From Haloarchaeobius iranensis (GTDB lineage Archaea > Halobacteriota > Halobacteria > Halobacteriales > Natrialbaceae): 64,000 bases of DNA. The stretch spans positions 186,001 through 250,000 of the forward strand of contig NZ_FNIA01000002.1 of assembly GCF_900103505.1 (NCBI RefSeq), given 5' to 3'. Made by a program: the position numbers and the translations under genes. Positions 1 through 64,000 of the stretch are shown piece after piece (the stretch's first letter is position 1; the number at the start of each line of letters is the position of its first letter). A model generated the notes under the pieces. It did not search any database. It saw nothing but the letters and a program-made list of their open reading frames with translations, and was not told where the DNA came from.

Positions 1-165
1 TGTTTTCACTGGGTAAAAAATTAGACGGTGTCCAGTTCGGACCGAATGTGCGAACGGTGATTAGCAGGTCGCGGAGAGTCCCACGTTCCGGCCGAGAGCG
101 TGTGAAACCGACCCACGAAACCGAGACGAAAGGACTTTGCCCCGGCCAGTCCCACGCCGGAACGT

Positions 166-699
166 ATGACGAACCTCTGGGAAGACCTCGAGACCGGTCC
201 GAACCCGCCCGAAGAGATCTACGCGGTCGTCGAGTGCCTGAAGGGCGAGCGGAACAAGTACGAGTACGACAAGGATGTCCCCGGCGTCGTCCTCGACCGA
301 GTCCTCCACAGCAACGTCCACTACCCCTCCGACTACGGCTTCATCCCGCAGTCGTACTACGACGACGAGGACCCCTTCGACGTGCTCGTCCTCGTCGAGG
401 ACCAGACGTTCCCCGGCTGCATCATCGAGGCACGCCCCGTCGCCCTGATGAAGATGGACGACGACGGCGAGCAGGACGACAAGGTCATCGCGGTCCCGAC
501 GGAGGACCCGCGCTACGACCACATCGAGGACCTCGAGGACATCCCGCAGCAGCAGCTCGACGAGATCGACGAGTTCTTCGCGACCTACAAGAACCTCGAG
601 GAGGGCAAGGAAGTCGAGACGCTGGGCTGGGAGGACAAGGCCGCCGCGAAGGAGGCCATCGAGCACGCGATGGACCTCTACGAGGACGAGTTCCAGTAA
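166..699 (+). CDS. ppa: Inorganic pyrophosphatase, family I (Ppa)
   Basis: This 177-residue soluble enzyme hydrolyses pyrophosphate to two phosphates and so pulls biosynthetic reactions forward in the cytoplasm. The length is normal for family I. Visible active-site features are Lys31 and Glu33 in NKYEY, the YPSDYGF segment near residue 53, and the metal-binding acidic cluster DDEDPFD at 66-72, followed by the DDK motif near 104. The acidic C-terminal tail is typical of a haloarchaeal protein. The gene stands alone; the next gene lies about 160 bases downstream. The assignment is secure because all the family motifs are present. Confidence 0.97.
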   Translation: MTNLWEDLETGPNPPEEIYAVVECLKGERNKYEYDKDVPGVVLDRVLHSNVHYPSDYGFIPQSYYDDEDPFDVLVLVEDQTFPGCIIEARPVALMKMDDDGEQDDKVIAVPTEDPRYDHIEDLEDIPQQQLDEIDEFFATYKNLEEGKEVETLGWEDKAAAKEAIEHAMDLYEDEFQ

Positions 700-859
700 C
701 GACACCGAAGCGACGCGCTTCTCCGTTTCGACGGACGCATCGGACGACCAGGGACCGGTGCGACCCCCGCGGGATACACACCGGTTATGCGAGGCTCTCG
801 CACGATGAATTATGAGCATGGGTAATCTTATCCGGGTTCCGGCCGTAACTCCAGCCGTG

Positions 860-982
860 ATGGCTACCAACACCACGACTCCCACGACCGACCACCACGA
901 GGACGACGACGGCGAGCACGCGACGGTCGGGCTCTCGCACGTCACAGTCGTCCCGACGAACTTCGAGCGGGACGACCGGTAG
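860..982 (+). CDS. Small acidic protein of unknown function (40 aa)
   Basis: A 40-codon reading frame starts with MATNTTTP, continues through an Asp/Glu/His-rich stretch and ends with the hydrophobic-then-polar LSHVTVVPTNFERDDR. A TATA-like CTTATCC lies about 27-33 bases before this ATG, the usual spacing for a leaderless haloarchaeal transcript. An in-frame ATG at 812 would add 16 residues but would place that TATA inside the gene. There is no membrane segment and no cysteine. I recognise no family with certainty; the well-formed promoter and halophile-like composition are the reasons to call it. Confidence 0.5.
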   Translation: MATNTTTPTTDHHEDDDGEHATVGLSHVTVVPTNFERDDR

Positions 983-1064
983 CCGTTCTTGCCGCCATCG
1001 AGGAGGGCCGGCGGCGCTGCAGGTGAAAAGAAGCTTCTTGTATCCTTCTCCAGTACGGTGGGGT

Positions 1065-2411
1065 ATGGGTCTCTTCGATAGGTTGCGCGGTGACGACGCC
1101 CCACGCGTCGCTTTCTTCGGTATCGACGGCGTGCCGTACAGCCTCGTCGCCGACAACGAGGACGTGTTCCCGAACCTCAACCGGATCGCTCGCGAGGGCG
1201 GCGCCGCTGCCATCGAGAGCATCGTTCCGCCGGAGTCGAGCGCGTGCTGGCCGTCGCTGACCACCGGGGTCAACCCCGGTGAGACGGGTGTCTACGGCTT
1301 CCAGGACCGTGAGACTGGCACCTACGACACGTACGTGCCGATGGGCGACGACGTGCAGGCCAAGCGGCTCTGGGACCGCGTGCAGGAGGACGGCCGCGAC
1401 GCGACCGTCCTGAACGTCCCCGTCACGTTCCCACCGCAACGCAACGTCCAGCGGCAGGTCTCCGGCTTCCTCTCCGTCGACGACATGACGAAGGCGGCAC
1501 AGCCCGAGGAGCTACAGGGGTACCTCGACTCCATCGACTACAACCTCGACGTGAACGCCAAGCTCGGCCACGACGACGACAAGACGGCGTTCATCGAGAA
1601 CGCCCACGAGACGCTCGAGAAGCGCTTCGAGGCGTTCGAACACTACGTCGAGCAGGACGACTGGGACCTCTTCTTCGGCGTGTTCATGACCACCGACCGG
1701 GTCAACCACTTCCTCTTCGAGCACTACGAGCGCGACGGCGAGTACAGGGAGGAGTTCCTCGAGTTCTACCGCACTGTCGACGAGTATATCGGGAAGCTCC
1801 GCGACGCGCTCCCCGACGACGTGACGATGCTCGTCGCCTCCGACCACGGCTTCACCACCCTCGACCACGAGGTCCACCTCAACGAGTGGCTCCGCCGCGA
1901 GGGCTGGCTCTCCTTCGACACCGACGAGCCCGGCGAACTCGGCGACATCAGCGACGAGACGCGCGCCTACTCGTTCATCCCCGGCCGCGTCTATCTCAAC
2001 CTCGAAGGACGCGAACCGCGCGGTGGCGTCCCCGAAGCGGAGTACGAGGCGGTCCGCGACGAGCTCAAGGCCGAGCTCGAAGCCCTGGAGGGGCCGAACG
2101 GCGAGCCGGTCGCCGAGCGCGTCGTCGAGAAGGAGCAGGCGTTCCGCGGCGACCACGACGCCATCGCCCCCGACCTCGTCGTCATCCCGAACCACGGCTT
2201 CGACCTCAAGGCCGGCTTCAAGGGGCACGACGACGTGTTCGGCAAGGAGGCGCGCAACGGCATGCACAGCTTCGACAACGCCGCGCTGTTCGTCGACGAC
2301 GACGACGTGAGCATCACGGATGCAGACCTCTACGACATCACCCCGACCATCCTCGACCTGATGGAGATCGACTACGAGCGCAGCGAGTTCGACGGCGGCT
2401 CGCTCGCCTGA
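1065..2411 (+). CDS. Alkaline phosphatase superfamily phosphodiesterase/nucleotide pyrophosphatase
   Basis: A 448-residue member of the type I phosphodiesterase/AlkP superfamily, two-metal enzymes that cleave phosphate mono- or diesters. Metal-site residues can be followed along the chain: Asp21 in FFGIDG, the nucleophile region SSACWPSLTTG (58-68), Asp210 and His214 in TTDRVNH, SDHGF (258-262) and His270, with a final HSFDN motif before the C-terminus. No signal peptide is visible, so it is probably cytoplasmic. The start at MGLFDRL is preferred over an upstream in-frame ATG at 1023, because CTTCTTGTATCC sits at TATA distance. The substrate is unknown; such enzymes occur in both nucleotide and glycan metabolism. 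Confidence 0.88.
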   Translation: MGLFDRLRGDDAPRVAFFGIDGVPYSLVADNEDVFPNLNRIAREGGAAAIESIVPPESSACWPSLTTGVNPGETGVYGFQDRETGTYDTYVPMGDDVQAKRLWDRVQEDGRDATVLNVPVTFPPQRNVQRQVSGFLSVDDMTKAAQPEELQGYLDSIDYNLDVNAKLGHDDDKTAFIENAHETLEKRFEAFEHYVEQDDWDLFFGVFMTTDRVNHFLFEHYERDGEYREEFLEFYRTVDEYIGKLRDALPDDVTMLVASDHGFTTLDHEVHLNEWLRREGWLSFDTDEPGELGDISDETRAYSFIPGRVYLNLEGREPRGGVPEAEYEAVRDELKAELEALEGPNGEPVAERVVEKEQAFRGDHDAIAPDLVVIPNHGFDLKAGFKGHDDVFGKEARNGMHSFDNAALFVDDDDVSITDADLYDITPTILDLMEIDYERSEFDGGSLA

Positions 2412-2455
2412 GTCCTGTCGGAACGTTTTTGCGACGATTCCGCCAACGAACAGTC

Positions 2456-2899
2456 ATGACGCCGGGCGACGACAGTGACTCCCAGGGAACCGCCTCCGCC
2501 ATCACCTCGCTGCTCGTCCTCGGAGCGGGGCTGCTCGGCCTCTTCCTCGGCGTGCCGAACTGGTGGCTCATCTTCGTTATCGGCTACGCCGTCGTGCTCC
2601 CCATCGTCGCCACCCTCTTCGACGAGGACGACGACGGCGAGGTGCTCGACGAGGCCGGCCGCGGGAGGGAGGACGCGCTGAACGGACGGACTGACGAGCG
2701 GGTTCCCGACTCGAAGCGCGACGCGCTCGAGACGCTCCGGGAGCGCTACGCGCAGGGTGAACTCTCCGAGGAGCAGTTCGAGAACAAGCTCGAGAACCTG
2801 CTTGAGACGGAGACGCTGGAGGACGCCCGTGCCCGGATCGACCGCTCGGCCACGGGCGAGGCGCGACCGGCCGACGACCGCGAGCTGGAACGCGAGTAG
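2456..2899 (+). CDS. SHOCT-domain membrane protein
   Basis: A 147-residue protein with two closely spaced hydrophobic segments (about 15-33 and 36-55), an acidic linker and a C-terminal SHOCT domain (about 88-118, LRERYAQGELSEEQFENKL). SHOCT domains are short oligomerisation modules found at the ends of many haloarchaeal membrane proteins. The reading frame is open much further upstream, but only as antisense-like frame noise inside the phosphodiesterase gene. The ATG at 2456 follows an AACGTTTTTGCG promoter-like stretch. It converges on the cetZ gene with only one base between the two stop codons. Function unknown. Confidence 0.85.
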   Translation: MTPGDDSDSQGTASAITSLLVLGAGLLGLFLGVPNWWLIFVIGYAVVLPIVATLFDEDDDGEVLDEAGRGREDALNGRTDERVPDSKRDALETLRERYAQGELSEEQFENKLENLLETETLEDARARIDRSATGEARPADDRELERE

Positions 2900-2900
2900 C

Positions 2901-3974
2901 TCAGAACAGGTCGTCGAGCTCGTCGTTCTGGAAGGCCGCCGTGTGGTCGACCTGCTCCTGCTGCTCCTGTGCCTCCCGGGCGCGCTCCATGAACTCGTCG
3001 ATGCGGGGGGAGCGTTCGACGCCGCCGAGCAGGACCAGCGCGGCGATGCGGTCGGAGTCGAGCGGGAAGTCGCCGCCCCGGACCTGGAGGCTGCCGGTCT
3101 GGTCCTCGACCCAGCTCCGGGCGCGCTCGACCCCCTTGCGCGGGATGGCGTCCGGCCGACCAGCGACGACGAGGAGGGCCGCGTCCGCCGTCACCGCGTC
3201 TGGGAGGCTCGTCCCGGTGAACAGTGCCGAGCGCGTGATGCTCGTGACCGCGTTGATGTTGTCCTCGGCGTCCTCGCCGCCAGCCGCGCTGGCGTAGCCG
3301 ACGCAGGCGATGCCGCCCTCGCGCAGCGTGTTGATGATCTCCGAGGAGTCGACGACGGACTCGCCGACGCCCTCGACGTTCTCCCCGGAGGCGAACAGCA
3401 GGCCGATCCGCTGGGCGATGTTCCGGTTGATGGTGTCGAAGGCGGCCTCGACGGACTCGCCGGCGTCGTGCCAGGCGTCGTTGTCGACGAGGATGGTCGA
3501 GTCGGCCTCCCGGACGATGGTCTTCAGCGAACGGCCGGCGTTGGCCTGGTACATCGAGCCCTCGCCGCGCCCGGGGAGGATGCCGAGCGCGTAGACGGGG
3601 ACGTCGTAGACACGTTTGAGCTCGCGGACGAGCACGGGCGCGCCGCCGGAGCCGGTGCCGCCACCGAGGCCGGCGACGACGAAGATCGCCTCGGCCTCCG
3701 CCGTGATCTTGCCGTCGAGGCCGTCCATCACCTCGATGGCGTCCTCCTGCATCACCTCGGCGCCGAGCTCGTTGTCGCCGCCGACGCCGTGGCCGCGCAC
3801 GCGGTCCTGGCCGATGAGCTGTGTCTCGATGTCGAGGGTCTGGAGGTCGGTCTCCGCCGTGTTCACCGCGAGCGCACCGCGGACGGCGTCGAAGTCCATC
3901 TCGTAGTCGAACTCGGCCATGGCCTGTGTGAGCTTCCCGCCGGCCTGGCCGACACCAATCAGGACGACTTTCAT
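2901..3974 (-). CDS. cetZ: CetZ tubulin-like GTPase, CetZ2-type
   Basis: A 357-residue tubulin/FtsZ-superfamily GTPase of the CetZ family, cytoskeletal proteins of haloarchaea linked to cell shape and motility. The N-terminal GTP-binding loop reads GVGQAGGK (7-14) and the tubulin signature GLGGGTGSGGAP spans about 102-113. NDELDDLF closes the chain, the short acidic C-terminal peptide usual for CetZ. It is shorter than CetZ1 (about 395 residues), and the wording around residues 55-120 (VRGHGVGGDNELGAEV) fits my memory of the CetZ2 group better. That subgroup call is from memory and moderate. Its start faces the start of the DUF7310 gene 77 bases away, so the two share a divergent promoter region. 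Confidence 0.9.
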   Translation of the reverse strand: MKVVLIGVGQAGGKLTQAMAEFDYEMDFDAVRGALAVNTAETDLQTLDIETQLIGQDRVRGHGVGGDNELGAEVMQEDAIEVMDGLDGKITAEAEAIFVVAGLGGGTGSGGAPVLVRELKRVYDVPVYALGILPGRGEGSMYQANAGRSLKTIVREADSTILVDNDAWHDAGESVEAAFDTINRNIAQRIGLLFASGENVEGVGESVVDSSEIINTLREGGIACVGYASAAGGEDAEDNINAVTSITRSALFTGTSLPDAVTADAALLVVAGRPDAIPRKGVERARSWVEDQTGSLQVRGGDFPLDSDRIAALVLLGGVERSPRIDEFMERAREAQEQQEQVDHTAAFQNDELDDLF

Positions 3975-4050
3975 GTCGGCAACGTCCGTGGAGGACGGGC
4001 GTAAACGTTCCGACAAATCGTTTTTGTGTGATGCCGCGGCCAGAGCGGTC

Positions 4051-4611
4051 ATGCCCGACGCCCTCGACGACAGGCTCCGCGCCGTCGAACGCGCGCTGGA
4101 CGGCTCGGACGACCGTGCCGCGAGCGTGACGACGACACCCGACGAGACGAGCACCGCTCGGCAGTCGGCACCAGCACACGCGAGAGACGGCGACCAGCTC
4201 GACGACCTCGAGTCGCGCCTCGACGCCGCCGAGACGGCCACCGCGGACCTCGAAGGCGCCGTCCAGGCGCTGCGTGGCTACGCCGGCAAGGTCCGGTCGG
4301 TCGACGAGCGGGTCGAGGAGCGTGCCGACGCTGCGCTCGCCGCGGTCGAGACGCTGGAGGACCGCGTCGACGAGTTGGAGTCACAGTCGACGCCGGTGCC
4401 CGAACGCCAGGGCCCCGGTCGCGACGAACACTGCCCGCACTGTGCCGGCCGCCGCGACGACGGTCGCCCGTCCGACGAGCCGCCAGCCGGGGGTCGACGC
4501 GAGCGGACGCTCGACGCCGGCTGGCCGACCTCGCCCGCGCCGCGCTTCGAACACGAGGACGGCGGCGACGCGAGCCGCGGGGTGCTCGCCCGGCTGCGGG
4601 ACCGGCTGTGA
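4051..4611 (+). CDS. DUF7310-type coiled-coil protein
   Basis: A 186-residue acidic protein. Residues 1-110 carry heptad-like Leu/Val/Ala spacing (DDRLRAVERAL; LDDLESRLDAAETATADL; AALAAVETLEDRVDELE) typical of a long coiled coil, followed by a CPHCAG cysteine pair and a disordered, Pro/Arg-rich tail. It opens the 4.0-13.8 kb pilus/secretion-like gene block and overlaps the next gene by one base (TGATG). A TTTTTGTGTG stretch about 30 bases upstream is a plausible promoter. The coiled-coil protein may be an assembly scaffold or regulator of the adjacent ATPase; this is inference from context only. Confidence 0.8.
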   Translation: MPDALDDRLRAVERALDGSDDRAASVTTTPDETSTARQSAPAHARDGDQLDDLESRLDAAETATADLEGAVQALRGYAGKVRSVDERVEERADAALAAVETLEDRVDELESQSTPVPERQGPGRDEHCPHCAGRRDDGRPSDEPPAGGRRERTLDAGWPTSPAPRFEHEDGGDASRGVLARLRDRL

Positions 4612-5063
4612 TGCGAGTCGTCCTCGCCGTCGCCGTCACGCTCGCCCTGTTCGCCGTCGCCGCGCCCGCCGCTGCCGAGGCCCGCGAGTACCGGAGTGAC
4701 CGCGTCGTCGCCGCTGACCTGACGACCCTCGAACGCGCAGGGACGGTACTGCTCGACAGGGAGGACCGGACGCCGGAGCCAGCGACCGGCGCACGTCGCT
4801 TCGTCACGCTCCGGGTGCCCGGCGAGAGCTGGACGACGGCGCGCGTCGACTGGGTCGCTCTCGGCGGCCGGCCCGGGGCCGCGACCCCCGACCCGAACGT
4901 CGTCGCGTACGCGCTCGCCGGCGGCGAGCCTCGAACTATCGAACTCCCGTTCCCGCTCCGCACCGACGGCGACGGGCCGCTCGTGCTCGAGGGTGGGGGC
5001 CGCTACGAGCTCCGACTGTCGCTCGCGCCGAACGGAGTCCATGTCCGGCGAGCCGGAGTTTAA
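4611..5063 (+). CDS. Exported protein of the pilus-like cluster (DUF7311-type)
   Basis: A 150-residue protein with a clear N-terminal hydrophobic signal or anchor (residues 2-20) ending in an AAPAAAEA stretch suited to signal peptidase cleavage. The rest is beta-rich and lacks cysteine, so a small cell-surface domain is likely. Translation is coupled to the upstream gene: its ATG overlaps the previous TGA. A GTG one codon earlier is an alternative start. Its TAA stop lies within GTTTAAAC, which probably also serves as the TATA box for the ATPase gene. The role is unknown; position implies a periplasmic-side component of the machine. Confidence 0.78.
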   Translation: MRVVLAVAVTLALFAVAAPAAAEAREYRSDRVVAADLTTLERAGTVLLDREDRTPEPATGARRFVTLRVPGESWTTARVDWVALGGRPGAATPDPNVVAYALAGGEPRTIELPFPLRTDGDGPLVLEGGGRYELRLSLAPNGVHVRRAGV

Positions 5064-5065
5064 AC
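5058..5065 (+). promoter_or_regulatory. TATA-like box for the secretion ATPase gene, containing the upstream stop codon
   Basis: GTTTAAAC lies 24-31 bases before the ATG at 5089, the right spacing for a leaderless transcript, and it includes the TAA stop of the preceding gene. It would allow the ATPase onward to be transcribed separately from the first two genes. Spacing is the only evidence for this role. Confidence 0.5.
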
Positions 5066-5088
5066 CGGAACGGGCGGGCAGGGTCGGC

Positions 5089-7014
5089 ATGGGAGCACTC
5101 CGTTCGCTGCTGACCGACGACGACGAGCGCTGTGGCTGCCAGCCCGCGTTCGAGACCGACCGGCTGCTGGTCGACGCGGGCGACTGCGCCGGTCGCGGGA
5201 ACCTCGCGGCCGAGCCGGGCTGCCGCGCCACCGTCGTCGCCGCGCTCGCCTCGCGCACCGCCGACCGCGTGGTCTGTCGCGCCGACGGCCTGGACCGCGC
5301 CTACGAGGACGACGCCGCGGCGCTGCTCGTCGCCGCCGGGCGCTTCGCCGAGACCGTCGCACACCGCGACCCGGCGCTGGCCGAGCGCGCGGAACGGGAC
5401 CCCCTCCGGGCGGCGGCCGACGCGGAGGCCCGCGCCGACCAGGTCGCCGATGCGGCCGCCGAGACGGGTCTCGCGCTCGCCGCAGAGCGTGCCCGGGAGG
5501 TCGCGTCGACCGACGCCACGGCTTCGGAGCGCGTCCCGTACGAGGCAGTGCTCCGCCCGTACGTCGGCCCGTCGCTGGCCCGTGCGAGGGTCGCCGCGAC
5601 GCCACCGCCGGGGGCGACGCTGCTCGACGCCCGCGAGACGGACACCGACGCAGCGGTCCGCGAGTACGAGGACGCAGTCGGGCGACGGCGCTACCACGTC
5701 GAGCCCGTCGAGCACCGGCTGGGCGCGGCGAGCCTCCGGACGCTGGACACCGCGTACGAACGACTCGCGTCGGGCACCGGCGAGACGGCCGGCGGCGGCC
5801 GACGCGCGCCGGGCCGGGCCGTTCGAGCCGTCGCGGGCGACGACGACCCGGTCGAGACGCTCTCGGCGGTCCTCCGGAAGCACACCCGCGGCCACGGCGT
5901 GCTGACGGACTGCTTCGCCGACGAGGCGGTCTCGGACGTGTTCGCCTCCGCGCCGGTCACCGGGACCCCGCTCCGGGTGACCGCTGACGGGCACACCATG
6001 CCGACGAACGTGCGGCTGACGGCCGACGGGGCGGCGGCGCTCGCCTCGCGCTTCCGTCGCGAGAGCGGCCGCGCGTTCTCCAGAGCAAGCCCGACGCTCG
6101 ACGCGACGGCAACGGTCGCCGGCACGCAGGTCAGGGTCGCGGGGGTCACCGAGCCGGTGAGCGACGGCTACGGCTTCGCCTTCCGGCGCTCGGGCACCGA
6201 GGCGTGGACGCTCCCACGGCTCGTCGCGGTCGACTCCGTGACGCCACGAGCCGCCGCCTTGCTCTCGCTGGCTGTCGAGCGTGCTGCCGCCACGCTCGTC
6301 GCCGGGACCCGCGGCGCGGGCAAGACCACGACGCTCGGCGCGCTCCTGTGGGAGCTACCCCCCGAGACGCGGACCGTCGTCATCGAGGACACGCCCGAAC
6401 TCCCCGTCGCGAGCCTCCAGACCCACGGTCGGGACGTGCAGGCGCTCCGGACCGCGACGGACGACGGGCCGAGCGTCGCCCCCGACGAGGCGCTCCGGAC
6501 GGCGCTCCGGCTGGGAGAGGGCGCCCTCGTCGTCGGCGAGGTCCGCGGCGAGGAGGCCCAGGTGCTGTACGAGGCGATGCGCGTCGGCGCGAGCGGGAGT
6601 GCGGTGCTGGGAACAATCCACGGCGACGGCGGCGCGGACGTCGAGGAGCGCGTCGTCTCCGACCTCGGCGTGCCGGTCTCCTCGTTCGCCGTCACCGACC
6701 TCGTCGTCACGCTCCGGCCGCTCGACACCCCGGATGGGAGCGTTCGGCGCGTCTGCCGCATCGAGGAGGTCCGCGCCGCCGACGACGGCGTCACCTTCGC
6801 GCCGCTGTTCGAACTCGACGGTCGCTCGCTCGAACCGACGGGGCGGATCGACCGCGGCGAGAGCGAACTCGTCGCGACGCTGGCCCGTCCCGGCGAGAGC
6901 TACGCCGAGGTGCGCGAGACGCTGACTGAGCGGGCCGACGCCATCGCCTCGCTGGCCGACGACGGGCGGACCGGCCCCGAAGCGGTGGCACCCGTGCCGG
7001 GTGGACAGCCGTGA
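5089..7014 (+). CDS. Type II/IV secretion (PilB/TadA/VirB11-type) ATPase
   Basis: A 641-residue assembly ATPase that would power pilin or fibre polymerisation from the cytoplasmic face. The divergent N-terminal 240 residues include a Cys pair near residue 15 (CGC). The motor domain follows, with Walker A GTRGAGKTT (about 406-414), VVIEDTPELP as the Asp box, Walker B VVGEVRGEEA (about 482-491) and a His box near GTIHGDG. The ATG at 5089 follows a TATA-like GTTTAAAC at leaderless distance; an ATG at 5041 would overlap the previous gene. The stop overlaps the platform-protein start (GTGA). Archaeal relatives drive pili, archaella and adhesive structures; which one applies here is not shown. Confidence 0.92.
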   Translation: MGALRSLLTDDDERCGCQPAFETDRLLVDAGDCAGRGNLAAEPGCRATVVAALASRTADRVVCRADGLDRAYEDDAAALLVAAGRFAETVAHRDPALAERAERDPLRAAADAEARADQVADAAAETGLALAAERAREVASTDATASERVPYEAVLRPYVGPSLARARVAATPPPGATLLDARETDTDAAVREYEDAVGRRRYHVEPVEHRLGAASLRTLDTAYERLASGTGETAGGGRRAPGRAVRAVAGDDDPVETLSAVLRKHTRGHGVLTDCFADEAVSDVFASAPVTGTPLRVTADGHTMPTNVRLTADGAAALASRFRRESGRAFSRASPTLDATATVAGTQVRVAGVTEPVSDGYGFAFRRSGTEAWTLPRLVAVDSVTPRAAALLSLAVERAAATLVAGTRGAGKTTTLGALLWELPPETRTVVIEDTPELPVASLQTHGRDVQALRTATDDGPSVAPDEALRTALRLGEGALVVGEVRGEEAQVLYEAMRVGASGSAVLGTIHGDGGADVEERVVSDLGVPVSSFAVTDLVVTLRPLDTPDGSVRRVCRIEEVRAADDGVTFAPLFELDGRSLEPTGRIDRGESELVATLARPGESYAEVRETLTERADAIASLADDGRTGPEAVAPVPGGQP

Positions 7015-8771
7015 GCACGGTGGGAGCCGTAGCCGTTCGAGCCCTGGCCCGTGGCTACCCGTGGCCGGTCGAGTCGAGCGACGACCTCGCCCGGGCACTC
7101 GGCTTCGTCGGGAGCGAGCTTGACGCCGCGACGGTCGTCCGAGCGGGCTACGTCGCCGGCGCGCTGGCTGCTCTCGTCGGCACCGCCGCCGCAGTCGTGC
7201 TCTCGCTCGCGCCGACGACCGTCCCGCTCGTGGCTGCCGCGCTCGGCCTCGCGGCGACACACGCCGTCCACGCTACCCCGGGGGCACTGGCCAGGGCTCG
7301 CCGGACAGCGGCCCTCGGTGACGCACCGGGGCTCGTCGGCCGCGCCGTCCTGCGGATGCACGTCGAACCGGCGGCCGAGCGTGCCGCCGCCTTCGCCGCC
7401 GAGACCGACGACGGGCCGCTGGCGCGGAGCCTCGCGACCCACGTTCGCCGTTCCCGTGGCGCGCCCGGCTCCGGACTCGGCGGCTTCGCCGACGAGTGGG
7501 GCGAGGAGTTCCCCGCGCTCCGCCGAGCCCTCCACCTCGTCGACGCGGCCGCCGACGCGCCGTCGGGCGAGCGAGGGCGCAGCCTCGACCGGGCGATGAC
7601 GGCCGTCACGCGCGGGACCCGCGACCGGATGGCCGAGTTCGGTGCCCGCATCCAGGGGCCGGCGACCGGGCTCTACGCCTTCGGCGTGCTCCTTCCGCTC
7701 GCGCTCGTCGCCGTGCTCCCCGCCGCACGGGTCGCCGGCGTCCCGGTCACCGTCGGCGCGCTGGTACTGGTCTACGACGTGGCGCTCCCCGGGTGCCTGC
7801 TCGCCGCGAGCGGCTGGCTCTTCACACGGCGTCCCGTCGCGTTCCCCCCACCGTCGGTGCCGCGCTCGCATCCCGACGTGCCCGACCAGCCCTGGCGCGC
7901 GGTCGCAGCCGGACTCGGTGCCGCCGTCGCGAGCGCGGCGCTGGCAGGTGTCGTCGCACCGGCGTGGACGGCACCACTGGTCGGCGTCGCGATGGGTGCC
8001 GGCGTCGCACTCCTCGTCCGCTATCGCCCCATCGCGGCGGTCCGGGACCACGCACGGGCCGTCGAGGCGGGCCTCGTCGACGCCCTCTACCTCGTCGGCC
8101 GGCGCGTGAGCGAGGGCACCGCCGTCGAGACGGCCGTCGAACGCGCCGCCGCGGAGGTCGAGGGCGAGACAGGCGAGACGTTCGCCGCGGCCGCCGACCG
8201 CCAGCGCCAGCTCCGCGTCGGCGTCGAGCGCGCGTTCCTCGGCGACCACGGCGCGCTCGCGGACGTGCCGAGTCCACGAGCGAGAGGGACCGCCACCCTG
8301 CTCGGCCTCGCCAGCGAGGAGGGCGCGCCGGCGGGGCGGGCGCTCGTCTCGATGGCCGACCACCTCGCCGACCTGCAGGCGCTCGAACGGGAGTGCCGGA
8401 ACGACCTCGCCCGCGTGACGGGGACGCTCGCCAGTACGGCGACGACGTTCGGCCCGCTCGTCGCCGGTGCGACGGTCGCCCTGGCGGCGGGGATGGGGGG
8501 CGGGGCCGGAGGCACAGCGGCGACGGGCCTCACCGACGGTTCGACAGGGACCGGTTCCAGCGCGACCGGCGTCCCGCCGCTCCCGACGGCCGAGCTCGGC
8601 CTGGTCGTCGGGATCTACGTCTGTCTGCTGGCGGTCGTCCTCACCGTTCTCTCGACCGGGCTCCGCCACGGTCTCGACCGCGCCCTCGTCGGCCACCACG
8701 TCGGCCGGGCGCTCCCGACCGCCGTCTGCGTCTACGTCGGGAGCGTCGTCGCTGCGGGCGTGGTCGTCTGA
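7011..8771 (+). CDS. Type II secretion system F (PilC/TadC-type) membrane platform protein
   Basis: A 586-residue polytopic protein with the T2SSF arrangement: paired hydrophobic segments near 45-85, 220-270, 300-345 and three near the C-terminus (about 480-500, 525-545, 565-585). Between them are two cytoplasmic helical regions where T2SSF domains normally sit, the second marked by LYLVGRRVSEGTAVETAVE. Such proteins form the inner-membrane platform on which the ATPase acts. The GTG start overlaps the ATPase stop by four bases, so the pair is translationally coupled. A Gly/Thr-rich loop (about 495-522) precedes the last helices. Confidence in the platform role is high; the transported subunit is unknown. 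Confidence 0.88.
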   Translation: MSTVGAVAVRALARGYPWPVESSDDLARALGFVGSELDAATVVRAGYVAGALAALVGTAAAVVLSLAPTTVPLVAAALGLAATHAVHATPGALARARRTAALGDAPGLVGRAVLRMHVEPAAERAAAFAAETDDGPLARSLATHVRRSRGAPGSGLGGFADEWGEEFPALRRALHLVDAAADAPSGERGRSLDRAMTAVTRGTRDRMAEFGARIQGPATGLYAFGVLLPLALVAVLPAARVAGVPVTVGALVLVYDVALPGCLLAASGWLFTRRPVAFPPPSVPRSHPDVPDQPWRAVAAGLGAAVASAALAGVVAPAWTAPLVGVAMGAGVALLVRYRPIAAVRDHARAVEAGLVDALYLVGRRVSEGTAVETAVERAAAEVEGETGETFAAAADRQRQLRVGVERAFLGDHGALADVPSPRARGTATLLGLASEEGAPAGRALVSMADHLADLQALERECRNDLARVTGTLASTATTFGPLVAGATVALAAGMGGGAGGTAATGLTDGSTGTGSSATGVPPLPTAELGLVVGIYVCLLAVVLTVLSTGLRHGLDRALVGHHVGRALPTAVCVYVGSVVAAGVVV

Positions 8772-8789
8772 GGGTTCAAGTACGAACCC
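8772..8789. promoter_or_regulatory. Inverted repeat GGGTTC-N6-GAACCC upstream of the DUF7283 gene
   Basis: A perfect 6-bp inverted repeat with a 6-bp spacer begins one base after the platform-gene stop and ends 15 bases before the ATG at 8805. Its centre, TTCAAGTACG, falls at TATA distance, so it could be an internal promoter with an overlapping operator, or a short RNA hairpin. Function is inferred from position alone. Confidence 0.35.
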
Positions 8790-8804
8790 GCGGCCAGAGT
8801 CGGC

Positions 8805-9281
8805 ATGTTCGACGCACCACCCGACGCCTGGTACATCTGGGTCAGCGTGGCACTCGCCAGCGTCGCCGTCGCCGGCGTCGCGACCGAGCTGCCAAGCCGC
8901 CCCGCGCCCGACGCCGCCGCCGCCGCGGACACCGTCGACGCCGTCGCGGGCTCGACCTACGCGAGCGCCGGCGAGCACCCGCTCGACGCGGACCGGGTCC
9001 GGCTCCGCCCGCACCGGCTCGCGCTCCGGACCGACGGCGAGACGAGCCACGCGACGTTCGCGTTCGGCCCCGTCGTGCCCGTCGGCGACGACCCCGCGCT
9101 CGCTCGGGTCGCACGCGGCGTCCCACCGGGGCGGGCGTTCGGCTCGGTGACCGCCTTCGAGGCGGCAATCGAGGCCGCCAGAGAGCGCGCGAGCGACGCC
9201 GGCTGGCGTCCCGTGACTGACCGACTCGTCGTCAGACATCTCGAATGGGGTGAGGTGGATGTCACGCTGGTCGACGCGTAG
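8805..9281 (+). CDS. DUF7283-type single-helix membrane protein of the pilus-like cluster
   Basis: A 158-residue protein that opens with MFDAPPDAWYIWVSVALAS, so one N-terminal membrane helix (about 8-28) is followed by an extracytoplasmic acidic domain. I recognise the opening as the haloarchaeal DUF7283 pattern. There is no cysteine or known enzyme motif. It overlaps the next gene by 23 bases, which supports membership of the same operon. One helix at the extreme N-terminus plus a globular domain is the general design of a pilin-like or minor-pilin subunit, but no processing site is evident. Confidence 0.78.
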   Translation: MFDAPPDAWYIWVSVALASVAVAGVATELPSRPAPDAAAAADTVDAVAGSTYASAGEHPLDADRVRLRPHRLALRTDGETSHATFAFGPVVPVGDDPALARVARGVPPGRAFGSVTAFEAAIEAARERASDAGWRPVTDRLVVRHLEWGEVDVTLVDA

Positions 9282-9651
9282 GGGGCAGGTCGAGCCGACG
9301 GCCGCACTCGTCGCCGTCTTCGCCGTCGCGGTCGGGCTCACGCTGTACGCCGGCGCCCTCGACTCGCTCCCCGCCGCCGAGGACTCGCGCAGTGTCGCGG
9401 AGCCGACCCTCTCGCGTGTCCACGAGTCGCTGACCGCGACCGGTGTCGCCAACCCCGCCGACCTGCACGACACGCTCGCGGCCGGCCCGGACGGCTACCA
9501 CGTCGCGGTGACGCTCGCAGCCGACGGCGAACGCTGGCGCGTCGGGCCGGCAGCCCCGCCGACCGCTGCGACCGCCGCGCGCCCGGTCAGCGTCCGTATC
9601 GCGGCGGGCGTTGTCGTCTCGGGGCGGCTCCGCGTGGAGGTGTGGGCGTGA
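9259..9651 (+). CDS. DUF7285-type pilin-like protein
   Basis: A 130-residue protein starting MSRWSTRRGQVEPTAAL: a short basic segment, then one hydrophobic helix (about 14-32) and an extracytoplasmic domain of about 95 residues. The RRGQ-E-P-hydrophobic arrangement resembles archaeal class III (prepilin-type) leaders, in which a charged n-region precedes an H-domain that stays with the mature subunit. That likeness is my inference. The ATG at 9259 is preferred over an in-frame GTG at 9250. The gene overlaps its upstream neighbour, and its TGA overlaps the next GTG. Confidence 0.72.
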   Translation: MSRWSTRRGQVEPTAALVAVFAVAVGLTLYAGALDSLPAAEDSRSVAEPTLSRVHESLTATGVANPADLHDTLAAGPDGYHVAVTLAADGERWRVGPAAPPTAATAARPVSVRIAAGVVVSGRLRVEVWA

Positions 9652-10556
9652 GTCCAGCCGCCGGGAACGGCGATGGTCGTGCCGTCAGCACGGTGCTCGA
9701 CGTGGCTGTCTGCCTGCTGTTCGTCACCGCGGCCGTCGGAGTGCTCGCGACCGCAGACCGACCGGCCCCGGACGACTCGAACAGCGCCGACCGCGCGGCT
9801 TCCTTGCTCGGAACGACGACCGCGACGGTGCACTACGCCACGGCCGGCGGGGGCGGTACCGCGCCCGAGCGCGCGACCGTCGCGTGTCGACCGGCCACCG
9901 GCGAGACGCGGCCCGACGGCTGTCGAACCGCCCACGGGACGGTCGCGGACCTCCTCGCCCGTGCCGCAGTCGCCGACGTGGCCGACAACGAGAGCACGGG
10001 TCCCTCGCGGTTCGAGCAGGGCGTGCGGAACGCAACCCGGCAGCGACTCGCGGGAATCCAGGCCTCCTGGCAGGTCGTCGTCACGTGGCGGGGGTACCCC
10101 GACGCACCGCTCGGGGGACGCGTCGCGGTCGGGGGCGGCCCGCCACCGGGCATCGACGTCCACACCGCGACGCTCCGGGTGCCCGTTGCCGACGGGCCCG
10201 CCCGTGCTGGCACCGACGGGGACGCGATGACCGTCGATGCAGTCGGGCGGCGGGCCGCGAGCGCGACGGTTACACGCCTGTTCCCACCCGAGCCGACCCG
10301 ACTCGCACTCGTGGCCGGCTCGCCGGCAGACCGACGAACGGCCGGGCGGTACCGCCGAACTGCCGCCACACTCGGCGTGGGACTCGACGGTGCTCTCGCG
10401 GACGGCTCGGTCAGGCGGGCCAACGACATCCTCGTCGGGGCGCTCGCGGCACGGTACGCCCGCGACCTCGACGCGAGAACGGGTACCGCCAGCGACGCCG
10501 CGGCGCTCGTCTCGGTGGAGACTGCGACGGTCACCGTCAGGACGTGGTCGGCGTGA
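9648..10556 (+). CDS. DUF7284-type pilin-like protein
   Basis: A 302-residue protein with the N-terminal sequence DGRAVSTVLDVAVCLLF, a charged residue then a hydrophobic helix (about residues 10-34). This resembles archaeal pilins of the RAVS/RGVSPVIG type, although the usual Pro-Val-Ile-Gly is absent. A large, mostly polar extracytoplasmic domain follows, with a Cys pair near residues 80 and 92 (ACRPATGE, DGCRTAHG). The GTG start overlaps the upstream stop and the gene's own TGA overlaps the next GTG. It is probably a structural or minor subunit of the same surface machine. Confidence 0.72.
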   Translation: MSPAAGNGDGRAVSTVLDVAVCLLFVTAAVGVLATADRPAPDDSNSADRAASLLGTTTATVHYATAGGGGTAPERATVACRPATGETRPDGCRTAHGTVADLLARAAVADVADNESTGPSRFEQGVRNATRQRLAGIQASWQVVVTWRGYPDAPLGGRVAVGGGPPPGIDVHTATLRVPVADGPARAGTDGDAMTVDAVGRRAASATVTRLFPPEPTRLALVAGSPADRRTAGRYRRTAATLGVGLDGALADGSVRRANDILVGALAARYARDLDARTGTASDAAALVSVETATVTVRTWSA

Positions 10557-13500
10557 GACTCGCGGACGACGAACGGGCTCGCGTCCCGTTCGCCATCGTC
10601 GGCGTGCTGCTGCTCGTGAGCAGCGCGACGCTCGCGACGACGTTCCTCACGCGTCCGTCCGGTGGTGCCGAGGCCGACGGCGACGCCGCGATGGAGCGCG
10701 CCGACGCCGCTGTGACGACCGCGCTTCGGGCGGCGGTCGACCGCGCGGCCCGGAACGCGGCCGCCGATCCGGTCGTCACCCCCGCGAACACGACGTACGG
10801 ACGGGTATTGAACGAGTCGCGAGCGTTCCGTGACGCGCTCGAACTCAGGGTGTACCTGCAGGCACGCCGGGCGCTGGCCGGCATCGAGGCCAGCGCCGGG
10901 GAGGCACGGGTGACCGCCGACCTCCCGCCCATCGACGGGCCAGCCGACGCGCGTGCCGCCATCGAACGCGTCTCGCTCGCGCGGACGGGCAACGGGACGG
11001 TCTCCGTGGCCATCGCGAACGTCTCGGCGACGCTCTGGCGACACGACCGCTTCGTCGACCGCCGCACGACGACGGTCCGGTTCACGAGTGCGACGCCGGT
11101 GCTGGTCGCCCACGACCGGGTAGCCGAGTACGAGCGACGACTGAACCGCGGTCCGACCGAGGGCCGAGGGCTGGGCCGGCAGTTCGCCTCGCGGCTGTAC
11201 GCCTGGACGTGGGCCCGTGGCTACGCGCAGTTCGGCGGCCTCCCGGTCGACAACGTCCTCGGGAACCGTCACGTCTCGCTGTCGGCGAACGAGGCCGCGC
11301 TCGCCACCCAGCGCGGCGTCTTCGGGACGAGCGACGACGCCGGCCGGCGGGCACTCGGTCGGGCCCGCGGCCGGCTGCTGGCACAGGAGGCCGTCGACCA
11401 GACACCGGGCGAGACCGGTATCAGTCCGGCCCAGTGGACCGACCTCGTCCTCGGCGAGCCGGACGGCTCGTTCGCCGACGCGACCCCGGACGTGGCCCCG
11501 GTCCCCGAGACGGGCACCCCACCGACGACGCACGACGACCCGGTGACAGTCGGGGTGAACGAGAGTGCGGCCGAGGCCTTCCGCCGGCTGCTCGACGGCG
11601 ACGGCGGCCCGACGCTCGAACGGCTCGTCCGACGGACCTACAGCGCGTCGGTCCGGGTCCACGCGACCTCGAGGCAGGTCGCAGCGGAGCCGGCGCTGCC
11701 CGCACGGCCCCCCGGACCAGGCTGGGAACGACGGGGGCGTCGTACCACCCGGACGGTGACAGTCGACTCCGGCTCCGCCCCGGTCCCAACGCGGGCGCCG
11801 GGTTCGACGCGGTTCCTGACCTTCGAGCGAGTGGTCACCGTCACCGAGACCACGACCACGGCCTGGGCCCGGGGCGGGAACCGGACCGAGACCGAGCGCA
11901 CGTCGAACCGGACGTACCGGGTCGGCGTCGCGGTCGACGCGGCACCCGCCGCGCTCGCACCGGGCTCCGATGGCCGCGTCGCGGGTGCGTTCCAGCCAGG
12001 TGGCGTGCTCGGTGGGGAGACACCGTCAGCGGTCCGCCAGCCCGTGCGGTCGGTCCTCGCCGACCGCGGCGGGCCGGACGCCGTCGCCGCCGCCGCAGCG
12101 AGGGGGCAACTCGACGAGTCGCCGACGGTGGTCTTCGGCCCGCCGCCAGAAGACGCGACGGACACGGCGTATCTCGCTGCCGCTGCACTGCGGGACCGGA
12201 CGCGGAACCGCTCGGTGACGACGACGCGCGGCGACCTCGTGACGACGGCGACGCCGGCCGCCTCGTTGGCCGACGGCATCGCAGCCGACCGTCCCGAGCT
12301 CGTTTCGGCGGGCGACCCCTACCCGAGTGTCTCGGCCCGGCTTCGGGCCGCCGCCCGGGCCGCCTACCTCGACCGCCTCCTCGACGAACTCGGGTCGCGT
12401 GCCGACGCGACCGCCCGGAGCCGCGACGGGGCAGACGAGGCCCTCTCGGACCACGGCCACTCGCTCGCCGAGGCCGACGCGACGATGAACGCGAGTGCGA
12501 ACACCACCAGACGGGCGGCCCCGCCCGTGGGGACCGCGGGGCCGGCGGGCCAGGTCTCGTTCGAGGTGGCCGCTGCCCCGTCGTACCTCGTCACGAGCGA
12601 GCTCGATACCGACCGTGCGCGAGCGGTACGAGCGGACGGCTTCGCACCCCTTGCCGCACGCAACGTGAACCTGTTCACCGTGCCCTACGGCGCGGCCGCC
12701 GACACCGTGACCCGACAGGTCGACCGGGGAGCCAGCGGCGACCGCGTCGCGCTCGCGACCGGGAGTCCGGCACTCGCCGCGATGGAGCACGCCGGCCGTG
12801 TCGCCGAGAACGCCAGTGCGCGCCAGCGCCGGGCGCGACTCCGTGATGCGGTCGGCAGTTCGCTGGCGAGCGTCAGAGCACAGGTCGCGACCGACCTCGC
12901 GACCACCACGACGCTCGCCCACTCCGAGGCGAACGCCGCCGTCGCAGCCGCGTACGAGCAGTATCCGACGGACGCAGCGAGAGCGGCGGCAGTCGTGAAC
13001 GGGTCGCTGGTGCCGCACATCGCCCACGAGGCAGCGGACCGAATAGCGACAGACGGCGACGGTGGCGCGGCACCGAGCGCCCGACAGCGCGACGAACTCC
13101 GTCTCAGGGCACGGACCGCGCTCCGAACCGCCAGGCAGTCCGAAGCCGCCCGGCTGCCGCAGGGTCCGGTCGGGGACGCGAGCAGCTTCCTCCGCGACCG
13201 ACAGCGGAGCCTCGTGTCCGCCGGTGCCCGGTCGGCCCTCCAGAACGGCGTCGAGGGGTATCTGAACGGCAGCAGCGACGAGGAGGTGCCACACACCTTC
13301 TCTGGCGTCCCGCTGGTCCCGATGTACTCGTGGGTCGTCACGACGAACGTCTGGGTAGTCGAGGTTCGCGGGACCTACCCGCGGTTCGCCGTGCGAGCGG
13401 ACCGGGGGACGCCAGCGGCACCGGGCGGGTTCGACTACAGCCGCGACGGCGCGCCGGTCGCGTTCGACGTGAACGGCGACGGCACCGCCGAGCGAGTCGG

Positions 13501-13846
13501 CCACGCCGACCGCGTCGCGTTCGAGAACAGCGTCGCCGTCGTCATCGCGGTGCCAGCCGGCAAACAGGGTGTCGGAGACCGGAACGGCGTCGCGGACGAG
13601 CACACCAGTGGCTGGCCCTGTCCCAGTCCCGGCCGCTGGCCGGACCCGACCGGACCCGGCACGGACGCGGGAGCCGAAAACGCGTCCGATTGCAGCACTG
13701 ACTTGTACACGTCGGGCCGAACGGACGACCATGTTCCACGAACACCGGACCGACGTGTCGGGACAGTCGCCACCCGAGCTGGAAGCCGAGTACGCCGCAG
13801 ACCTCGCCGCCATCGTCGAGGACCACGGCGTGGACGCCGTCGTTGA
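10553..13846 (+). CDS. DUF7286-type giant extracytoplasmic protein of the pilus-like cluster
   Basis: At about 1,097 residues this is the largest protein of the block: one N-terminal helix (about 11-31, VPFAIVGVLLLVSSATLATT) and more than 1,000 extracytoplasmic residues rich in Ala, Arg, Asp and Thr, with many N-x-S/T sequons. The GTG at 10553 overlaps the previous stop. The C-terminal 100 residues include a conserved-looking VVIAVPAGKQGVGD stretch. The last 40 or so are Arg-rich and basic (RRRPRRHRRG), unlike the rest, and run 116 bases into the next gene. The natural stop may therefore have been lost or lie behind a frameshift near 13650-13720. The function of the family is unknown; it may be a tip or scaffold protein. 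Confidence 0.75.
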   Translation: MRLADDERARVPFAIVGVLLLVSSATLATTFLTRPSGGAEADGDAAMERADAAVTTALRAAVDRAARNAAADPVVTPANTTYGRVLNESRAFRDALELRVYLQARRALAGIEASAGEARVTADLPPIDGPADARAAIERVSLARTGNGTVSVAIANVSATLWRHDRFVDRRTTTVRFTSATPVLVAHDRVAEYERRLNRGPTEGRGLGRQFASRLYAWTWARGYAQFGGLPVDNVLGNRHVSLSANEAALATQRGVFGTSDDAGRRALGRARGRLLAQEAVDQTPGETGISPAQWTDLVLGEPDGSFADATPDVAPVPETGTPPTTHDDPVTVGVNESAAEAFRRLLDGDGGPTLERLVRRTYSASVRVHATSRQVAAEPALPARPPGPGWERRGRRTTRTVTVDSGSAPVPTRAPGSTRFLTFERVVTVTETTTTAWARGGNRTETERTSNRTYRVGVAVDAAPAALAPGSDGRVAGAFQPGGVLGGETPSAVRQPVRSVLADRGGPDAVAAAAARGQLDESPTVVFGPPPEDATDTAYLAAAALRDRTRNRSVTTTRGDLVTTATPAASLADGIAADRPELVSAGDPYPSVSARLRAAARAAYLDRLLDELGSRADATARSRDGADEALSDHGHSLAEADATMNASANTTRRAAPPVGTAGPAGQVSFEVAAAPSYLVTSELDTDRARAVRADGFAPLAARNVNLFTVPYGAAADTVTRQVDRGASGDRVALATGSPALAAMEHAGRVAENASARQRRARLRDAVGSSLASVRAQVATDLATTTTLAHSEANAAVAAAYEQYPTDAARAAAVVNGSLVPHIAHEAADRIATDGDGGAAPSARQRDELRLRARTALRTARQSEAARLPQGPVGDASSFLRDRQRSLVSAGARSALQNGVEGYLNGSSDEEVPHTFSGVPLVPMYSWVVTTNVWVVEVRGTYPRFAVRADRGTPAAPGGFDYSRDGAPVAFDVNGDGTAERVGHADRVAFENSVAVVIAVPAGKQGVGDRNGVADEHTSGWPCPSPGRWPDPTGPGTDAGAENASDCSTDLYTSGRTDDHVPRTPDRRVGTVATRAGSRVRRRPRRHRRGPRRGRRR

Positions 13847-14162
13847 GGAGACGGGACTGGACCGGGCGCTCGTCGAGTCCCTCGCGAACGAGGAGGTTCC
13901 GGCCGAGCTGACACTGGCGCAGGCCGCGGCGGTCCAGGCGCTGGCCGACGGCGTCGCCGACGCCGACACCGTCCGCGAGATGGCCTGCGAGCACCTCCTG
14001 CTCGGGATGACGACCGGCGTCCTCGACATCGACGCCGTGACCGCGGAGCTGCCGCTGAACCTGGAGGCCACGGAGGTCCAGCAGAAGATCGAGCGCCGCG
14101 CCCCGATGACGTTCCGCGAGTTCGTCCACATCCAGCACGTCATCGCGACGCACCAGCCGTAG
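13731..14162 (+). CDS. DUF5791 family protein
   Basis: A 143-residue acidic, helical, soluble protein. It contains a helix-turn-helix-like sequence around residues 38-65 (VVEETGLDRALVESLANEE, then LTLAQAAAVQALAD) and ends with a second helical domain (FREFVHIQHVIA). The arrangement fits the haloarchaeal DUF5791 family as I remember it, with LLLGMTTGVLDIDAV as the hallmark. A TTGTACAC box 28 bases upstream supports a leaderless start at this ATG. It overlaps the extended tail of the preceding gene by 116 bases in another frame, a sign that the preceding stop is not the ancestral one. Function unknown. Confidence 0.82.
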   Translation: MFHEHRTDVSGQSPPELEAEYAADLAAIVEDHGVDAVVEETGLDRALVESLANEEVPAELTLAQAAAVQALADGVADADTVREMACEHLLLGMTTGVLDIDAVTAELPLNLEATEVQQKIERRAPMTFREFVHIQHVIATHQP

Positions 14163-14231
14163 CTGGGTCGGCTGCAGACGACAGTTCCCGACACCGAACC
14201 GCCTAACCGCTCGCCCACCCTACCGACGGGC

Positions 14232-15122
14232 ATGCGCGTCGCGATTCTCGGCTGCGGCTACGTCGGTATCGAACTGGGACGACAGCTGACCGAGGCGGGA
14301 CACGACGCGGTCGGGGTCAGGCGCTCGGCCGACGGGCTGGCGGCCATCGAGGCGGCGGGGTTCGAGGCGGTCGAAGCCGACCTCACCGACGACGAGAGCC
14401 TCACGACCGTCCCGGACGTGGACGCCGTCGTCTTCGCCGCGAGCACCGGCGGGCGCGGTGCCGACGCCGCGCGCCGCATCTACGTCGACGGGCTGCGGAC
14501 CGTCCTCGACCACTTCGCCGCCCGCGAGTCGCCTCCCGACCGTCTGGTCTACACCTCCAGCACGGGCGTCCACGGCGACCACGACGGCGACTGGGTGGAC
14601 GAGTCGACGCCGCTCGACCCGACGACGCCGAAGACCGAGGTGCTCGTCGCGGCCGAGGACCTGGCGCTGGACGCGGGGGAGACCCACGGTATCGACGGCA
14701 CCGTCGCGCGCTTCGCCGGGCTGTACGGCCCCGACCGCTACCGGCTGGAGCGCTACCTGTCCGGGCCGGTCACGGAGGGCTACCTCAACATGGTCCATCG
14801 GGACGACGCGGCCGGGTCGGTCCGATTCCTGCTGGCGGACGACCTCGCCCGTGGTGCGGTCGTGCAGGTCGTCGACGACGAACCCGTCTCGAAGTGGGCG
14901 TTCGCCGACTGGCTCGCGGAGCAGTGCGACGTCCCGGAGCCGCCGAAGCAGACCAAGGCGGACCGGCTCGCCGACCCCGGACTCTCCGACGCGGCGAAAC
15001 GACGCATCCGGACGTCGAAGCGCTGCTCGAACGAGCGGCTCCGCGAGCTCGGCTACGAGCTCCGGTATCCGACGTTCCGGGCCGGCTATCGCGCCGCTGT
15101 CGGGGAGTATCGGGTGGAGTGA
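14232..15122 (+). CDS. NAD(P)-binding SDR-type epimerase/reductase
   Basis: A 296-residue atypical/extended short-chain dehydrogenase. The Rossmann motif is at the N-terminus (ILGCGYVG, residues 5-12). VYTSSTGVHG near 108-117 replaces the active-site Ser region, and the usual YxxxK is not obvious (TPKTEVLVAAED follows). This pattern matches the YeeZ/WcaG-like group of NAD(P)-dependent epimerase-like proteins with unknown substrates. It is cytoplasmic, with no membrane segment. The gene follows DUF5791 after 69 bases and is followed by the DHH gene after 43 bases with its own promoter-like CTTCTTACTC, so co-transcription is possible but not required. Confidence 0.85.
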   Translation: MRVAILGCGYVGIELGRQLTEAGHDAVGVRRSADGLAAIEAAGFEAVEADLTDDESLTTVPDVDAVVFAASTGGRGADAARRIYVDGLRTVLDHFAARESPPDRLVYTSSTGVHGDHDGDWVDESTPLDPTTPKTEVLVAAEDLALDAGETHGIDGTVARFAGLYGPDRYRLERYLSGPVTEGYLNMVHRDDAAGSVRFLLADDLARGAVVQVVDDEPVSKWAFADWLAEQCDVPEPPKQTKADRLADPGLSDAAKRRIRTSKRCSNERLRELGYELRYPTFRAGYRAAVGEYRVE

Positions 15123-15165
15123 CCGAGTGGGAACCTTCTTACTCGTCCGATGTGAGACGTGGGGT

Positions 15166-16326
15166 ATGGGGTTCGCTGTCACCCCGGCCTCGATAACCGC
15201 CGCCAACGCCGTTGACGCAGCCACGAACGACCCGATGATGGCTGCCGGTGTACTGCTCGCGGTGGTTCTGGGGGCCGGCGCGGGACTGGCCGGCGTCCAG
15301 CGGCTTCGTCGGTCGCCAGGCGAGCGATTCGAGCGAGCCATCCGTGGTGTCGACGAGGTTTCGATACTGCTGCACCCGAACCCGGACCCGGACGCGATGG
15401 CCGCCGGGATGGCCGCCGCAGACCTCTGTGAACACGCGGGCGCAGACGCCTACCTCCAGTATCCCGGCGAGATTCGCCATCAGGAGAACCGCGCGTTCCG
15501 CACCGTGCTCGACCTCGACCTCGAACAGATCGAGACCGCAGGCGACCTCGCATCGGACACGGTCGTTCTCGTGGACCACAACACGGCACGTGGGTTCCAG
15601 GGTGCCCAGGGCGTCGAGCCGTACGCGGTCGTCGACCACCACCCCGGCAACGGCACCGGCACCGACCACACCGACATCCGGACCGACTACGGCGCGTGTG
15701 CGACCATCTTCGCGGAGTACTTCGAGGACCTCGACGCCAGCCACGGCAACGGCGACGAGGGCCTCGCACTCGACTCGAAGACCGCCACCGGGCTCGTCTA
15801 CGGCATCCTCTCCGACACGAACGACCTGACGAAGGGCTGCTCGGCGGCCGAGTTCGACGCCAGCGCGTACCTCTACCCGGCCGTCAACGAGGACCTGCTC
15901 GACCGCATCGCCAATCCGCAGGTCCCCGACGAGGTGCTCAAGACGAAGGCGAAGGCCATCGTCGAGAAGGACGTGGACGGCCCCTTCGCCGTCTGTGACC
16001 TCGGCGCCATCCCGAACGTCGACGCCATCCCGCAGGCCGCCGACGAGCTGATGCACCTCGAAGGCGTGAGCGCGGTCGTCGTGTTCGGCGAACAGGACGA
16101 CACTGTCCACATGTCAGGCCGGTCGCGCGACGACCGCATCCACATGGGCGAGGCGCTGCGCGCTGTCGTCGCGGACATCCCGATGGCGGACGCCGGCGGC
16201 CACGCCCGCATGGGCGGCGGCCAGCTCTCGAAGGAGCACATGGAGGGCCTCGGCCCCTCCGACGGCGTCTCCCGTGACGACTTCAAGCGCCGGCTGTTCG
16301 ACGCGATGGCCGGGTCGAGAGGGTAG
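15166..16326 (+). CDS. Membrane-anchored DHH/DHHA1 phosphoesterase (NrnA-like)
   Basis: A 386-residue protein with an N-terminal membrane helix (about 24-44) followed by a DHH phosphoesterase domain. Manganese-ligand motifs are in order: HPNPDPDA (70-77), VDHN (136-139), and the name-giving DHH (157-159). The C-terminal DHHA1 domain contains GGHARMGGGQ, the usual substrate-binding GGH-type motif. NrnA-like enzymes degrade very short oligoribonucleotides or cyclic dinucleotide products and pAp. The membrane tether is the unusual feature compared with soluble NrnA. The start at MGFAVTP is supported by the upstream CTTCTTACTC box. The exact substrate cannot be read from sequence. Confidence 0.88.
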   Translation: MGFAVTPASITAANAVDAATNDPMMAAGVLLAVVLGAGAGLAGVQRLRRSPGERFERAIRGVDEVSILLHPNPDPDAMAAGMAAADLCEHAGADAYLQYPGEIRHQENRAFRTVLDLDLEQIETAGDLASDTVVLVDHNTARGFQGAQGVEPYAVVDHHPGNGTGTDHTDIRTDYGACATIFAEYFEDLDASHGNGDEGLALDSKTATGLVYGILSDTNDLTKGCSAAEFDASAYLYPAVNEDLLDRIANPQVPDEVLKTKAKAIVEKDVDGPFAVCDLGAIPNVDAIPQAADELMHLEGVSAVVVFGEQDDTVHMSGRSRDDRIHMGEALRAVVADIPMADAGGHARMGGGQLSKEHMEGLGPSDGVSRDDFKRRLFDAMAGSRG

Positions 16327-16412
16327 TCGGCTGGCTCAGACGGCACGACCCCGACCGACGACACGCGGCCTCGAACGCGCTCCTTTTCACCACCACACGA
16401 CAACGTCCACGC

Positions 16413-17501
16413 ATGGTCACCAGCAATGCGTCGTGGGCCTACCGCGACGAGTTCCACGAGGCCTTCGCGCGGACGTTCTACCGACGATTCGGTGACGGCC
16501 TGGTGTCGAGCATCGGCGTCGGCACGTACCTCGGCGAGCCGACCGACGAGGTCGACGAGCGGTACCACGACGCCATCACGGAGGCGCTGGCGACGGGCGT
16601 GAACGTCGTCGACACGGCCATCAACTACCGGTGTCAGCGCTCGGAGCGGGTGGTCGGGCGGGCGCTCGCGGACTCGGACGTGGACCGCGACGCCGTCCTC
16701 GTGTCGACGAAGGGCGGGTTCGTCCCGTTCGACGGCTCGCGGCCGGCTGACCCGGGGGCGTACATCCAGTCCGAGTACGTCGACACCGGCATCGTCGACC
16801 CGGACGAGCTGGTCCGGGGAAGCCACTGCATGGCGCCGGCGTTCCTCGACGACCAGCTGGACCGGTCGCTGGCGAACCTGGACCTCGACACCATCGACCT
16901 CTACTACGTCCACAACCCGGAGACACAGCTCGCTGAGCACGACCGCGAGACGGTGTACGACCGGCTGGAGGCGGCGTTCGAGCGGCTGGAGGAGCGTGCG
17001 GCGGCGGGCGACATCGACCACTACGGGGTGGCCTCGTGGGAGTGCTTCCGGGTGCCGGCGGACCACGAGTCGTACCTCTCGCTGGCAGAAGTTATCGCAC
17101 GGGCGCGGTCGGCGGCGGAGGCAGCGGGGAACGCGGCGACGCACTTCCGCGCGGTACAGCTCCCGTTCAACGTCCACATGGCCGACGGGTTCACCGTGGA
17201 GTCACAGCCCGCCGCGGACGGCCCGGTGAGCACGCTCCGGCTGGCACACGAGGCGGACCTCGACGTGTTCACGAGCGCGTCGATACTGCAGGGCGACCTC
17301 GCGGACGGGCTCCCCGAAGACGTGGATGCACGCGTCGCTGGCGAGACGTCGGTACAGCGCGCGATAAACTTCGCTCGGTCGGCGCCAGGCGTGACCTCCT
17401 CGCTGGTCGGCGCGAGCCGAACCGAACACGTTGCCGAGAACGTGGACGCGGGACGGTTCGAGCCGCTGGGTGCGGACGCGTTCGACGCGACGTTCGAGTG
17501 A
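16413..17501 (+). CDS. Aldo/keto reductase
   Basis: A 362-residue (beta/alpha)8-barrel NAD(P)H-dependent oxidoreductase. The catalytic tetrad can be traced as Asp/Tyr in VVDTAINYR (near 66-74), Lys in STKGG and His in YYVHNPE. The cofactor-binding end is GVTSSLVGASRTEHV. It is slightly longer than standard AKRs, with an N-terminal extension (AYRDEFHEAFARTFYRRF) seen in a subgroup that resembles the YccK/Tas-type family. The substrate is unknown. The gene converges directly on the HVO_0758-type zinc-finger gene with no intervening base. Confidence 0.9.
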   Translation: MVTSNASWAYRDEFHEAFARTFYRRFGDGLVSSIGVGTYLGEPTDEVDERYHDAITEALATGVNVVDTAINYRCQRSERVVGRALADSDVDRDAVLVSTKGGFVPFDGSRPADPGAYIQSEYVDTGIVDPDELVRGSHCMAPAFLDDQLDRSLANLDLDTIDLYYVHNPETQLAEHDRETVYDRLEAAFERLEERAAAGDIDHYGVASWECFRVPADHESYLSLAEVIARARSAAEAAGNAATHFRAVQLPFNVHMADGFTVESQPAADGPVSTLRLAHEADLDVFTSASILQGDLADGLPEDVDARVAGETSVQRAINFARSAPGVTSSLVGASRTEHVAENVDAGRFEPLGADAFDATFE

Positions 17502-17672
17502 CTACCTGATCTCCTTCCACTCGCCACCGCAGTCTGGACAGACCCGCACCGTGCCCACCTCGTCCGGGTCGTTCTTCGTCTTGAGCGTCTTCTTGCACTC
17601 GGCGCAGTTGAGCCGCTCGTACGTGTCCTTCTCCAGTGTGCCGTCCCTGAGGGCCTTCCTGACCGATTTCAT
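17502..17672 (-). CDS. HVO_0758 family zinc-finger protein
   Basis: A 56-residue protein matching the haloarchaeal HVO_0758 family: a basic/acidic helical N-terminus (MKSVRKALRDGTLEKDTYE) followed by a zinc ribbon with two CxxC knuckles, CAEC (residues 23-26) and CPDC (about 45-48), and the end GGEWKEIR. Such mini-proteins are thought to bind nucleic acid or partner proteins; the mechanism is not established. Its ATG faces the MFS transporter start 183 bases away, and that gap contains AT-richer stretches (GGGAAAAAGG, CAATTCTGTTTCGG) suitable for two divergent promoters. Confidence 0.93.
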   Translation of the reverse strand: MKSVRKALRDGTLEKDTYERLNCAECKKTLKTKNDPDEVGTVRVCPDCGGEWKEIR

Positions 17673-17855
17673 GTCCCGACGGTACGAGGGGGGGCGGGAA
17701 AAAGGCCGGGGTGTCTTCGCACCACATCGCTGGCAAGAGCGGGGACGCGACGGGTGTAGGCTGTCGGCCAGCCCCCGGTTGCACGCCCCCTCGAACGGCC
17801 GGCAATTCTGTTTCGGTTCGAAAGGTTTGAACGGGGGCCGGGAGTACCACCGTTC

Positions 17856-19106
17856 GTGACGGAACAGCCACGGAACGAGTCCGAGAACCGGCGAGACGGG
17901 CGCCTCGGCGTGTTCGGCTCGCTCTGTACGATGGTGTTCCTCGTGAACTTCGCGCGGGTCGTCTTCGCGCCGCTGCTCGACCCCTTCCGTCTGCAGTTCG
18001 GTATCGGCACCGAGGGGGCGGTCGGGCTCATCGCGACGCTCGCCTGGGTCGGCAGCGCCCTCCCGCGCATCCCGACGGGCTACGTGCTGACCCGCGTCCC
18101 CCGGCACCGCGTCGTCGGCTGGACCGGACTCGTGTTGACGGCGTCGGCCACGTTCACCGCCGCGGCGACCTCGCTGACGATGGTCTACGTCGGCGCGCTC
18201 TGCATGGGGCTCGCCAGCGGCGCGTACTTCATCGCAGCGAACCCGCTGGTGAGCGAGCTGTTCCCCCGACGGGTCGGCCGCGCGATCGGCGTCCACGGCA
18301 TGTCGAGCCAGCTCGCGGCGGTCGCCGCGCCGTCGTTCGTCGGGCTGGTGCTCATCCGCGACGCGTGGTGGGTGCCGGTGCTCGGGCAGACGGAGGCGTG
18401 GCGGGTCGTCTTCGTCGCCATCGCGGCGGTCACGGCGGTCACGACGGCCGTCTTCTACGTCGTCGCGCGGCGGACGACGATGCCGGTGGCGGGTGCGGAG
18501 GACCGCGACCTGCTCTCGGCGCTCCGGCGGCAGTGGAAGATCATCCTCACCGGGCTGGCCATCCTCGGCGCGACGGGGTTCGTCTGGAACGGCGTGTTCA
18601 ACTTCTACGTGCGGTACATGACCGTCACCAAGGGCCTGTCGGCGGCGCAGGGGCGCACCCTGCTGACGCTGGTCTTCCTCGCGGGCGTCCCGGCGTTCCT
18701 GCTCACCGGCGACCTCGCGGACCGGGTGTCCCACGTCCCGCTGCTGCTCGCGCTTCTCGGCGGCTTCGTCGTCTCGCTGCTCGGGCTCACGGTCGTCGGC
18801 GGCTTCCTCCCGCTCGTCGGGGTGACGCTCGCCCTCGGCTACATCGTCCACAGCACGTTCCCCGCCATGGACACGTTCATGCTGGACTCGCTCCCCGACG
18901 AGAACCGGGCGTCGGCGTACGCGCTCTACTCCGGGTCGATGATGCTCGTGCAGGCGACCGGCAGCGTCGCCGTCGGCCTGCTCGTCGACGCCGGCATCGG
19001 GTACGACGCCGCGTTCCGGGGGTTCGCGGCGGTGCTCGTGCTCGTGCTGGCCGGACTCGTCGGGCTGTTCCTGCTCGACCGGCTCCCCTCGGGTGCCGAA
19101 CCGTGA
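17856..19106 (+). CDS. MFS transporter
   Basis: A 416-residue major facilitator superfamily permease with twelve predicted membrane segments. It has a short cytoplasmic N-terminus, the loop-2/3 signature region (GYVLTRVPRHRVVGW, about 72-86), a central cytoplasmic loop near residue 205 (ARRTTMPVAGAEDRDLLSALRRQWK) and a second-half repeat beginning FVWNGVFNFYVRY. The GTG start is placed by the promoter-like GGTTTGAAC about 27 bases upstream, which is part of the near-palindrome GTTCGAAA-GG-TTTGAAC. The substrate is unknown. The gene is monocistronic, followed after 101 bases by a glycosyltransferase. Confidence 0.9.
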   Translation: MTEQPRNESENRRDGRLGVFGSLCTMVFLVNFARVVFAPLLDPFRLQFGIGTEGAVGLIATLAWVGSALPRIPTGYVLTRVPRHRVVGWTGLVLTASATFTAAATSLTMVYVGALCMGLASGAYFIAANPLVSELFPRRVGRAIGVHGMSSQLAAVAAPSFVGLVLIRDAWWVPVLGQTEAWRVVFVAIAAVTAVTTAVFYVVARRTTMPVAGAEDRDLLSALRRQWKIILTGLAILGATGFVWNGVFNFYVRYMTVTKGLSAAQGRTLLTLVFLAGVPAFLLTGDLADRVSHVPLLLALLGGFVVSLLGLTVVGGFLPLVGVTLALGYIVHSTFPAMDTFMLDSLPDENRASAYALYSGSMMLVQATGSVAVGLLVDAGIGYDAAFRGFAAVLVLVLAGLVGLFLLDRLPSGAEP

Positions 19107-19207
19107 GCCCGGGCCACGGTCGCGGTCGGAGCCGGCGCGGCCCCGGGCCGCGGTAACCCGTTCCCCAGTCGGGGCCGTTTTAGGACTGTGGACCTGACCC
19201 TCGGTCG

Positions 19208-20305
19208 ATGGAGTACGTCCAGGAGCGGGTCGCCACGCTGCACGACCTCGCCGACCCGACGCCGGACGCGCCGACCGACCGCGCGGCCGTCGTCGTCCCG
19301 ATGACCGAACGGGAGTACGCCGGGCTGGCCGCCGAGCGCGTGCTGACGACGCTCGCCGAGGTCGACCCCGCCGCGGTCGTCGTGCCGTTGCGCGCGCCAC
19401 CCGAGCGCGTGTCTGACTTCCACGAGTGGCTCGACTCGTTCGACCTCGAGGTGGAGCTGCTGTGGTGCTCGGCGGACCGCGTCACCGACCTGCTGGCGGA
19501 CCATGGCCTCGACAACGGCTTCGGGAAGGGCCGCGACGTCTGGCTCGCGCTCGGCGTCGCCGCCGAGGCCGCGGACTACGTCGTCGTCCACGACGCCGAC
19601 GCGAAGACCTACTCCGAGCGCCACGTCCCCCGGCTGCTCGCGCCGGTCGCCGGCGAGTTCGAGTTCTCGAAGGGCTACTACGCCCGCGTCGAGAACAACC
19701 AGCTCTACGGCCGGCTGTTCCGGCTGTTCTTCACGCCGCTGGTGCGCGCGCTCGACGACGCACACGACCACCCGTTCCTCGACTACCTCGACGCCTTCCG
19801 CTACGCGCTCGCCGGTGAGTTCGCCATGACCGCCGACCTCGCCAGCGAGGTGCGCGCCCAGCGCGCCTTCGGGCTGGAGGTGGGGATGCTCTCGGACGCC
19901 TACGAGCACGCCGGCTTCGCCGGCACGGCGCAGGTCGACCTCGGGAAGCACGAGCACGACCACCGGTCGGTGTCGGGGCCGACGGGCCTCTCGGACATGG
20001 CCGACCAGGTCGGTCAGGCGCTGTTCAACGCGCTCGACGACCACGGACTGGAACCCGACTTCGAGACGCTGCCCGACCGTTACCGCGAGACCGCCGACGG
20101 GCTGGTCCGCCAGTACGCCGCCGACGCGCGCTTCAACGGTCTCGACTACGACGCCGCCGGCGAGCGCGAGCAGGTCGCGGCCTACGCCGGCTCCGTGCAT
20201 GCTCCCCACACCGACACCCGACTCCCGGCCTGGACCGACGTGTCGTTCGAGCCGGCTGACGTTGCCGCGGCCGCACGCGAGGCCAGCGACGAGCTGGTCG
20301 AATGA
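19208..20305 (+). CDS. GpgS-like glycosyltransferase (glucosyl/mannosyl-3-phosphoglycerate synthase type)
   Basis: A 365-residue GT-A fold enzyme resembling GT81/GT78 synthases, which transfer a nucleotide-sugar hexose to 3-phosphoglycerate on the way to compatible solutes or polysaccharide primers. It shows the metal-binding DAD motif (129-131, VVVHDADAKTYS), the GFGKGRDVW loop (104-112) and SKGYYARVENN (154-164), which in GpgS carries substrate contacts. There is no membrane helix. A DUF7109 gene follows 30 bases later, an arrangement that suggests a functional link. The exact acceptor is inferred from family resemblance only. Confidence 0.78.
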   Translation: MEYVQERVATLHDLADPTPDAPTDRAAVVVPMTEREYAGLAAERVLTTLAEVDPAAVVVPLRAPPERVSDFHEWLDSFDLEVELLWCSADRVTDLLADHGLDNGFGKGRDVWLALGVAAEAADYVVVHDADAKTYSERHVPRLLAPVAGEFEFSKGYYARVENNQLYGRLFRLFFTPLVRALDDAHDHPFLDYLDAFRYALAGEFAMTADLASEVRAQRAFGLEVGMLSDAYEHAGFAGTAQVDLGKHEHDHRSVSGPTGLSDMADQVGQALFNALDDHGLEPDFETLPDRYRETADGLVRQYAADARFNGLDYDAAGEREQVAAYAGSVHAPHTDTRLPAWTDVSFEPADVAAAAREASDELVE

Positions 20306-20335
20306 GTCTTTACCCCGTCGCCCGTGGCACCCGAC

Positions 20336-20797
20336 ATGCGCCTGAGTGAGGACGAGCTCGCCGGCGTCGTGGACACCTTCGGCGGCCTGACCCGCGCGGA
20401 GCTGCGGCGGGCGGTCGAGGAGGTCGCGTTCCGCGCCGGCGAAGACGTCGACGCCGAGACCGTCCAGGGCTGGGTCGACGACGCCACCGAAGCGTACCAC
20501 ATCGTCGCCTACGACGACGGCGAGCGCACGCTGTACGTCGCAGGGCCTCGGGCGTTCCCCGAGGAGCCACCTCACGGCGATGACCTCCCGCACATCATGG
20601 ACGTCGAGCCGCGGGAGGTCGACCGCGCGGCACTCGGCGAACAGGTCCGCGAGCGGCTTGCCGAGGAGGCGACCGCCGCACTCGCCGGCGCAAACGAGGC
20701 GCGCGCCCACGAGCTACTCGACGTGACCTACGACCTGGAGGCGTGGGCGCCAGTCGACTGCACGGCCGTCCGGAGCCGGCTGGACGCGCGACTGTAG
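20336..20797 (+). CDS. DUF7109-type protein
   Basis: A 153-residue acidic soluble protein. The N-terminal half looks like a small helical domain (LSEDELAGVVDTFGGLTRAELRRAVEE split over residues 3-29) followed by a beta region (YHIVAYDDGERTLYVAGPRAF). The C-terminal half is helical. The ATG at 20336 fits a GTCTTTACC box about 28 bases upstream; this box overlaps the end of the glycosyltransferase gene. I recognise the overall pattern as a haloarchaea-only family but know no function. Its closeness to the GpgS-like gene is the only clue. Confidence 0.75.
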   Translation: MRLSEDELAGVVDTFGGLTRAELRRAVEEVAFRAGEDVDAETVQGWVDDATEAYHIVAYDDGERTLYVAGPRAFPEEPPHGDDLPHIMDVEPREVDRAALGEQVRERLAEEATAALAGANEARAHELLDVTYDLEAWAPVDCTAVRSRLDARL

Positions 20798-20863
20798 CCA
20801 CGTCCGACGGTCGGTTCGCGGGGGAGCTGGCACACTTTTGGGCGTCACGACCGTCGTTCCGGT

Positions 20864-21034
20864 ATGGAGCTCCGAGTCGAACGGCTGTTCACGTGGCGGA
20901 CAGGCGGACTGTTCGTCGTCGGACTGCTCGCCGGCGTGGTCACCGCGACCGTCACCGACGGCGTCGTTCCGACGGCGGCGGTCCTCGCCGCGACACTCGT
21001 CGCGCTGCTCGTCGCCGACTACCTGCAGTGGTAG
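20864..21034 (+). CDS. Small two-helix membrane protein (56 aa)
   Basis: A 56-codon frame begins MELRVERLFTWRTGG and then has two hydrophobic stretches (about 14-31 and 34-52) separated by a short TDG turn, ending ADYLQW. Hairpin-like small membrane proteins of this kind are common in haloarchaea and often overlooked. A CACTTTTGGGC box about 30 bases upstream of the ATG provides a promoter. There is no cysteine or enzymatic motif. It lies between the DUF7109 and NUDIX genes, with 76 bases to the next start. Function unknown. Confidence 0.7.
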   Translation: MELRVERLFTWRTGGLFVVGLLAGVVTATVTDGVVPTAAVLAATLVALLVADYLQW

Positions 21035-21110
21035 GGCGGCGGGGAGTCCGTCGGTGCAAAGCCGACGCGGAGAGTGAACGCTTTAGGGCCGCAGGCCGTA
21101 GCCGCTGGCG

Positions 21111-21686
21111 ATGGACCTGCGTCGTGTCGCCGAGTTCAGCCCCCGTTCCGTGGACGACGAGCCGCGGGACGCCGGCGTGCTCATTCCGGTCGTCGAGCGC
21201 GACGACCGGCTGTTCCTCATTTTCACCAAGCGCTCCGAGGACCTCGGCAAGCACGCCGGACAGATGAGCTTCCCCGGCGGGGGCTACGAGCCCGGCGACG
21301 CCGACATCGAGGAGACCGCGCTGCGCGAGGCCTACGAGGAGATCGGCCTGCTCCCCGAGGAGGTCGAACTCGTCGGCCGCGTCGACGACATCCGAACGAT
21401 CACGGAGTACGCCGTCACGCCGTTCGTCGGCTACGTCCCGGACCGCGAGTACCACCCCGACGAGCGGGAGGTCGCCGAGGTCGCCCTGCTGGCGGTCGAC
21501 GCGCTGCTCGACCCCGAGAACTACCGCTACGAGCGGCGCGACCACCCGTACTACGGCGACATCGTCATCCACTACTTCACCGTCGACGGCTTCACCGTCT
21601 GGGGCGCGACCGCCCGCATCCTCGTCCAACTGCTCGAACTGACGACGGACTGGCGCGCGCCCGAACGGGTCGACCGACGGGTGTGA
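21111..21686 (+). CDS. NUDIX hydrolase, CoA-pyrophosphatase (NudL/NUDT7) type
   Basis: A 191-residue enzyme whose N-terminal LIFTKRSEDLGKHAGQMSFP (37-56) matches the UPF0035 signature that, with the NUDIX box, marks coenzyme A diphosphatases. The box follows as GGGYEPGDADIEETALREAY (56-75) and EEIGL, with the catalytic REAYEEIG intact. The first Glu of the generic NUDIX consensus is absent, as in other CoA-type members. It would cleave CoA or acyl-CoA to 3',5'-ADP and phosphopantetheine products. Cytoplasmic. It starts 77 bases after the small membrane protein and has a CGCTTTAGGG promoter-like box. Confidence 0.87.
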   Translation: MDLRRVAEFSPRSVDDEPRDAGVLIPVVERDDRLFLIFTKRSEDLGKHAGQMSFPGGGYEPGDADIEETALREAYEEIGLLPEEVELVGRVDDIRTITEYAVTPFVGYVPDREYHPDEREVAEVALLAVDALLDPENYRYERRDHPYYGDIVIHYFTVDGFTVWGATARILVQLLELTTDWRAPERVDRRV

Positions 21687-21726
21687 GGCCTGACCACTCT
21701 TCCCGGCGGCGGCCGTGGAGCCAGCT

Positions 21727-21897
21727 ATGTCCACGCCATGTGTGTACTGCGAGAGCACCGTCGAGCGTCACGACCCGGTGTACGCCCGGGAGGAGGGCAG
21801 TGAGGAGCGCGCGTTCTGCAACTACGCCTGTCTCGCCGCCTACATCGACGACGAGGGGCTGACGACGGGGACCTGCTGCGAGTGGTCCCCCGCCTGA
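21727..21897 (+). CDS. Small treble-clef-like zinc-finger protein (56 aa)
   Basis: A 56-residue protein with CVYC (residues 5-8), then His15 and a CNYAC pair (31, 35) that together could bind one zinc. A second Cys pair (50-51) lies near the end, TGTCCEW. The spacing CxxC-x22-CxxxC resembles TRASH/treble-clef mini-proteins. The start at the ATG, rather than an in-frame GTG at 21715, keeps the MSTPC opening usual for the family. The gene follows the NUDIX gene by 40 bases and may be co-transcribed. Function unknown; metal-sensing or protein binding is possible. Confidence 0.75.
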   Translation: MSTPCVYCESTVERHDPVYAREEGSEERAFCNYACLAAYIDDEGLTTGTCCEWSPA

Positions 21898-21950
21898 ACC
21901 GGCGTCTCCCGCGACCCACCAGCCGGCAGGTCTTCGCGCTGTCCGACACG

Positions 21951-21956
21951 TTTATA
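21951..21956 (+). promoter_or_regulatory. TATA box TTTATA ahead of a short leader frame and the DUF7388 gene
   Basis: TTTATACTGC, preceded by the BRE-like CGACACG, places the transcription start near 21981-21983, at or next to the ATG of a 13-codon frame. The transcript would then run about 87 bases before the next gene start. Confidence 0.6.
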
Positions 21957-21982
21957 CTGCATCGAGACCTGGACACGAGTAC

Positions 21983-22024
21983 ATGGTCCACAAGACGATG
22001 GGTCGCGTTCCATTCGACCGATAG
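21983..22024 (+). CDS. Putative 13-residue leader peptide
   Basis: ATG at 21983 opens the frame MVHKTMGRVPFDR and ends with TAG at 22022-22024. The ATG is about 29 bases downstream of the centre of TTTATA, the position of a leaderless start, so the mRNA very likely begins with this codon. The real gene lies 45 bases further on and has its own strong Shine-Dalgarno site. A short frame at the 5' end followed by an SD-driven gene suggests a translated leader that could control reinitiation or attenuation. It could also be a chance frame; no homologue is known to me. Confidence 0.4.
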   Translation: MVHKTMGRVPFDR

Positions 22025-22056
22025 CCTACTTCTCCTGAGCCGCATCGACGCCGTTC

Positions 22057-22065
22057 GAGGTGATC
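22057..22065 (+). promoter_or_regulatory. Strong Shine-Dalgarno site for the DUF7388 gene
   Basis: GAGGTGATC matches nine consecutive bases of the complement of the archaeal 16S rRNA 3' end and lies four bases before the ATG at 22070. So long a match is unusual among the mostly leaderless genes in this window. It fits a gene translated from an internal position in its mRNA. Confidence 0.65.
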
Positions 22066-22069
22066 GCCG

Positions 22070-22852
22070 ATGTTGACCAGCGGCGCGACCGTCGCCCGCA
22101 CGGGGCTCGACGGCATCGCGCTCAAGCCCGCCGAGGTCGACATCGCCGACGCCGTCGACCTCGACGCCGACCTGCTCGTCGTCGACTACGAGGGTCGAGA
22201 CCACCTGCCGGACGCGAACGTCCTGCGCGAACTCGCCGACGAGTCCGCGGTCCGGGTGACGACGCCCGTGCGCGCCGACGGGTTCGACCCCCTCGGCGAC
22301 GACTCGCTGGCGCGAGAGCTGCCCGACGATGTCGGGCGCGTGCTGGTCGCCGGTCACGGCGCGTACCTGACCGAGCGCGAGGCCGGCCGTGCCATCGCGC
22401 CCCGACTCGGGGCCGCCCGGACGGTCGCTGACGACGCCTGGGTCGGCACCGAGGGCGTCGAGCGCGTCGCCCTCGCGGCCGGCGGCACGCAGTTCGACCT
22501 GCTCTCGCGGTCGACCGACCGCGACCTGAAGTCGCTGCGCGCGGCCGGCTACGACGGCGAGATAGCCGTCTACGCGCCCACGGTGCTCGCCAGCGACGAC
22601 GACGCCATCCTCGACGGGGTCGGCGGCTACATCAGCCGGCGCGGCAGCGTCGCCCGCGCGCTCCCCGACGACTGCGCGACCGACGCCTCGGCGACCGGCC
22701 GCGCTCGCGAGGTGCTGCTGAAGGCGAGCCGCGACTTCGCGCTCGTCGGCGACGCGGCGACGGTTCGCGACCGGGTCGACGAGCTCCACGAGCTCGGTGC
22801 CGACTACGTCGTCGGCTACCCCGCCCGCGGGCTGGACGAGTTCTTTAACTGA
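22070..22852 (+). CDS. DUF7388-type, luciferase-like barrel protein
   Basis: A 260-residue soluble protein. Repeated beta-strand/helix units (LLVVDYEG, RVLVAGHG, RVALAAGG, EIAVYAPT) and the C-terminal FALVGDAATVRDRVDELHEL-type ending recall the last strands of bacterial-luciferase/F420-dependent TIM-barrel enzymes, where a similar segment closes the barrel. I place it in the haloarchaeal DUF7388 family from memory. No cofactor-binding residues can be assigned. It is followed after 21 bases by a creatininase-family gene that in turn overlaps a DAO gene, so the three probably form one operon. The function is unknown. Confidence 0.72.
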   Translation: MLTSGATVARTGLDGIALKPAEVDIADAVDLDADLLVVDYEGRDHLPDANVLRELADESAVRVTTPVRADGFDPLGDDSLARELPDDVGRVLVAGHGAYLTEREAGRAIAPRLGAARTVADDAWVGTEGVERVALAAGGTQFDLLSRSTDRDLKSLRAAGYDGEIAVYAPTVLASDDDAILDGVGGYISRRGSVARALPDDCATDASATGRAREVLLKASRDFALVGDAATVRDRVDELHELGADYVVGYPARGLDEFFN

Positions 22853-22873
22853 GCGCCGGGCGCACTCCCGGCT

Positions 22874-23629
22874 ATGCGCCTCGCAGACCAGACGACGGCG
22901 AGCCTCGGTGACACGCCCGAGGTCGCCGTCCTCCCAGTCGGAAGCGTCGAACAGCACGGGCCGGCACTGCCGCTCGGCACGGACTTCATGGCCGCCGAGG
23001 CGGTGGCCGACACCCTCGCGGACCGCGACGACACGCTCGTCCTCCCCACCCTGCCGGTCGGCGTGAGCGAGCACCATCGCCAGTTCGACGGCACGCTCTG
23101 GACCGCCCCGGAGACGTTCGAGGACTACGTGGCCGACACGCTCGCGAGCGTCGCCAGCCACGGCGTCCGGAAGGCAGTCGTCGTCAACGGCCACGGCGGG
23201 AACACGGACGCGATCACCCGCGCGGCGCGCCGACTCCGCCGGGAGGAGCTGGCCTTCGCCGCACCGTGGGCCTGGTGGTCGAACCTCGACGGCCTCGACG
23301 AGGAGCTGTTCGGCGAGGCCGGCATCGGCCACGCGGACGAGCTGGAGACGAGCATGGTCGCCCACGTCGCCCCCGACCTCGTCCGCGAGGAGCGCCTGGC
23401 GGAGGCCGAGGCGGGCGCGGCCGACTCGTGGGGGCGGTCAGTCCACGGCGCGAGCGTCGGCTTCGACACCGCCGACTTCTCGGACTCCGGTGCCGTGGGC
23501 CGGCCCACCCGCGGCTCGGCCGAGGCGGGCGCTCGGCTGTTCGAGCAGGCGACGGACGAGCTGGACGCGCTGGTGGACTGGCTGGTGGCCCAGCCCTTCG
23601 AGGCGTTGCTGCCGGAGGAGCACCGATGA
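22874..23629 (+). CDS. Creatininase-family amidohydrolase (possible ArfB-like)
   Basis: A 251-residue metal-dependent amidohydrolase. Creatininase-family metal ligands are visible: Glu26 and His28 in GSVEQHG, Asp37 in GTDF, His107 in NGHGGN and a Glu in the ADELETS segment near 158. Family members include creatininase, MftE and the archaeal ArfB formamide hydrolase that acts early in riboflavin/F420 synthesis. In an archaeon without creatinine metabolism, ArfB-like or an uncharacterised deformylase is the better guess. Its TGA overlaps the ATG of the following FAD oxidoreductase, so the two are translationally coupled. Confidence 0.82.
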   Translation: MRLADQTTASLGDTPEVAVLPVGSVEQHGPALPLGTDFMAAEAVADTLADRDDTLVLPTLPVGVSEHHRQFDGTLWTAPETFEDYVADTLASVASHGVRKAVVVNGHGGNTDAITRAARRLRREELAFAAPWAWWSNLDGLDEELFGEAGIGHADELETSMVAHVAPDLVREERLAEAEAGAADSWGRSVHGASVGFDTADFSDSGAVGRPTRGSAEAGARLFEQATDELDALVDWLVAQPFEALLPEEHR

Positions 23630-24795
23630 GTCTCCCCGCGGACCGGGACCTCCAGACCGACGGTGCGCCCGAGACCGTCGCCGTCGTCGGTGGCGGTGCG
23701 GTCGGCGCGACGGCCGCCTACGACCTCTCGCGCCACGGCGTCGCCGTCACGCTGTTCGAGGCCGGGCACGTCGCCGGCGGCAGCAGCGGCCGCGCCGCGG
23801 GCATCTGCTACGACGCCTTCGCGGAGGACCGGGACGCCCGGGTGGCGGCCCGCGCAATCGAGCGGTTCCGCGAATTCGACGGGCGCGGCGACTTCGCCTT
23901 CGAGGGGACGCCGTACGTCTGGCTCGCCCGCGAGGGCGACGACCGCCGCGCGGACGCCATCCGCGAGCAGGTGCCCCGGATGCGTGCCAACGACCGCGAC
24001 GTGACGCTGCTCGACCCCGACGGCCTCGCGGCGGCGTTCCCCACCCTCCGGACTGACGACGTGGCGGTCGCCGCAGTGGCGCGGGACGCGGGCGTGGTCG
24101 ACCCCGCGACCTACCCGCCGCTGCTCGCGTCGCTGGCCGCCGAGGAGGGCGCGACGATTCGGGAGGCGACGCCGGTTCGGGTGGCGACGAACGATGACGG
24201 CGACGACGGGCCGGCGGTCGTCTCCGACGACGGCGAGCGGGAGGCGTTCGACGCCGTGCTCGTCGCGGCCGGCGCGCACACGAAGCGGCTGCTCGCCGAC
24301 GCCGGGGTCCCCATCGCGATGAAGCCCTACCGCGTGCAGGCACTCACCGCGGGCTTCGACCGGGACGTGCCCGTCTGCTACGACGCGACCGCCGGCGTCT
24401 ACCTCCGCCCGCATCCCGACGGCCTGCTCGTCGGCGACGGCACCGAGGAGCGCGAGGCCGACCCAGACGACTGGCGACGGGCGGCCGACGACTGGTTCGT
24501 CGACGGCGCGGTCGCGGCGGTCGCCGGGCGCACCGGCCGGGAGGCCTCGGTCGAGCGCGCCTGGGCCGGCCTCTGCACGGCGACGCCCGACCGCGACCCG
24601 CTGCTCGGCGAGCTCCGTGATGGGCTGTTCGTCGCGACCGGCTTCCAGGGGCACGGCTTCATGCGCGCTCCGGCGCTGGGCGAGGCGGTCGCTGCGGAGC
24701 TGCTGGGTGGCGAGGGTATCGAAGCCTTCGCGCCCACGAGGTTCGACGGCGACGAGTCGTTCGAGGTCGTCGAGGGGATGGTCGTCGAGGAGTAG
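23626..24795 (+). CDS. FAD-dependent oxidoreductase, DAO (DadA/SolA-like) family
   Basis: A 389-residue flavoprotein. The dinucleotide-binding VVGGGAVGATAA motif begins at residue 20, followed by a Glu (FEAGHVAGGSSGRAAG) that would bind the ribose. The DAO-family C-terminal motif TPDRDPLLGELRDG and GFQGHGFMRAPALGE contact the flavin. The enzymes oxidise secondary or primary amines of amino acids such as glycine, sarcosine or D-amino acids. GGAGGAG seven to eight bases upstream is a usable SD, and the ATG overlaps the creatininase stop. Pairing of an amidohydrolase with an amine oxidase suggests sequential deacylation and oxidation of one substrate, but this is inference. Confidence 0.88.
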   Translation: MSLPADRDLQTDGAPETVAVVGGGAVGATAAYDLSRHGVAVTLFEAGHVAGGSSGRAAGICYDAFAEDRDARVAARAIERFREFDGRGDFAFEGTPYVWLAREGDDRRADAIREQVPRMRANDRDVTLLDPDGLAAAFPTLRTDDVAVAAVARDAGVVDPATYPPLLASLAAEEGATIREATPVRVATNDDGDDGPAVVSDDGEREAFDAVLVAAGAHTKRLLADAGVPIAMKPYRVQALTAGFDRDVPVCYDATAGVYLRPHPDGLLVGDGTEEREADPDDWRRAADDWFVDGAVAAVAGRTGREASVERAWAGLCTATPDRDPLLGELRDGLFVATGFQGHGFMRAPALGEAVAAELLGGEGIEAFAPTRFDGDESFEVVEGMVVEE

Positions 24796-24803
24796 CGTCG
24801 ACG

Positions 24804-24965
24804 TCAGGTGTTTAGGTCACTCGTGGGGTCGGAACCGAACGGTGCCGCCTCGGTCCGCATCGACAGGTCGACGAGCGTGTACACGTCGTGGTCCGTCGAA
24901 CAGCCCGTCGCCAGGCCGCCGGTCGCGGAAGCGCCAGCCAGCCGCAGGAACTGCCGTCGCTGCAG
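24804..24965 (-). pseudogene. Remnant of a twin-arginine lipoprotein gene
   Basis: The minus-strand frame reads LQRRQFLRLAGASATGGLAT then GCSTDHDVYTLV and ends APFGSDPTSDLNT before TGA. The first part is a twin-arginine signal with a lipobox (ATGC). The end parallels the last residues of the adjacent intact lipoprotein (LLDLKFATAQAPFGVDPLSN). The middle of the protein, about 250 residues, is missing and there is no ATG, GTG or TTG at the front, where TATATATA occurs instead. The simplest reading is a tandem paralogue that lost its body by internal deletion and then its start codon. The surrounding 24960-25000 is unusually AT-rich. Confidence 0.6.
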
Positions 24966-25017
24966 GTATATATACGAATTCCGATAATTTTGGGGTCTTT
25001 CCGGTGATTGCCACCCG

Positions 25018-25947
25018 TCACCGGAGTCCGAAGTTCGACAGCGGGTCCACGCCGAAGGGAGCCTGCGCGGTGGCGAACTTGAGGTCAAGCAGCACGCGCT
25101 CGGCGTCGTACTCGACCGACGCGGACCGCAGGCGGTCGACCGACGACTGGACCTGGTCGAGGTACGAGGTGAGTTCCTCCCCGCGGGCCTCGTCGACGCC
25201 GGGGACCCTGAGCGCCCGGGCGGTCGTGGTCCCGCCGTCGACCCGGTAGGCGTGACCGTGCAGCGTCGGCGTCCCATCGTCGTCGGTGCTCAGCCGGAAC
25301 CCGGCGTTCGCGCCGACGCCGACGGTGTCGAAGAAGCTCGCGAGGCGGTCGTCGTCGCTGGCGAACGAGCGCGACCCCGTCACGTACGACTCGGCGTCGG
25401 CGCGCGAGAGGCCGCGGACGAACACCAGCTCGCCGTCGGCGACGACAGCGAAGGCGTCCGTTCCGTCGCCGTACAGGGGCCTGTCGCCGAGGGTGCCGAC
25501 GCGCTCGAACTCCGCCGTCAGGGAGTCACGGACCGTCTCGGCGTCGAACGAGCCCCGCGAGACGAGCACGTACGGGAGCCCGCCCGAGTCGCTCGCGCCG
25601 CCGAGCTCGACCGTGAACTCGACATTCTCGGGCGCGGCGGCGTGGTAGCGCTGGACCCGGCCGGCGCTCTCCCTGAGGGCGTCCTGGCTGGCTGCGAACG
25701 TCGCTGGCTCCCAGTAGCCGACGACGTAGTCGGTCACGTCCTCGCGGTAGCTCGCGGGGTCGTAGAGCCAGGGCTGGAGGCTCCCCTCGCGGCCGGCATC
25801 CCACGTGTCGCCACCGGAGCCGCCGAGGCAGCCGGCGGTCGAGGCGAGGCTCCCGAGGAGCGCCGTGCCGGCAGCTCGTCGCATCGTTGCCCGTCGCGTC
25901 TGCAGAAACGACCGGTTCCCCGAAGCCTCGTCACCCGCGGGGGTCAC
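25018..25947 (-). CDS. Tat-type lipoprotein of unknown function
   Basis: A 309-residue secreted protein with an Arg-rich N-terminus (QTRRATMRRAAG), a short hydrophobic stretch and the lipobox STAGC (Cys40), after which the mature, acidic protein begins with GGSGGD. The mature domain is beta-rich and has no recognisable enzyme motif. Its GTG start overlaps the TGA of the Hsp20 gene by four bases (GTGA). The three minus-strand genes (zinc finger, Hsp20, lipoprotein) therefore form a tight overlapping operon. The truncated paralogue downstream indicates an old tandem duplication. A surface sensor or chaperone partner would fit, but nothing in the sequence proves a role. Confidence 0.82.
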   Translation of the reverse strand: MTPAGDEASGNRSFLQTRRATMRRAAGTALLGSLASTAGCLGGSGGDTWDAGREGSLQPWLYDPASYREDVTDYVVGYWEPATFAASQDALRESAGRVQRYHAAAPENVEFTVELGGASDSGGLPYVLVSRGSFDAETVRDSLTAEFERVGTLGDRPLYGDGTDAFAVVADGELVFVRGLSRADAESYVTGSRSFASDDDRLASFFDTVGVGANAGFRLSTDDDGTPTLHGHAYRVDGGTTTARALRVPGVDEARGEELTSYLDQVQSSVDRLRSASVEYDAERVLLDLKFATAQAPFGVDPLSNFGLR

Positions 25948-26447
25948 GTCTCGCCGGCGTCGTCCGCACTCGTCTCCGGGTCGTCGTCACTGCCGTCGTC
26001 CGTGCCGTCGTCGGGTTCGGCGATGGTCACGGTGTCGGTGTCGCCGGCATCGCTGGCCTCGTCTCCGTCGGGGACGGCCTTGGGGACCTCGACCTCCAGC
26101 GTGCCGTTCTTGCGGAGCGTCGCGGTGGCGGACTCGGCGTCGACCAGCGCGTCGGCCGGGAGCTTGACCTGGCCGTCGAGCGCCATCCCCCGGCCGGGGA
26201 TGCGCATGTCGAAACCCTCGTGGAACTCCCGGAAGCGGTCGAGGCGGACCTTCACCGCGCCGTCGTCGTAGCGGACCTGGACGTCGGCGTGGGTCGCTCC
26301 CGGGGCGTCGAAGACGGCGAGGTAGGCGTCGTCGCTCTCCAGCAGGTCCGTCGGGAGCGGGCGGTTCTCCTGGACCTGCGAGGCCGCCCGGCCGATCTGG
26401 CGCAGGACGCTGTTGCTGACCGAGCGCCCGAACTCGCGGATCGTCAT
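25944..26447 (-). CDS. Hsp20/alpha-crystallin family small heat-shock protein
   Basis: A 167-residue protein with a short helical N-terminus ([20 protein letters not shown]), an alpha-crystallin-like beta-sandwich (about 40-118) and a long, extremely acidic, disordered tail (SDDDPETSADDAGET). Within the sandwich are the strand pairs YLAVFDAPGATHADVQVRY and the C-terminal GTLEVEVPK, equivalent to the consensus GVL-x-V/I-x-V-P region. It would bind unfolding proteins in the cytoplasm. The ATG overlaps the TGA of the upstream zinc-finger gene by four bases and the TGA overlaps the lipoprotein GTG, so all three are co-translated. Confidence 0.88.
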   Translation of the reverse strand: MTIREFGRSVSNSVLRQIGRAASQVQENRPLPTDLLESDDAYLAVFDAPGATHADVQVRYDDGAVKVRLDRFREFHEGFDMRIPGRGMALDGQVKLPADALVDAESATATLRKNGTLEVEVPKAVPDGDEASDAGDTDTVTIAEPDDGTDDGSDDDPETSADDAGET

Positions 26448-26602
26448 AGCTCGATCTCCTCCAGACCGGCGGTGGTCCCACAGTACGGGCAGGTGAACTC
26501 CTCGACGGTCACGTCGTCCGGCATGTCGTAGGTGTAGTGCAACTCGAACATGTCGAGCTCGCAGTCCGAGTCCGTACACCTGACCTCCATCGTCGCGGGC
26601 AT
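26444..26602 (-). CDS. DUF7559-type zinc-ribbon mini-protein (52 aa)
   Basis: A 52-residue protein, [20 protein letters not shown] onwards, with Cys9 and Cys14 and a CPYC pair at 38-41, a probable zinc ribbon. It ends LEEIEL. The wording [13 protein letters not shown] is the hallmark I associate with haloarchaeal DUF7559. The start at 26602 is preferred because family members begin MP-x-T; an internal ATG at 26590 is the alternative. It heads the Hsp20-lipoprotein operon with an ATGA overlap. Its promoter faces that of the metallopeptidase gene, only 79 bases away. The role is unknown. Confidence 0.8.
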
Positions 26603-26681
26603 GCCCCGACCTTGGGCCGTCAGGGGAAAACAGTTTTCGGAGGGCGGAACCCTTTTCTCCCGCTGCTCGAAGACGAATACA

Positions 26682-28526
26682 ATGCAGACCCCGCCACGGA
26701 CCGCCGCACTGGCCATCGTCGCGCTCCTCGTCCTGAGCGCAGTTCCGGTCGGCGCGGTCGGTGACGGCCCAGCAGCGGCCGCCGGCACCGAGGGGGTAGC
26801 AGCGAACGGTCCGGGACCGTCGCCGAACGGCAGCGTCGGCGTCACCCGGCTCGTAGACGTTGAACTGACACCGGACCGCCCCGGGACGGTCCGGGTCACG
26901 GTCACCTTCGAGGTCAGCTCCGACGTCAGCACGTTGGGCGTGAGCATCCCCGAGAACGCGACGCTGCTCTCGCGCGACGGTATCGTCGACGCCCCCACCA
27001 TCGCCTGGGACCATCGCTGGGACGAGGAGACGGACCGGCCATCGATGACCGTCCGCATCCCGAGCGACGTGGAGAACGACCGCTTCGGCGGCTACGACTT
27101 CGCCGAGGGCGACGGGTGGGCACTCGTCCACTACGGCGTCACCGCGGGCTACTACAGCGACGCGACCGACAGCTGGCACCGCACCTGGGAGCGCGAGGGG
27201 CTGTTCGACACCGAGACGCGCGTCGCGGACGAGGCAGTCCTCGGCACGCAACTGGCGTACCTCGGCCCACACCAGCGCTACGAACACACGGCGAACGGAC
27301 GGAACCTCACGCTCGTCGTCCCCGAGACGGCGACAGTACAGGAGGGGCCGGCGACCGTCTTCGAGTCGGTGTCGTTCGCGATGTCGGAGCTGTACGTCAC
27401 CGACAGCGAACGCGACGTTCGCCTGTTCGTCGCGCCCGGCCCCATCCGCCGCGGCGGCATCCAGGCCGGGCCCACCGACCTCTGGGTCCACGAGGACATG
27501 CAGGCCGAGAACGCGGACAACGTCTGGGTCCACGAGTACCTCCACACCCGCCAGCGCTTCCGGCCGAACGCCGAGATGCGGTGGTTCACCGAGGCCAGCG
27601 CGGAGTACTACGCCGCCCTCCTGACCTACCGCGAGGGCCGCATCGGCTTCGACGCCTTCCACGATGCGGTCTCGACCGACCGCGACGCAGAGTCAGTCCT
27701 CGTCAACGACATCCACTGGACCTCGGAGTACGCGCCGTACTCGAAGGGCAGCCGCGTGCTCGCGGGGCTCGACGCCCAGATCCGCCGCGGCTCCGGCGGC
27801 AACTACAGCCTCGCCGACGTGTTCTACCTCGTGAACGTCCACCGCGGCGTGGTCACCTACTACGACCTCCGCGAGTACGTCGTCGCCGCCGGCGGCGAGG
27901 CCGCCGGGGCGTGGCTCGACGAGTACGCCCGCACCGAGGCCGTCCCCGACGTACCCGAGAACGCGTCACTGTACGACTCACCGACGGGGCCCGACCGGGA
28001 CGCCGACGGCGACGGGCTGACCGACGCCGAGGAGAAGCGCGCCGGGAGCAACATGTTCGCCACCGACACCGACGACGACGGCCTGAACGACAGCCGCGAG
28101 GTCCGCGTCGTCGGCTCGGACCCCAACGACCCCGACACCGACGGCGACGGGCTCCCGGACGCGGCCGAGCTGAGCCGCGACGCGGACCCGACCGACGTGG
28201 ACACCGACGACGACGGCCTCGACGACGGCACCGAAGTCAACGAGCACCGGTCGGACCCGACCGACCCGGATACGGACGGTGATGGGGTGTCGGATGGCGA
28301 GGCGGTTGAACGGGGCATGGACCCGACGGGTGAGGAGACCGAACCCGCGACCGAGACATCGACCCCGACCGCAGTGGAGACGACTGCGCCGACCGGCACG
28401 CCCGTGATGGCGACCGGCACATCTTCCACGGCGTCCGGGGGGTCGCCGGGGTTCGGCGTGGCTTCGGGACTGGTCGCGCTCGTCGGCTATGTGGTCCTGT
28501 CCATGCGCTCCCGTCGGCTGTCCTGA
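26682..28526 (+). CDS. Secreted gluzincin-type metallopeptidase with TSP3 calcium repeats and PGF-CTERM anchor
   Basis: A 614-residue cell-surface protein. An N-terminal Sec signal (about 4-25) is followed by a beta-rich domain. A peptidase domain then carries HEYLH (284-288) and FTEASAEYY, giving HExxH-x15-E, a shortened form of the M1 zinc site. From about 440 to 545 come type-3 thrombospondin-like repeats of the DTDGDG/DSDDDG kind that bind calcium. A Thr/Pro-rich linker, [13 protein letters not shown] and a basic tail form a PGF-CTERM signal for archaeosortase-mediated lipid anchoring. The ATG is 24 bases after CCCTTTTCTCC. Its tandem paralogue follows 82 bases later. The proteolytic role is inferred from motif; the substrate is unknown. 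Confidence 0.87.
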
Positions 28527-28608
28527 TGGACGAACAGCACCCTCGACATCGGGGTACCAGGGGGAGCTGGCCAGAACGTTTTTGTCCGGGTTATGAAAGC
28601 TTGAACCA

Positions 28609-30645
28609 ATGGAAGGAACACGGGTGTGCATCGCATTCCTCGTCTTCGTCGCTACACTCTCCGGGACGGTGACCGCCGTCCCCACGGACCGAACCGGGAG
28701 CACGAACCACCTTGGAGCGGCGTCGCCAGCGCCCTACGACGAGCAAGTCGGTGTCGTCGCCTCGGTCGCCGTCGACCGCACGCCCGCGGACCTGGGTGCG
28801 GTCAGGGTCACGCTCACGTTCGAATTCGGACGGGACCTGGGTCGTCTCCGGATCAGCACCCACGGCGAGCCGACCGTCGTCGACCGCTCCGGCATCGTCC
28901 AAGGCTACGGCGAGGAGACGCTCTACCGGTGGGACGGGGAGACGCCTGACCCGAGCATCACCGTCGAGATCCCGACCAACGAGACGAACGAGCAGTTCGG
29001 CGGCCTGGACTTCGTCGAGACGGCGGACTGGGCACTGTTCGAATACTTCGCCACGGCCCGGTACTACAGCACCGAGACACAGAGCTGGCACGAGATGTAC
29101 GAGAGCGGCGACCGGTTCCGGACGCGGACCAGCTTCGCGCCCGACTTCGCCGTCGGCGACACCATCGCGTTCGCTGGCGCGTACGAACACTACAACGCGA
29201 GTGTGGGCGGCAGGACGGTGACGCTCATCGTCCCGAACGACGCCGACCTCGCCGCCGATCCCGAACGGATTACGGGCAGCATCACCCACGCGATGCGGGC
29301 ACTGGACGTCGGCGGCGACACGGGGGACGTCCACGCGTTCGCCGCACCGGAACCGATTCGCGGCGGCGGCCTCCACCCCGGTGGGAGCGACATCTGGGCG
29401 TCACGCGGCTCGACGGTCGACGGCCCGGGCAACACCTGGGTGCACGAGTACGTCCACGTCCAACAGGGCTACACGACCACGCCGGAGACGAGCTGGTTCA
29501 CCGAGGCCAGCGCGGACTACTACGCCTCGCTGCTCGCCTATCGACGGGGGGCCACTGATTTCTCGTCGTTCCACAGCTCGGTCTCCCTCGACCAGGACGC
29601 CGATGCCGTGCTGGCCGAGAGCCACGAGGAGGGCGTCGGCTACACCAAGGGTGCGCGGGTGCTGGCCGCACTCGACGCCGAGATACGCGAGCGGTCCGAC
29701 GACCGGTACTCGCTCGCCGACGTGTTCTACCTTATGAACAGCCAACCGGAGCGGGTCGACTACGAGACGTTCCGGTCGTACGTCCAGCTCGTCGGTGGGG
29801 CAGAACTCGGGAGCTGGCTCGACGAGTACGTCCTGACGAGCGCGGTCCCGACGGTTCCCCGGGAGCCCGCACTGTTCACGACGCCGGCCCCGACCACGCT
29901 GGACTCCGACGACGACGGGCTGACAGACGCCGAGGAGCACGCCGCCCGCACGGACCCGTTCTCCAACGACAGCGACGAGGACGGGCTCACCGACGAGCGC
30001 GAGGTCGAGGGTCTCGGGACGGACCCGACCGCCGCCGACACCGACGGGGACGGACTCACCGACGACGAGGAACTGGCGGGACGGTCGGACCCCACGCTCG
30101 TCGACACGGACGACGACGGTCTCAGCGACAGGTCCGAGGCGCGCGTCGGCTCGGACCCGACCGCCGCCGACACCGACGGGGACGGACTCACCGACGAAAC
30201 CGAGGCCCACGAGTCGGACACCGACCCGACCGCCGTGGACACGGACGACGACGGACTCTCGGACGGAACGGAGTTCGACGGCGCGACCGACCCGCAGGAG
30301 GCAGACACCGATGGCGACGGCCTCGACGACGGCGCCGAGGTGAACCAGCACGGCACCGACCCGACCGCTGTCGATACGGACGGCGACGGCCTCGACGACG
30401 GCACCGAAGTGAACCAGCACGGTACCGACCCCACCGCCGTGGACACGGACGGCGACGGCGTCGACGACCCGACCGAACTCGACGAGGGAACCGACCCAGT
30501 AGTCGCGGAGACGGCAACCCAGACCCGGGCCACCGACACCTCGACGGCCGACGACAGCGGAGCTTCGACGCCGGGCTTCGGAGTGGCTGGCGCACTGGTC
30601 GCGCTCGTCGCGTGCCTGGTCGTATTCGGCCGAGGTGGCCGATGA
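28609..30645 (+). CDS. Second secreted gluzincin-type metallopeptidase with expanded TSP3 repeats and PGF-CTERM
   Basis: A 678-residue tandem paralogue of the preceding gene with the same plan: signal peptide (about 5-23), N-terminal beta domain, HEYVH (279-283) and FTEASADYY giving HExxH-x15-E, TSP3 repeats (about 430-620) and a [21 protein letters not shown] tail. The repeat region is longer than in its neighbour and contains near-identical DNA repeats, implying recent growth by slippage or unequal recombination. The promoter region has GAACGTTTTTGTCC about 30 bases upstream. Its TGA overlaps the next ATG (DUF429), coupling the two genes. It is probably a calcium-stabilised surface protease; activity is not proven. 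Confidence 0.87.
30021..30197 (+). repeat. 45-bp identical direct repeats in the TSP3 region
   Basis: The same 45 bases occur at 30021-30065 and 30153-30197, a spacing of 132 bp (44 codons). They encode [17 protein letters not shown]-type calcium repeats. Identity at synonymous positions shows recent duplication rather than old convergent repeats. Confidence 0.75.
30340..30477 (+). repeat. 69-bp tandem near-identical repeat (23 residues per unit)
   Basis: The unit beginning GTGAACCAGCACGG starts at 30340 and again at 30409. The encoded units, [20 protein letters not shown] then the same with small changes, are one TSP3 calcium-binding repeat each. Only a few synonymous changes separate them. 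Confidence 0.75.
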
Positions 30646-31571
30646 CGGGACTGGCGTCGACCGTGTACGGGGTGGACTTCGGAGCTGGAGAACGGAATGC
30701 CGGGCGGAAGACGTGGATCGCACGCGGAGCGGTCGACGACGGCGGGGTACGCGTGACCCACTGCGAGACGGTCGAGTCGGCGTTCGACGGCGACCCGAAA
30801 CGCAGGAACGAGGCTCTGGCCGCACTGGTCGGATTCCTCTCCGGGGAGGGTGCATGGGAGACCGGCGACGGCGACAAGTACCGGGTCGAAGACGACACCG
30901 CGGTCGGACTCGATTTCCCGTTCGGCCTGCCTGCGGCGGTCCTCGGAGACGAGTTCGAGAACTGGCGGGCGTTCGTCGAGGTGTTTCCCGACGGCCTACC
31001 GCCTGCCGATGACTGGGACGGGAACGTGGTCGACGACCCCCGGTCGCTGAGCGCGTGGGGCAGCCACCGTGCCCGGGAGAACGACGAGACGGACTGCGTC
31101 CACTGCAAGCGCGAGACGGATGCGACCGTCGGCGCACAGCCCCCGTACGGTATCGTCGGGAAGTACATCACCTACCATGGTATCGTGTCGGTGCTCTCCG
31201 AGGTTCGGGACGCGGTGACAGTCGCTCCGATGGAGACGGACGGGCACACCGCTCCCGAGGACGGCCCGTTCGTCCTGGAGGCCTATCCGGCTGGCACGCT
31301 GGGCCGACTTGGGCTCTACCGCACCGGCTACAAAGGGACCGGCGAGACCGAAGGCCGTCGACGAGAGCGGAATCTCTGCGGACTGGAACAGAGCGTCGAT
31401 GCCCTCGAGATAGAGCGGTCGGTCGTCGAAACGGCAACGGGGAACCCCGGCGGTGACGCCCTCGACGCCGTCGTCGCCGCGGTTGCGACGTACGAGGCGA
31501 CGCGCTCTGCCGACACACTCGCCCCCGACGAGGCCCACTACGACGACCGCGAGGGCTACATCTACGTCTGA
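30642..31571 (+). CDS. DUF429 family protein
   Basis: A 309-residue protein of the DUF429 family. These proteins have an RNase H-like fold and are often predicted nucleases; the opening [13 protein letters not shown] and the internal [10 protein letters not shown] supply the acidic residues expected at that active site. A third acidic segment is [15 protein letters not shown] near the end. [11 protein letters not shown] cysteine pair lies mid-protein. The ATG overlaps the stop of the surface peptidase gene, suggesting co-translation, although the two products act in different compartments. No substrate is known. Confidence 0.82.
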
Positions 31572-31622
31572 CCGCGACGCCGTGTAGTCAACTTCTTCCC
31601 CGTCGAGACGCAATCTCGGTCC

Positions 31623-33344
31623 ATGACTGACCCCGCTACGCTCGACGTGACCATCGTCGACGGCTACGTCGACGAGCCGGCACATTTCGGGGTACCGCCG
31701 TACATCTCGACGTACCCCCGGTACACCGCCGGGGCACTCGTCGACGCTGGGGTCCCCGAGGAGCGCATCACGTACCACACCATCGACGAGCTGCGCGACG
31801 ACCGGATGCTGTGGGCCGACGTAGCCGACGCGGACCTCGTCTGCTACCTGGGTGGGATGACCGTCCCGGGGAGCTACGTCGGGGGGAAGCCCGCCGAGCC
31901 GGACGAGGTGCGCGAGATCGCCTGGACCGCCGACGGGACGACGCTGATGGGCGGCCCGGTGAAGTTCGGCGTCGGCGACGAGAACGCCGGCGCGACCGAG
32001 ACCGAGCGCGACGACCTCGACTACGACTTCGTGGCGAAGGGCGACGTCGAGGCGGCGGCGTACGACCTCGTCGAATCGGGGCTTGAGGGGTTCAACAACC
32101 GGATGCGGGACAACCGGGAGATCGACCGCTGGGGGTCGAAGGGCGCGTTCGTCGTCGAGCAGCACCCGAACCACCCCGAGTACCTCATCTGCGAGATGGA
32201 GACCTCGCGTGGCTGTCCGTACCGCTGCTCCTTCTGCACGGAGCCGCTGTACGGCGACCCGTCGTTCCGGCCCCCCGAGTCCGTCGTGCGCGAGGTCGGG
32301 GAGCTGTACGACCGCGGCGCGCGCCACTTCCGGCTCGGTCGGCAGGCCGACATCCTCGCCTACGGCGGCGACGGCGAGAAGCCGAAGCCGGACGCCCTCC
32401 GCGAGCTGTACGGGGGCATCCGCGAGGTCGCGCCCGACCTGGGAACCCTCCACCTCGACAACATGAATCCCATCACGGTGGTCGAGTGGCCGGAGCTATC
32501 GCGGGAGGGCATTCGCGTCATCGCCAAGCACAACACGCCCGGCGACACCGCGGCGTTCGGGCTCGAATCCGCCGACCCGGTCGTCCAGGAGGCGAACAAC
32601 CTGAACGTCACCGCCGAGGAGTGCTTCGAAGCTGTCCGCATCGTCAACGAGGAGGGCGGCTGGCGACCCGGCGACGAGCCCGGCACCGGCCCGTCGACCG
32701 GTCCCGACGCGCCACGGCGACTGCCCAAGCTACTGCCGGGTATCAACCTCCTGCACGGCCTGAAGGACGAGCGCGAGGAGACGTACGAGCTGAACCAGCA
32801 GTTCCTCCAGCGCGTCTACGACGAGGGGCTGATGCTCCGTCGCGTGAACATCCGGCAGGTGATGACGTTCGCGGGGACGGAGATGAACAGCGAGGGTGCA
32901 CACATCGCCCACGAGCACAAGTCGCTGTTCAAGCGCTACAAGAAACAGGTGCGCGAGGAGATCGACAACCCGATGCTCCAGCGGCTCGCCCCGCCGGGGA
33001 CCGTGCTCCCGAACGTCCACCTCGAGTACCACGAGGACGGCACGACGTTCGGCCGGCAGCTCGGCACCTACCCGCTGCTCGTGGGCCTGCCGGGCGAGCG
33101 CGAGCTCGGTCGCACCATCGACGTGGCCGTCGTGGGCCACGGCTACCGGTCCGTGACGGGCGTACCGTACCCGCTCGACTTCAACGAGGCGTCGCTGCAG
33201 GAGCTGACCGCCATCCCCGGCATCGGCAAGGGGACCGCGGGCGACATCGTCGTCAACCGACCCTACGGCTCCCCCGACGAGGTGTCCGCCGACGTGGACC
33301 TGCGGAAGTACGCGGGCACCGTCTCCGGCTCCGACGCTGATTGA
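31623..33344 (+). CDS. Radical SAM protein with C-terminal helix-hairpin-helix
   Basis: A 573-residue protein. The N-terminal 190 residues resemble a B12-binding-like domain (VTIVDGYVDEPAH; VCYLGGMTVPGSYVGG). The radical SAM core carries the iron-sulfur motif SRGCPYRCSFC (Cys198, 202, 205), followed by HLDNMNP and KLLPGINLLHGL barrel segments. Near residues 518-545 there is a helix-hairpin-helix (LQELTAIPGIGKGTAGDIV), a module that contacts nucleic acids. The combination suggests modification of a tRNA or other nucleic acid, but the specific reaction is unknown. This fusion is typical of an archaeal radical SAM group. It stands alone, with a promoter-like CAACTTCTTCC upstream. Confidence 0.87.
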   Translation: MTDPATLDVTIVDGYVDEPAHFGVPPYISTYPRYTAGALVDAGVPEERITYHTIDELRDDRMLWADVADADLVCYLGGMTVPGSYVGGKPAEPDEVREIAWTADGTTLMGGPVKFGVGDENAGATETERDDLDYDFVAKGDVEAAAYDLVESGLEGFNNRMRDNREIDRWGSKGAFVVEQHPNHPEYLICEMETSRGCPYRCSFCTEPLYGDPSFRPPESVVREVGELYDRGARHFRLGRQADILAYGGDGEKPKPDALRELYGGIREVAPDLGTLHLDNMNPITVVEWPELSREGIRVIAKHNTPGDTAAFGLESADPVVQEANNLNVTAEECFEAVRIVNEEGGWRPGDEPGTGPSTGPDAPRRLPKLLPGINLLHGLKDEREETYELNQQFLQRVYDEGLMLRRVNIRQVMTFAGTEMNSEGAHIAHEHKSLFKRYKKQVREEIDNPMLQRLAPPGTVLPNVHLEYHEDGTTFGRQLGTYPLLVGLPGERELGRTIDVAVVGHGYRSVTGVPYPLDFNEASLQELTAIPGIGKGTAGDIVVNRPYGSPDEVSADVDLRKYAGTVSGSDAD

Positions 33345-33425
33345 GAGCGGTACCCACCGTTTGATTCCGTGCGGCAACGGTAATTCTAATACCCACCCGT
33401 TCCAGTACTCTGGTGGAGGCTCACT

Positions 33426-33827
33426 GTGGAAATATCTGATAAGCTACTGTGTCTGTTCAGTGCGGAAGTCGAGGTCGAGGACGGTTCCTACGTCGTCGAA
33501 GTACCGCGCCAGGAGGTGGACACCGGGTCGGTGGAGCCCGGGGAGACGTATCGTGTCGCCCTCATCGAACGGGAACGAGAGGAGACCACCCAAGAGACCG
33601 AGAGCCGCGATACGGCCCCCTCGGAGCCGCAACCGCCGGTCGAGATCGGCGAGACGCGCTACGTCGAGATCGAGGACATCGGCAAGCAGGGCGACGGCAT
33701 CGCTCGCGTCGAGCGCGGCTACGTCATCATCGTCCCGGGTGCGGAGGTCGGCGAGCGCGTGAAGATAGAGGTCACAGAGGTCAAGTCCAACTTCGCGGTC
33801 GGCGAGATAATCGAGGACACCTTCTAG
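33426..33827 (+). CDS. TRAM-domain protein
   Basis: A 133-residue protein: a short N-terminal beta region (LLCLFSAEVEVEDGSYVVEV), an acidic disordered linker (about 45-70) and a TRAM domain (about 72-130, GETRYVEIEDIGKQGDGIAR). TRAM domains bind RNA and are found in archaeal RNA chaperones and tRNA-modifying enzymes. The GTG start is chosen because MEISDKLLCLF is the family opening and GGAGG lies 8-12 bases before it. A TTCTAATAC box about 40 bases upstream gives a short leader. The stop codon shares CTAG with the converging YkgJ-type gene. Confidence 0.87.
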   Translation: MEISDKLLCLFSAEVEVEDGSYVVEVPRQEVDTGSVEPGETYRVALIEREREETTQETESRDTAPSEPQPPVEIGETRYVEIEDIGKQGDGIARVERGYVIIVPGAEVGERVKIEVTEVKSNFAVGEIIEDTF

Positions 33828-34486
33828 CGCTCGTAGGCCGACCCGTCCGGCCGTTTTGCACCCTCGCTGTCGTGGACGACCACCGCGCCCGAGCGCGGGT
33901 TGGCGGGTTCGTACTCGTCGCGGACGCCGATAGCTTCTTCGAGCTCTCGAATCGCCCGTTCCTTCAGCGTCGCCGCCATCGCCTCGGCGTCGTCGCGCGA
34001 GATGTCGCGCCCGAGTCCCTCGCACTCGTGGGCGCGGACCAGTCCGGCCTCGTCGACCGCCTCACCCATCGGCTGGCTCGTGCCGGCGAGCGCGACGCTG
34101 AACGGGTAGGTCTGGCAGACGAGCGGCCGGTCCTCGTGGACGGTACAGGCACCGACGCCGTCGTCGTCCTCCGCGTAGAAGCTGCAGTCGCCGCACGAAT
34201 CGGTCTGGAGCGCCCACTCGAACGTCTCGCCCTCGACGCCGCCGTCGTCGGTCTCCGTGAGGCCGTACGGCATCGGTCGGGCCACGTCGCGGAAGTCGTA
34301 GTCGGTGGCGGCCTGGAGCTCGCGAACCTCGTCCGGGAACACCGTGGCGGTGTGGGGGTCGTCGTCCTCGGCGGTGCAGCAGGCCCCACAGCGCGTGCAC
34401 TCGAAGCCGATCTCGGCGATGGCGTCGGCGAGGTCGGCGACCGAGAGGTCGCGGGCGCGGTCGAGTTCCGATTCGAGGGAGTCCAT
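33824..34486 (-). CDS. YkgJ-family cysteine-cluster (zinc/iron) protein
   Basis: A 220-residue protein with the cysteine-cluster core of the YkgJ/CxxCxxCC family: CTRCGACC (residues 30-37) followed later by CGDCSFY, CTVHEDRPLVCQTYPF and a C-terminal helical segment (AHECEGLG). These eight or so cysteines probably hold zinc or an iron-sulfur cluster; the family is linked to Fe-S or metal chaperoning but is not defined. The ATG at 34486 is chosen because the upstream open frame is compositionally unlike coding sequence. Convergent with the TRAM gene with a 4-base stop overlap. Cytoplasmic. Confidence 0.85.
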   Translation of the reverse strand: MDSLESELDRARDLSVADLADAIAEIGFECTRCGACCTAEDDDPHTATVFPDEVRELQAATDYDFRDVARPMPYGLTETDDGGVEGETFEWALQTDSCGDCSFYAEDDDGVGACTVHEDRPLVCQTYPFSVALAGTSQPMGEAVDEAGLVRAHECEGLGRDISRDDAEAMAATLKERAIRELEEAIGVRDEYEPANPRSGAVVVHDSEGAKRPDGSAYER

Positions 34487-34647
34487 CGGGTCGTCGTGAG
34501 GTGAGCACCGCAGGCGGGAAACGCTTGCGCTCGGGGTCGCCGCGGCGGGTGGGGAGAAGTGAGTCCGGGCGGTCAGTAGTTCGTCCCGTGGTGGGCCGCA
34601 CTGTCGATACGGAACGTTCCGCTCGATCGGTGCTACATCGGCAGCGG

Positions 34648-35436
34648 TTACCCGTCGTCGGTGCCACGCGGCTCGATCTCCCTGCCGTCCCACCGGATTC
34701 GGTCCTCGACGACGAGCTTCCGGAGGTGGCACTCGACGGTCCGGAGCGCGAGGTCGCGGACGCCGGTGAGGTCCTTATCGTAGGCGGCGTCGAGGACGGA
34801 TTCGAGGCGAGCCGCCTCGTTCTCGACGGCCGCCAGCACGCGCTCCTCGCGGTCGAGTCGGTGCTGGATGAGTCGCTGGCAGGTCGCCGACGGGTCGTCG
34901 ATGGTGGGGCCGTGCCCCGGGAAGAGTCGGTCCGGTTCGCGCGCGTACACCCGGCGGAGGCTCCCGAGGTAGGCGCGGAGGTCCCCTTCAGGCCGCCCGA
35001 CGACGACGCTCCCTTCGTCGACGGCGAGGTCGCCACAGACCAGGCCCGCACCGCTCTCGAAGGCGAGATGTTCGGGTGCGTGGCCGGGCGTCTCGACGGC
35101 GGTCACGGCGGTGTTCGGGAGCGTTTCCCCGTCGCGGAGCGTGCCGTCGGGCGTGACGCCGGTCGCCTCGACGAACCGGTCCGTGCGGCCGTGTCGTGCC
35201 CACACCGTCGCGTCCGTCTCGGCTGCGTAGTCACCGACTGCGCCGACGTGATCGCGGTGCGTGTGCGTGACGACGATGTGTCCGACCGAGCGCTCCGCGA
35301 CGGCCGCGTCGAGTTCGTCGCTCCGTGCAGCGGGGTCGACGAGGACTGCAGGGTCGTCCCCGACGAGATAGGTGTTCGTCCGGCCGGAGGGGGCCCGCGT
35401 CGACACCTCGACCGGGATGGTGACGATATCGCTCAC
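34648..35436 (-). CDS. Metallo-beta-lactamase-fold hydrolase with C-terminal winged-helix region
   Basis: A 262-residue MBL-fold protein. Zinc ligands are HTHRDH (58-63), the His of ETPGHAPEHL and the Asp of GDLAVD, with a final His in FPGHGP. The last 70 residues (from about 190) form a helical domain ending LRKLVVEDRIRW, similar to the beta-CASP-less LACTB2-type hydrolases that have a C-terminal winged helix. LACTB2 relatives are endoribonucleases; other members hydrolyse small thioesters. The GTG start at 35436 lies 20-odd bases after a TTTTGTCG box. Adjacent on the same strand is a winged-helix regulator gene ending 40 bases upstream. Confidence 0.85.
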   Translation of the reverse strand: MSDIVTIPVEVSTRAPSGRTNTYLVGDDPAVLVDPAARSDELDAAVAERSVGHIVVTHTHRDHVGAVGDYAAETDATVWARHGRTDRFVEATGVTPDGTLRDGETLPNTAVTAVETPGHAPEHLAFESGAGLVCGDLAVDEGSVVVGRPEGDLRAYLGSLRRVYAREPDRLFPGHGPTIDDPSATCQRLIQHRLDREERVLAAVENEAARLESVLDAAYDKDLTGVRDLALRTVECHLRKLVVEDRIRWDGREIEPRGTDDG

Positions 35437-35476
35437 GTCGGGGGGGAAGGGTCGCAGTCGACAAAAGCAGTCGGCC

Positions 35477-35758
35477 TCAGCAGTTAAGGAAGTAGACCTG
35501 CTTCCGTGCGTCCTGGAAGCTGTACCGCGAGCTGACGAGACCGGCCTCCTCGAGCCGGTTGAGCGCGTACCGGACCGTGCGGTCGGGGAGCAGGGACTCC
35601 TCGGCGAGCTGGCCCTGCGAGAGCGGCGACTCCGTCTCCAGCACCTTGGAGACGAGCTTCGCGCTCGGGGGGAGCTCGCGGAGCCGCTCCCGGTACTCCG
35701 CGTCGGAGAGGAGTTCTTCGGAATCGTCTGCACGGTCGTCGGCGGTACTCATGCTCAT
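35477..35758 (-). CDS. Winged-helix (MarR/HTH-type) transcription regulator
   Basis: A 93-residue protein that is little more than a winged helix: acidic N-terminus (MSMSTADDRADDSEE), then helices around LPPSAKLVSKVLETES, the recognition-helix pair LSQGQLAEESLLPDRTVRYA and wing SSRYSFQDARKQVYFL. Small single-domain regulators like this are common in haloarchaea. Three possible starts are GTG 35764, ATG 35758 and ATG 35752; 35758 best suits a TTAACACG box about 27 bases upstream. It lies divergent from the PPOX gene across a 135-base gap holding an AT-rich palindrome. Target genes are not known; the neighbours are candidates. Confidence 0.84.
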   Translation of the reverse strand: MSMSTADDRADDSEELLSDAEYRERLRELPPSAKLVSKVLETESPLSQGQLAEESLLPDRTVRYALNRLEEAGLVSSRYSFQDARKQVYFLNC

Positions 35759-35822
35759 ACACACCGAAAGCGGGAACCACGTGTTAAGGGTTGGCTATAG
35801 GTGAGTAGGTATTGTTGAGAGA

Positions 35823-35839
35823 ATATTAAGTGATAATAT
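35823..35839. promoter_or_regulatory. AT-rich palindrome in the gap between the regulator and PPOX genes
   Basis: ATATTA-AGTGA-TAATAT is a perfect 6-bp inverted repeat with a 5-bp spacer. It lies 55-71 bases before the PPOX ATG, upstream of that gene's TTTCTTTT TATA-like box, and about 65 bases ahead of the regulator start on the other strand. An operator for the adjacent winged-helix protein is plausible; an AT-rich promoter element is the alternative. Confidence 0.4.
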
Positions 35840-35893
35840 GTCATGGTTGCCTGTGTCACAGTTTCTTTTCCACTGGCACGACGAACGTGGGGT

Positions 35894-36295
35894 ATGGCCG
35901 AGATACCGTCCTCCCATCGCGACCTGTTCGAGAAGAAGACGTTCGCACATTTCGCGACGCTGCTGCCCGAGGGCACACCGCAGGTGACGCCGGTCTGGGT
36001 CGACTACGACCCCGAGACGAACCACGTGCTCGTCAACACGGCGCGCGGTCGACAGAAGGAGCGGAACGTGACCCGGAATCCGAAGGTCGGCATCGAGATG
36101 ACCGACCCGGACGACCCGTACCGGTACCTCTCCGTGCAGGGTGAGGTAGCGTCGGTGTCGGCCGAGGGTGCGGACGCACACGCCGACGAGCTCGCGGGCC
36201 GCTACATGGACCTGGACGAGTACCCGAACCGCGGCGAGGAGGTCGGCGAGCGCGTGGTCATCCGCATCAGGCCGGACACGGTCATCGCGAACTGA
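35894..36295 (+). CDS. PPOX-class (pyridoxamine-phosphate-oxidase fold) F420/FMN-dependent protein
   Basis: A 133-residue split-barrel flavoprotein. The pattern FAHFATLLPEGTPQVTPVWV (18-37), then HVLVNTARGRQKERNV (near 45-60) and GIEMTDPDDPYRYL, matches PPOX-class F420-dependent or FMN-binding proteins, in which the RxKxRN segment binds the cofactor phosphate. The reaction is probably a reduction, with an unknown substrate. The ATG is taken as MAEIPSSH; an in-frame upstream ATG is inside the promoter region. It stands alone and convergent with a minus-strand zinc finger. Confidence 0.87.
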   Translation: MAEIPSSHRDLFEKKTFAHFATLLPEGTPQVTPVWVDYDPETNHVLVNTARGRQKERNVTRNPKVGIEMTDPDDPYRYLSVQGEVASVSAEGADAHADELAGRYMDLDEYPNRGEEVGERVVIRIRPDTVIAN

Positions 36296-36340
36296 GCCTG
36301 CAAGCGCGAACGACAGCCCGTCGGTCGGCGGCCGCAGTGC

Positions 36341-36484
36341 TCAGCGCGAGCGCAGGCTCGGGTCGCGGTACCGGCCGAGCACGCAGTTGCAGTCGGGGCA
36401 GTGAACGACGACGCCCGTCTCGTGCTCGTGCCTGACGACGTCTTCGAGCGGCGTCTCCTGGCCGCAGTGTCCACAGGTGGGCAT
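36341..36484 (-). CDS. Small zinc-ribbon protein (47 aa)
   Basis: A 47-residue protein beginning MPTCGHCGQE with two CxxC pairs, Cys4/Cys7 and Cys29/Cys32, plus Cys34 (CPDCNC), and ending GRYRDPSLRSR. The arrangement is a single zinc ribbon with an intervening helix/strand (LEDVVRHEHETG). Its ATG faces the methyltransferase gene across 92 bases that hold the 22-bp palindrome. The TATA element of this gene overlaps that palindrome. Function unknown; binding to nucleic acid is common for such domains. Confidence 0.75.
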   Translation of the reverse strand: MPTCGHCGQETPLEDVVRHEHETGVVVHCPDCNCVLGRYRDPSLRSR

Positions 36485-36499
36485 ATCGTGTGTCGCGTT

Positions 36500-36521
36500 C
36501 ACAAATATCAAAATATTTGTG
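36500..36521. promoter_or_regulatory. 22-bp perfect palindrome between divergent genes
   Basis: CACAAATAT-CAAA-ATATTTGTG is a perfect 9-bp inverted repeat with a 4-bp spacer. It sits 16-37 bases upstream of the zinc-finger ATG on the minus strand, across its TATA position, and about 56-77 bases upstream of the methyltransferase GTG. It has the symmetry of a site for a dimeric repressor. Confidence 0.55.
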
Positions 36522-36576
36522 CTGTCGGACGACTCCAATACCGTTTTATCCCACCGAGGGAGTAGCAACGGACAGT

Positions 36577-37284
36577 GTGAAGGGCCAGGAGTGGTACCAG
36601 ACCGCCGAGGTCGCCGAGGAGTACGAGGAGAAGCGCTTCTCCGGCGGCGGTCGTCTCATCGACCGCCGCGAGAAGCGCGCCGTGCTCGAAGCTATCGGCC
36701 CGGTCGATGGGAAGGACGTGCTCGAGATCGCCTGCGGGACCGGCCGGTTCACCGTCATGCTGGCCGAACGCGGGGCCGACATCGTCGGCCTCGATATCTC
36801 CGCCGAGATGTTACAGCAGGGTCGAAAGAAGGCCCAGGCCGCCGGGGTCGCGGACCACCTGGAGTTCATGCGCGGCGACGCCGCGCGCCTCCCGTTCCCC
36901 GACGACCACTTCGACGCCGTGATGGCGATGCGGTTCTTCCATCTCGCAGATACACCCGCGTCGTTCCTCGCCGAGATGCAGCGCGTCTCGAAGGACCTGG
37001 TGTTCTTCGACACGTTCAACCGCTTCTCGACGCGGAGCATCTACAACTGGGCGCTGCCGATGGGCTCGCGGCTCTACTCCCGTGGCGAGGTCGAGTCACT
37101 GCTGGACAGCGCGGGGCTCCGGCTCGCACAGGACGACCACGACTTCGTGCTCCCGTACGGCTTCTACCGCCAGATCCCCGGCAGCGTCGCCAGAACGTTC
37201 CGTTCCGCGGACACGAGTCTCCTGGGCGCACCGGGTGTCGAACGACTCGCGTCCGTTTCCTACTGGAAGTCGAAGGTCGAATGA
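36577..37284 (+). CDS. Class I SAM-dependent methyltransferase
   Basis: A 235-residue methyltransferase with motif I VLEIACGTGRFT (48-59), motif II acidic residue in DIVGLDISAEML, and motif IV in FPDDHFDAVMAMRFFHL. The C-terminal region (YSRGEVESLLDSAGLRLAQ) resembles UbiE/COQ5-like small-molecule methyltransferases. The GTG start is chosen because TTTTATCC lies 26-33 bases before it, the leaderless spacing; a longer upstream frame would read through the promoter. The substrate is unknown. A GT2 gene follows 59 bases later with its own TATA. Confidence 0.85.
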   Translation: MKGQEWYQTAEVAEEYEEKRFSGGGRLIDRREKRAVLEAIGPVDGKDVLEIACGTGRFTVMLAERGADIVGLDISAEMLQQGRKKAQAAGVADHLEFMRGDAARLPFPDDHFDAVMAMRFFHLADTPASFLAEMQRVSKDLVFFDTFNRFSTRSIYNWALPMGSRLYSRGEVESLLDSAGLRLAQDDHDFVLPYGFYRQIPGSVARTFRSADTSLLGAPGVERLASVSYWKSKVE

Positions 37285-37312
37285 AAGACAGATTGGCTGG
37301 GCGTCATACCGG

Positions 37313-37320
37313 TTTTTAAC
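37313..37320 (+). promoter_or_regulatory. TATA box of the GT2 glycosyltransferase gene
   Basis: TTTTTAAC is centred about 27 bases before the ATG at 37344 and follows the BRE-like ATACCGG. The preceding gene stops 28 bases before it, so this T-rich run may also serve as that gene's terminator. Confidence 0.5.
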
Positions 37321-37343
37321 TATCGGTGCGGTAAGGGTCGAAC

Positions 37344-38261
37344 ATGGACCTCTCGGTGGTCGTTCCGACCCTGAACGGTCGGGACCGGCTCCATAGCTCG
37401 CTCGACGCGCTCTCGAGCGTCGCCCCATCGGCCGAGGTCGTGGTCGTCAACGGCCCCTCGTCCGACGGGACGACCGGGATGGTCAGGGCACGGACCGACG
37501 TCGACACGCTCGTCGAGATCAGCGAGCGCAACGTCAACGTCGCACGGAACGCGGGTTTCGAGGTCGCGACCGGCGACGTCGTCGCGTTCGTCAGCTACGA
37601 CCTCGCCGTCGAGGAGTCGTGGCACGACGGGCTCGTCGCGGCGTTCGACGACGGTGCCGACGTCGTCACCGGCCCGACCCACCGGACCGTCCCCGCCGGC
37701 ATGACCACCGAGACCGAGGAGCGACGCAGCATCGCCGGCCGCTCCGTCACCTACTTCAACGGCGACAACGCCGCCTTCCGGCGCGGTGCGCTCACCGCAC
37801 TCGACGGCTTCGACGAGTACCTCCAGACCGGCGGTGCCCGCGACGCCGCCCACCGAATCGCGGTGATGCGGTACGACGTGGACTGGCACAGCGACATGTG
37901 CGTCCGCGGCGAGTACGAGACCGACGGCGGGCGCGAACCCGAGGACTGGCAGTGGAAGTACCGGGCGCTCGCCTATCGCATGGTGAAGAACTACGGTATC
38001 CGCCCCACGGTGGCGCGTCGAACCCTCACCGACGCGCTGGGTGACGGGGTCTCGTCGCTCCGCGACGTCGTCACCGGGGCCCGACGACCGTCCGAGTGGC
38101 TGGGCAGCGGCCGCGCCGTCGCGAAGGGGCTCGTCGTCGGCGCGAAGGACGGCCTCGCCGCGCGGAAGGCCGACCGTTCGCCCCGGCGGAACCCGAACGG
38201 AGTCTCCACGCGGGCGGACCGGGCGGTCTGTCGGTACGACATCGCCAGCACCGCCGACTAA
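37344..38261 (+). CDS. Glycosyltransferase family 2
   Basis: A 305-residue GT-A enzyme. The N-terminal VVVPTLNGRDRLHSSLDAL (5-23) and VVVNGPSSDGTTGMV are typical nucleotide-sugar binding segments. The usual DxD is replaced by SYDLAVEESW near residue 90, and NGDNAAFRRGAL (near 140) is the acceptor region. No membrane helix is evident, so it probably works at the membrane surface on a lipid- or protein-linked glycan. It is alone rather than in an agl-type cluster. Stop codons of this gene and the minus-strand amidohydrolase overlap. The sugar and acceptor are unknown. Confidence 0.85.
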   Translation: MDLSVVVPTLNGRDRLHSSLDALSSVAPSAEVVVVNGPSSDGTTGMVRARTDVDTLVEISERNVNVARNAGFEVATGDVVAFVSYDLAVEESWHDGLVAAFDDGADVVTGPTHRTVPAGMTTETEERRSIAGRSVTYFNGDNAAFRRGALTALDGFDEYLQTGGARDAAHRIAVMRYDVDWHSDMCVRGEYETDGGREPEDWQWKYRALAYRMVKNYGIRPTVARRTLTDALGDGVSSLRDVVTGARRPSEWLGSGRAVAKGLVVGAKDGLAARKADRSPRRNPNGVSTRADRAVCRYDIASTAD

Positions 38262-39082
38262 TCCGCCGCCTCGGGCGCGAGCCCGTCGACAACGCGGACC
38301 GCGTTCTTCGAGAACGCACGGCGCATCTTGTCCTCCGAGACATCCAGAGTCAGCAGTTCCATCACGCCCACGTTCGGGTGAACTCCGGGCGCACCGGAGC
38401 CGAACAGCACGCGGTCGGGGTGTTCCAGCAGCGCGCGTTCCATCGGCTCGCGGAACCGGACGAAGCTCGTGTCGACGTACAGGTCGTCGTGGCTCGCGAG
38501 CAGCTCGATGGTCCGCTCGGTCGCCTCACGGTCCAGCGGGTAGCCGCCGAAGTGTGCGAGGATGACCGGGAAGCCGCGCCCGAGGAGCGTCCTGGCCACC
38601 GCGTCCGGTGGGAACCCCGTGCCGGCCCGGACCAGCACGGGCAGTCCGACCTCGCCGAGCACGTCGACGACCGCCTCGTCGGGCAGTCCGTCGTGCAGCG
38701 GGTCGACGACGAACCCGTGGAACCGGTCGTCGTACGCGTACTGCTCGACCGCTTCCGGGCCCGCGTGGTACTCCTTGCGCGACGCCGTCAGGTTCCGTAG
38801 CCGGCTGGACGCGCTCGACCCCGGGTCACGTGGCCCCGCCAGCCGTGCGAACGCGAGGAACGGCCGCTCGACGCTGTGGCGCGCCACGGCGTTGTTCGCG
38901 GTCAGGTACGGCCCCTCCTCCGGTCGCGGCTCCGGGAACGTCACCGAGCGCACGACACCGGCCTGCTGCATCTCGCGCTCGACGGTCTCCGGCGCGGTGT
39001 GTGGCCCCGTCGAGCCGTGCTCGTCAGTCGGCAGCTGGACGTGGACGTCGACCACGCGAAAGCGGTGCTCCAGCTCCAGCAT
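38258..39082 (-). CDS. Amidohydrolase-2 family protein
   Basis: A 274-residue TIM-barrel amidohydrolase of the PF04909 type. The N-terminal strand VVDVHVQLP (10-18) carries one Asp-His pair in place of the commoner HxH. VILAHFGGYPLD (near 175-186) supplies a His, DDLYVDTSFV follows, and the terminal RVLFGSGAPGVHPNV takes the place of the FGSDxPH motif, with a Gly where the catalytic Asp usually sits. The altered metal site means activity is uncertain. It is cytoplasmic and monocistronic, convergent with the GT2 gene. Confidence 0.78.
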   Translation of the reverse strand: MLELEHRFRVVDVHVQLPTDEHGSTGPHTAPETVEREMQQAGVVRSVTFPEPRPEEGPYLTANNAVARHSVERPFLAFARLAGPRDPGSSASSRLRNLTASRKEYHAGPEAVEQYAYDDRFHGFVVDPLHDGLPDEAVVDVLGEVGLPVLVRAGTGFPPDAVARTLLGRGFPVILAHFGGYPLDREATERTIELLASHDDLYVDTSFVRFREPMERALLEHPDRVLFGSGAPGVHPNVGVMELLTLDVSEDKMRRAFSKNAVRVVDGLAPEAAD

Positions 39083-39293
39083 CTACCGTCCGTTGCGGCC
39101 CCTCGTATTTCTCGATACCGGTCAAACTGTGGGTCGCTGGCACGGTTCGGGCTGTGGAACGAGTCCCTGGGAGCCGCGGGTCCTCGCCGGTGACGGCAAC
39201 CGCCGAAGGCGCGGCCGACCCGATGGGACGTAGGGATGCCGTCTGGCAGATCCGTGCTAATCGCAAGCAAGCGCCGCCATACCTACACAACAA

Positions 39294-39300
39294 TTATATA
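39294..39300 (+). promoter_or_regulatory. TATA box of the thermosome gene
   Basis: TTATATA within CACAACAATTATATAG gives a predicted start near 39323 and a leader of about 13 bases carrying GAGGT, eight bases before the ATG. The purine/AT-rich block 39285-39315 stands out from the GC-rich surroundings. Confidence 0.6.
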
Positions 39301-39335
39301 GAAGAAGAAACAATCTACTGGCGAGGTTTCACAGC

Positions 39336-40928
39336 ATGTCATCAGCAGATTTCGCACAGCGGGGCATGGGCAACCGACCGATGTTCATCCTGGCCGAGGA
39401 CTCCCGACGCACACAGGGCCGGGACGCCCAGTCCTCGAACATCACCGCCGGCAAGGCGGTCGCCGAAGCCGTCCGGACCACACTCGGGCCGCGCGGCATG
39501 GACAAGATGCTCGTCGACTCGACCGGCGACGTCGTCATCACGAACGACGGCGCGACCATCCTGACCGAGATGGACATCGAGCACCCGGCGGCGGAGATGC
39601 TCGTCGAGGTCGCCGAGACTCAGGAGGACGCCGTCGGTGACGGCACCACGACCGCGGCCGTCCTCGCGGGCCGACTCCTCGCACAGGCTGAGGACCTGCT
39701 GGAGAACGACGTCCACCCGACGACCATCGTCGAGGGCTACCACGAGGCCGCACGCTTCGCCCGGGAGGCCATCGACGACGAGGTGCTCGATGCGGCGGTC
39801 GACGACGACACGCTCCGCAAGGTCGCCGAGTCCAGCATGACCGGGAAGGGCACCGGCGGCCTGACGGCCGACCAGCTCGCCGAGACGGTCGTCTCGGCCG
39901 TCCGGCACGTCGAGAGCGACGACGGTACCGTGAGCCGTGACGACGTGCGCGTGACCACGAAGGTCGGCGCGTCCTCGAACGCGACAGAACTCGTGGAGGG
40001 CATCATCGTCGACGAGGAGCCGGTCCACGACGAGATGTCCAAACACGTCACCGACGCGAACGTGCTCGTCCTCGACCTCGAACTCGACGTCCGCACGGCC
40101 GACATCGACGCCGAGTACCAGGTCACCTCCGTCGACCAGCTCACCGCCGCGATGGACGCCGAGGAGACCGAGCTCCGCGAGTACGCGAAGACCATCGCCG
40201 ACGCCGACGTCGACGTCGTCTTCTCGACCGACGACATCGACGGGCGCGTCGCCTCGTTCCTCGCCGAGGAGGGCGTCCTCGCCTTCGAGGGCCTCTCGGA
40301 CAGCGACGCCCGCGCCATCGCGACCGCGACGGGCGCCCGCCGCGTCGGCGCGCTCGACGACCTCGAAGACGACGACTTCGGGCACGTCGAGTCCATCGAC
40401 GTCCGGCGCGTCGGCGACGACCAGCTCACCTTCGTCGAGGGGGGCGCGGCCGCCAGCTCCGTGACCGTCTTCGTCCGCGGCGGCACCGAGCACGTCGTCG
40501 ACGAGCTCGAGCGGACGCTCGAGGACGCACTCGACGTGGTCAGCGTCGCCGTCGAGTCCGGCGAAGTCCTGCCCGGTGCAGGAGCGTCCGAACTCGCCAT
40601 CGCCGCCGCGGTCCGCGACGCGGCCGCCAGCATCGAGGGCCGCAAGCAACTCGCCGTCGAGGCGTTCGCCGACGCCGTCGACACCATCCCGCGCACGCTC
40701 GCCGAGAACGCCGGCATGGACCCTATCGACGCGCTCGTCTCGCTGCGCGCCCGCCGCGAAGAGGGCGAGGTCGTCGGCCTCATCAGCGACGGTGAGACCG
40801 GCCGCGTCGACGACCCGCTCGCCTCCGGTATCATCGACCCCGCCGACGTCAAGCGCGAGGCCGTCGAGTCCGCCACCGAGGCCGCGACGATGATCCTCCG
40901 CATCGACGACGTCATCGCCGCGAACTGA
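39336..40928 (+). CDS. Thermosome (group II chaperonin) subunit, CCT3-like
   Basis: A 530-residue ATP-dependent chaperonin subunit that folds proteins in a closed double ring. Conserved segments are [20 protein letters not shown] and [20 protein letters not shown] in the equatorial domain, the ATP-site [12 protein letters not shown] (near 91) and [11 protein letters not shown] near the end. The chain stops at IDDVIAAN, without the Gly/Met-rich GGM tail of the major subunits, which fits the third, divergent haloarchaeal subunit (CCT3-type). An extended N-terminus ([16 protein letters not shown]) is kept because GAGGT precedes the ATG at 39336. Monocistronic with a strong TATA. Confidence 0.93.
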
Positions 40929-40997
40929 GCCGACGGACCACCGTGGTCGAGCCCCACGAGTCCTCGCCCGCCGCGAGACGGACGTTCGTTGCCGCTC

Positions 40998-41582
40998 TCA
41001 GGGTTCGGAGACGACGTCCCCGAGCGCTGCACCGACGGCCATCACGACGGCGGTGAGTCCCGTCGCGCTCGTCGCCACCCAGGGCGTCGCCCAGTCGGCG
41101 CGGCCCCAGGCAGTCATCAGAACGACCGACGTCATCGTGGCGATGCCGAGCACCCCGAGCAGCCGGGCGGGGACGAGCCCGAACAGCCGGTCCGCCTCGA
41201 CGTCCTCGAACCCGGCCGCATGGAGGATACCGAGCACCAGTGCGACGCCGACGAGGAGCGTCAGGCCGAGCACCGGCAGCCGGCTCGAGAGGTGTTCGGC
41301 GATCTCGAGGGTCCCGCCCTCGACGATCATCGGGATGCCGAAGACGAAGCTCCCGACCAGCGCCTCGCCAGCGTCCTGCAGACTGAACGAGGAGCGGAAC
41401 CGGCCGAACACTCGCGGCTGTCGCGCGCGGCGGAGCGTCCGCATCGTCTGCCTCACCTGCTCGCGTTCCGCCTCCGTGTCGACGATCTCCTCCAGTTCCT
41501 CCAGCTCCTCGAACACCGACTCGATCTCCGGTTGGTCGGTGGTCGTCCCGGTCGAGCCACGGCTCTCTTCCTTCGCGTTCAT
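40998..41582 (-). CDS. DUF2391/TIGR02587-type membrane protein
   Basis: A 194-residue protein. The N-terminal 65 residues are acidic and helical (IESVFEELEELEEIVDTEAE, a coiled-coil-like run). Three or four membrane segments follow at about 72-92, 102-122, 138-158 and 170-190. The combination of a coiled coil with a compact helical bundle matches my recollection of the DUF2391 family. An AGTTAACTC box about 27 bases upstream of the ATG gives a leaderless promoter. Convergent with the thermosome gene, 69 bases apart. Function unknown. Confidence 0.8.
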   Translation of the reverse strand: MNAKEESRGSTGTTTDQPEIESVFEELEELEEIVDTEAEREQVRQTMRTLRRARQPRVFGRFRSSFSLQDAGEALVGSFVFGIPMIVEGGTLEIAEHLSSRLPVLGLTLLVGVALVLGILHAAGFEDVEADRLFGLVPARLLGVLGIATMTSVVLMTAWGRADWATPWVATSATGLTAVVMAVGAALGDVVSEP

Positions 41583-41756
41583 ACTGGGCCGTACGGTGCC
41601 AGAGAGTTAACTCCGGGCGCCGACCCGGCGTGCCTCCGCCGTGGCTGTAACCGCGACAGCGTGGTAGCAGCCCCTGTCATGTCGCAACCGCCAGCTCCGA
41701 CGCATCGGGGGTCGCCATGGCGCTCGGGCCGCACCGTCGACTCCTCGGTAGGTCCG

Positions 41757-42368
41757 TCAGGCCACGGCCGGGAGCGACCAGCCCCGCCGCATCGCCAGCA
41801 GGCGGAGGCCGAGTGCGAGACCGACGCAGGCAGCGGTCGGGACCGGCGGCGCGACGCCGAGGGTCCAGAACAGCCAGAACACGGTGCCGCCCGCGATGGC
41901 ACACGTCGCGTAGAAGTCCTCGTGGAGGACGAACGGCACCTCCTGGGCGAGCAGGTCACGGATCGCGCCACCACCGACGCCGGTCAGCGTCGCACAGATG
42001 ACGACGCCGAACGGCGACAGGCCGCTCTCGACGCCGACGATGGCCCCGGTCGCCGCGAACGCGGCCAGCCCGACGGCGTCCGGAATCGTCAGCAGCGGCG
42101 AGTCCGCGATGGCCCCGCGTTCGGCCCGGACGAGCGCGATTGCGAGCGCGACGCCCGCGAGCGCGAGCAGCACGTCCGTCTCCGCGGTCAGCGCCGACGG
42201 GACGCGCCCGACGAGCAGGTCCCGGGTGATACCGCCACCGAGCGCCGTCACGACGCCCAGCACGGTCACCCCGAGGTAGTCGAGGTCGGCGTCGACGCCC
42301 TTCGACGCGCCGGCGACGCCGAAGGCGACCGTGCCGATGGCGTTCATCGCCGCGAACGGCGTCAGCAT
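41757..42368 (-). CDS. TRIC/UPF0126-type membrane protein (trimeric intracellular cation channel family)
   Basis: A 203-residue membrane protein made of a duplicated three-helix unit. The two GGG motifs, GGGITRDLLVGRVP (near 44-57) and GGGAIRDLLAQEVP (near 130-143), are diagnostic of the bacterial/archaeal TRIC (YvgA/UPF0126) family, which forms potassium-permeable trimers. Both GGGxxRD motifs are intact. The ATG overlaps the end of the upstream SAM-hydrolase gene by seven bases, so they are co-transcribed. A cation channel in a salt-in halophile is reasonable, but transport itself is not shown. Confidence 0.88.
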   Translation of the reverse strand: MLTPFAAMNAIGTVAFGVAGASKGVDADLDYLGVTVLGVVTALGGGITRDLLVGRVPSALTAETDVLLALAGVALAIALVRAERGAIADSPLLTIPDAVGLAAFAATGAIVGVESGLSPFGVVICATLTGVGGGAIRDLLAQEVPFVLHEDFYATCAIAGGTVFWLFWTLGVAPPVPTAACVGLALGLRLLAMRRGWSLPAVA

Positions 42369-43159
42369 CGCTCGAGGGTCACCTCGTCGGCCGGTCCGAG
42401 CCCGAACGCCTCGTCGCCGCGCCCGCGGTTCACGTCGCACTCGACGTTGCCGTGGCTCCCGACCGTGACCAGCTGCTCGCCCTCTGGAACGGCCGCGAAC
42501 GTCTCGCCGACCGGGACGCGCTCGCCGTTGACCGTCGCTGCCTCTGCGTCCGCGAGGAAGCCACCGGGGACGTTCGTCACGGCGTTGCCGAAGTCGTCCA
42601 CGACCAGCACCTCCCCCTCGGCGCGGTCGCCCTCGACCGTCGCGGCTGGGAGCGTGCAGTCCACGAGCGCGTCGCGGTCGGTCGCCTCGACGCCCTCCAT
42701 CCCGCCGACCGCGGCGACCCCGACCTCGTGGACCCGCGCCGCCGCCGGCGCGAACACGTCCCGCCCGTGGAACGTACTCGACGCCGCGTCGGCGTCGTCG
42801 ACGACGTACGCCTCGACCGTCTGGTGCGTCGCGTCCGCGAGCGACTCACCGGGGTCGAGGCCGGCGAGCGCCCGCGCCACGGGCAGCACGACCCCGTTGT
42901 CCGGCGCGACGAGGGCGTGCCGGCCCACCCGGACGACGATGGCGTCGCGGTCGGTGCCGACCCCGGGATCGACAACGACGCAGTGGACCGCCGGCGGGAA
43001 GTAGGGAAGCGTCTCGCGCAGCCAGAACGCAGTCGCGCGCACGTCGTGCCGGGGGAACTCGTGGCTCACGTCGACCAGCCGCGCGTCGCAACGGTCGAGG
43101 ATGACGCCACGCATCGCCGCGGGGTACGGCGAGCCGAAGTCCGACGAGAGCGTAATCAT
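42362..43159 (-). CDS. SAM hydroxide adenosyltransferase (DUF62 family)
   Basis: A 265-residue enzyme that uses water or hydroxide to split S-adenosylmethionine into adenosine and methionine. The opening ITLSSDFGSPYPAAMRGVIL and the motifs DVSHEFPRHD (31-40), VVVDPGVGTDRDAIVV (62-77), FHGRDVFAPAAA and FGNAVTN near the C-terminus match the duf62 family, in which the conserved Asp, Arg and His polarise the attacking water. Cytoplasmic. It begins the SAM-hydrolase/TRIC pair and is separated from nadM by 256 bases in which I see no further gene. Confidence 0.9.
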   Translation of the reverse strand: MITLSSDFGSPYPAAMRGVILDRCDARLVDVSHEFPRHDVRATAFWLRETLPYFPPAVHCVVVDPGVGTDRDAIVVRVGRHALVAPDNGVVLPVARALAGLDPGESLADATHQTVEAYVVDDADAASSTFHGRDVFAPAAARVHEVGVAAVGGMEGVEATDRDALVDCTLPAATVEGDRAEGEVLVVDDFGNAVTNVPGGFLADAEAATVNGERVPVGETFAAVPEGEQLVTVGSHGNVECDVNRGRGDEAFGLGPADEVTLERC

Positions 43160-43415
43160 TGCTCAACCCTGGCAGATGCGGGAGAATAACTGTGGTGGTG
43201 TCGGAGACGGGGACAGCTCGGTGTCGGGGAGTTCCGCCCAAAGAATTCGGACTGCGACGGGGAACCACAGCCAGGGCACCGGGTTCCCGCCCTACTCCTC
43301 GTCATCGACCCGGGAACCGACGAACGCTGTCGAACTGATGGCCCGAATACGGCCAGCCGAGAACGAGTCCGTAACTTCAGCATCGCGAGCGAGCGGCTCG
43401 GCCTGCCGTGACCGT

Positions 43416-43934
43416 TCAGTCCCCGTTCGTGTCCGAGTCCGCGACCATCTGGATGCGCTCGACGCCGTCGATCTCGCGGATGACCTCCACGCAGGCGTCG
43501 GGGACGAGCGACTCCCAGTCGCCGCCCTCGACCATCCGTTCGCGGACCTCCGAGCCCTCCAGCACGTCGCGGTTGAACATCGGGGACTGGCGGACCTCGA
43601 TGCCGGCCTCCTCGAACAGCCGGATGACGAGCGGGTTGTTCGAGTACGCCACGTCGAACGTCGGAGACATGCTCTGGACGTGGCTCACCCAGACGGAGTT
43701 GCGCTCCAGGTCCTCGATGGGGACGGCGTAGGTGACGAGGTCCGAGTCGACGAGCGACTTCCTGAGCATCATGATGCGTTCGCCCGCGGTGAACGGGTCG
43801 TGCTGGGAGTGGGAGTCGCCCGCGCTCCCGATGCCGAGGACGAGCTCGTCGACCTCGTCGGCGATGGTCTCGACCATGCTGTGGTGGCCGTTGTGGTACG
43901 GCTGGAACCGGCCGATGTAGAATCCCCGCGCCAT
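43416..43934 (-). CDS. nadM: Nicotinamide-nucleotide adenylyltransferase (NadM)
   Basis: A 172-residue archaeal NMN adenylyltransferase that makes NAD+ from NMN and ATP. The nucleotidyltransferase signature GRFQPYHNGHH (residues 8-18) includes the HxGH-type His residues, and SGSAGDSHSQ-like GIGSAGDSHSQHDPFTAGER (37-56) plus SEVRERMVEGG near the end form the second phosphate-binding motif. Length and order are standard. The start at MARGFYIGRF follows a leader with GTTTATAAGGG on the minus strand; the longer open frame upstream is not needed. It lies divergent from lonB, the gene order known from other haloarchaea. Confidence 0.95.
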   Translation of the reverse strand: MARGFYIGRFQPYHNGHHSMVETIADEVDELVLGIGSAGDSHSQHDPFTAGERIMMLRKSLVDSDLVTYAVPIEDLERNSVWVSHVQSMSPTFDVAYSNNPLVIRLFEEAGIEVRQSPMFNRDVLEGSEVRERMVEGGDWESLVPDACVEVIREIDGVERIQMVADSDTNGD

Positions 43935-44056
43935 GGCGAACCCGTCGCCCCGTTTGTTTATAAGGGTGACGAGACATTCCTGACGACGTATCAGCACCCC
44001 TCGGGGGCTGAGTCTGCTGTTTTCGGTCGTGCGTCGGCGACTTCAGAAGGGAGAAA

Positions 44057-44062
44057 GTATAT
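44057..44062 (+). promoter_or_regulatory. TATA-like box of lonB
   Basis: GTATAT in GAAAGTATATCAG gives a predicted transcription start near 44086 and a leader of about 15 bases before the ATG at 44101. The neighbourhood to 44100 is AT-rich compared with the coding sequence. Confidence 0.5.
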
Positions 44063-44100
44063 CAGTACAAAACACCAGAATTCAGGTAGCAACTCGTTTC

Positions 44101-46275
44101 ATGAGCAACGATAGTGACCCCAACGACGGCCCCCCGCCGACGGTCGAAGAGACGGTCGGCGAGCGGGAGCCCGAAAGTGACGATTCCCCCGCCCCCGACG
44201 ACGAAGAGGGGTTCGAGCCGGTGGCCCCGGATGACGACGGGTCGCCGGACGACGGTGGCCTCCGCGACGTGACCATCGAGGACGGCACCGGCGACGACGG
44301 GACACTCGACGACGAGGGTCCCGACATCGACCGCCTCGGTAGCGACGTCGAGGTCGACCTGGGCGCAGAGATAGACGAGGATATCGCCGAAGACGACCTC
44401 CTCGGCGGTCTGAAGGTCGACGCCACGGACGAGATCGAGGTGCCGGACCGCCTCGTCGACCAGGTCATCGGGCAGGACGACGCCCGCGACATCGTCAAGA
44501 AGGCGGCCAAGCAGCGCCGCCACGTGATGATGATCGGCTCCCCGGGTACCGGGAAGTCGATGCTCGCGAAGGCGATGTCCCAGCTCCTCCCGAAGGAGGA
44601 CCTCCAGGACATCCTCGTCTACCACAACCCGGACGACGGCAACGAGCCGAAGGTCCGCACGGTCCCCGCCGGCAAGGGCGACCAGATAATCGAGGCGTAC
44701 AAGGACGAGGCCAGAAAGCGCAACCAGATGCGCTCGTTCCTGATGCTCATCATCATGGCCGTGGTGCTCGTCTACGCGGTCGTGACCCGCAGCCTCCTGC
44801 TGGGCATCCTCGCGGCCGGTGTCGTCTATCTCGCGTTCCGCTACTCCGGCCGCTCGACGGACTCGATGATACCGAACCTCGTCGTGAACAACGCCGAGCA
44901 GCAGACCGCGCCGTTCGAGGACGCGACCGGCGCACACGCCGGCGCGCTGCTGGGCGACGTCCGCCACGACCCGTTCCAGTCCGGCGGGATGGAGACGCCG
45001 AGCCACGACCGCGTCGAGCCCGGGGCCATCCACAAGGCCAACAAGGGCGTGCTGTTCGTCGACGAGATCAACACGCTCGACATCCGCAGCCAGCAGAAGC
45101 TGATGACGGCCATCCAGGAGGGCGAGTTCGGCATCACGGGCCAGTCCGAGCGCTCCTCGGGCGCGATGGTCCAGACCGAGCCCGTCCCCTGTGACTTCGT
45201 GATGGTCGCGGCCGGGAACCTCGACGCGATGGAGAACATGCACCCCGCGCTCCGCAGCCGTATCAAGGGCTACGGGTACGAGGTGTACATGGACGACACC
45301 ATCGAGGACACGCCCGAGATGCGCCGGAAGTACGCCCGCTTCATCGCCCAGGAGGTCGAGAACGACGGGCGGCTCCCGCACTTCACCCGCGACGCCGCGG
45401 AGGAGGTCATCCTCGAGGCGAAGCGCCGCTCCGGCCGGAAGGGCCACCTCACCCTCGAGCTGCGGAGCCTCGGTGGGCTGGTCCGCGTCGCCGGCGACAT
45501 CGCCCGCGGCGAGAACCGGGAGGAGACCACGCGCGACGACGTCATCCAGGCAAAGCGTCGCTCCCGTGGCATCGAGCAGCAGCTCGCCGACAACTACATC
45601 GAGCGCCGCAAGGACTACGAGATGACCGTCTCCGAGGGCGACGTGGTCGGCCGCGTCAACGGCCTCGCGGTCATGGGCGAGGACTCCGGTATCGTCCTCC
45701 CCGTCATGGCCGAGGTCGCCCCCTCGCAGGGCCCCGGACAGGTCATCGCCACCGGGAAGCTGCAGGAGATGGCCGAGGAGGCGGTGCAGAACGTCTCCGC
45801 CATCATCAAGAAGTTCTCCGACGAGGACATCTCGGAGAAGGACATCCACATCCAGTTCGTGCAGGCGGGCCAGCAGGGCGTCGACGGCGACTCCGCGTCC
45901 ATCACGGTCGCGACCGCCGTCATCTCCGCGCTGGAGGACATGCCCGTCGCGCAGGACCTCGCCATGACCGGCTCGCTGTCGGTCCGCGGCGACGTGTTGC
46001 CCGTCGGCGGCGTGACCCACAAGATCGAGGCGGCCGCGAAGTCCGGTCTCGACCGGGTCATCATCCCGAAGGCGAACGAGCAGGACGTGATGATCGAGGA
46101 CGAGTACAAGGACCAGATCGAGATCATCCCGGTCAGCCACATCAGCGAGGTCCTGGACGTGGCACTGGCCGGTGAGCCCGACAAGGACTCGCTGGTCGAC
46201 CGGCTGAAGTCCATCACGGGCTCCGCGCTCGAGCACGACATCGGCCGCAGCGGTGGCTCTCCGAGCCCGCAGTAA
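44101..46275 (+). CDS. lonB: Membrane-anchored ATP-dependent protease LonB
   Basis: A 724-residue archaeal Lon. It has a long acidic disordered N-terminus (1-100), an AAA+ module with Walker A GSPGTGKS (146-153), and an inserted membrane hairpin (about 215-255, LMLIIMAVVLVYAVV and LLLGILAAGVVYLAF). Walker B follows in VLFVDEIN, then a Ser-Lys protease domain with catalytic Ser598 in DGDSASI and Lys641 in GGVTHKIEAA. LonB degrades misfolded and regulatory proteins at the membrane and in haloarchaea is linked to carotenoid control and viability. It is followed six bases later by a CPBP-family membrane protein. Confidence 0.96.
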   Translation: MSNDSDPNDGPPPTVEETVGEREPESDDSPAPDDEEGFEPVAPDDDGSPDDGGLRDVTIEDGTGDDGTLDDEGPDIDRLGSDVEVDLGAEIDEDIAEDDLLGGLKVDATDEIEVPDRLVDQVIGQDDARDIVKKAAKQRRHVMMIGSPGTGKSMLAKAMSQLLPKEDLQDILVYHNPDDGNEPKVRTVPAGKGDQIIEAYKDEARKRNQMRSFLMLIIMAVVLVYAVVTRSLLLGILAAGVVYLAFRYSGRSTDSMIPNLVVNNAEQQTAPFEDATGAHAGALLGDVRHDPFQSGGMETPSHDRVEPGAIHKANKGVLFVDEINTLDIRSQQKLMTAIQEGEFGITGQSERSSGAMVQTEPVPCDFVMVAAGNLDAMENMHPALRSRIKGYGYEVYMDDTIEDTPEMRRKYARFIAQEVENDGRLPHFTRDAAEEVILEAKRRSGRKGHLTLELRSLGGLVRVAGDIARGENREETTRDDVIQAKRRSRGIEQQLADNYIERRKDYEMTVSEGDVVGRVNGLAVMGEDSGIVLPVMAEVAPSQGPGQVIATGKLQEMAEEAVQNVSAIIKKFSDEDISEKDIHIQFVQAGQQGVDGDSASITVATAVISALEDMPVAQDLAMTGSLSVRGDVLPVGGVTHKIEAAAKSGLDRVIIPKANEQDVMIEDEYKDQIEIIPVSHISEVLDVALAGEPDKDSLVDRLKSITGSALEHDIGRSGGSPSPQ

Positions 46276-46281
46276 CCGCCG

Positions 46282-47223
46282 ATGCCCGGCCTGACGGCAG
46301 CCGCCGTCGGCCTTCTTCCGTCGTTCACGCCGACAGCCGCCGGCTCGTCGTTCGACGCGATGTCGTTCACGGCCGCTCTCGCACTGGTCACGGGGCTGAT
46401 GCTCGTGCTGTCGTACTCGACGACGCAGGCGATGACGGGCGGGTCGGTCGAGGGCGGGGTCGCTGAGCGACAGCGGGAGTCGGGCAATGGAGCGGCGGAC
46501 GACCCGGCCGAGAGTCACGGCCGGAGCGAACGGCCCGCCGAACCGGACGAGGCGGCGGGCCTCGACCCCGCTGTCGGCCCGCCGGAGAACTACCCCCCGT
46601 GGCTGGAGGACGGCGAGACGGACCCGCTGGCGACGATGACGACGGGCCTGTTGCTCGCGAACGTCGCCATCACGCAGGGCGTGTTCCTCGTCGCCGTCGT
46701 CGGAGCCGCGGTGCTCACTGGCGTCCCGAGGGCCGCGATGGGCCTCGCGCCGGCCGCGGTCGGCCCCGCGCCGCTGCTCGTCGGCGTCGGACTCGGCGTC
46801 GGGCTCTACGTCGCCAACGAGGTCGGCGCGGCGGTCGCCGAGGGCGCGGGTATCGAGTACGACGAGCGGCTGCGGAGCGTGCTCGCACCCGACAGCGCGC
46901 AGGGGTGGGCGGCACTGCTGGGGTTCGTGCTACCACTCGTCGCCGTCTTCGAGGAGGTGCTGTTCCGGGCGGCGATGGTCGGCGTGCTCGCCGCCGGCTT
47001 CGGGCTCTCGCCGTGGCTGCTCGCCGTCGGCTCCTCGCTGCTGTTCGCGGCGGGCCACGGCCTCCAGGGCCCGGCGGGCGTCGCCGTCACCGGCGCGCTC
47101 GGCTTCGTGCTGGCGGCGGCGTTCGTGCTGACGGGGAGTCTCGTGACGGTCGTCGTCGCGCACTACCTCGTGAACGCGCTGGAGTTCGGGGTGCACGAGG
47201 GGCTGGGCGTGGAGTGGGTCTGA
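46282..47223 (+). CDS. CPBP-family intramembrane metalloprotease
   Basis: A 313-residue protein with about eight membrane segments, separated after the first (about 26-45) by a long acidic loop (55-110). The CPBP (CAAX-type, Abi) motifs are present: EEVLFR (224-229), GHGLQG and the HYLVNALEF His-Asn pair near the C-terminus. These coordinate a zinc within the membrane for cleavage of prenylated or other membrane peptides. It begins six bases after lonB, so a shared role in membrane protein quality control is attractive but unproven. The longer-than-usual hydrophilic loop is distinctive. Confidence 0.85.
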   Translation: MPGLTAAAVGLLPSFTPTAAGSSFDAMSFTAALALVTGLMLVLSYSTTQAMTGGSVEGGVAERQRESGNGAADDPAESHGRSERPAEPDEAAGLDPAVGPPENYPPWLEDGETDPLATMTTGLLLANVAITQGVFLVAVVGAAVLTGVPRAAMGLAPAAVGPAPLLVGVGLGVGLYVANEVGAAVAEGAGIEYDERLRSVLAPDSAQGWAALLGFVLPLVAVFEEVLFRAAMVGVLAAGFGLSPWLLAVGSSLLFAAGHGLQGPAGVAVTGALGFVLAAAFVLTGSLVTVVVAHYLVNALEFGVHEGLGVEWV

Positions 47224-47235
47224 GCAGGGGGATTC

Positions 47236-47249
47236 ACAAACCTATTTGT
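47236..47249. promoter_or_regulatory. Short inverted repeat ACAAA-CCTA-TTTGT at the TATA position
   Basis: A 5-bp inverted repeat with a 4-bp spacer is centred about 31 bases before the ATG at 47274. The sequence CACAAA...TTTGT resembles the outer half-sites of the 22-bp palindrome at 36500-36521. Confidence 0.4.
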
Positions 47250-47273
47250 CGACCCTTGGATAAGAACGGGGAG

Positions 47274-47990
47274 ATGACAACCGGCTCCAGCTTCAGCCTC
47301 GGTATCGCGGCACTGTTCATCAACGCGACGACGACTGCCGTCATCCTCGTCCGGATGTACCGGACTCCGGAGGTTTACGACGAGGTCTTCGAGACGTTCC
47401 GCGCGACCGCGAAGCAGGCTGCGACGCGCGCGGTCACGCTGGCGTTTCTCGTCGCCGTTCTGTTCGCCGTCGTCGGCGGACCGCTGTCGACGGTCGGCAT
47501 CGGTGCCCAGCAGTTCACCCCGGCGTCCGTCGTGGGTGGTCTCTTCGTAGGGCTGGCGTTCGTCCTCGCGTCGTTCGCATCCGGAATGGTCGCCGACCGG
47601 TTCGACTGGGAGACCGACTCGGCCGCGTGGACGACGCTCTGGCCGGATTCGACGCTCGAGTGGGTGGTGTATCTACCGACGGCGTGGCTCTCCACGACGG
47701 TCGACGCAACACTCTACGTCGCGTTCGTCGTCGGTGGGCTGACGATGGGGACGACCCCGGCGGCGTTCGGCCTCGCTGGCGTCTCGGCTGTCCTCGCGGG
47801 AGCGAAAGGTGCCTGGGAGGGGCCGGGCATCGTCTTCAGAACCACGACAGCCTTCCTCGTCCTCGGCGTCGCGTTCGTCCTGACGCGGTCATGGCTGGTG
47901 CTCGCGGTCGCGATACTCGTGAACAGCGTGGTTCACGGACTGCAGGACAACGCCGAGGCCCGATACGGAACCGCCGCCGGTGCGGATTAG
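47274..47990 (+). CDS. CPBP-like polytopic membrane protein without catalytic motifs
   Basis: A 238-residue protein with about seven hydrophobic segments (TTTAVILVRMY at 19-29; AVTLAFLVAVLFAVVGG at 53-69; 83-103; 125-150; 160-182; 195-225). A terminal LVNSVVHGLQDN resembles the last CPBP motif region (His/Asn near a final helix), but there is no EExxxR and no first catalytic His. It therefore looks like a degenerate relative of the preceding CPBP protease, or a similar unrelated fold. It has its own promoter with the ACAAA-TTTGT repeat. Function unknown. Confidence 0.68.
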   Translation: MTTGSSFSLGIAALFINATTTAVILVRMYRTPEVYDEVFETFRATAKQAATRAVTLAFLVAVLFAVVGGPLSTVGIGAQQFTPASVVGGLFVGLAFVLASFASGMVADRFDWETDSAAWTTLWPDSTLEWVVYLPTAWLSTTVDATLYVAFVVGGLTMGTTPAAFGLAGVSAVLAGAKGAWEGPGIVFRTTTAFLVLGVAFVLTRSWLVLAVAILVNSVVHGLQDNAEARYGTAAGAD

Positions 47991-48466
47991 AGCCCCTCGA
48001 TCGACCGGAGCTTCTGCTCGACGTGCGGCTCGGCCGCGCTCGGGCCGTCGCGCACGCGGTGGTCGGGGACGAGCAGCGGCACCGGGTTGGCGTCGAGCGC
48101 GGTGCGGACGAGGACGAGGTCGTCGTCGTCCTCGGCGTCGAGGCCTGGGGTCAGCCGGGCGAGCTGTGCGACGGAGACGTCCTCGCCGTAGGGAACCTGC
48201 TCGCGCAGCGTCTCGAGGACGGTGCGCTGGTCGGTCGGCAGCGTCAGCGCCGCCTCCACGTCGTCGAACGCGACCGATGCGACGCCGTCGAGGTACTCGT
48301 CGATGCGGTCGAGCACCGGGTGGTCGGCACCCGCGTCGGCGTCGGCCCCCTCGGGGAAGGAGACGGAGATGACCCGTCCGCTCGCGACCCCGATCTGTAC
48401 GTCCCGGTCGAGGAACGGGGAGTGTCGTGCGTAGATACCGGCGACGCCGGCGTCGTCAGCGTCCAT
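47987..48466 (-). CDS. MGMT-like (alkyltransferase-like) protein with Asp in place of the active Cys
   Basis: A 159-residue protein. An N-terminal beta domain (1-75) is followed by an AGT/ATL-type DNA-binding domain with the helix-turn-helix VPYGEDVSVAQLA (91-103) and RTALDANPVPLLVPDHRV, in which the usual PCHRV active site reads PDHRV (134-138). The methyl-accepting cysteine is therefore absent and the protein cannot perform classical direct reversal. It could bind alkylated DNA as ATL proteins do, where Trp usually replaces Cys. The ATG at 48466 is preferred over one at 48496. It converges on the CPBP-like gene with a 4-base stop overlap. Confidence 0.8.
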   Translation of the reverse strand: MDADDAGVAGIYARHSPFLDRDVQIGVASGRVISVSFPEGADADAGADHPVLDRIDEYLDGVASVAFDDVEAALTLPTDQRTVLETLREQVPYGEDVSVAQLARLTPGLDAEDDDDLVLVRTALDANPVPLLVPDHRVRDGPSAAEPHVEQKLRSIEGL

Positions 48467-48547
48467 AGGGGCATCGAGGGTGGAGACAGCCTTCAAGGTT
48501 CCCGTACCGTCGGCGGTCCCCGCCGGCCCGCCGATGACGCAAAACTT

Positions 48548-48573
48548 ATGTACAGATTAGCACATTGATGTAC
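48548..48573 (+). promoter_or_regulatory. trp promoter with ATGTAC direct repeats
   Basis: ATGTAC occurs at 48548-48553 and again at 48568-48573, exactly 20 bp apart, about two helical turns. The first copy continues as TGTACA and overlaps the TTATGT TATA-like element about 27 bases before the ATG at 48575; the second ends one base before that ATG. TGTACA is the known core of the TrpY-bound TRP box in Methanothermobacter, so a similar repressor is possible. Confidence 0.45.
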
Positions 48574-48574
48574 G

Positions 48575-49330
48575 ATGATGAACGCCACTGAGGAGTTCGA
48601 CCCCGCTGTCCGCTCCATCCTGGACGCCGCGGCGCGACGGCCGGTGCACGAGCGCCGGGTCAGCGTCGACGGTGCGTCGCTCTCCGGCGCGCTCGCGGCG
48701 GCCGACGCGGACGGTCGGGTCCCACTCATCGCGGAGGTGAAACCGACGAGTCCCACGACAGCGGGCACACGGACCGAGGACCCGGTCGACCTCGCTCGGG
48801 CGATGGTCGACGGCGGCGCGGCCGCGCTCTCGGTGCTGACCGAGCCTGAGCACTTCGGCGGCAGCGTCGAGAACCTCGAACGGATTCGCGCGGCCGTCGA
48901 CGTGCCCGTGCTGCGCAAGGATTTCCTGCTGGAACCGGGCCACCTCGACGCCGTCAAGGCGGACGCCGCGCTGGTCATCGCCCGCTTCGTCGACGACGTA
49001 GGAGAGATGGTGACTGCCGCCCGCGAGCGTGGCTTCGAGCCGCTCGTCGAGGTCCACAGCGGGGCCGAACTCGAGACCGCGCTCGACGCCGGTGCGACGC
49101 TCGTCGGCGTGAACAACCGCGACCTCGCCAGCCTGGATGTCGACCTGTCGACGTTCGAGCGCGTCGCACCCGGGGCCCCCGCCGACGTGGCGCTCGTCGC
49201 GGAGTCCGGCATCGCGACGCCCGCGGACGCCCGCCGGATGCGCGAGGCCGGTGCCGACGGCCTGCTGGTCGGCAGTGCGATTATGGCCGGCGAGCCCCGA
49301 GAGGCGACCGAGGAGTTGGTGTACGCGTGA
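48575..49330 (+). CDS. trpC: Indole-3-glycerol-phosphate synthase (TrpC)
   Basis: A 251-residue TIM-barrel enzyme converting 1-(2-carboxyphenylamino)-deoxyribulose phosphate to indole-3-glycerol phosphate, the fourth step of tryptophan synthesis. Signature segments are [11 protein letters not shown] (near 51), [11 protein letters not shown] (near 89), [10 protein letters not shown] (catalytic Lys), VGVNNRDL and the phosphate-binding [11 protein letters not shown] and GLLVGSAIM. Two tandem ATGs (48575, 48578) are possible starts. It opens trpCBA, overlapping trpB by four bases (GTGA). Confidence 0.96.
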
Positions 49331-50622
49331 GCCACGAGACACAGCGAGGAGCCGACGAGACCGAGGACCGAGACGGGACGTTCGGCCGCTACGGCGGCCA
49401 GTACGTGCCCGAAGCCCTGATGCCCGCGGTACAGGAGCTGGAGGACGCCTACGAGCGCTACGTCCTGAACAACGTGGACGGCTTCGTGGACGAGTTCCGG
49501 CGGCGGCTCCGGGACTTCGGCGGCCGCCCGACGCCGCTGCAGCGCGCGGACCGGCTGAGCGACCGGCTCGACCGCGAGGTGTACCTCAAGCGGGAGGACC
49601 TCCTCCACGGCGGCGCGCACAAGCTGAACAACGCCCTCGGGCAGGTGCTCCTCGCGAAGTACATGGGCAAGGAGCGCATCGTCGCCGAGACCGGCGCGGG
49701 CCAGCACGGCACCGCGACGGCGATGGCGGCTGCACACCTCGACATGCCCTGCGAGGTGTACATGGGCACCCGCGACATCCAGCGCCAGCGCCCCAACGTC
49801 TTCCGGATGCGGCTGAACGGGAGCGAGGTGAACCCCGTCTCGGCCGGCCGCGGCACGCTGAAGGAGGCCATCAACGAGACGATGCGCGACTGGGCGACGA
49901 ACGTCGAGGACACCCACTACGTCATCGGCAGCGTCGTCGGCCCCCACCCGTTCCCCGAGATGGTCCGCACGTTCCAGTCCGTCATCAGCGAGGAGGCTCG
50001 CGCACAGGTGCAGGAACAGGCCGGGCAGCTCCCGGACTCGGTCGTCGCCTGCGCAGGCGGCGGCTCGAACACGATGGGCACCTTCCACGAGTTCGTCGGC
50101 GACGAGTCGGTCGACCTGTTCGCCGTCGAGGCGGGCGGCTCGTCGCTCGCGGTCGACGAGGAGACCGGCGTCGCGCCGAACTCGGCGTCGCTCTCGACCG
50201 GCACCGAGGGCGTGCTCCACGGGGCACGGACGAAGCTGCTGCAGGATTCGGACGGCAACGTCGTCGAGAGCCACAGCGTCTCCTCCGGGCTGGACTACGC
50301 CGGCGTCGGGCCGGAGCTGGCCCACCTCGTCGACACCGAGCGGGTGACGCCGGTCAACGTCGACGACGACGAGGCACTGGAGGCGTTCCACCTGCTCTCC
50401 CAGGAGGAGGGCATCATCCCGGCGCTGGAGTCGGCCCACGCGGTCGCGTTCGCGCGGGCCAACCCCGAGCAGCTGGGCGGACTGACCGTCATCAACGTCT
50501 CCGGGCGCGGCGACAAGGACCTCGAGTCCGTCATCGAGGAGACGGAGAACCGCGAGCTGGAGAACGCCCCCGGCATGGACATCTTCGAGCGTGCGGCCGG
50601 CGGCTCGGGGGGCGGACTATGA
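49327..50622 (+). CDS. trpB: Tryptophan synthase beta chain (TrpB)
   Basis: A 431-residue PLP enzyme that condenses indole with L-serine to tryptophan. The N-terminal [17 protein letters not shown] (19-35) marks TrpB1-type chains. The PLP Lys is Lys99 in [25 protein letters not shown] follows, and GGGSNTMG holds the phosphate. Slightly long at both ends (acidic N-terminal 15 residues and a Gly-rich GGSGGGL tail), as usual in haloarchaea. The GTG start overlaps trpC and the TGA overlaps the trpA ATG, so the alpha and beta chains are made together for their complex. Confidence 0.97.
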
Positions 50623-51482
50623 ACCTCGCGGACGCCTTCGACGAGCCGGCGTTCGTCCCGTACCTCTGCGTCGGCGACCCGAGCGTCGAGCGCACCCGAG
50701 AGTACGTGCAGGCGCTCGTCCGCGGCGGCGCTGACGTGCTCGAACTCGGCCTCCCGTTCTCCGAGCCGATCGCGGAGGGGCCGACCATCCAGGGTTCGGT
50801 CGTCCGTGCGCTGGAAGCTGGGACGACACCCGAGCAGTACTTCGAGTTCGTCGACTCCCTCGACGTGGACGTGCCGGTCGTCTGCATGACGTACTACAAC
50901 CTGCTCTACCAGTACGGGGACAGCGAGGCGCAACGCGCCTCGGATGCGAGCGGCGAAGCCGCCAGCGACGGCCCCGAGTCGTTCGTCGAACGCGCCGCCG
51001 AGGTCGGCATCTCGGGGTTCGTCATCCCCGACCTGCCCGCCGAGGAGGCCGGCCCCCTCAGGGCGGCCTGCGACGACCACGGCCTCGACCTCGTCTTCAT
51101 CGTCGCGCCGACCACCGAGGGCGACCGCCTCGAACGGATGGTCGAGCTGTCCTCCGGCTACCTCTACGTGCAGGCGCGCCTCGGTGTCACCGGGGCGAAG
51201 GCCGACGTGAGCGACCAGACCGAGGCGTCGCTCGCGAAGGTCAGTCAGTACGACATTCCTAAGGCGGTCGGCTTCGGCGTGTCGAGTGGTGACCAGGCGC
51301 GGCACATCGTCGAAGCCGGTGCGGACGGCGTCATCGTCGGCAGTGCGCTCGTCGACGTCGTCGCCGAGCACGGCGACCCCGACGGGGACGACGTCCCCGA
51401 GCGACTCGAAGCGAAGGCCCGCGAACTCAGCGAGGGCGTCGCGGCCGGCGCGGAAAATATGGCGAAACCGGAAGGCCAATAA
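50619..51482 (+). CDS. trpA: Tryptophan synthase alpha chain (TrpA)
   Basis: A 287-residue TIM barrel that cleaves indole-3-glycerol phosphate to indole and glyceraldehyde phosphate and channels indole to TrpB. The catalytic-loop segment reads [18 protein letters not shown] (41-58): Glu42 matches catalytic Glu49 of enteric TrpA, but the position of catalytic Asp60 is Glu53, and the Asp of PFSD is also Glu. [14 protein letters not shown] and [13 protein letters not shown] form the phosphate site. The reading frame overlaps trpB by four bases. Function as TrpA is nearly certain from the operon; the Asp-to-Glu change may be common in haloarchaea. Confidence 0.95.
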
Positions 51483-51509
51483 ATGCGATATGCTAACTAC
51501 TGACAACCA

Positions 51510-52307
51510 ATGACGACACCAGGAACACACGCACGCCTCGGTCGCGTCGGGACAGCGGGGAAGTACCTCGTCGTCCCGATGGACCACGGTATCACACTCG
51601 GTGCGGTACAGGGGCTGAAGGACATCGAATCGACCATCGACGCGGTGACGCGGGCCGGCGCGGACGCCGTCCTCACCCAGAAGGGCATCGCGCCACGTGT
51701 CCACGACAACAAGAACGACGCGGGCTACGTCGTCCACCTCAACGCCTCGACGACCATCGGCCCGGACACGAACGACAAGCGCCTCACCGGCACCGTCGAG
51801 GAGGCGATCCGCGCCGGCGCTGACGCCGTCTCCTTCCACATCAACGTCGGCAGCGACCACGAGCCGGCGCAGATCGAGGACCTCTCGGACGTCACCGACG
51901 TCGCCTCCCGCTTCGGCATCCCCGTCCTCGCGATGGCGTACGCCCGCGGCCCCGGCGTCGACAGCACCGACCCCGAGTCGCTCGGCCACGCGGTCCGCCT
52001 CGCCGAGGAGCTCGGCGCGGACCTCGTGAAGACCGGCTACTCCGGCGACGGCGAGTCCTTCGAGCACGTCTGCGAGTCGACCCGCCTGCCGGTGCTCATC
52101 GCCGGCGGCGCGAAGGGCACCGACCGCGAGACCGTCGGGATGGTCCGCGGCGCGATGGACGGCGGCGCGGCCGGCGTCTCGATGGGCCGGTCCATCTTCC
52201 AGCACGACGACCCTGCCGCCATCACGGCCGCCGTCTCCGCGGTCGTCCACGACGACGCGAGCGTCGACGAGGCGCTCGAGCGTGGCGGTTTCGTCGTCGA
52301 AGCCTGA
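51510..52307 (+). CDS. 2-amino-3,7-dideoxy-D-threo-hept-6-ulosonate synthase (ADH synthase, AroA')
   Basis: A 265-residue class I aldolase-like protein (DhnA/FbaB fold) that in archaea makes the precursor of 3-dehydroquinate without the DAHP route. Family marks are VVPMDHGITLGAVQGL (21-36), the Schiff-base Lys region DLVKTGYSGDGESF (171-184), LIAGGAKGTD and GVSMGRSIFQHDDP. The alternative reading is class I fructose-bisphosphate aldolase, from the same superfamily; location next to trpCBA and length favour ADH synthase. It begins 27 bases after trpA and may be transcribed with it or from a TATGCTAA box 20-odd bases upstream. Confidence 0.85.
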   Translation: MTTPGTHARLGRVGTAGKYLVVPMDHGITLGAVQGLKDIESTIDAVTRAGADAVLTQKGIAPRVHDNKNDAGYVVHLNASTTIGPDTNDKRLTGTVEEAIRAGADAVSFHINVGSDHEPAQIEDLSDVTDVASRFGIPVLAMAYARGPGVDSTDPESLGHAVRLAEELGADLVKTGYSGDGESFEHVCESTRLPVLIAGGAKGTDRETVGMVRGAMDGGAAGVSMGRSIFQHDDPAAITAAVSAVVHDDASVDEALERGGFVVEA

Positions 52308-52339
52308 ACGCTTTTGCACCAGTCCTCCGAGACTCCACC

Positions 52340-52909
52340 GTGGCCAGCGACAGCACCGGCACACCGGAGCCCGACAGCCCCGAGGAGCTGCTCGCGTGGG
52401 CCCGCACCTACGCGCGCACGGTCGACATCGACGTGGACCTCGACGCGGTCGGCTGGGACGTCTCGAAGCACGCGCGTCGCCGGGCCGGCGCCTGCCGCTA
52501 CGACCACGACGACGGCGTGACCATCGTCCTCTCCTGGCACTCGTATCGGGCCCACGGCTGGGCCGAGGTCGCCGACACGGTCCGGCACGAGCTCGTCCAC
52601 GCCTGGGAGTTCCAGCAGTTCGGCGAGTCGGGGCACGGGCCGCGGTTCGAGCGCCAGGCCGACGCGGTCGACGCACCGCGGCACTGCGAGCCGTTCGCCG
52701 ACCCGCGGTACGTCCTCCGGTGCCGTACCGACGGCTGCAGCTGGCGCGCCCGCCGCTACCGCGCCTCGAAGACCGTCACCGAGCCAGCCCGCTACCGCTG
52801 TGGCGACTGCGGGGCGCGGTACGTCGTCGAGCACGCGGGCTCGGGTCGGACGTGGGACGACGGCGCGGGGTACGAGCGGGTGCGTGCCGAACTCGGCGAC
52901 GACTGGTGA
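52340..52909 (+). CDS. SprT-like zinc metalloprotease-fold protein
   Basis: A 189-residue protein with the SprT/Wss1-type catalytic motif HELVHAWEF (83-91) and a further ligand His99 in SGHGPRF, followed by a zinc ribbon with CRTDGC and CGDCG pairs (127-165). In eukaryotes and bacteria, SprT proteases remove DNA-protein crosslinks; haloarchaeal members keep both domains. The GTG start is chosen because CTTTTGCACC lies 22-31 bases upstream. The N-terminal 15 residues are disordered. The gene stands alone between ADH synthase and a lipoprotein gene. Confidence 0.87.
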   Translation: MASDSTGTPEPDSPEELLAWARTYARTVDIDVDLDAVGWDVSKHARRRAGACRYDHDDGVTIVLSWHSYRAHGWAEVADTVRHELVHAWEFQQFGESGHGPRFERQADAVDAPRHCEPFADPRYVLRCRTDGCSWRARRYRASKTVTEPARYRCGDCGARYVVEHAGSGRTWDDGAGYERVRAELGDDW

Positions 52910-52949
52910 CGGGAGAAGCGACAAGATGCCTGGTTTCGTATATTCGCAT

Positions 52950-53462
52950 ATGCGACGCAGAACGGTCCTCGCGGGCGGCGGTGCCACCTTCACCACCCTC
53001 CTCGGCGGCTGTTTCAGCGCCGACACGCTCGTCGACGACTCGCCATCGCTGCCACCGGGGCTCTCGGTGACCACGGAGCACGTCGTCTGGGACGTGCTTC
53101 CAGACTCACGTGACCGACGGGAGCGGCTCTACGACGGTGGGACGGTCCACCGACTGTTCACCGAGCGCGAGAACGCGACGAGAGCCATCTCGGCGCCGAA
53201 TCTACCGGCCAGCTTCCTCGACGAGACCGACTTCGACGAGTCGTTCGTCGTCGTGGTCCAGTACGGCAGACAGAGCGCGACGTGGCTCGAGCTCGACCGC
53301 ATCGAGCGCACGGACGACGGCCTCGATATCGTCGCCCGGGTGGCGGAGCCCTCGGGTGGGTACGGCGACGACCTCGCCATCCACTCGCTGTTGCTGCGGG
53401 TCACCGACCCGGCTGGCGGCGTTCCGGAGAGCCTCCGGGCCACCGTCGTCGACGACCCGTGA
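52950..53462 (+). CDS. Putative Tat lipoprotein of unknown function
   Basis: A 170-residue protein beginning MRRRTVLAGGGATFTTLL with lipobox LGGC (Cys22), so it would be exported folded and lipid-anchored outside the cell. The mature region is acidic and beta-rich, with a hydrophobic FVVVVQYGRQSATWLELD core and no cysteine beyond the anchor. An in-frame ATG at 52926 would add MPGFVYSH and break the signal-peptide start, so 52950 is preferred, although no TATA lies at ideal distance. No family is recognised. Confidence 0.72.
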   Translation: MRRRTVLAGGGATFTTLLGGCFSADTLVDDSPSLPPGLSVTTEHVVWDVLPDSRDRRERLYDGGTVHRLFTERENATRAISAPNLPASFLDETDFDESFVVVVQYGRQSATWLELDRIERTDDGLDIVARVAEPSGGYGDDLAIHSLLLRVTDPAGGVPESLRATVVDDP

Positions 53463-53524
53463 CAATCATCGCGAGACCAGGGGACAACAGTGAAATACCG
53501 GACTCGCGTACATCCGGCCAACCG

Positions 53525-53827
53525 ATGCCCTGGGAATGTGGAATCGACGGCTGCGGCGAGCGGTTCGGCACGCCCGAAGACCTCGTCGTCCATCAGAGTT
53601 CGGACCACGAACGCCGCGAGTGCAAGGTCTGTGGCGTCGTCGTCCCCGACGGTTACCTCGCCATCCGCCACGCGTTCAACGAACACTCCCGCGCGGAGTA
53701 CGTCCGTGCCTACGGCGCGAGCTCCGAGGAGGTCCGCGAACGCGAGGAGATCAAGGACCTCGTCGAGGACGAGGCCGACCTCCAGACGGTGGTCGAACGT
53801 CTCGGCGGCGAGGCCGTGCAGTCCTAG
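53525..53827 (+). CDS. C2H2 zinc-finger protein, DUF7565-like
   Basis: A 100-residue protein starting MPWECGIDGCGERFGTPEDL with two fingers: C5-x4-C10...H23-x4-H28 (C2H2) and CKVC (33-36) followed by HAFNEH (49-54). A helical tail (VREREEIKDLVEDEADLQTV) suggests dimerisation. It matches a haloarchaeal family I recall as DUF7565. C2H2 proteins are DNA- or RNA-binding in other organisms; here it is unproven. A GAAATACC box about 34 bases upstream gives the promoter, and a strong hairpin lies downstream. Confidence 0.75.
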   Translation: MPWECGIDGCGERFGTPEDLVVHQSSDHERRECKVCGVVVPDGYLAIRHAFNEHSRAEYVRAYGASSEEVREREEIKDLVEDEADLQTVVERLGGEAVQS

Positions 53828-53934
53828 GCGCACGTGGGGACAGCCCGCTGCGAGCGGCTCGGTCGAGAACTCGATGAACCACTCTAACTAGTTGGGTGCG
53901 GTTCCTTTGTGTGCTCGGACGGTGCTACACAGTA

Positions 53935-53969
53935 CCTAAGTCGTGATCCGGGGGGAGCTACGACTTAGG
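53935..53969. terminator. Strong hairpin between convergent zinc-finger and spt5 genes
   Basis: CCTAAGTCGT (53935-53944) and ACGACTTAGG (53960-53969) are perfect 10-bp complements with a 15-base loop. It lies about 108 bases after the zinc-finger stop and about 70 bases after the spt5 stop on the other strand. There is no T run, so a bidirectional terminator is only one possibility; an RNA processing element or a small RNA is another. Confidence 0.45.
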
Positions 53970-54037
53970 GGGGTCCGGACCCGTCGTACTCCAGTACCGA
54001 TTTTCGCTGGGCTGGACGGTGTCTCTCGCAGGGAGAA

Positions 54038-54475
54038 CTACCGTTCTTCGCTGTCCAGCACCCGGATCTGGTCGCCGCGCACCGTGACCGGAATCGGGAC
54101 CGTCGCCTCGTACAGCTCGACGGTGACCTGGTCCTTGCCCTCGTCGATGCGCTGGACCTGTGCCTTCTCGCCCTTGAACGGGCCGGCGATGAGCTCGACG
54201 ATGTCGCCCTCCGCGATGCCCTCCACGTCCGGCTTCGGGGAGAGGAAGTGCTCGACCTCGGTGATGTCGGACTCCCCGGGGATGACGCTGCGGGCGTGCG
54301 GGATGTCGTCGAGCACGCGCTCGATGATGTTGTAGTCGTCCGCCTCGACCATCACGTAGCTCGTCAGCGAGTCGGGTGCGAGCGCTGCGTGGATGGCCTC
54401 CTCTTCGCGATTCATTATCATATCGGCGACCGTTCGCTCCTGGCTCGCGGTCGTCTTGACTGCGTAGATGGGCAT
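54038..54475 (-). CDS. spt5: Transcription elongation factor Spt5 (NusG homologue)
   Basis: A 145-residue archaeal Spt5 that clamps RNA polymerase during elongation together with Spt4. The NGN domain occupies 2-88 (MPIYAVKTTASQERTVADMI; SYVMVEADDYNIIERVLDDI), and the KOW domain about 92-140 (EGDIVELIAGPFKGEKAQV). Length is standard. Its ATG lies three bases after the stop of secE, and ftsZ1 lies just upstream on the same strand, the conserved archaeal order ftsZ-secE-spt5. Confidence 0.97.
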   Translation of the reverse strand: MPIYAVKTTASQERTVADMIMNREEEAIHAALAPDSLTSYVMVEADDYNIIERVLDDIPHARSVIPGESDITEVEHFLSPKPDVEGIAEGDIVELIAGPFKGEKAQVQRIDEGKDQVTVELYEATVPIPVTVRGDQIRVLDSEER

Positions 54476-54478
54476 GGT

Positions 54479-54646
54479 TCAGGCGGGGAGGAACCCCATG
54501 ACGAGTGCGATGATGAAGCCCATGACGCCGACGAGCAGAATCCCTGCACCGGCGATTTTGGCGATCTGTGAGAACTCCTCGCGCGAGGGTGTGCTCGCCA
54601 TCTTGAGCACACGCACGTAGGAGTTGAGGTCCTTTGGAACGTTCAT
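54479..54646 (-). CDS. secE: Preprotein translocase subunit SecE/Sss1
   Basis: A 55-residue single-helix protein too short for routine gene finding. The cytoplasmic helix MNVPKDLNSYVRVLKMASTP and SREEFSQIAK is followed by one membrane helix (about 31-52, IAGAGILLVGVMGFIIALVM). This is the standard archaeal SecE/Sss1 layout, the gamma subunit of the SecYE-beta channel. It lies between ftsZ1 (66 bases upstream) and spt5 (three bases downstream), the order conserved across archaea. A GCTTTTCTATC stretch upstream provides a promoter for secE-spt5. Confidence 0.93.
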   Translation of the reverse strand: MNVPKDLNSYVRVLKMASTPSREEFSQIAKIAGAGILLVGVMGFIIALVMGFLPA

Positions 54647-54712
54647 GGGCGACGCTTCGGTATCAGCGCTTTTCTATCTATTGATGCGAGCTAACCGACC
54701 GCGGTCGGAGAA

Positions 54713-55867
54713 TTACTCGACGAAGTCGATGTCCTGCTGGGCCGAGGGGTCGGGGTCGGCCGTCTCGTCGCCCGGCTGGCCGTAGATCTGCGGCGAGTCG
54801 ACGCCGGTGACGACGATCATCGTGCGCATGCTCCCCTCGAGCGTCTCGTCGATGGACGTGCCCCAGATGATGCGGGCGTCGGGGTCGATGCGGTCGTAGA
54901 TCTCCTCGACGACGCCCTCGGCCTCCTCGATGCTCATGTCCGAGCCACCGGTGACGTTGACCAGCGCCGAGGACGCCCCGGAGATGTCGACATCGAGCAG
55001 CGGCGAGCGGAGTGCGGCCTTCACGGAGTCGGTCGATTTCGCGTCGGAGTCGGATTCGCCGAGGCCGATCATCGCGACGCCGCCGCGCTCCATGACGGTG
55101 CGGACGTCGGCGAAGTCCAGGTTGACGAGGCCGGGCTTCGTGATGAGTTCGGTGATTCCCTTCACGGAACGCATGAGCACCTCGTCGCTGACCTTGAACG
55201 CCTGCCGGACCGGGAGCTTGCCGACGGAGTCGAGCAGCCGGTCGTTCGGCACGACGATGACCGTGTCGCTCACGTCTCGAAGCCGTTCGAGGCCAGCTTC
55301 CGCGTTCGTGCGGCGGACCTCGCCCTCCGCCGTGAACGGCGTCGTGACGATGGCGATGGTCAGTGCGCCCGACTCGCGGGCGGCCTTGGCGACGACCGGC
55401 GCGGAGCCGGTGCCCGTACCGCCGCCGAGGCCGGCCGTGACGAACACCATGTCGGAGCCCTCGATGGACTCGTAGATCTCCTCCTGGGACTCGAGGGCGG
55501 CCTCCTCGCCGACCTGCGGCAGCGACCCCGCGCCGCGCCCGCCCGTCTTCTGCTCGCCCATCAGGATCTTCTCGTCGGACCCGATCTCGACGAGGTGCTG
55601 GACGTCGGTGTTCGCGGCGACGAGCTTCGCGCCGTGGATTCCCTCCTCGTGCATCCGGTTGATGGTGTTGCCACCGGCGCCACCGCAGCCGACGACGGTG
55701 ATGTTCGTCTGGAGGTCCTCGAGTACGTCCTCCAGCTCGTCGTCGGTCATCTTGCCCGTTCGGTGCGCCGGTTCCTCCCGGTTGGTGGCTCCCGGGGGCC
55801 CACCCTCGTCGGGGGCCTCGGCCTCCCCCTCGGCCTCGTCGATAGCGTCTTCAACGATCGAATCCAT
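54713..55867 (-). CDS. ftsZ1: Cell-division GTPase FtsZ1
   Basis: A 384-residue tubulin homologue that forms the division ring. An acidic N-terminal extension (1-40) precedes the GTPase core: [10 protein letters not shown] (58-67), the tubulin signature [12 protein letters not shown] (147-158), [12 protein letters not shown] and the T7-loop [11 protein letters not shown]. The C-terminal tail is short and acidic (QQDIDFVE), a contact site in other FtsZ proteins. Haloarchaea have FtsZ1 and FtsZ2; adjacency to secE-spt5 marks FtsZ1. GGAGG lies eight bases before the ATG, and the leader and promoter upstream hold direct repeats. Confidence 0.97.
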
Positions 55868-55874
55868 CCTTAGC

Positions 55875-55879
55875 CCTCC
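55875..55879 (-). promoter_or_regulatory. Shine-Dalgarno site of ftsZ1
   Basis: On the minus strand AAAGGAGGGCTAAGG precedes the ATG, with GGAGG separated from it by seven bases. A leadered mRNA with a strong SD distinguishes ftsZ1 from its mostly leaderless neighbours. Confidence 0.6.
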
Positions 55880-55914
55880 TTTATATTATGCAGGTTAATT
55901 ACCTTTCCCCTGGT

Positions 55915-55934
55915 GTCTGACGACCGTCTGACGA
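55915..55934. promoter_or_regulatory. Paired 9-bp direct repeats (11-bp period) in the ftsZ1 promoter region
   Basis: GTCTGACGA occurs at 55915-55923 and again at 55926-55934 (two bases between). The repeats lie 48-67 bases upstream of the ftsZ1 start codon, next to the AT-rich block AAATTTTCGAAATATCT (55935-55951) that would hold the TATA element for minus-strand transcription. Tandem half-sites one helical turn apart suit a ribbon-helix-helix or similar regulator. Confidence 0.5.
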
Positions 55935-55985
55935 AATTTTCGAAATATCTAACGAACGATTACCCTGTCGCCTTCCCTGGTGAAA

Positions 55986-57305
55986 TTATCCCAGTTCGAA
56001 CCGGTCGGTTCGCTCGGTCCGGACCGCCGCGGGCTCGACCGTTCGGCCCTCGACCTCGACCGGCTGTCCGCCGGCGAGTTCGCCGAACTTGGGCCCCTCC
56101 GGCACGCCCGCCTCGTGGGCGAGCGCCGGGTCGAACGCCCGTTCCTCCGCGACGACCGCGCCGTCCTCCCGCCGGACCGTCTCGTACTTCTCGGCCAGCA
56201 CCGCACAGAGGTCGTCGACGAGCGCGTCGAACCCGCCGGGCGGGAACGCCGCCCGGTCGCCGACCCGACTGCCGGCGTTCTCCGTCTCGAGCGCCACCGC
56301 GCGGGACGCGACGAGGTCGTACGTCGTCTCGCGGTCGATGGCCTGCGCCGCCGCGAACAGGTCCTCGGGGAGCGTCCGGACGGACCACTCCTCGACGGCG
56401 AACCTCGCCCCGAACCGGAGGCCGTCGTCGACCCGGACGAGCGCGTCCTCGAGCGCCGCGACCCGGTCGAGGTCACGGCCGTCGACCTCGCGCAGCCAGG
56501 TCTCGCTCACGACCCTGTAGCCGAGGTCCGCGATGGTCTCGACCAGCTGTGGCTGCTCGCCCTCGACGAGCGCGAGCGACGCGCCGCTGGCGGTGAACGC
56601 ACGGTCGACGACCTCGCGGTGCTCCTCGGGGTGGCCCATCGCGTCGAGCGACCAGTCGCCGGCGACGTGTCCGACGGCCCAGTCGGTCTCGCGGACGACG
56701 CGCTCGAACCGCGGGACGTAGTGGCCGCCGCCGAAGCCGACGACGCTCCGTTCGCGGGTCGGGTCGACGCCCTCGACGTCGAGGATCGCCCGGGCGACGG
56801 CGCGGGCACCCGCCGGGTCCGCCCACTCGGCCTCGTCGCTGCCGAGCTCGACGAACATCGACGGGACGCCGACGTCGCTCGGGCCGTGGTGGGTACACTC
56901 CATGCCGACCTCGTAGCCGTCGGGGGCGTGCCGGTCGAACGCGGACAGGAGTGCCGCCTGTGCGTTCGGGCAGGCCGCCGCCAGTGCGTCGTCGTCGCCG
57001 CCGTACTCCGCGGGGCCGAAGTTCCCGGTGAAGTGTGCCGTCAGCAGCGGGCCGGTGTCCCCGGAGTGTCGCGACGCGAACAGCACCAGGTCGGGGTCGT
57101 CGAACGCCGCCGCAACGCCGTCGAGGTGGAGGTGCAACTCGTCGAAGGTGCGGAGCTCGAACCCGTCGGTCCGGTGGACGGTCCCGCCGCCGACGGCGTC
57201 GCGGCGGCCGTCGTCGACCGTCGCGTCCCAGTCGGCGAGGCCGAGCAGGTGCTCACCGATATGCTCCGAGGCCGAGTCCGCACGGCTGACGACGATGCCG
57301 ATCAT
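55986..57305 (-). CDS. dtdA: D-aminoacyl-tRNA deacylase, archaeal DTD2 type (DtdA)
   Basis: A 439-residue protein that removes D-amino acids mischarged on tRNA. The N-terminal IGIVVSRADSASEHIGEHLL and internal segments LVLFASRHSGDTGPLLTAHF, MECTHHGPSD and FGGGHYVPRF are the conserved His-rich motifs of the archaeal/plant DTD2 family. Haloarchaeal proteins have an additional C-terminal half (about 270-439), as here. It ends 119 bases upstream of ftsZ1 on the same strand, separated by the ftsZ1 promoter. Confidence 0.93.
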   Translation of the reverse strand: MIGIVVSRADSASEHIGEHLLGLADWDATVDDGRRDAVGGGTVHRTDGFELRTFDELHLHLDGVAAAFDDPDLVLFASRHSGDTGPLLTAHFTGNFGPAEYGGDDDALAAACPNAQAALLSAFDRHAPDGYEVGMECTHHGPSDVGVPSMFVELGSDEAEWADPAGARAVARAILDVEGVDPTRERSVVGFGGGHYVPRFERVVRETDWAVGHVAGDWSLDAMGHPEEHREVVDRAFTASGASLALVEGEQPQLVETIADLGYRVVSETWLREVDGRDLDRVAALEDALVRVDDGLRFGARFAVEEWSVRTLPEDLFAAAQAIDRETTYDLVASRAVALETENAGSRVGDRAAFPPGGFDALVDDLCAVLAEKYETVRREDGAVVAEERAFDPALAHEAGVPEGPKFGELAGGQPVEVEGRTVEPAAVRTERTDRFELG

Positions 57306-57350
57306 GGCTCGGGGTTACGGGGGCGAGAACAAGTCGGTGTCGGGTCCCGG

Positions 57351-58760
57351 TCAGTCCGAGTGCTCGGCCGGGGACGTGCCGGTCACGGACTCCCGGGCGG
57401 TTGCCGCCGTCGTCCGGAAGATGTCGACGAGCGCCTCGCGCCGCCGGTAGAACAGGACGGCCGAGATTGCGACGTACAGCACCGTGTAGGCGTGGAGCAT
57501 GAAGATGCTGAACTCCTCCGCCCCGCTCTGGCTCATCGTCACGATGGCACCGAACTCGATGGCCACCTGCGAGGCGAACAGCAGGAGCAGTACCACCGCC
57601 TCACGCACCGAGATGTCGAAGTTCGTGATGATGGCGATGGCGAAGAGGCTCTGGGCCGCCGTAATCCAGATCTCCGCGGTCTGTTTCTCGTCGAACGGGA
57701 GCGTGCCGACGCTACCGAGCGCGAGGCTGTAGACGACCGCGAGCGTCCCGATGAGCAGCGTCCACTGGTTGAGCTTCGAGGAGATGAGCGCGTTGAAGCC
57801 CGCCGTCGACCGCGCCTTGTTGACGAGGTAGGCGACGACGATGAGCTCCGGGCTCTCCGATGCCAGGGGGGCGAGCCACTGGATCATGAAGAACTCGGGG
57901 ATGCCCAGCGAGAGCCCGATCTCCTCCAGCCCGTGTGCGAAGGGATGGACGGCAGTGTAGATCATCAGGCCGGAGTAGAGGAACAACGTGATAGAGGAGA
58001 GCGTCCGGTAGGCGAAGGGCAGTTGCTGCAGGTACGCCGGGACACCGACCTGCTCCTCGTGTTCGTCGACGTCACCGCGGATGATGATCGCGATGTAGGC
58101 GATGTAGATGCCGACGAGGACGAGCGTGTCCGCGATTCCGATGCCGCCGTTCAGCGGGACGAAGAACGCGACGAGGGTCGCCGCGAGCAGGAAGACTATC
58201 TCCAGTCCGAGGTCGCGGTCGAGCCTGACGTGGTTCGCGAGGAACCCGTCCTCCTCCTGGACGGCCGGGTCACTGGCGCTCCCGGCGCGGTAGACCGTGA
58301 ACAGGGCGATACCGGCCCAGCCCAGCCCGATGAGGATGCGGTTCGCGCCGGTCATGTTCGCCACGGCGAGGTTGGCGTCGTGACAGGCAGCCGCGACGGT
58401 CCCGTCGTCGGCGGTCTCTATCTGTTGGGTCGTGAAGTCCGCACACGCCTGGGCCGTCGCGCCGCCGTCACCGGCGCCGAAGGCGTACAGGGCGTCGACC
58501 GCGTACTCCGGTGCGACGGCGAGCACCGCCAGCACCGCGATTGCGAACGCACGGGGAACGTCCTTCTCGGCGGTCTCGGCACCCCATGCGAGCATGAACG
58601 AGGCACCGAGTACGGAGAGTCCACTCACCGCGACTGTTCCGATATGAGAGAGTCCCACGGCCTCCGGGCCCCCGAGCAGCACCACTCCGACCCACGGAAC
58701 GGTGAGCAGGGCGGCGAAGACAAGGGCGGCCAGCGGGTGCTGGATCCGGTCCTTCAACAT
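57351..58760 (-). CDS. CaCA-superfamily cation/calcium exchanger-like membrane protein
   Basis: A 469-residue protein with about eleven membrane segments arranged as two repeats of the Na+/Ca2+ exchanger (YrbG-like) kind. The second alpha-repeat is recognisable in PLASESPELIVVAYLVNKARSTAG (split 293-316) and the first in AVAPEYAVDALYAFGAG (about 81-97), where acidic residues replace the usual GNxxE. A Cys-containing insert (AQACADFTTQQIET) lies in an external loop. Transport of Na+/Ca2+ or another cation is inferred. A 45-base gap separates it from dtdA. Confidence 0.8.
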   Translation of the reverse strand: MLKDRIQHPLAALVFAALLTVPWVGVVLLGGPEAVGLSHIGTVAVSGLSVLGASFMLAWGAETAEKDVPRAFAIAVLAVLAVAPEYAVDALYAFGAGDGGATAQACADFTTQQIETADDGTVAAACHDANLAVANMTGANRILIGLGWAGIALFTVYRAGSASDPAVQEEDGFLANHVRLDRDLGLEIVFLLAATLVAFFVPLNGGIGIADTLVLVGIYIAYIAIIIRGDVDEHEEQVGVPAYLQQLPFAYRTLSSITLFLYSGLMIYTAVHPFAHGLEEIGLSLGIPEFFMIQWLAPLASESPELIVVAYLVNKARSTAGFNALISSKLNQWTLLIGTLAVVYSLALGSVGTLPFDEKQTAEIWITAAQSLFAIAIITNFDISVREAVVLLLLFASQVAIEFGAIVTMSQSGAEEFSIFMLHAYTVLYVAISAVLFYRRREALVDIFRTTAATARESVTGTSPAEHSD

Positions 58761-58915
58761 ACCTCAACGGTTCACTATGGCGTAGGTAACGCTTGTGGTT
58801 TCAGGAGCAAGACGTGCTGGCAGCCGTTTCCACACCCCACGGTGGACAGCCGCCCCAACGACGGGACGGCGACGCATCACTTTTGTACCGAGTCTTCGAA
58901 TCCACGACCAGAGAC

Positions 58916-59752
58916 ATGTTCGAGCGACTTCTCATCGCGGTCGACGGTAGCGACTGTGCGACACGGGCCGCCCGTGTGGGCGTGGCAGTAGCCGCGAAGT
59001 ACGGCGGGACGGTCGACGCCGTCGCCGCGGCTCACGACGAACTCGACGAGGACGACGCCCAGCGCGTTCTCGCCGACGTCGAAGCCATCGGGGAGGAGGC
59101 CGGTGTCACGGTCGAGTCCCGCGTCGTGACCGGCCGACCAGCCCGGTCCGTCGTCTCCCTCGCCGACGAGGTGGACGCGGGCGCCATCGTGGTCGGCCGC
59201 CACGGCCACTCGGGCTTCCGCGAGCGGCTCCTCGGGAGCACCACCGAGCGCGTGCTCCGCAACACCGACCGCCACGTCCTGACCGTCCCGGCCGGCGACG
59301 AGCCGGCCGACGACTACACCGACGTCCTCCTCCCGACCGACGGGAGCGAGGACGCCGCCGCAGCCGCCGCCCCGGCGATCGACCTCGCCAGCACCTACGG
59401 CGCGACGCTGCACGTCCTCGGCGTCGTCGACGTGGTCCGCGAGTCCGGGCCGTTCAGCGCCGGCGGGGTCGACCAGGCGTACGTCGACCGGCTCCTCGAC
59501 GCGGAGCGCGAGGGCGTCGACGCGCTCGCCGACGACTGTGCCGACCGTGCCGGTGGCGACCTGGCGACGGAGCGCGCGGCCGTGACGGGGACCCCGAGCG
59601 AATCTATCGTGGAGTACGTCGCGGAGGAGGGTGTCGACATCGTCGTCATGAGTTCCAGCGGCCAGTCGAGCCTGACCGGGCAGCTGCTCGGGAGCACGAC
59701 CGACCGCGTGCTGCGCACCGTCGACGAGCCCGTCCTCGTCGTCCATCCCTGA
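58916..59752 (+). CDS. Universal stress protein with two tandem Usp domains
   Basis: A 278-residue protein composed of two UspA domains: domain 1 (1-140) with ATP-binding VGRHGHSGFRERLLGSTTER (G-2x-G-9x-G-S/T pattern), and domain 2 (about 142-278) with SSSGQSSLTGQLLGSTTDRV. Both start with the Asp-containing strand (LLIAVDGSD, VLLPTDGSE), so both are probably nucleotide-binding. Haloarchaea carry dozens of Usp proteins for stress adaptation. The ATG at 58916 follows CACTTTTGTACC at leaderless distance. Divergent from the cation exchanger. Confidence 0.93.
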   Translation: MFERLLIAVDGSDCATRAARVGVAVAAKYGGTVDAVAAAHDELDEDDAQRVLADVEAIGEEAGVTVESRVVTGRPARSVVSLADEVDAGAIVVGRHGHSGFRERLLGSTTERVLRNTDRHVLTVPAGDEPADDYTDVLLPTDGSEDAAAAAAPAIDLASTYGATLHVLGVVDVVRESGPFSAGGVDQAYVDRLLDAEREGVDALADDCADRAGGDLATERAAVTGTPSESIVEYVAEEGVDIVVMSSSGQSSLTGQLLGSTTDRVLRTVDEPVLVVHP

Positions 59753-59842
59753 GCCAGGCGGCGACGGCCACCGACCGGCACCGGCACGCGAACACTGCCA
59801 CCCCCGGACGACTTTTCACGCACGGCCGCCTCGCCTCCAGCC

Positions 59843-60658
59843 ATGCAGGTGTTCGGACTCGTCGGCAACCCCGTCGGCCACTCGCTGTCGCCGCCGATGC
59901 ACGAGGCGGCGTACGAGACCCGCGATATCGACGCCCGGTACGTCACCTTCGAGCCCGCGGCGGCGGACCTCCCGGCTGCCATCGACGGCGCCCGGGCGCT
60001 CGGCGTCAGCGGACTGAACGTCACCGTCCCGTACAAGGAACGCGTCTTCGACCTCGTCGCGGTCGACGACCTCGCCGCACGCATCGGCGCGGTCAACACC
60101 GTCGACTTCGGCGGCGACGAGCCGACCGGTCACAACACCGACGCGGCCGGTGCCCGTCGCGCCCTGGAGGCACAGGGCGACGCAGCCCTCGACGGTGCCG
60201 AGGCCGTCGTCGTCGGCGCGGGCGGTGCCGGCCGTGCCGTCGCCCACGGACTCGCCGACGCGGGCGCGACCGTCGCCATCGCGAACCGAACCGAGGAGCG
60301 GGCCGTGGACCTCGCCGCCGACGTCCCGAGTGCGACAGGGCACGGACTGGATGCGCTCCCGGGCCTGCTCGGCGACGCCACCGTCCTCGTGAACGCGACC
60401 AGCGTCGGCATGGAGACCGACGAGACACCGGTCCCCGCCGATGCGCTCCACGCCGACCTCGTCGTCCTCGATGCGGTCTACGCGCCACTCCAGACGAGAC
60501 TCCTTCGCGACGCCGCCGCCGTCGGTGCGACGACGGTCGACGGCGCGTGGATGCTGCTGTATCAGGGAGCGGAGGCGTTCGAGCTGTGGACGGGACGGGC
60601 GGCACCCGTTGCGGCCATGGACGACGCCCTGCGGACACACCTCCGAGACGACAGGTAG
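59843..60658 (+). CDS. aroE: Shikimate dehydrogenase (AroE)
   Basis: A 271-residue NADP-dependent enzyme reducing 3-dehydroshikimate to shikimate. The N-terminal substrate domain shows GNPVGHSLSPPMHEAAY (8-24) and NVTVPYKERV (59-68) with catalytic Lys65, and GHNTDAAGA provides Asp100. The Rossmann domain begins VVGAGGAGRAV (near 129), with NRTEER as the NADP-phosphate site. Standard length. The next gene is an HhH protein 35 bases downstream with its own TATA, so aroE may be monocistronic. Confidence 0.96.
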   Translation: MQVFGLVGNPVGHSLSPPMHEAAYETRDIDARYVTFEPAAADLPAAIDGARALGVSGLNVTVPYKERVFDLVAVDDLAARIGAVNTVDFGGDEPTGHNTDAAGARRALEAQGDAALDGAEAVVVGAGGAGRAVAHGLADAGATVAIANRTEERAVDLAADVPSATGHGLDALPGLLGDATVLVNATSVGMETDETPVPADALHADLVVLDAVYAPLQTRLLRDAAAVGATTVDGAWMLLYQGAEAFELWTGRAAPVAAMDDALRTHLRDDR

Positions 60659-60693
60659 CGGGTTTAAGTGGCACCGACAGCTACGTACCGCCA

Positions 60694-61113
60694 ATGGCAC
60701 TGCTCAAGAAGTTGAAGTCGCTCTTCGGACTCGACGACGGGTCACAGTCGGAGTCCTCCCGTGACGTCGGCGTCACGGTCGAGAAGGAACGGCAGGCCGG
60801 AGCGACGGCCGAGGGCGACGACGGCGGTTCGACCGCGGAGCACACGACCGACGAGCCGACGGACGAGGCGGCCGACGAGACGACCGAACCGGAGCCCGAA
60901 ACCGACGAGACGACCGAACCGGACGAGGAGGAGTCCGACCCCGTGCAGGAGATCAAGGGCATCGGCCCCGCGTACGCCGACCGCCTCGGCGCCGTCGGCA
61001 TCGAGACCATCGCCGACCTCGCCGACGCCGACCCGGAGCACGTCGCCGCGGAGACCGACATCTCGGAGACCCGTGTCACCGAGTGGGTCAAGCGCGCGAA
61101 GGCCCGCAGCTGA
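60694..61113 (+). CDS. Helix-hairpin-helix protein
   Basis: A 139-residue protein: a short basic N-terminus ([16 protein letters not shown]), a long very acidic disordered region (Thr/Glu/Asp repeats, 20-85) and a C-terminal helix-hairpin-helix domain (about 88-139, [20 protein letters not shown]). The HhH resembles those of DNA-binding proteins of the RadA/Cdc48-adjacent type. GGTTTAAGTGG about 30 bases upstream is a good TATA, giving leaderless expression. A DNA-structure or partner-binding role is likely but unspecified. Confidence 0.85.
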
Positions 61114-61154
61114 GGACCGGAAGACGATTAGTCGGCCGCTGCTATCCTCCTCTC

Positions 61155-62657
61155 ATGACCACGCCCCACGTCGTGACGGACCGGGAATCGTTCGTCGCGA
61201 CTGCCGCCGACGCGCCCGCCGACGCGCGGGTCCCCGTCGAGGCGACCGTCACCGTGGCAGATCCGTTCGACGCCTACCGACGGGCACGGACGGGCGAGTG
61301 GGACGCCTACCTCGAGACCACCGGCGGTCAGTCCGGCTGGGGTCACCTCGCGGTCGACCCGGTCGACCGGCTCACCGTCGCGCCCGACGCCCGCTCGCTC
61401 GACGGTCCGTCGCCGTCTCTCGACGCGCTCGACGGCCTGCTCGCCGGTGAGTCGCTGCGACGCGGCGACTGCGACGTGCCGTACCCGTGCGGGGCCATCG
61501 GCTGGCTCTCCTACGACATCGCCCGCGAACTCGAATCGTTGCCTGGAGACGCCGCCGACGACCGGGGGCTGCCACGGCTCCAGGTCGGGGTCTACGACCG
61601 GCTGGCCACCTGGCGCGAACCGCGGGAAGACGGGGAAACGACGCTCCACATCACGGCCTGCCCCCGGGTCGGTAACGACCCTGAAGCCGCCTTCGAGCGC
61701 GGCCGCGAGCGAGCGTTCGACCTCGCACGCCGCGCGACCGAAGGCAACCCGACGGTCCCGGAGCCGCCGGTAGAAGCGGACCGCGTGACCTTCGAGAGCG
61801 ACTGCGGCCAGCGCGCCTACGCCGACCGCGTCAGGGCCGTCCAGCGCTACGTCCACGATGGCGACACGTTCCAGGCGAACATCTCCCAGCGACTCGTCGC
61901 ACCGGCGGCCGTCCATCCGGTCCGCGCCTACGGCGCACTCCGGCGCGTGAACCCGGCCCCCTACTCCGGACTCCTCGAGTTCCCGGGCCTCGACCTCGTC
62001 AGCGCGAGCCCCGAACTGCTCCTGGAGCGCGACGGCGATGCCGTCCGGACCGAACCCATCGCCGGCACCAGACCGCGCGGTGCGACCGACGACGAGGACG
62101 CCGGCCTGGAAGCCGACCTGACGGCCGACGAGAAGGAGCGCGCCGAGCACGCGATGCTGGTCGACCTCGAACGGAACGACCTCGGCAAGGTGTGTCGCTA
62201 CGGCAGCGTCGACGTCGCCGAGTACCGTCGAGTCGACCGCTACGCCGAGGTGATGCACCTCGTCTCGAACGTCGTCGGCGAGCTCCGGCCGGATGCGTCG
62301 CTCGCCGACGCCGTCGCGGCGGTCTTCCCCGGCGGCACCATCACCGGCGCCCCGAAGCCGCGGACCATGGCCATCATCGACGAGCTCGAACCGACCCGCC
62401 GCGGGCCGTACACCGGCAGTATCGGCCTGTTCGGCTTCGACGGCCGCGCGACGCTCAACATCGTCATCCGGACGCTCGTCCGTCACGGCGACGAGTACCA
62501 CCTGCGGGTCGGTGCCGGCGTCGTCCACGACTCCGTCCCCCAGCGAGAGTACGCCGAGACGCTTGCCAAGGCCAGGGCGCTCGTGACCGCCGTCGACGAC
62601 GCGCTCGGTGACAGGGCGGCCATGACCGTCGCCGACCAGGAGGTGGCCGATGACTGA
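61155..62657 (+). CDS. pabB: Chorismate-binding enzyme, PabB (aminodeoxychorismate/anthranilate synthase component I)
   Basis: A 500-residue chorismate-utilising enzyme. The C-terminal catalytic region contains [33 protein letters not shown], the decision motif PIAGTRPRG (301-309), [15 protein letters not shown] and [11 protein letters not shown]. The Ala in PIAGT is the TrpE-type residue; classic PabB has Lys (PIKGT). Even so, its partner PabA and a class IV aminotransferase (PabC-type) overlap downstream, which points to p-aminobenzoate synthesis. PabB is the favoured name and TrpE the alternative. The gene overlaps pabA by eight bases. Confidence 0.82.
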
Positions 62658-63273
62658 GGTGCTCGTCGTCGATAACTACGACTCCTTCGCGTACAACCTC
62701 GTCCAGTACGTCGGCGAGCTCGCGGACGACGTGGTCGTGCGCCGGAACGACGCCATCGACGTGGCCGACATTCGGGAGCGCGACCCGGACGGCATCGTCG
62801 TCTCGCCGGGTCCTGGGACGCCAGCCGGGGCGGGCGTCTCCGTCCCCATCTTCGCCGAACTCACGTACCCGACACTCGGCGTCTGTCTCGGCCATCAGGC
62901 GCTCTGTGCGGCCAACGGCGCGCCGGTGGTGAACGCGCCCGAGGTCGTCCACGGGAAGCCGTCCATCGTCCGACACGACGGCGCCGGTATCTTCGCCGAG
63001 CTGCCCGAGCGCATCCGGGTCGGGCGGTACCACTCGCTCGCGGTCGAGCGTGACGACCTGCCCGACGAGTTGGTCGAGACTGCGGCAACGGACGACGAGC
63101 GGAACGTACCGATGGCGGTCCGTCACCGTGACCGACCACACGTCGGCGTGCAGTTCCACCCGGAGAGCATCCTCACCGGTGCAGCGACCGAACGCGAGAC
63201 GGGGCAGGCGCTCTCGCTCCGGATCGGGAAACAGCTCGTTGCCAACTTCCTCGACACATGCAGTACCACGTAG
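62650..63273 (+). CDS. pabA: Glutamine amidotransferase component II (PabA/TrpG)
   Basis: A 207-residue class I glutamine amidotransferase that feeds ammonia to the chorismate-binding partner. The catalytic triad is present: Cys79 in GVCLGHQAL, and His170 and Glu172 in [14 protein letters not shown] (51-58) forms the oxyanion loop. The eight-base overlap with the upstream gene and 16-base overlap with the downstream aminotransferase show a compact operon. PabA and TrpG cannot be separated by sequence; context gives PabA. Confidence 0.9.
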
Positions 63274-64000
63274 ACGGTGACCTCGTCCCGGCCGAATCGG
63301 CGACCGTGAGCGTCCGCGACCGCGGCTTCCAGTACGGCGACGCCGCGTTCGAGACGATGCGGGCCTACGGCGGCTCGGTCTTCGAGCTGGACGCACACCT
63401 CGACCGGTTGGCCGCGACCTGCGACGAGCTCTCGCTGGACCACGGGCTGACCGACGACGACCTGCGCGGGCGCATCGAGGAGACGCTCGCCGTGAACGAC
63501 CTCGGCGACGCCTACGTCAAGCTCTCCGTGACCCGCGGCAGCCAGCCCGGGACCCTGACCGCGAGCCCCGAGGTGGACCCGACGGTGGTCGTCGTCGTGA
63601 AGCCGCTGCCGCGAGGTGGGGTCGGGAGCGAGTCGGTCTGGGACGCCCCGGCGGTCCTCCAGACCGCGAAGACGCGCAAACCGCCGTCGAACACGCTCCC
63701 GCCGGCTGCGAAGACCCACAACTACCTCAACGGCATCCTCGCACGGAACGAACTCGTCGACGAGTCGGACGAGGCGCTGCTCCGGGACAGCGACGGGTTC
63801 GTCGCGGAGGGCGCGGCGAGCAACCTGTTCTTCGTGGACGACAGCGGTCTGCACACGCCGACGGCGGAGCTGCCGCTGCTCCCGGGTATCACGCGCTCGG
63901 TCGTGATCGAGCTCGCACGGGAGGAGAGCATCCCGGTGCTCCAGGGCCGGTACGAGCCGAGCGAGGTCCGCGAGGCCGACGAGGTGTTCCTCACGAACAC
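63258..64000 (+). CDS. pabC: Class IV aminotransferase, PabC (aminodeoxychorismate lyase) type; truncated by window end
   Basis: The first 247 residues of a PLP-dependent fold-type IV protein. RDRGFQYGDAAFETMRAYGG (20-39) is the N-terminal signature, and the PLP Lys is Lys152 in AKTHNYLNGILARNE. EGAASNLFFVD and LLPGITRSVVIELA (phosphate cup) follow. The protein continues beyond 64000. In an operon with pabB and pabA it would release pyruvate from aminodeoxychorismate to give p-aminobenzoate. A branched-chain amino acid aminotransferase is the family alternative. The ATG overlaps the pabA end by 16 bases. Confidence 0.85.
   Translation, partial: MQYHVDGDLVPAESATVSVRDRGFQYGDAAFETMRAYGGSVFELDAHLDRLAATCDELSLDHGLTDDDLRGRIEETLAVNDLGDAYVKLSVTRGSQPGTLTASPEVDPTVVVVVKPLPRGGVGSESVWDAPAVLQTAKTRKPPSNTLPPAAKTHNYLNGILARNELVDESDEALLRDSDGFVAEGAASNLFFVDDSGLHTPTAELPLLPGITRSVVIELAREESIPVLQGRYEPSEVREADEVFLTN

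Follow-up and report, generated by a model that had tools for sequence, protein, structure and literature searches.

A probable haloarchaeal subclade 4F-type, cetZ2-linked type IV pilus assembly cluster with a giant signature subunit and three conserved promoter elements

Two in silico accounts describe the archaeal systems that lie closest to the locus studied here. In the classification of Makarova, Koonin and Albers (2016; PMC4858521), as far as the accessible part of that paper goes, subclade 4F combines an ATPase with a Cys-rich N-terminus and a TadC protein, and an FtsZ-family gene lies nearby; an intracellular coiled-coil protein is unique to the halobacterial version, and the PilA-family major pilin is most often encoded by a stand-alone gene. 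Brown and Duggin (2023; PMC9856176), in the portion of the text available, describe a pilB2/C2 regulon that adjoins cetZ2, together with an epimerase/dehydratase gene and a second conserved gene. Judged from the same portions, both accounts are predictions. The clade labels conflict between papers, Haloferax PilB2 being placed in 4C by Legerme and Pohlschroder (2019; PMC6491452). Our literature search retrieved no experiment on the locus and no paper naming DUF7286.

The window, i.e., the whole 64,000-nucleotide stretch of Haloarchaeobius iranensis contig NZ_FNIA01000002.1 that was analysed, had previously been read from its sequence without database searches. This sequence-only reading had proposed that eight genes encode a complete surface or secretion machine built from uncharacterised families. 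The eight ORFs proved to be real, are all on the + strand and match Pfam families, the platform weakly (Table 1). The coiled-coil protein and the exported protein that had been noted beside the ATPase and the platform correspond to DUF7310 and DUF7311, respectively. Downstream of the cluster, a gene for a DHH protein is found in addition to the DUF5791 and epimerase genes; from synteny, DUF5791 is probably arCOG04674 and the epimerase probably arCOG03095, and we infer that DUF7310 is arCOG07564. Conservation was followed in 41 loci (40 haloarchaeal regions picked by the presence of DUF7286, and the window). All eight genes were co-located in each of the 41, which excludes chance. Absence of the DUF genes from homologous loci, named in the sequence-only reading as an outcome that would speak against it, was thus not seen in this synteny survey.

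Table 1. Genes, neighbours and promoter elements of the cluster (positions in the window).
Feature	Position	Strand	Match or remark
CetZ (tubulin-like) gene	2901..3974	-	CetZ_C 6.7e-67, Tubulin 3.3e-32; divergent neighbour, upstream in 35/41 loci
Promoter element 1, TTTTTG-N11-GGCCA	4021..4042	+	30 bp 5' of DUF7310 ATG; same format in relatives; TATA half degenerate here
DUF7310, coiled-coil cytoplasmic protein	4051..4611	+	Pfam 6.8e-22; no TM segment
DUF7311, exported, one N-terminal membrane/signal helix	4611..5063	+	Pfam 3e-39
Promoter element 2, TTTAAA-N11-GGGCA	5059..5080	+	30 bp 5' of ATPase ATG 5089
PilB/T2SSE-family assembly ATPase, Cys4 N-terminal region	5089..7014	+	T2SSE 3.1e-17; alternative upstream ATG 5041
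PilC/TadC-like multi-span platform	7011..8771	+	T2SSF 0.0049; at least 5 TM segments; adjoins ATPase in relatives
Promoter element 3, TTCAAG-N11-GGCCA	8775..8796	+	30 bp 5' of DUF7283 ATG; exact match
DUF7283, one N-terminal TM, no class III motif	8805..9281	+	Pfam 1.4e-54
DUF7285, predicted prepilin, class III signal RRG/QVEP	9259..9651	+	Pfam 1.4e-36
DUF7284, one N-terminal TM, RA/VSTV start	9648..10556	+	Pfam 4e-74
DUF7286, giant pilin-like protein, 1097 aa, RA/RVPFAIVG start	10553..13846	+	Pfam E=0, 1019 bits
DUF5791 neighbour	13731..14162	+	Pfam 9.8e-45; in 40/41 loci
NAD-dependent epimerase neighbour	14232..15122	+	Epimerase 2.9e-16; in 37/41 loci

The ATPase, recognised earlier by its Walker A and B motifs, has intact GTRGAGKTT, EDTPEL, GEVRG and TIHG motifs in addition to its T2SSE match. 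Alignment of 29 ATPases showed that Walker A, EDTPEL, GEVRG and TIHG are invariant or nearly so and that four cysteines (C15, C17, C33 and C45, numbered in the 641-aa form) are invariant in all 29; the N-terminal region is likewise Cys-rich in the methanogen relatives. The closest named relative is that of Haloarchaeobius sp. FL176 (92% identity). Except in G045, a single ATPase is set apart from all others in each tested genome that has DUF7286, with E<1e-115 versus ~1e-43 or weaker for the next match. Two other identities were rejected: the FlaI model scored 89 bits where the NCBIfam cut-off is 550, which is not compatible with an archaellum ATPase (ArlI/FlaI), and the NCBIfam models of conjugation ATPases remained far below their cut-offs. 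In-frame stops were observed in DUF7286 at one locus (L044) and in several ATPase matches, suggesting occasional decay or sequencing error. The T2SSF match of the platform is below the curated cut-off; its pattern of TM segments, its adjacency to the ATPase and its conservation are concordant and agree with the PilC/TadC-type assignment made previously.

Because its gene content matches both subclade 4F and the cetZ2-linked pilB2/C2 regulon, we do not regard the cluster as a new machine: it is probably a haloarchaeal subclade 4F-type, cetZ2-linked pilB2/C2 type IV pilus assembly system. With subclade 4F, as presented in the accessible part of PMC4858521, it has in common the Cys-rich ATPase, the TadC partner, the coiled coil, the FtsZ-family neighbour and predicted pilins, the match being one of gene content with the ATPase set apart by its E-values. 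However, the cluster contains no PilA-family major pilin, and no discussion of DUF7286 or of its co-occurrence with the ATPase was found in that part of the paper. With the regulon of PMC9856176 it shares the same cetZ, the pil regulon, the epimerase/dehydratase and the second conserved gene; that paper maps synteny, and the portion available did not yield a treatment of promoters, of subunit structure or of the methanogen set. The adhesion pili assembled by Haloferax PilB1-C1 and PilB3-C3 (PMC6491452) likewise depend on an ATPase and a platform, with some of the pilins and the peptidase encoded elsewhere, but the ATPase of the cluster forms a separate family by the E-values given above. The H. 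salinarum pil-2 locus (PMC4292770) was considered as the same system and discarded: its seven-gene, 6.9-kb layout is unlike that of the cluster, and Makarova et al. assign it to 4C in the accessible text (PMC4858521). The machine is therefore of the type IV filament kind and made of uncharacterised families, as had been proposed, whereas its novelty did not hold since the available parts of PMC4858521 and PMC9856176 already predict the class. What is added here is the giant signature subunit, the five-protein set, the three promoters and a candidate regulon.

The four late proteins each have a single N-terminal hydrophobic helix, as had been noted, and DUF7311 has one too, so that five proteins of the cluster (DUF7311, DUF7283, DUF7285, DUF7284 and DUF7286) share this topology. 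A strict class III motif is present in 66 of 75 DUF7285 sequences. DUF7286, the protein said to exceed 1,000 residues, starts with a R[GA]/R[VI]PFAL motif in 63 of 64 sequences, the Arg at +1 being non-standard. The R[AG]xST motif of DUF7284 is found in about two-thirds of the relatives and lost in about one-third (counted by eye). No clear class III motif was found in DUF7283 or DUF7311; the latter weakly matches the DUF7285 profile (0.0039). The two prepilin-like starts recognised earlier, those of DUF7285 and DUF7284, therefore stand, but their number was underestimated, the third being the RA/RVPF start of DUF7286.

In the AlphaFold model of DUF7285 (pLDDT 85), a helix at the N-terminus precedes an antiparallel sheet of four strands, an order that is pseudopilin-like, and most of the body of DUF7286 is well modelled (pLDDT 80.8, pTM 0.74). 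A structural comparison of the single-helix proteins had been called for; it returned the helix and sheet of DUF7285, but Foldseek searches of the PDB with the DUF7285 and DUF7286 models gave no match at E<=0.001. Searching PDB sequences with the DUF7286 and DUF7285 profiles likewise gave nothing significant, the top DUF7285 match being an archaellin at E=0.28. As profile-profile comparisons among the DUF families were weak (highest probability 11%), we do not claim common ancestry of the five subunits. A pilin fold is thus suggested, not proven, and the proteins are termed pilin-like on account of their signals, topology and context. The last ~75 residues of DUF7286 (window 13620-13846) lie outside the Pfam domain, are modelled with a confidence mostly <50 and have an arginine-rich end; the corresponding DNA overlaps the start of the DUF5791 gene, and long tails occur in congeners too.

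No recognisable major pilin or peptidase was found in the cluster, so that its completeness, which had been proposed, is not supported. The sole Peptidase_A24 match of the genome is on another contig (C53), a usual arrangement in archaea and in agreement with the earlier remark that no prepilin peptidase gene adjoins the cluster, and 11 Pilin_N loci are present elsewhere in the genome. These locations indicate that processing, and possibly the major pilin, are supplied from elsewhere. Other haloarchaeal systems likewise encode pilins and peptidase away from PilB-C, according to the accessible part of PMC4858521.

We asked how DUF7286 is distributed relative to the ATPase. Among 292 genomes of the haloarchaeal class, DUF7286 was found in 224 and the ATPase (E<=1e-80) in 215, and when both lists were compared visually and by their totals, all 215 lay within the 224. 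In nine haloarchaea, some of them fragments, DUF7286 occurs but this ATPase does not. In a 295-genome sample of the phylum, 76 genomes carried DUF7286, 75 the ATPase and 72 both (72 of the 79 with either one), although the genomes of both samples are related and these counts do not represent independent events. DUF7286 is thus a signature subunit that co-occurs with the ATPase genome by genome. The two are found together in 33 genomes outside haloarchaea, on the methanogen side; in those checked, they are not neighbours and the ATPase-platform pair sits elsewhere. At the methanogen DUF7286 loci, genes resembling DUF7285 and DUF7284 can be recognised, and others resembling DUF7311 and DUF7283 occupy the expected positions; the five-protein pilin-like set thus recurs in recognisable form in methanogens, apart from the ATPase. 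In one genome (G045, locus L126), DUF7285, DUF7284 and DUF7286 lie beside two CetZ genes; the ATPase, the platform, DUF7310, DUF7311 and DUF7283 were not detected at this locus, and the genome has no ATPase of this family.

The persistence of the set apart from the ATPase, and the absence of a pilin fold match for DUF7285 and DUF7286, would fit a different reading in which the five DUF proteins form a static envelope complex and are not filament subunits, the ATPase and the platform being borrowed as an insertion motor. We consider this improbable, as the prepilin-type starts are conserved in DUF7285 and DUF7286 and the co-occurrence with the ATPase is near-strict at the genome level.

A second reading makes the cluster a type II-like secretion system or pseudopilus, the five proteins acting as a short piston that drives a substrate, whose gene may lie elsewhere, across the S-layer. 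In bacteria, sets of small subunits with one much larger one are known from the minor pseudopilin tip of type II secretion systems and type IV pili (GspH-I-J-K) and from the Tad system (TadE/F/G). The cluster, with its constant complement of small proteins and a single large one, resembles such minor pseudopilin sets, although no sequence or fold match to GspH-I-J-K or TadE/F/G was found and DUF7286 is several times larger; the lack of an evident, abundant major pilin among its genes would also fit. In methanogens (locus L112, 12059-18422; locus L117, 1-4381), we observed an exported ~200-aa protein encoded 3' of DUF7286, several copies of which have a PGF-CTERM-like tail, with tandem copies alternating with C-terminal fragments of DUF7286; this protein could be taken as a point in favour of secretion. 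On the other hand, PilA-type pilins are available in trans from the 11 Pilin_N loci, related haloarchaeal PilB-C pairs make pili from pilins encoded elsewhere (accessible part of PMC4858521), and no linked substrate gene is seen in haloarchaea. We give the secretion reading a minor, if appreciable, chance. The reading as a filament machine is preferred because of the Pfam identities, the conservation in 41/41 loci (with CetZ in 35), the motifs and Cys4 region of the ATPase, the agreement with the published predictions, the class III signals, the co-occurrence of DUF7286 with the ATPase, the recurrence of the five-protein set in methanogens, the helix and sheet modelled for DUF7285, and the peptidase and Pilin_N loci elsewhere in the genome; counted against it were the lack of a pilin structure match, the weak profile-profile comparisons, the missing class III motifs, the absence of a major pilin and the nine haloarchaea that have DUF7286 without the ATPase.

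Three elements of a common promoter format accompany the genes of the cluster. In relatives this format is TTYAAR-N11-GRCCA, its TATA-like hexamer lying ~30 bp 5' of the start codon; the element is 22 bp long in 69 of 71 cases, and element 3 is at the same place in 38 of 42 relatives. A search of 41 regions of 18 kb gave 75 matches versus 4 in a reversed control. By annotation, 60 of these precede DUF7310, the ATPase or DUF7283, and approximately 13 of the other 15 are the same promoters with a mis-picked start, as read from their positions and from a start codon ~30 bp further on. The element was found in relatives in no case before DUF7311, PilC, DUF7285, DUF7284 or DUF7286, nor upstream of cetZ (0/35). 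From the conserved position of the promoter, the start of the ATPase is assigned to the conserved ATG at 5089, the one at 5041 being a possible alternative. The near-continuous overlaps of 1-23 bases reported earlier need correcting in front of the ATPase, where the 23-base overlap had been counted from ATG 5041: the start at 5089 leaves a 25-base gap that overlaps the promoter. Nor do the genes form a single overlapping run, as promoter-bearing gaps precede both the ATPase and DUF7283. From the distance between promoter and ATG, the cluster is predicted to be transcribed as three leaderless units: DUF7310-DUF7311, PilB-PilC and DUF7283-DUF7285-DUF7284-DUF7286.

The promoter is not private to the cluster, as the element also precedes other genes. 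Matches followed by an ATG 8 bases on number 4 in the genome of the window and 6 in a congener, with none in the controls, and a stricter form of the element gave 22 matches in nine other genomes versus 1 in the control. Across genera, the genes behind the element encode a protein with a NucS-like N-domain and a zinc ribbon (six genomes), a HerA-like ATPase (four genomes), and DUF7857 directly followed by a MinD-like protein, or MinD alone (seven genomes); DUF7310, a TFB (once) and, in the genome of the window, a Cas4-like gene are also found, and several further matches have no convincing gene behind them. Since the same genes recur behind the promoter across genera, we consider the element real; on this comparison of sequences it may mark either one regulon or a class of promoters served by one particular TFB. 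In one genome the DUF7857-MinD pair has a TFB gene as its neighbour, and in another a TFB gene is itself preceded by the element (L222, L240). The same element is also followed by a ~85-nt GC-rich repeat that starts with GGCGTGyCCTGA (GTGnCCTGA element), at loci L198, L200, L202, L208 and L210 of the window's genome, where it mostly ends near GCCGCCTGTTCGCC, and at L229 and L230 in other genera. The repeat had no Rfam match of merit and its single-sequence folding was not unusually stable; it is possibly a dispersed small RNA family.

These promoter-sharing genes bear on a further reading, that of a competence-like DNA-exchange pilus, co-regulated with a MinD/ParA ATPase, the HerA-like ATPase and the NucS-like protein and serving DNA uptake or transfer. 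The MinD, HerA-like and NucS-like genes have this rare promoter format in common in several genera, and the Cas4-like gene carries it in the genome of the window. However, the link is one of promoter similarity only, the match of the NucS-like protein is confined to the N-terminal domain of NucS plus a zinc ribbon, and the format, being found before TFB and other genes as well, might represent a general class of promoters; moreover, when Haloferax is kept under mating conditions, cetZ2 expression decreases at the majority of time points (PMC7749143). We attach a low probability to DNA exchange as the role of the pilus. The broader notion of the cluster as the core of a rare-leaderless-promoter regulon, in which the pilus, DUF7857-MinD, the HerA-like and NucS-like proteins and the RNA-like element would make up a contact or DNA-exchange programme with a DUF7286-tipped filament, is unlikely as well, albeit worth considering.

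For the pilus assembly system that we favour, the following mechanism can be proposed. PibD, encoded elsewhere, would trim DUF7285, DUF7286 and often DUF7284, and PilB-PilC would push the pilin-like proteins, possibly with unlinked PilA-type pilins, through the membrane to yield a thin filament or a pseudopilus. The set of five pilin-like proteins may form a priming or tip complex of fixed composition, in which the giant DUF7286 would be the distal, environment-facing subunit, comparable to GspK or to the TadG-like large subunits of bacteria. DUF7310 and CetZ might position or gate the motor from the cytoplasmic side. The tip model, with DUF7286 outermost in the five-protein complex, is held with far less confidence than the class assignment. 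The physiological output may be adhesion, cell contact or DNA exchange.

Judged by DUF7286, the system is present in about three-quarters of the haloarchaeal genomes sampled (224/292), with a nearly fixed gene set. The signature subunit DUF7286, the three promoters and the genes that share them turn a vague pilus-like locus into a testable one and, if the regulon holds, would provide co-regulated partners for the pilus and a clue to its function.
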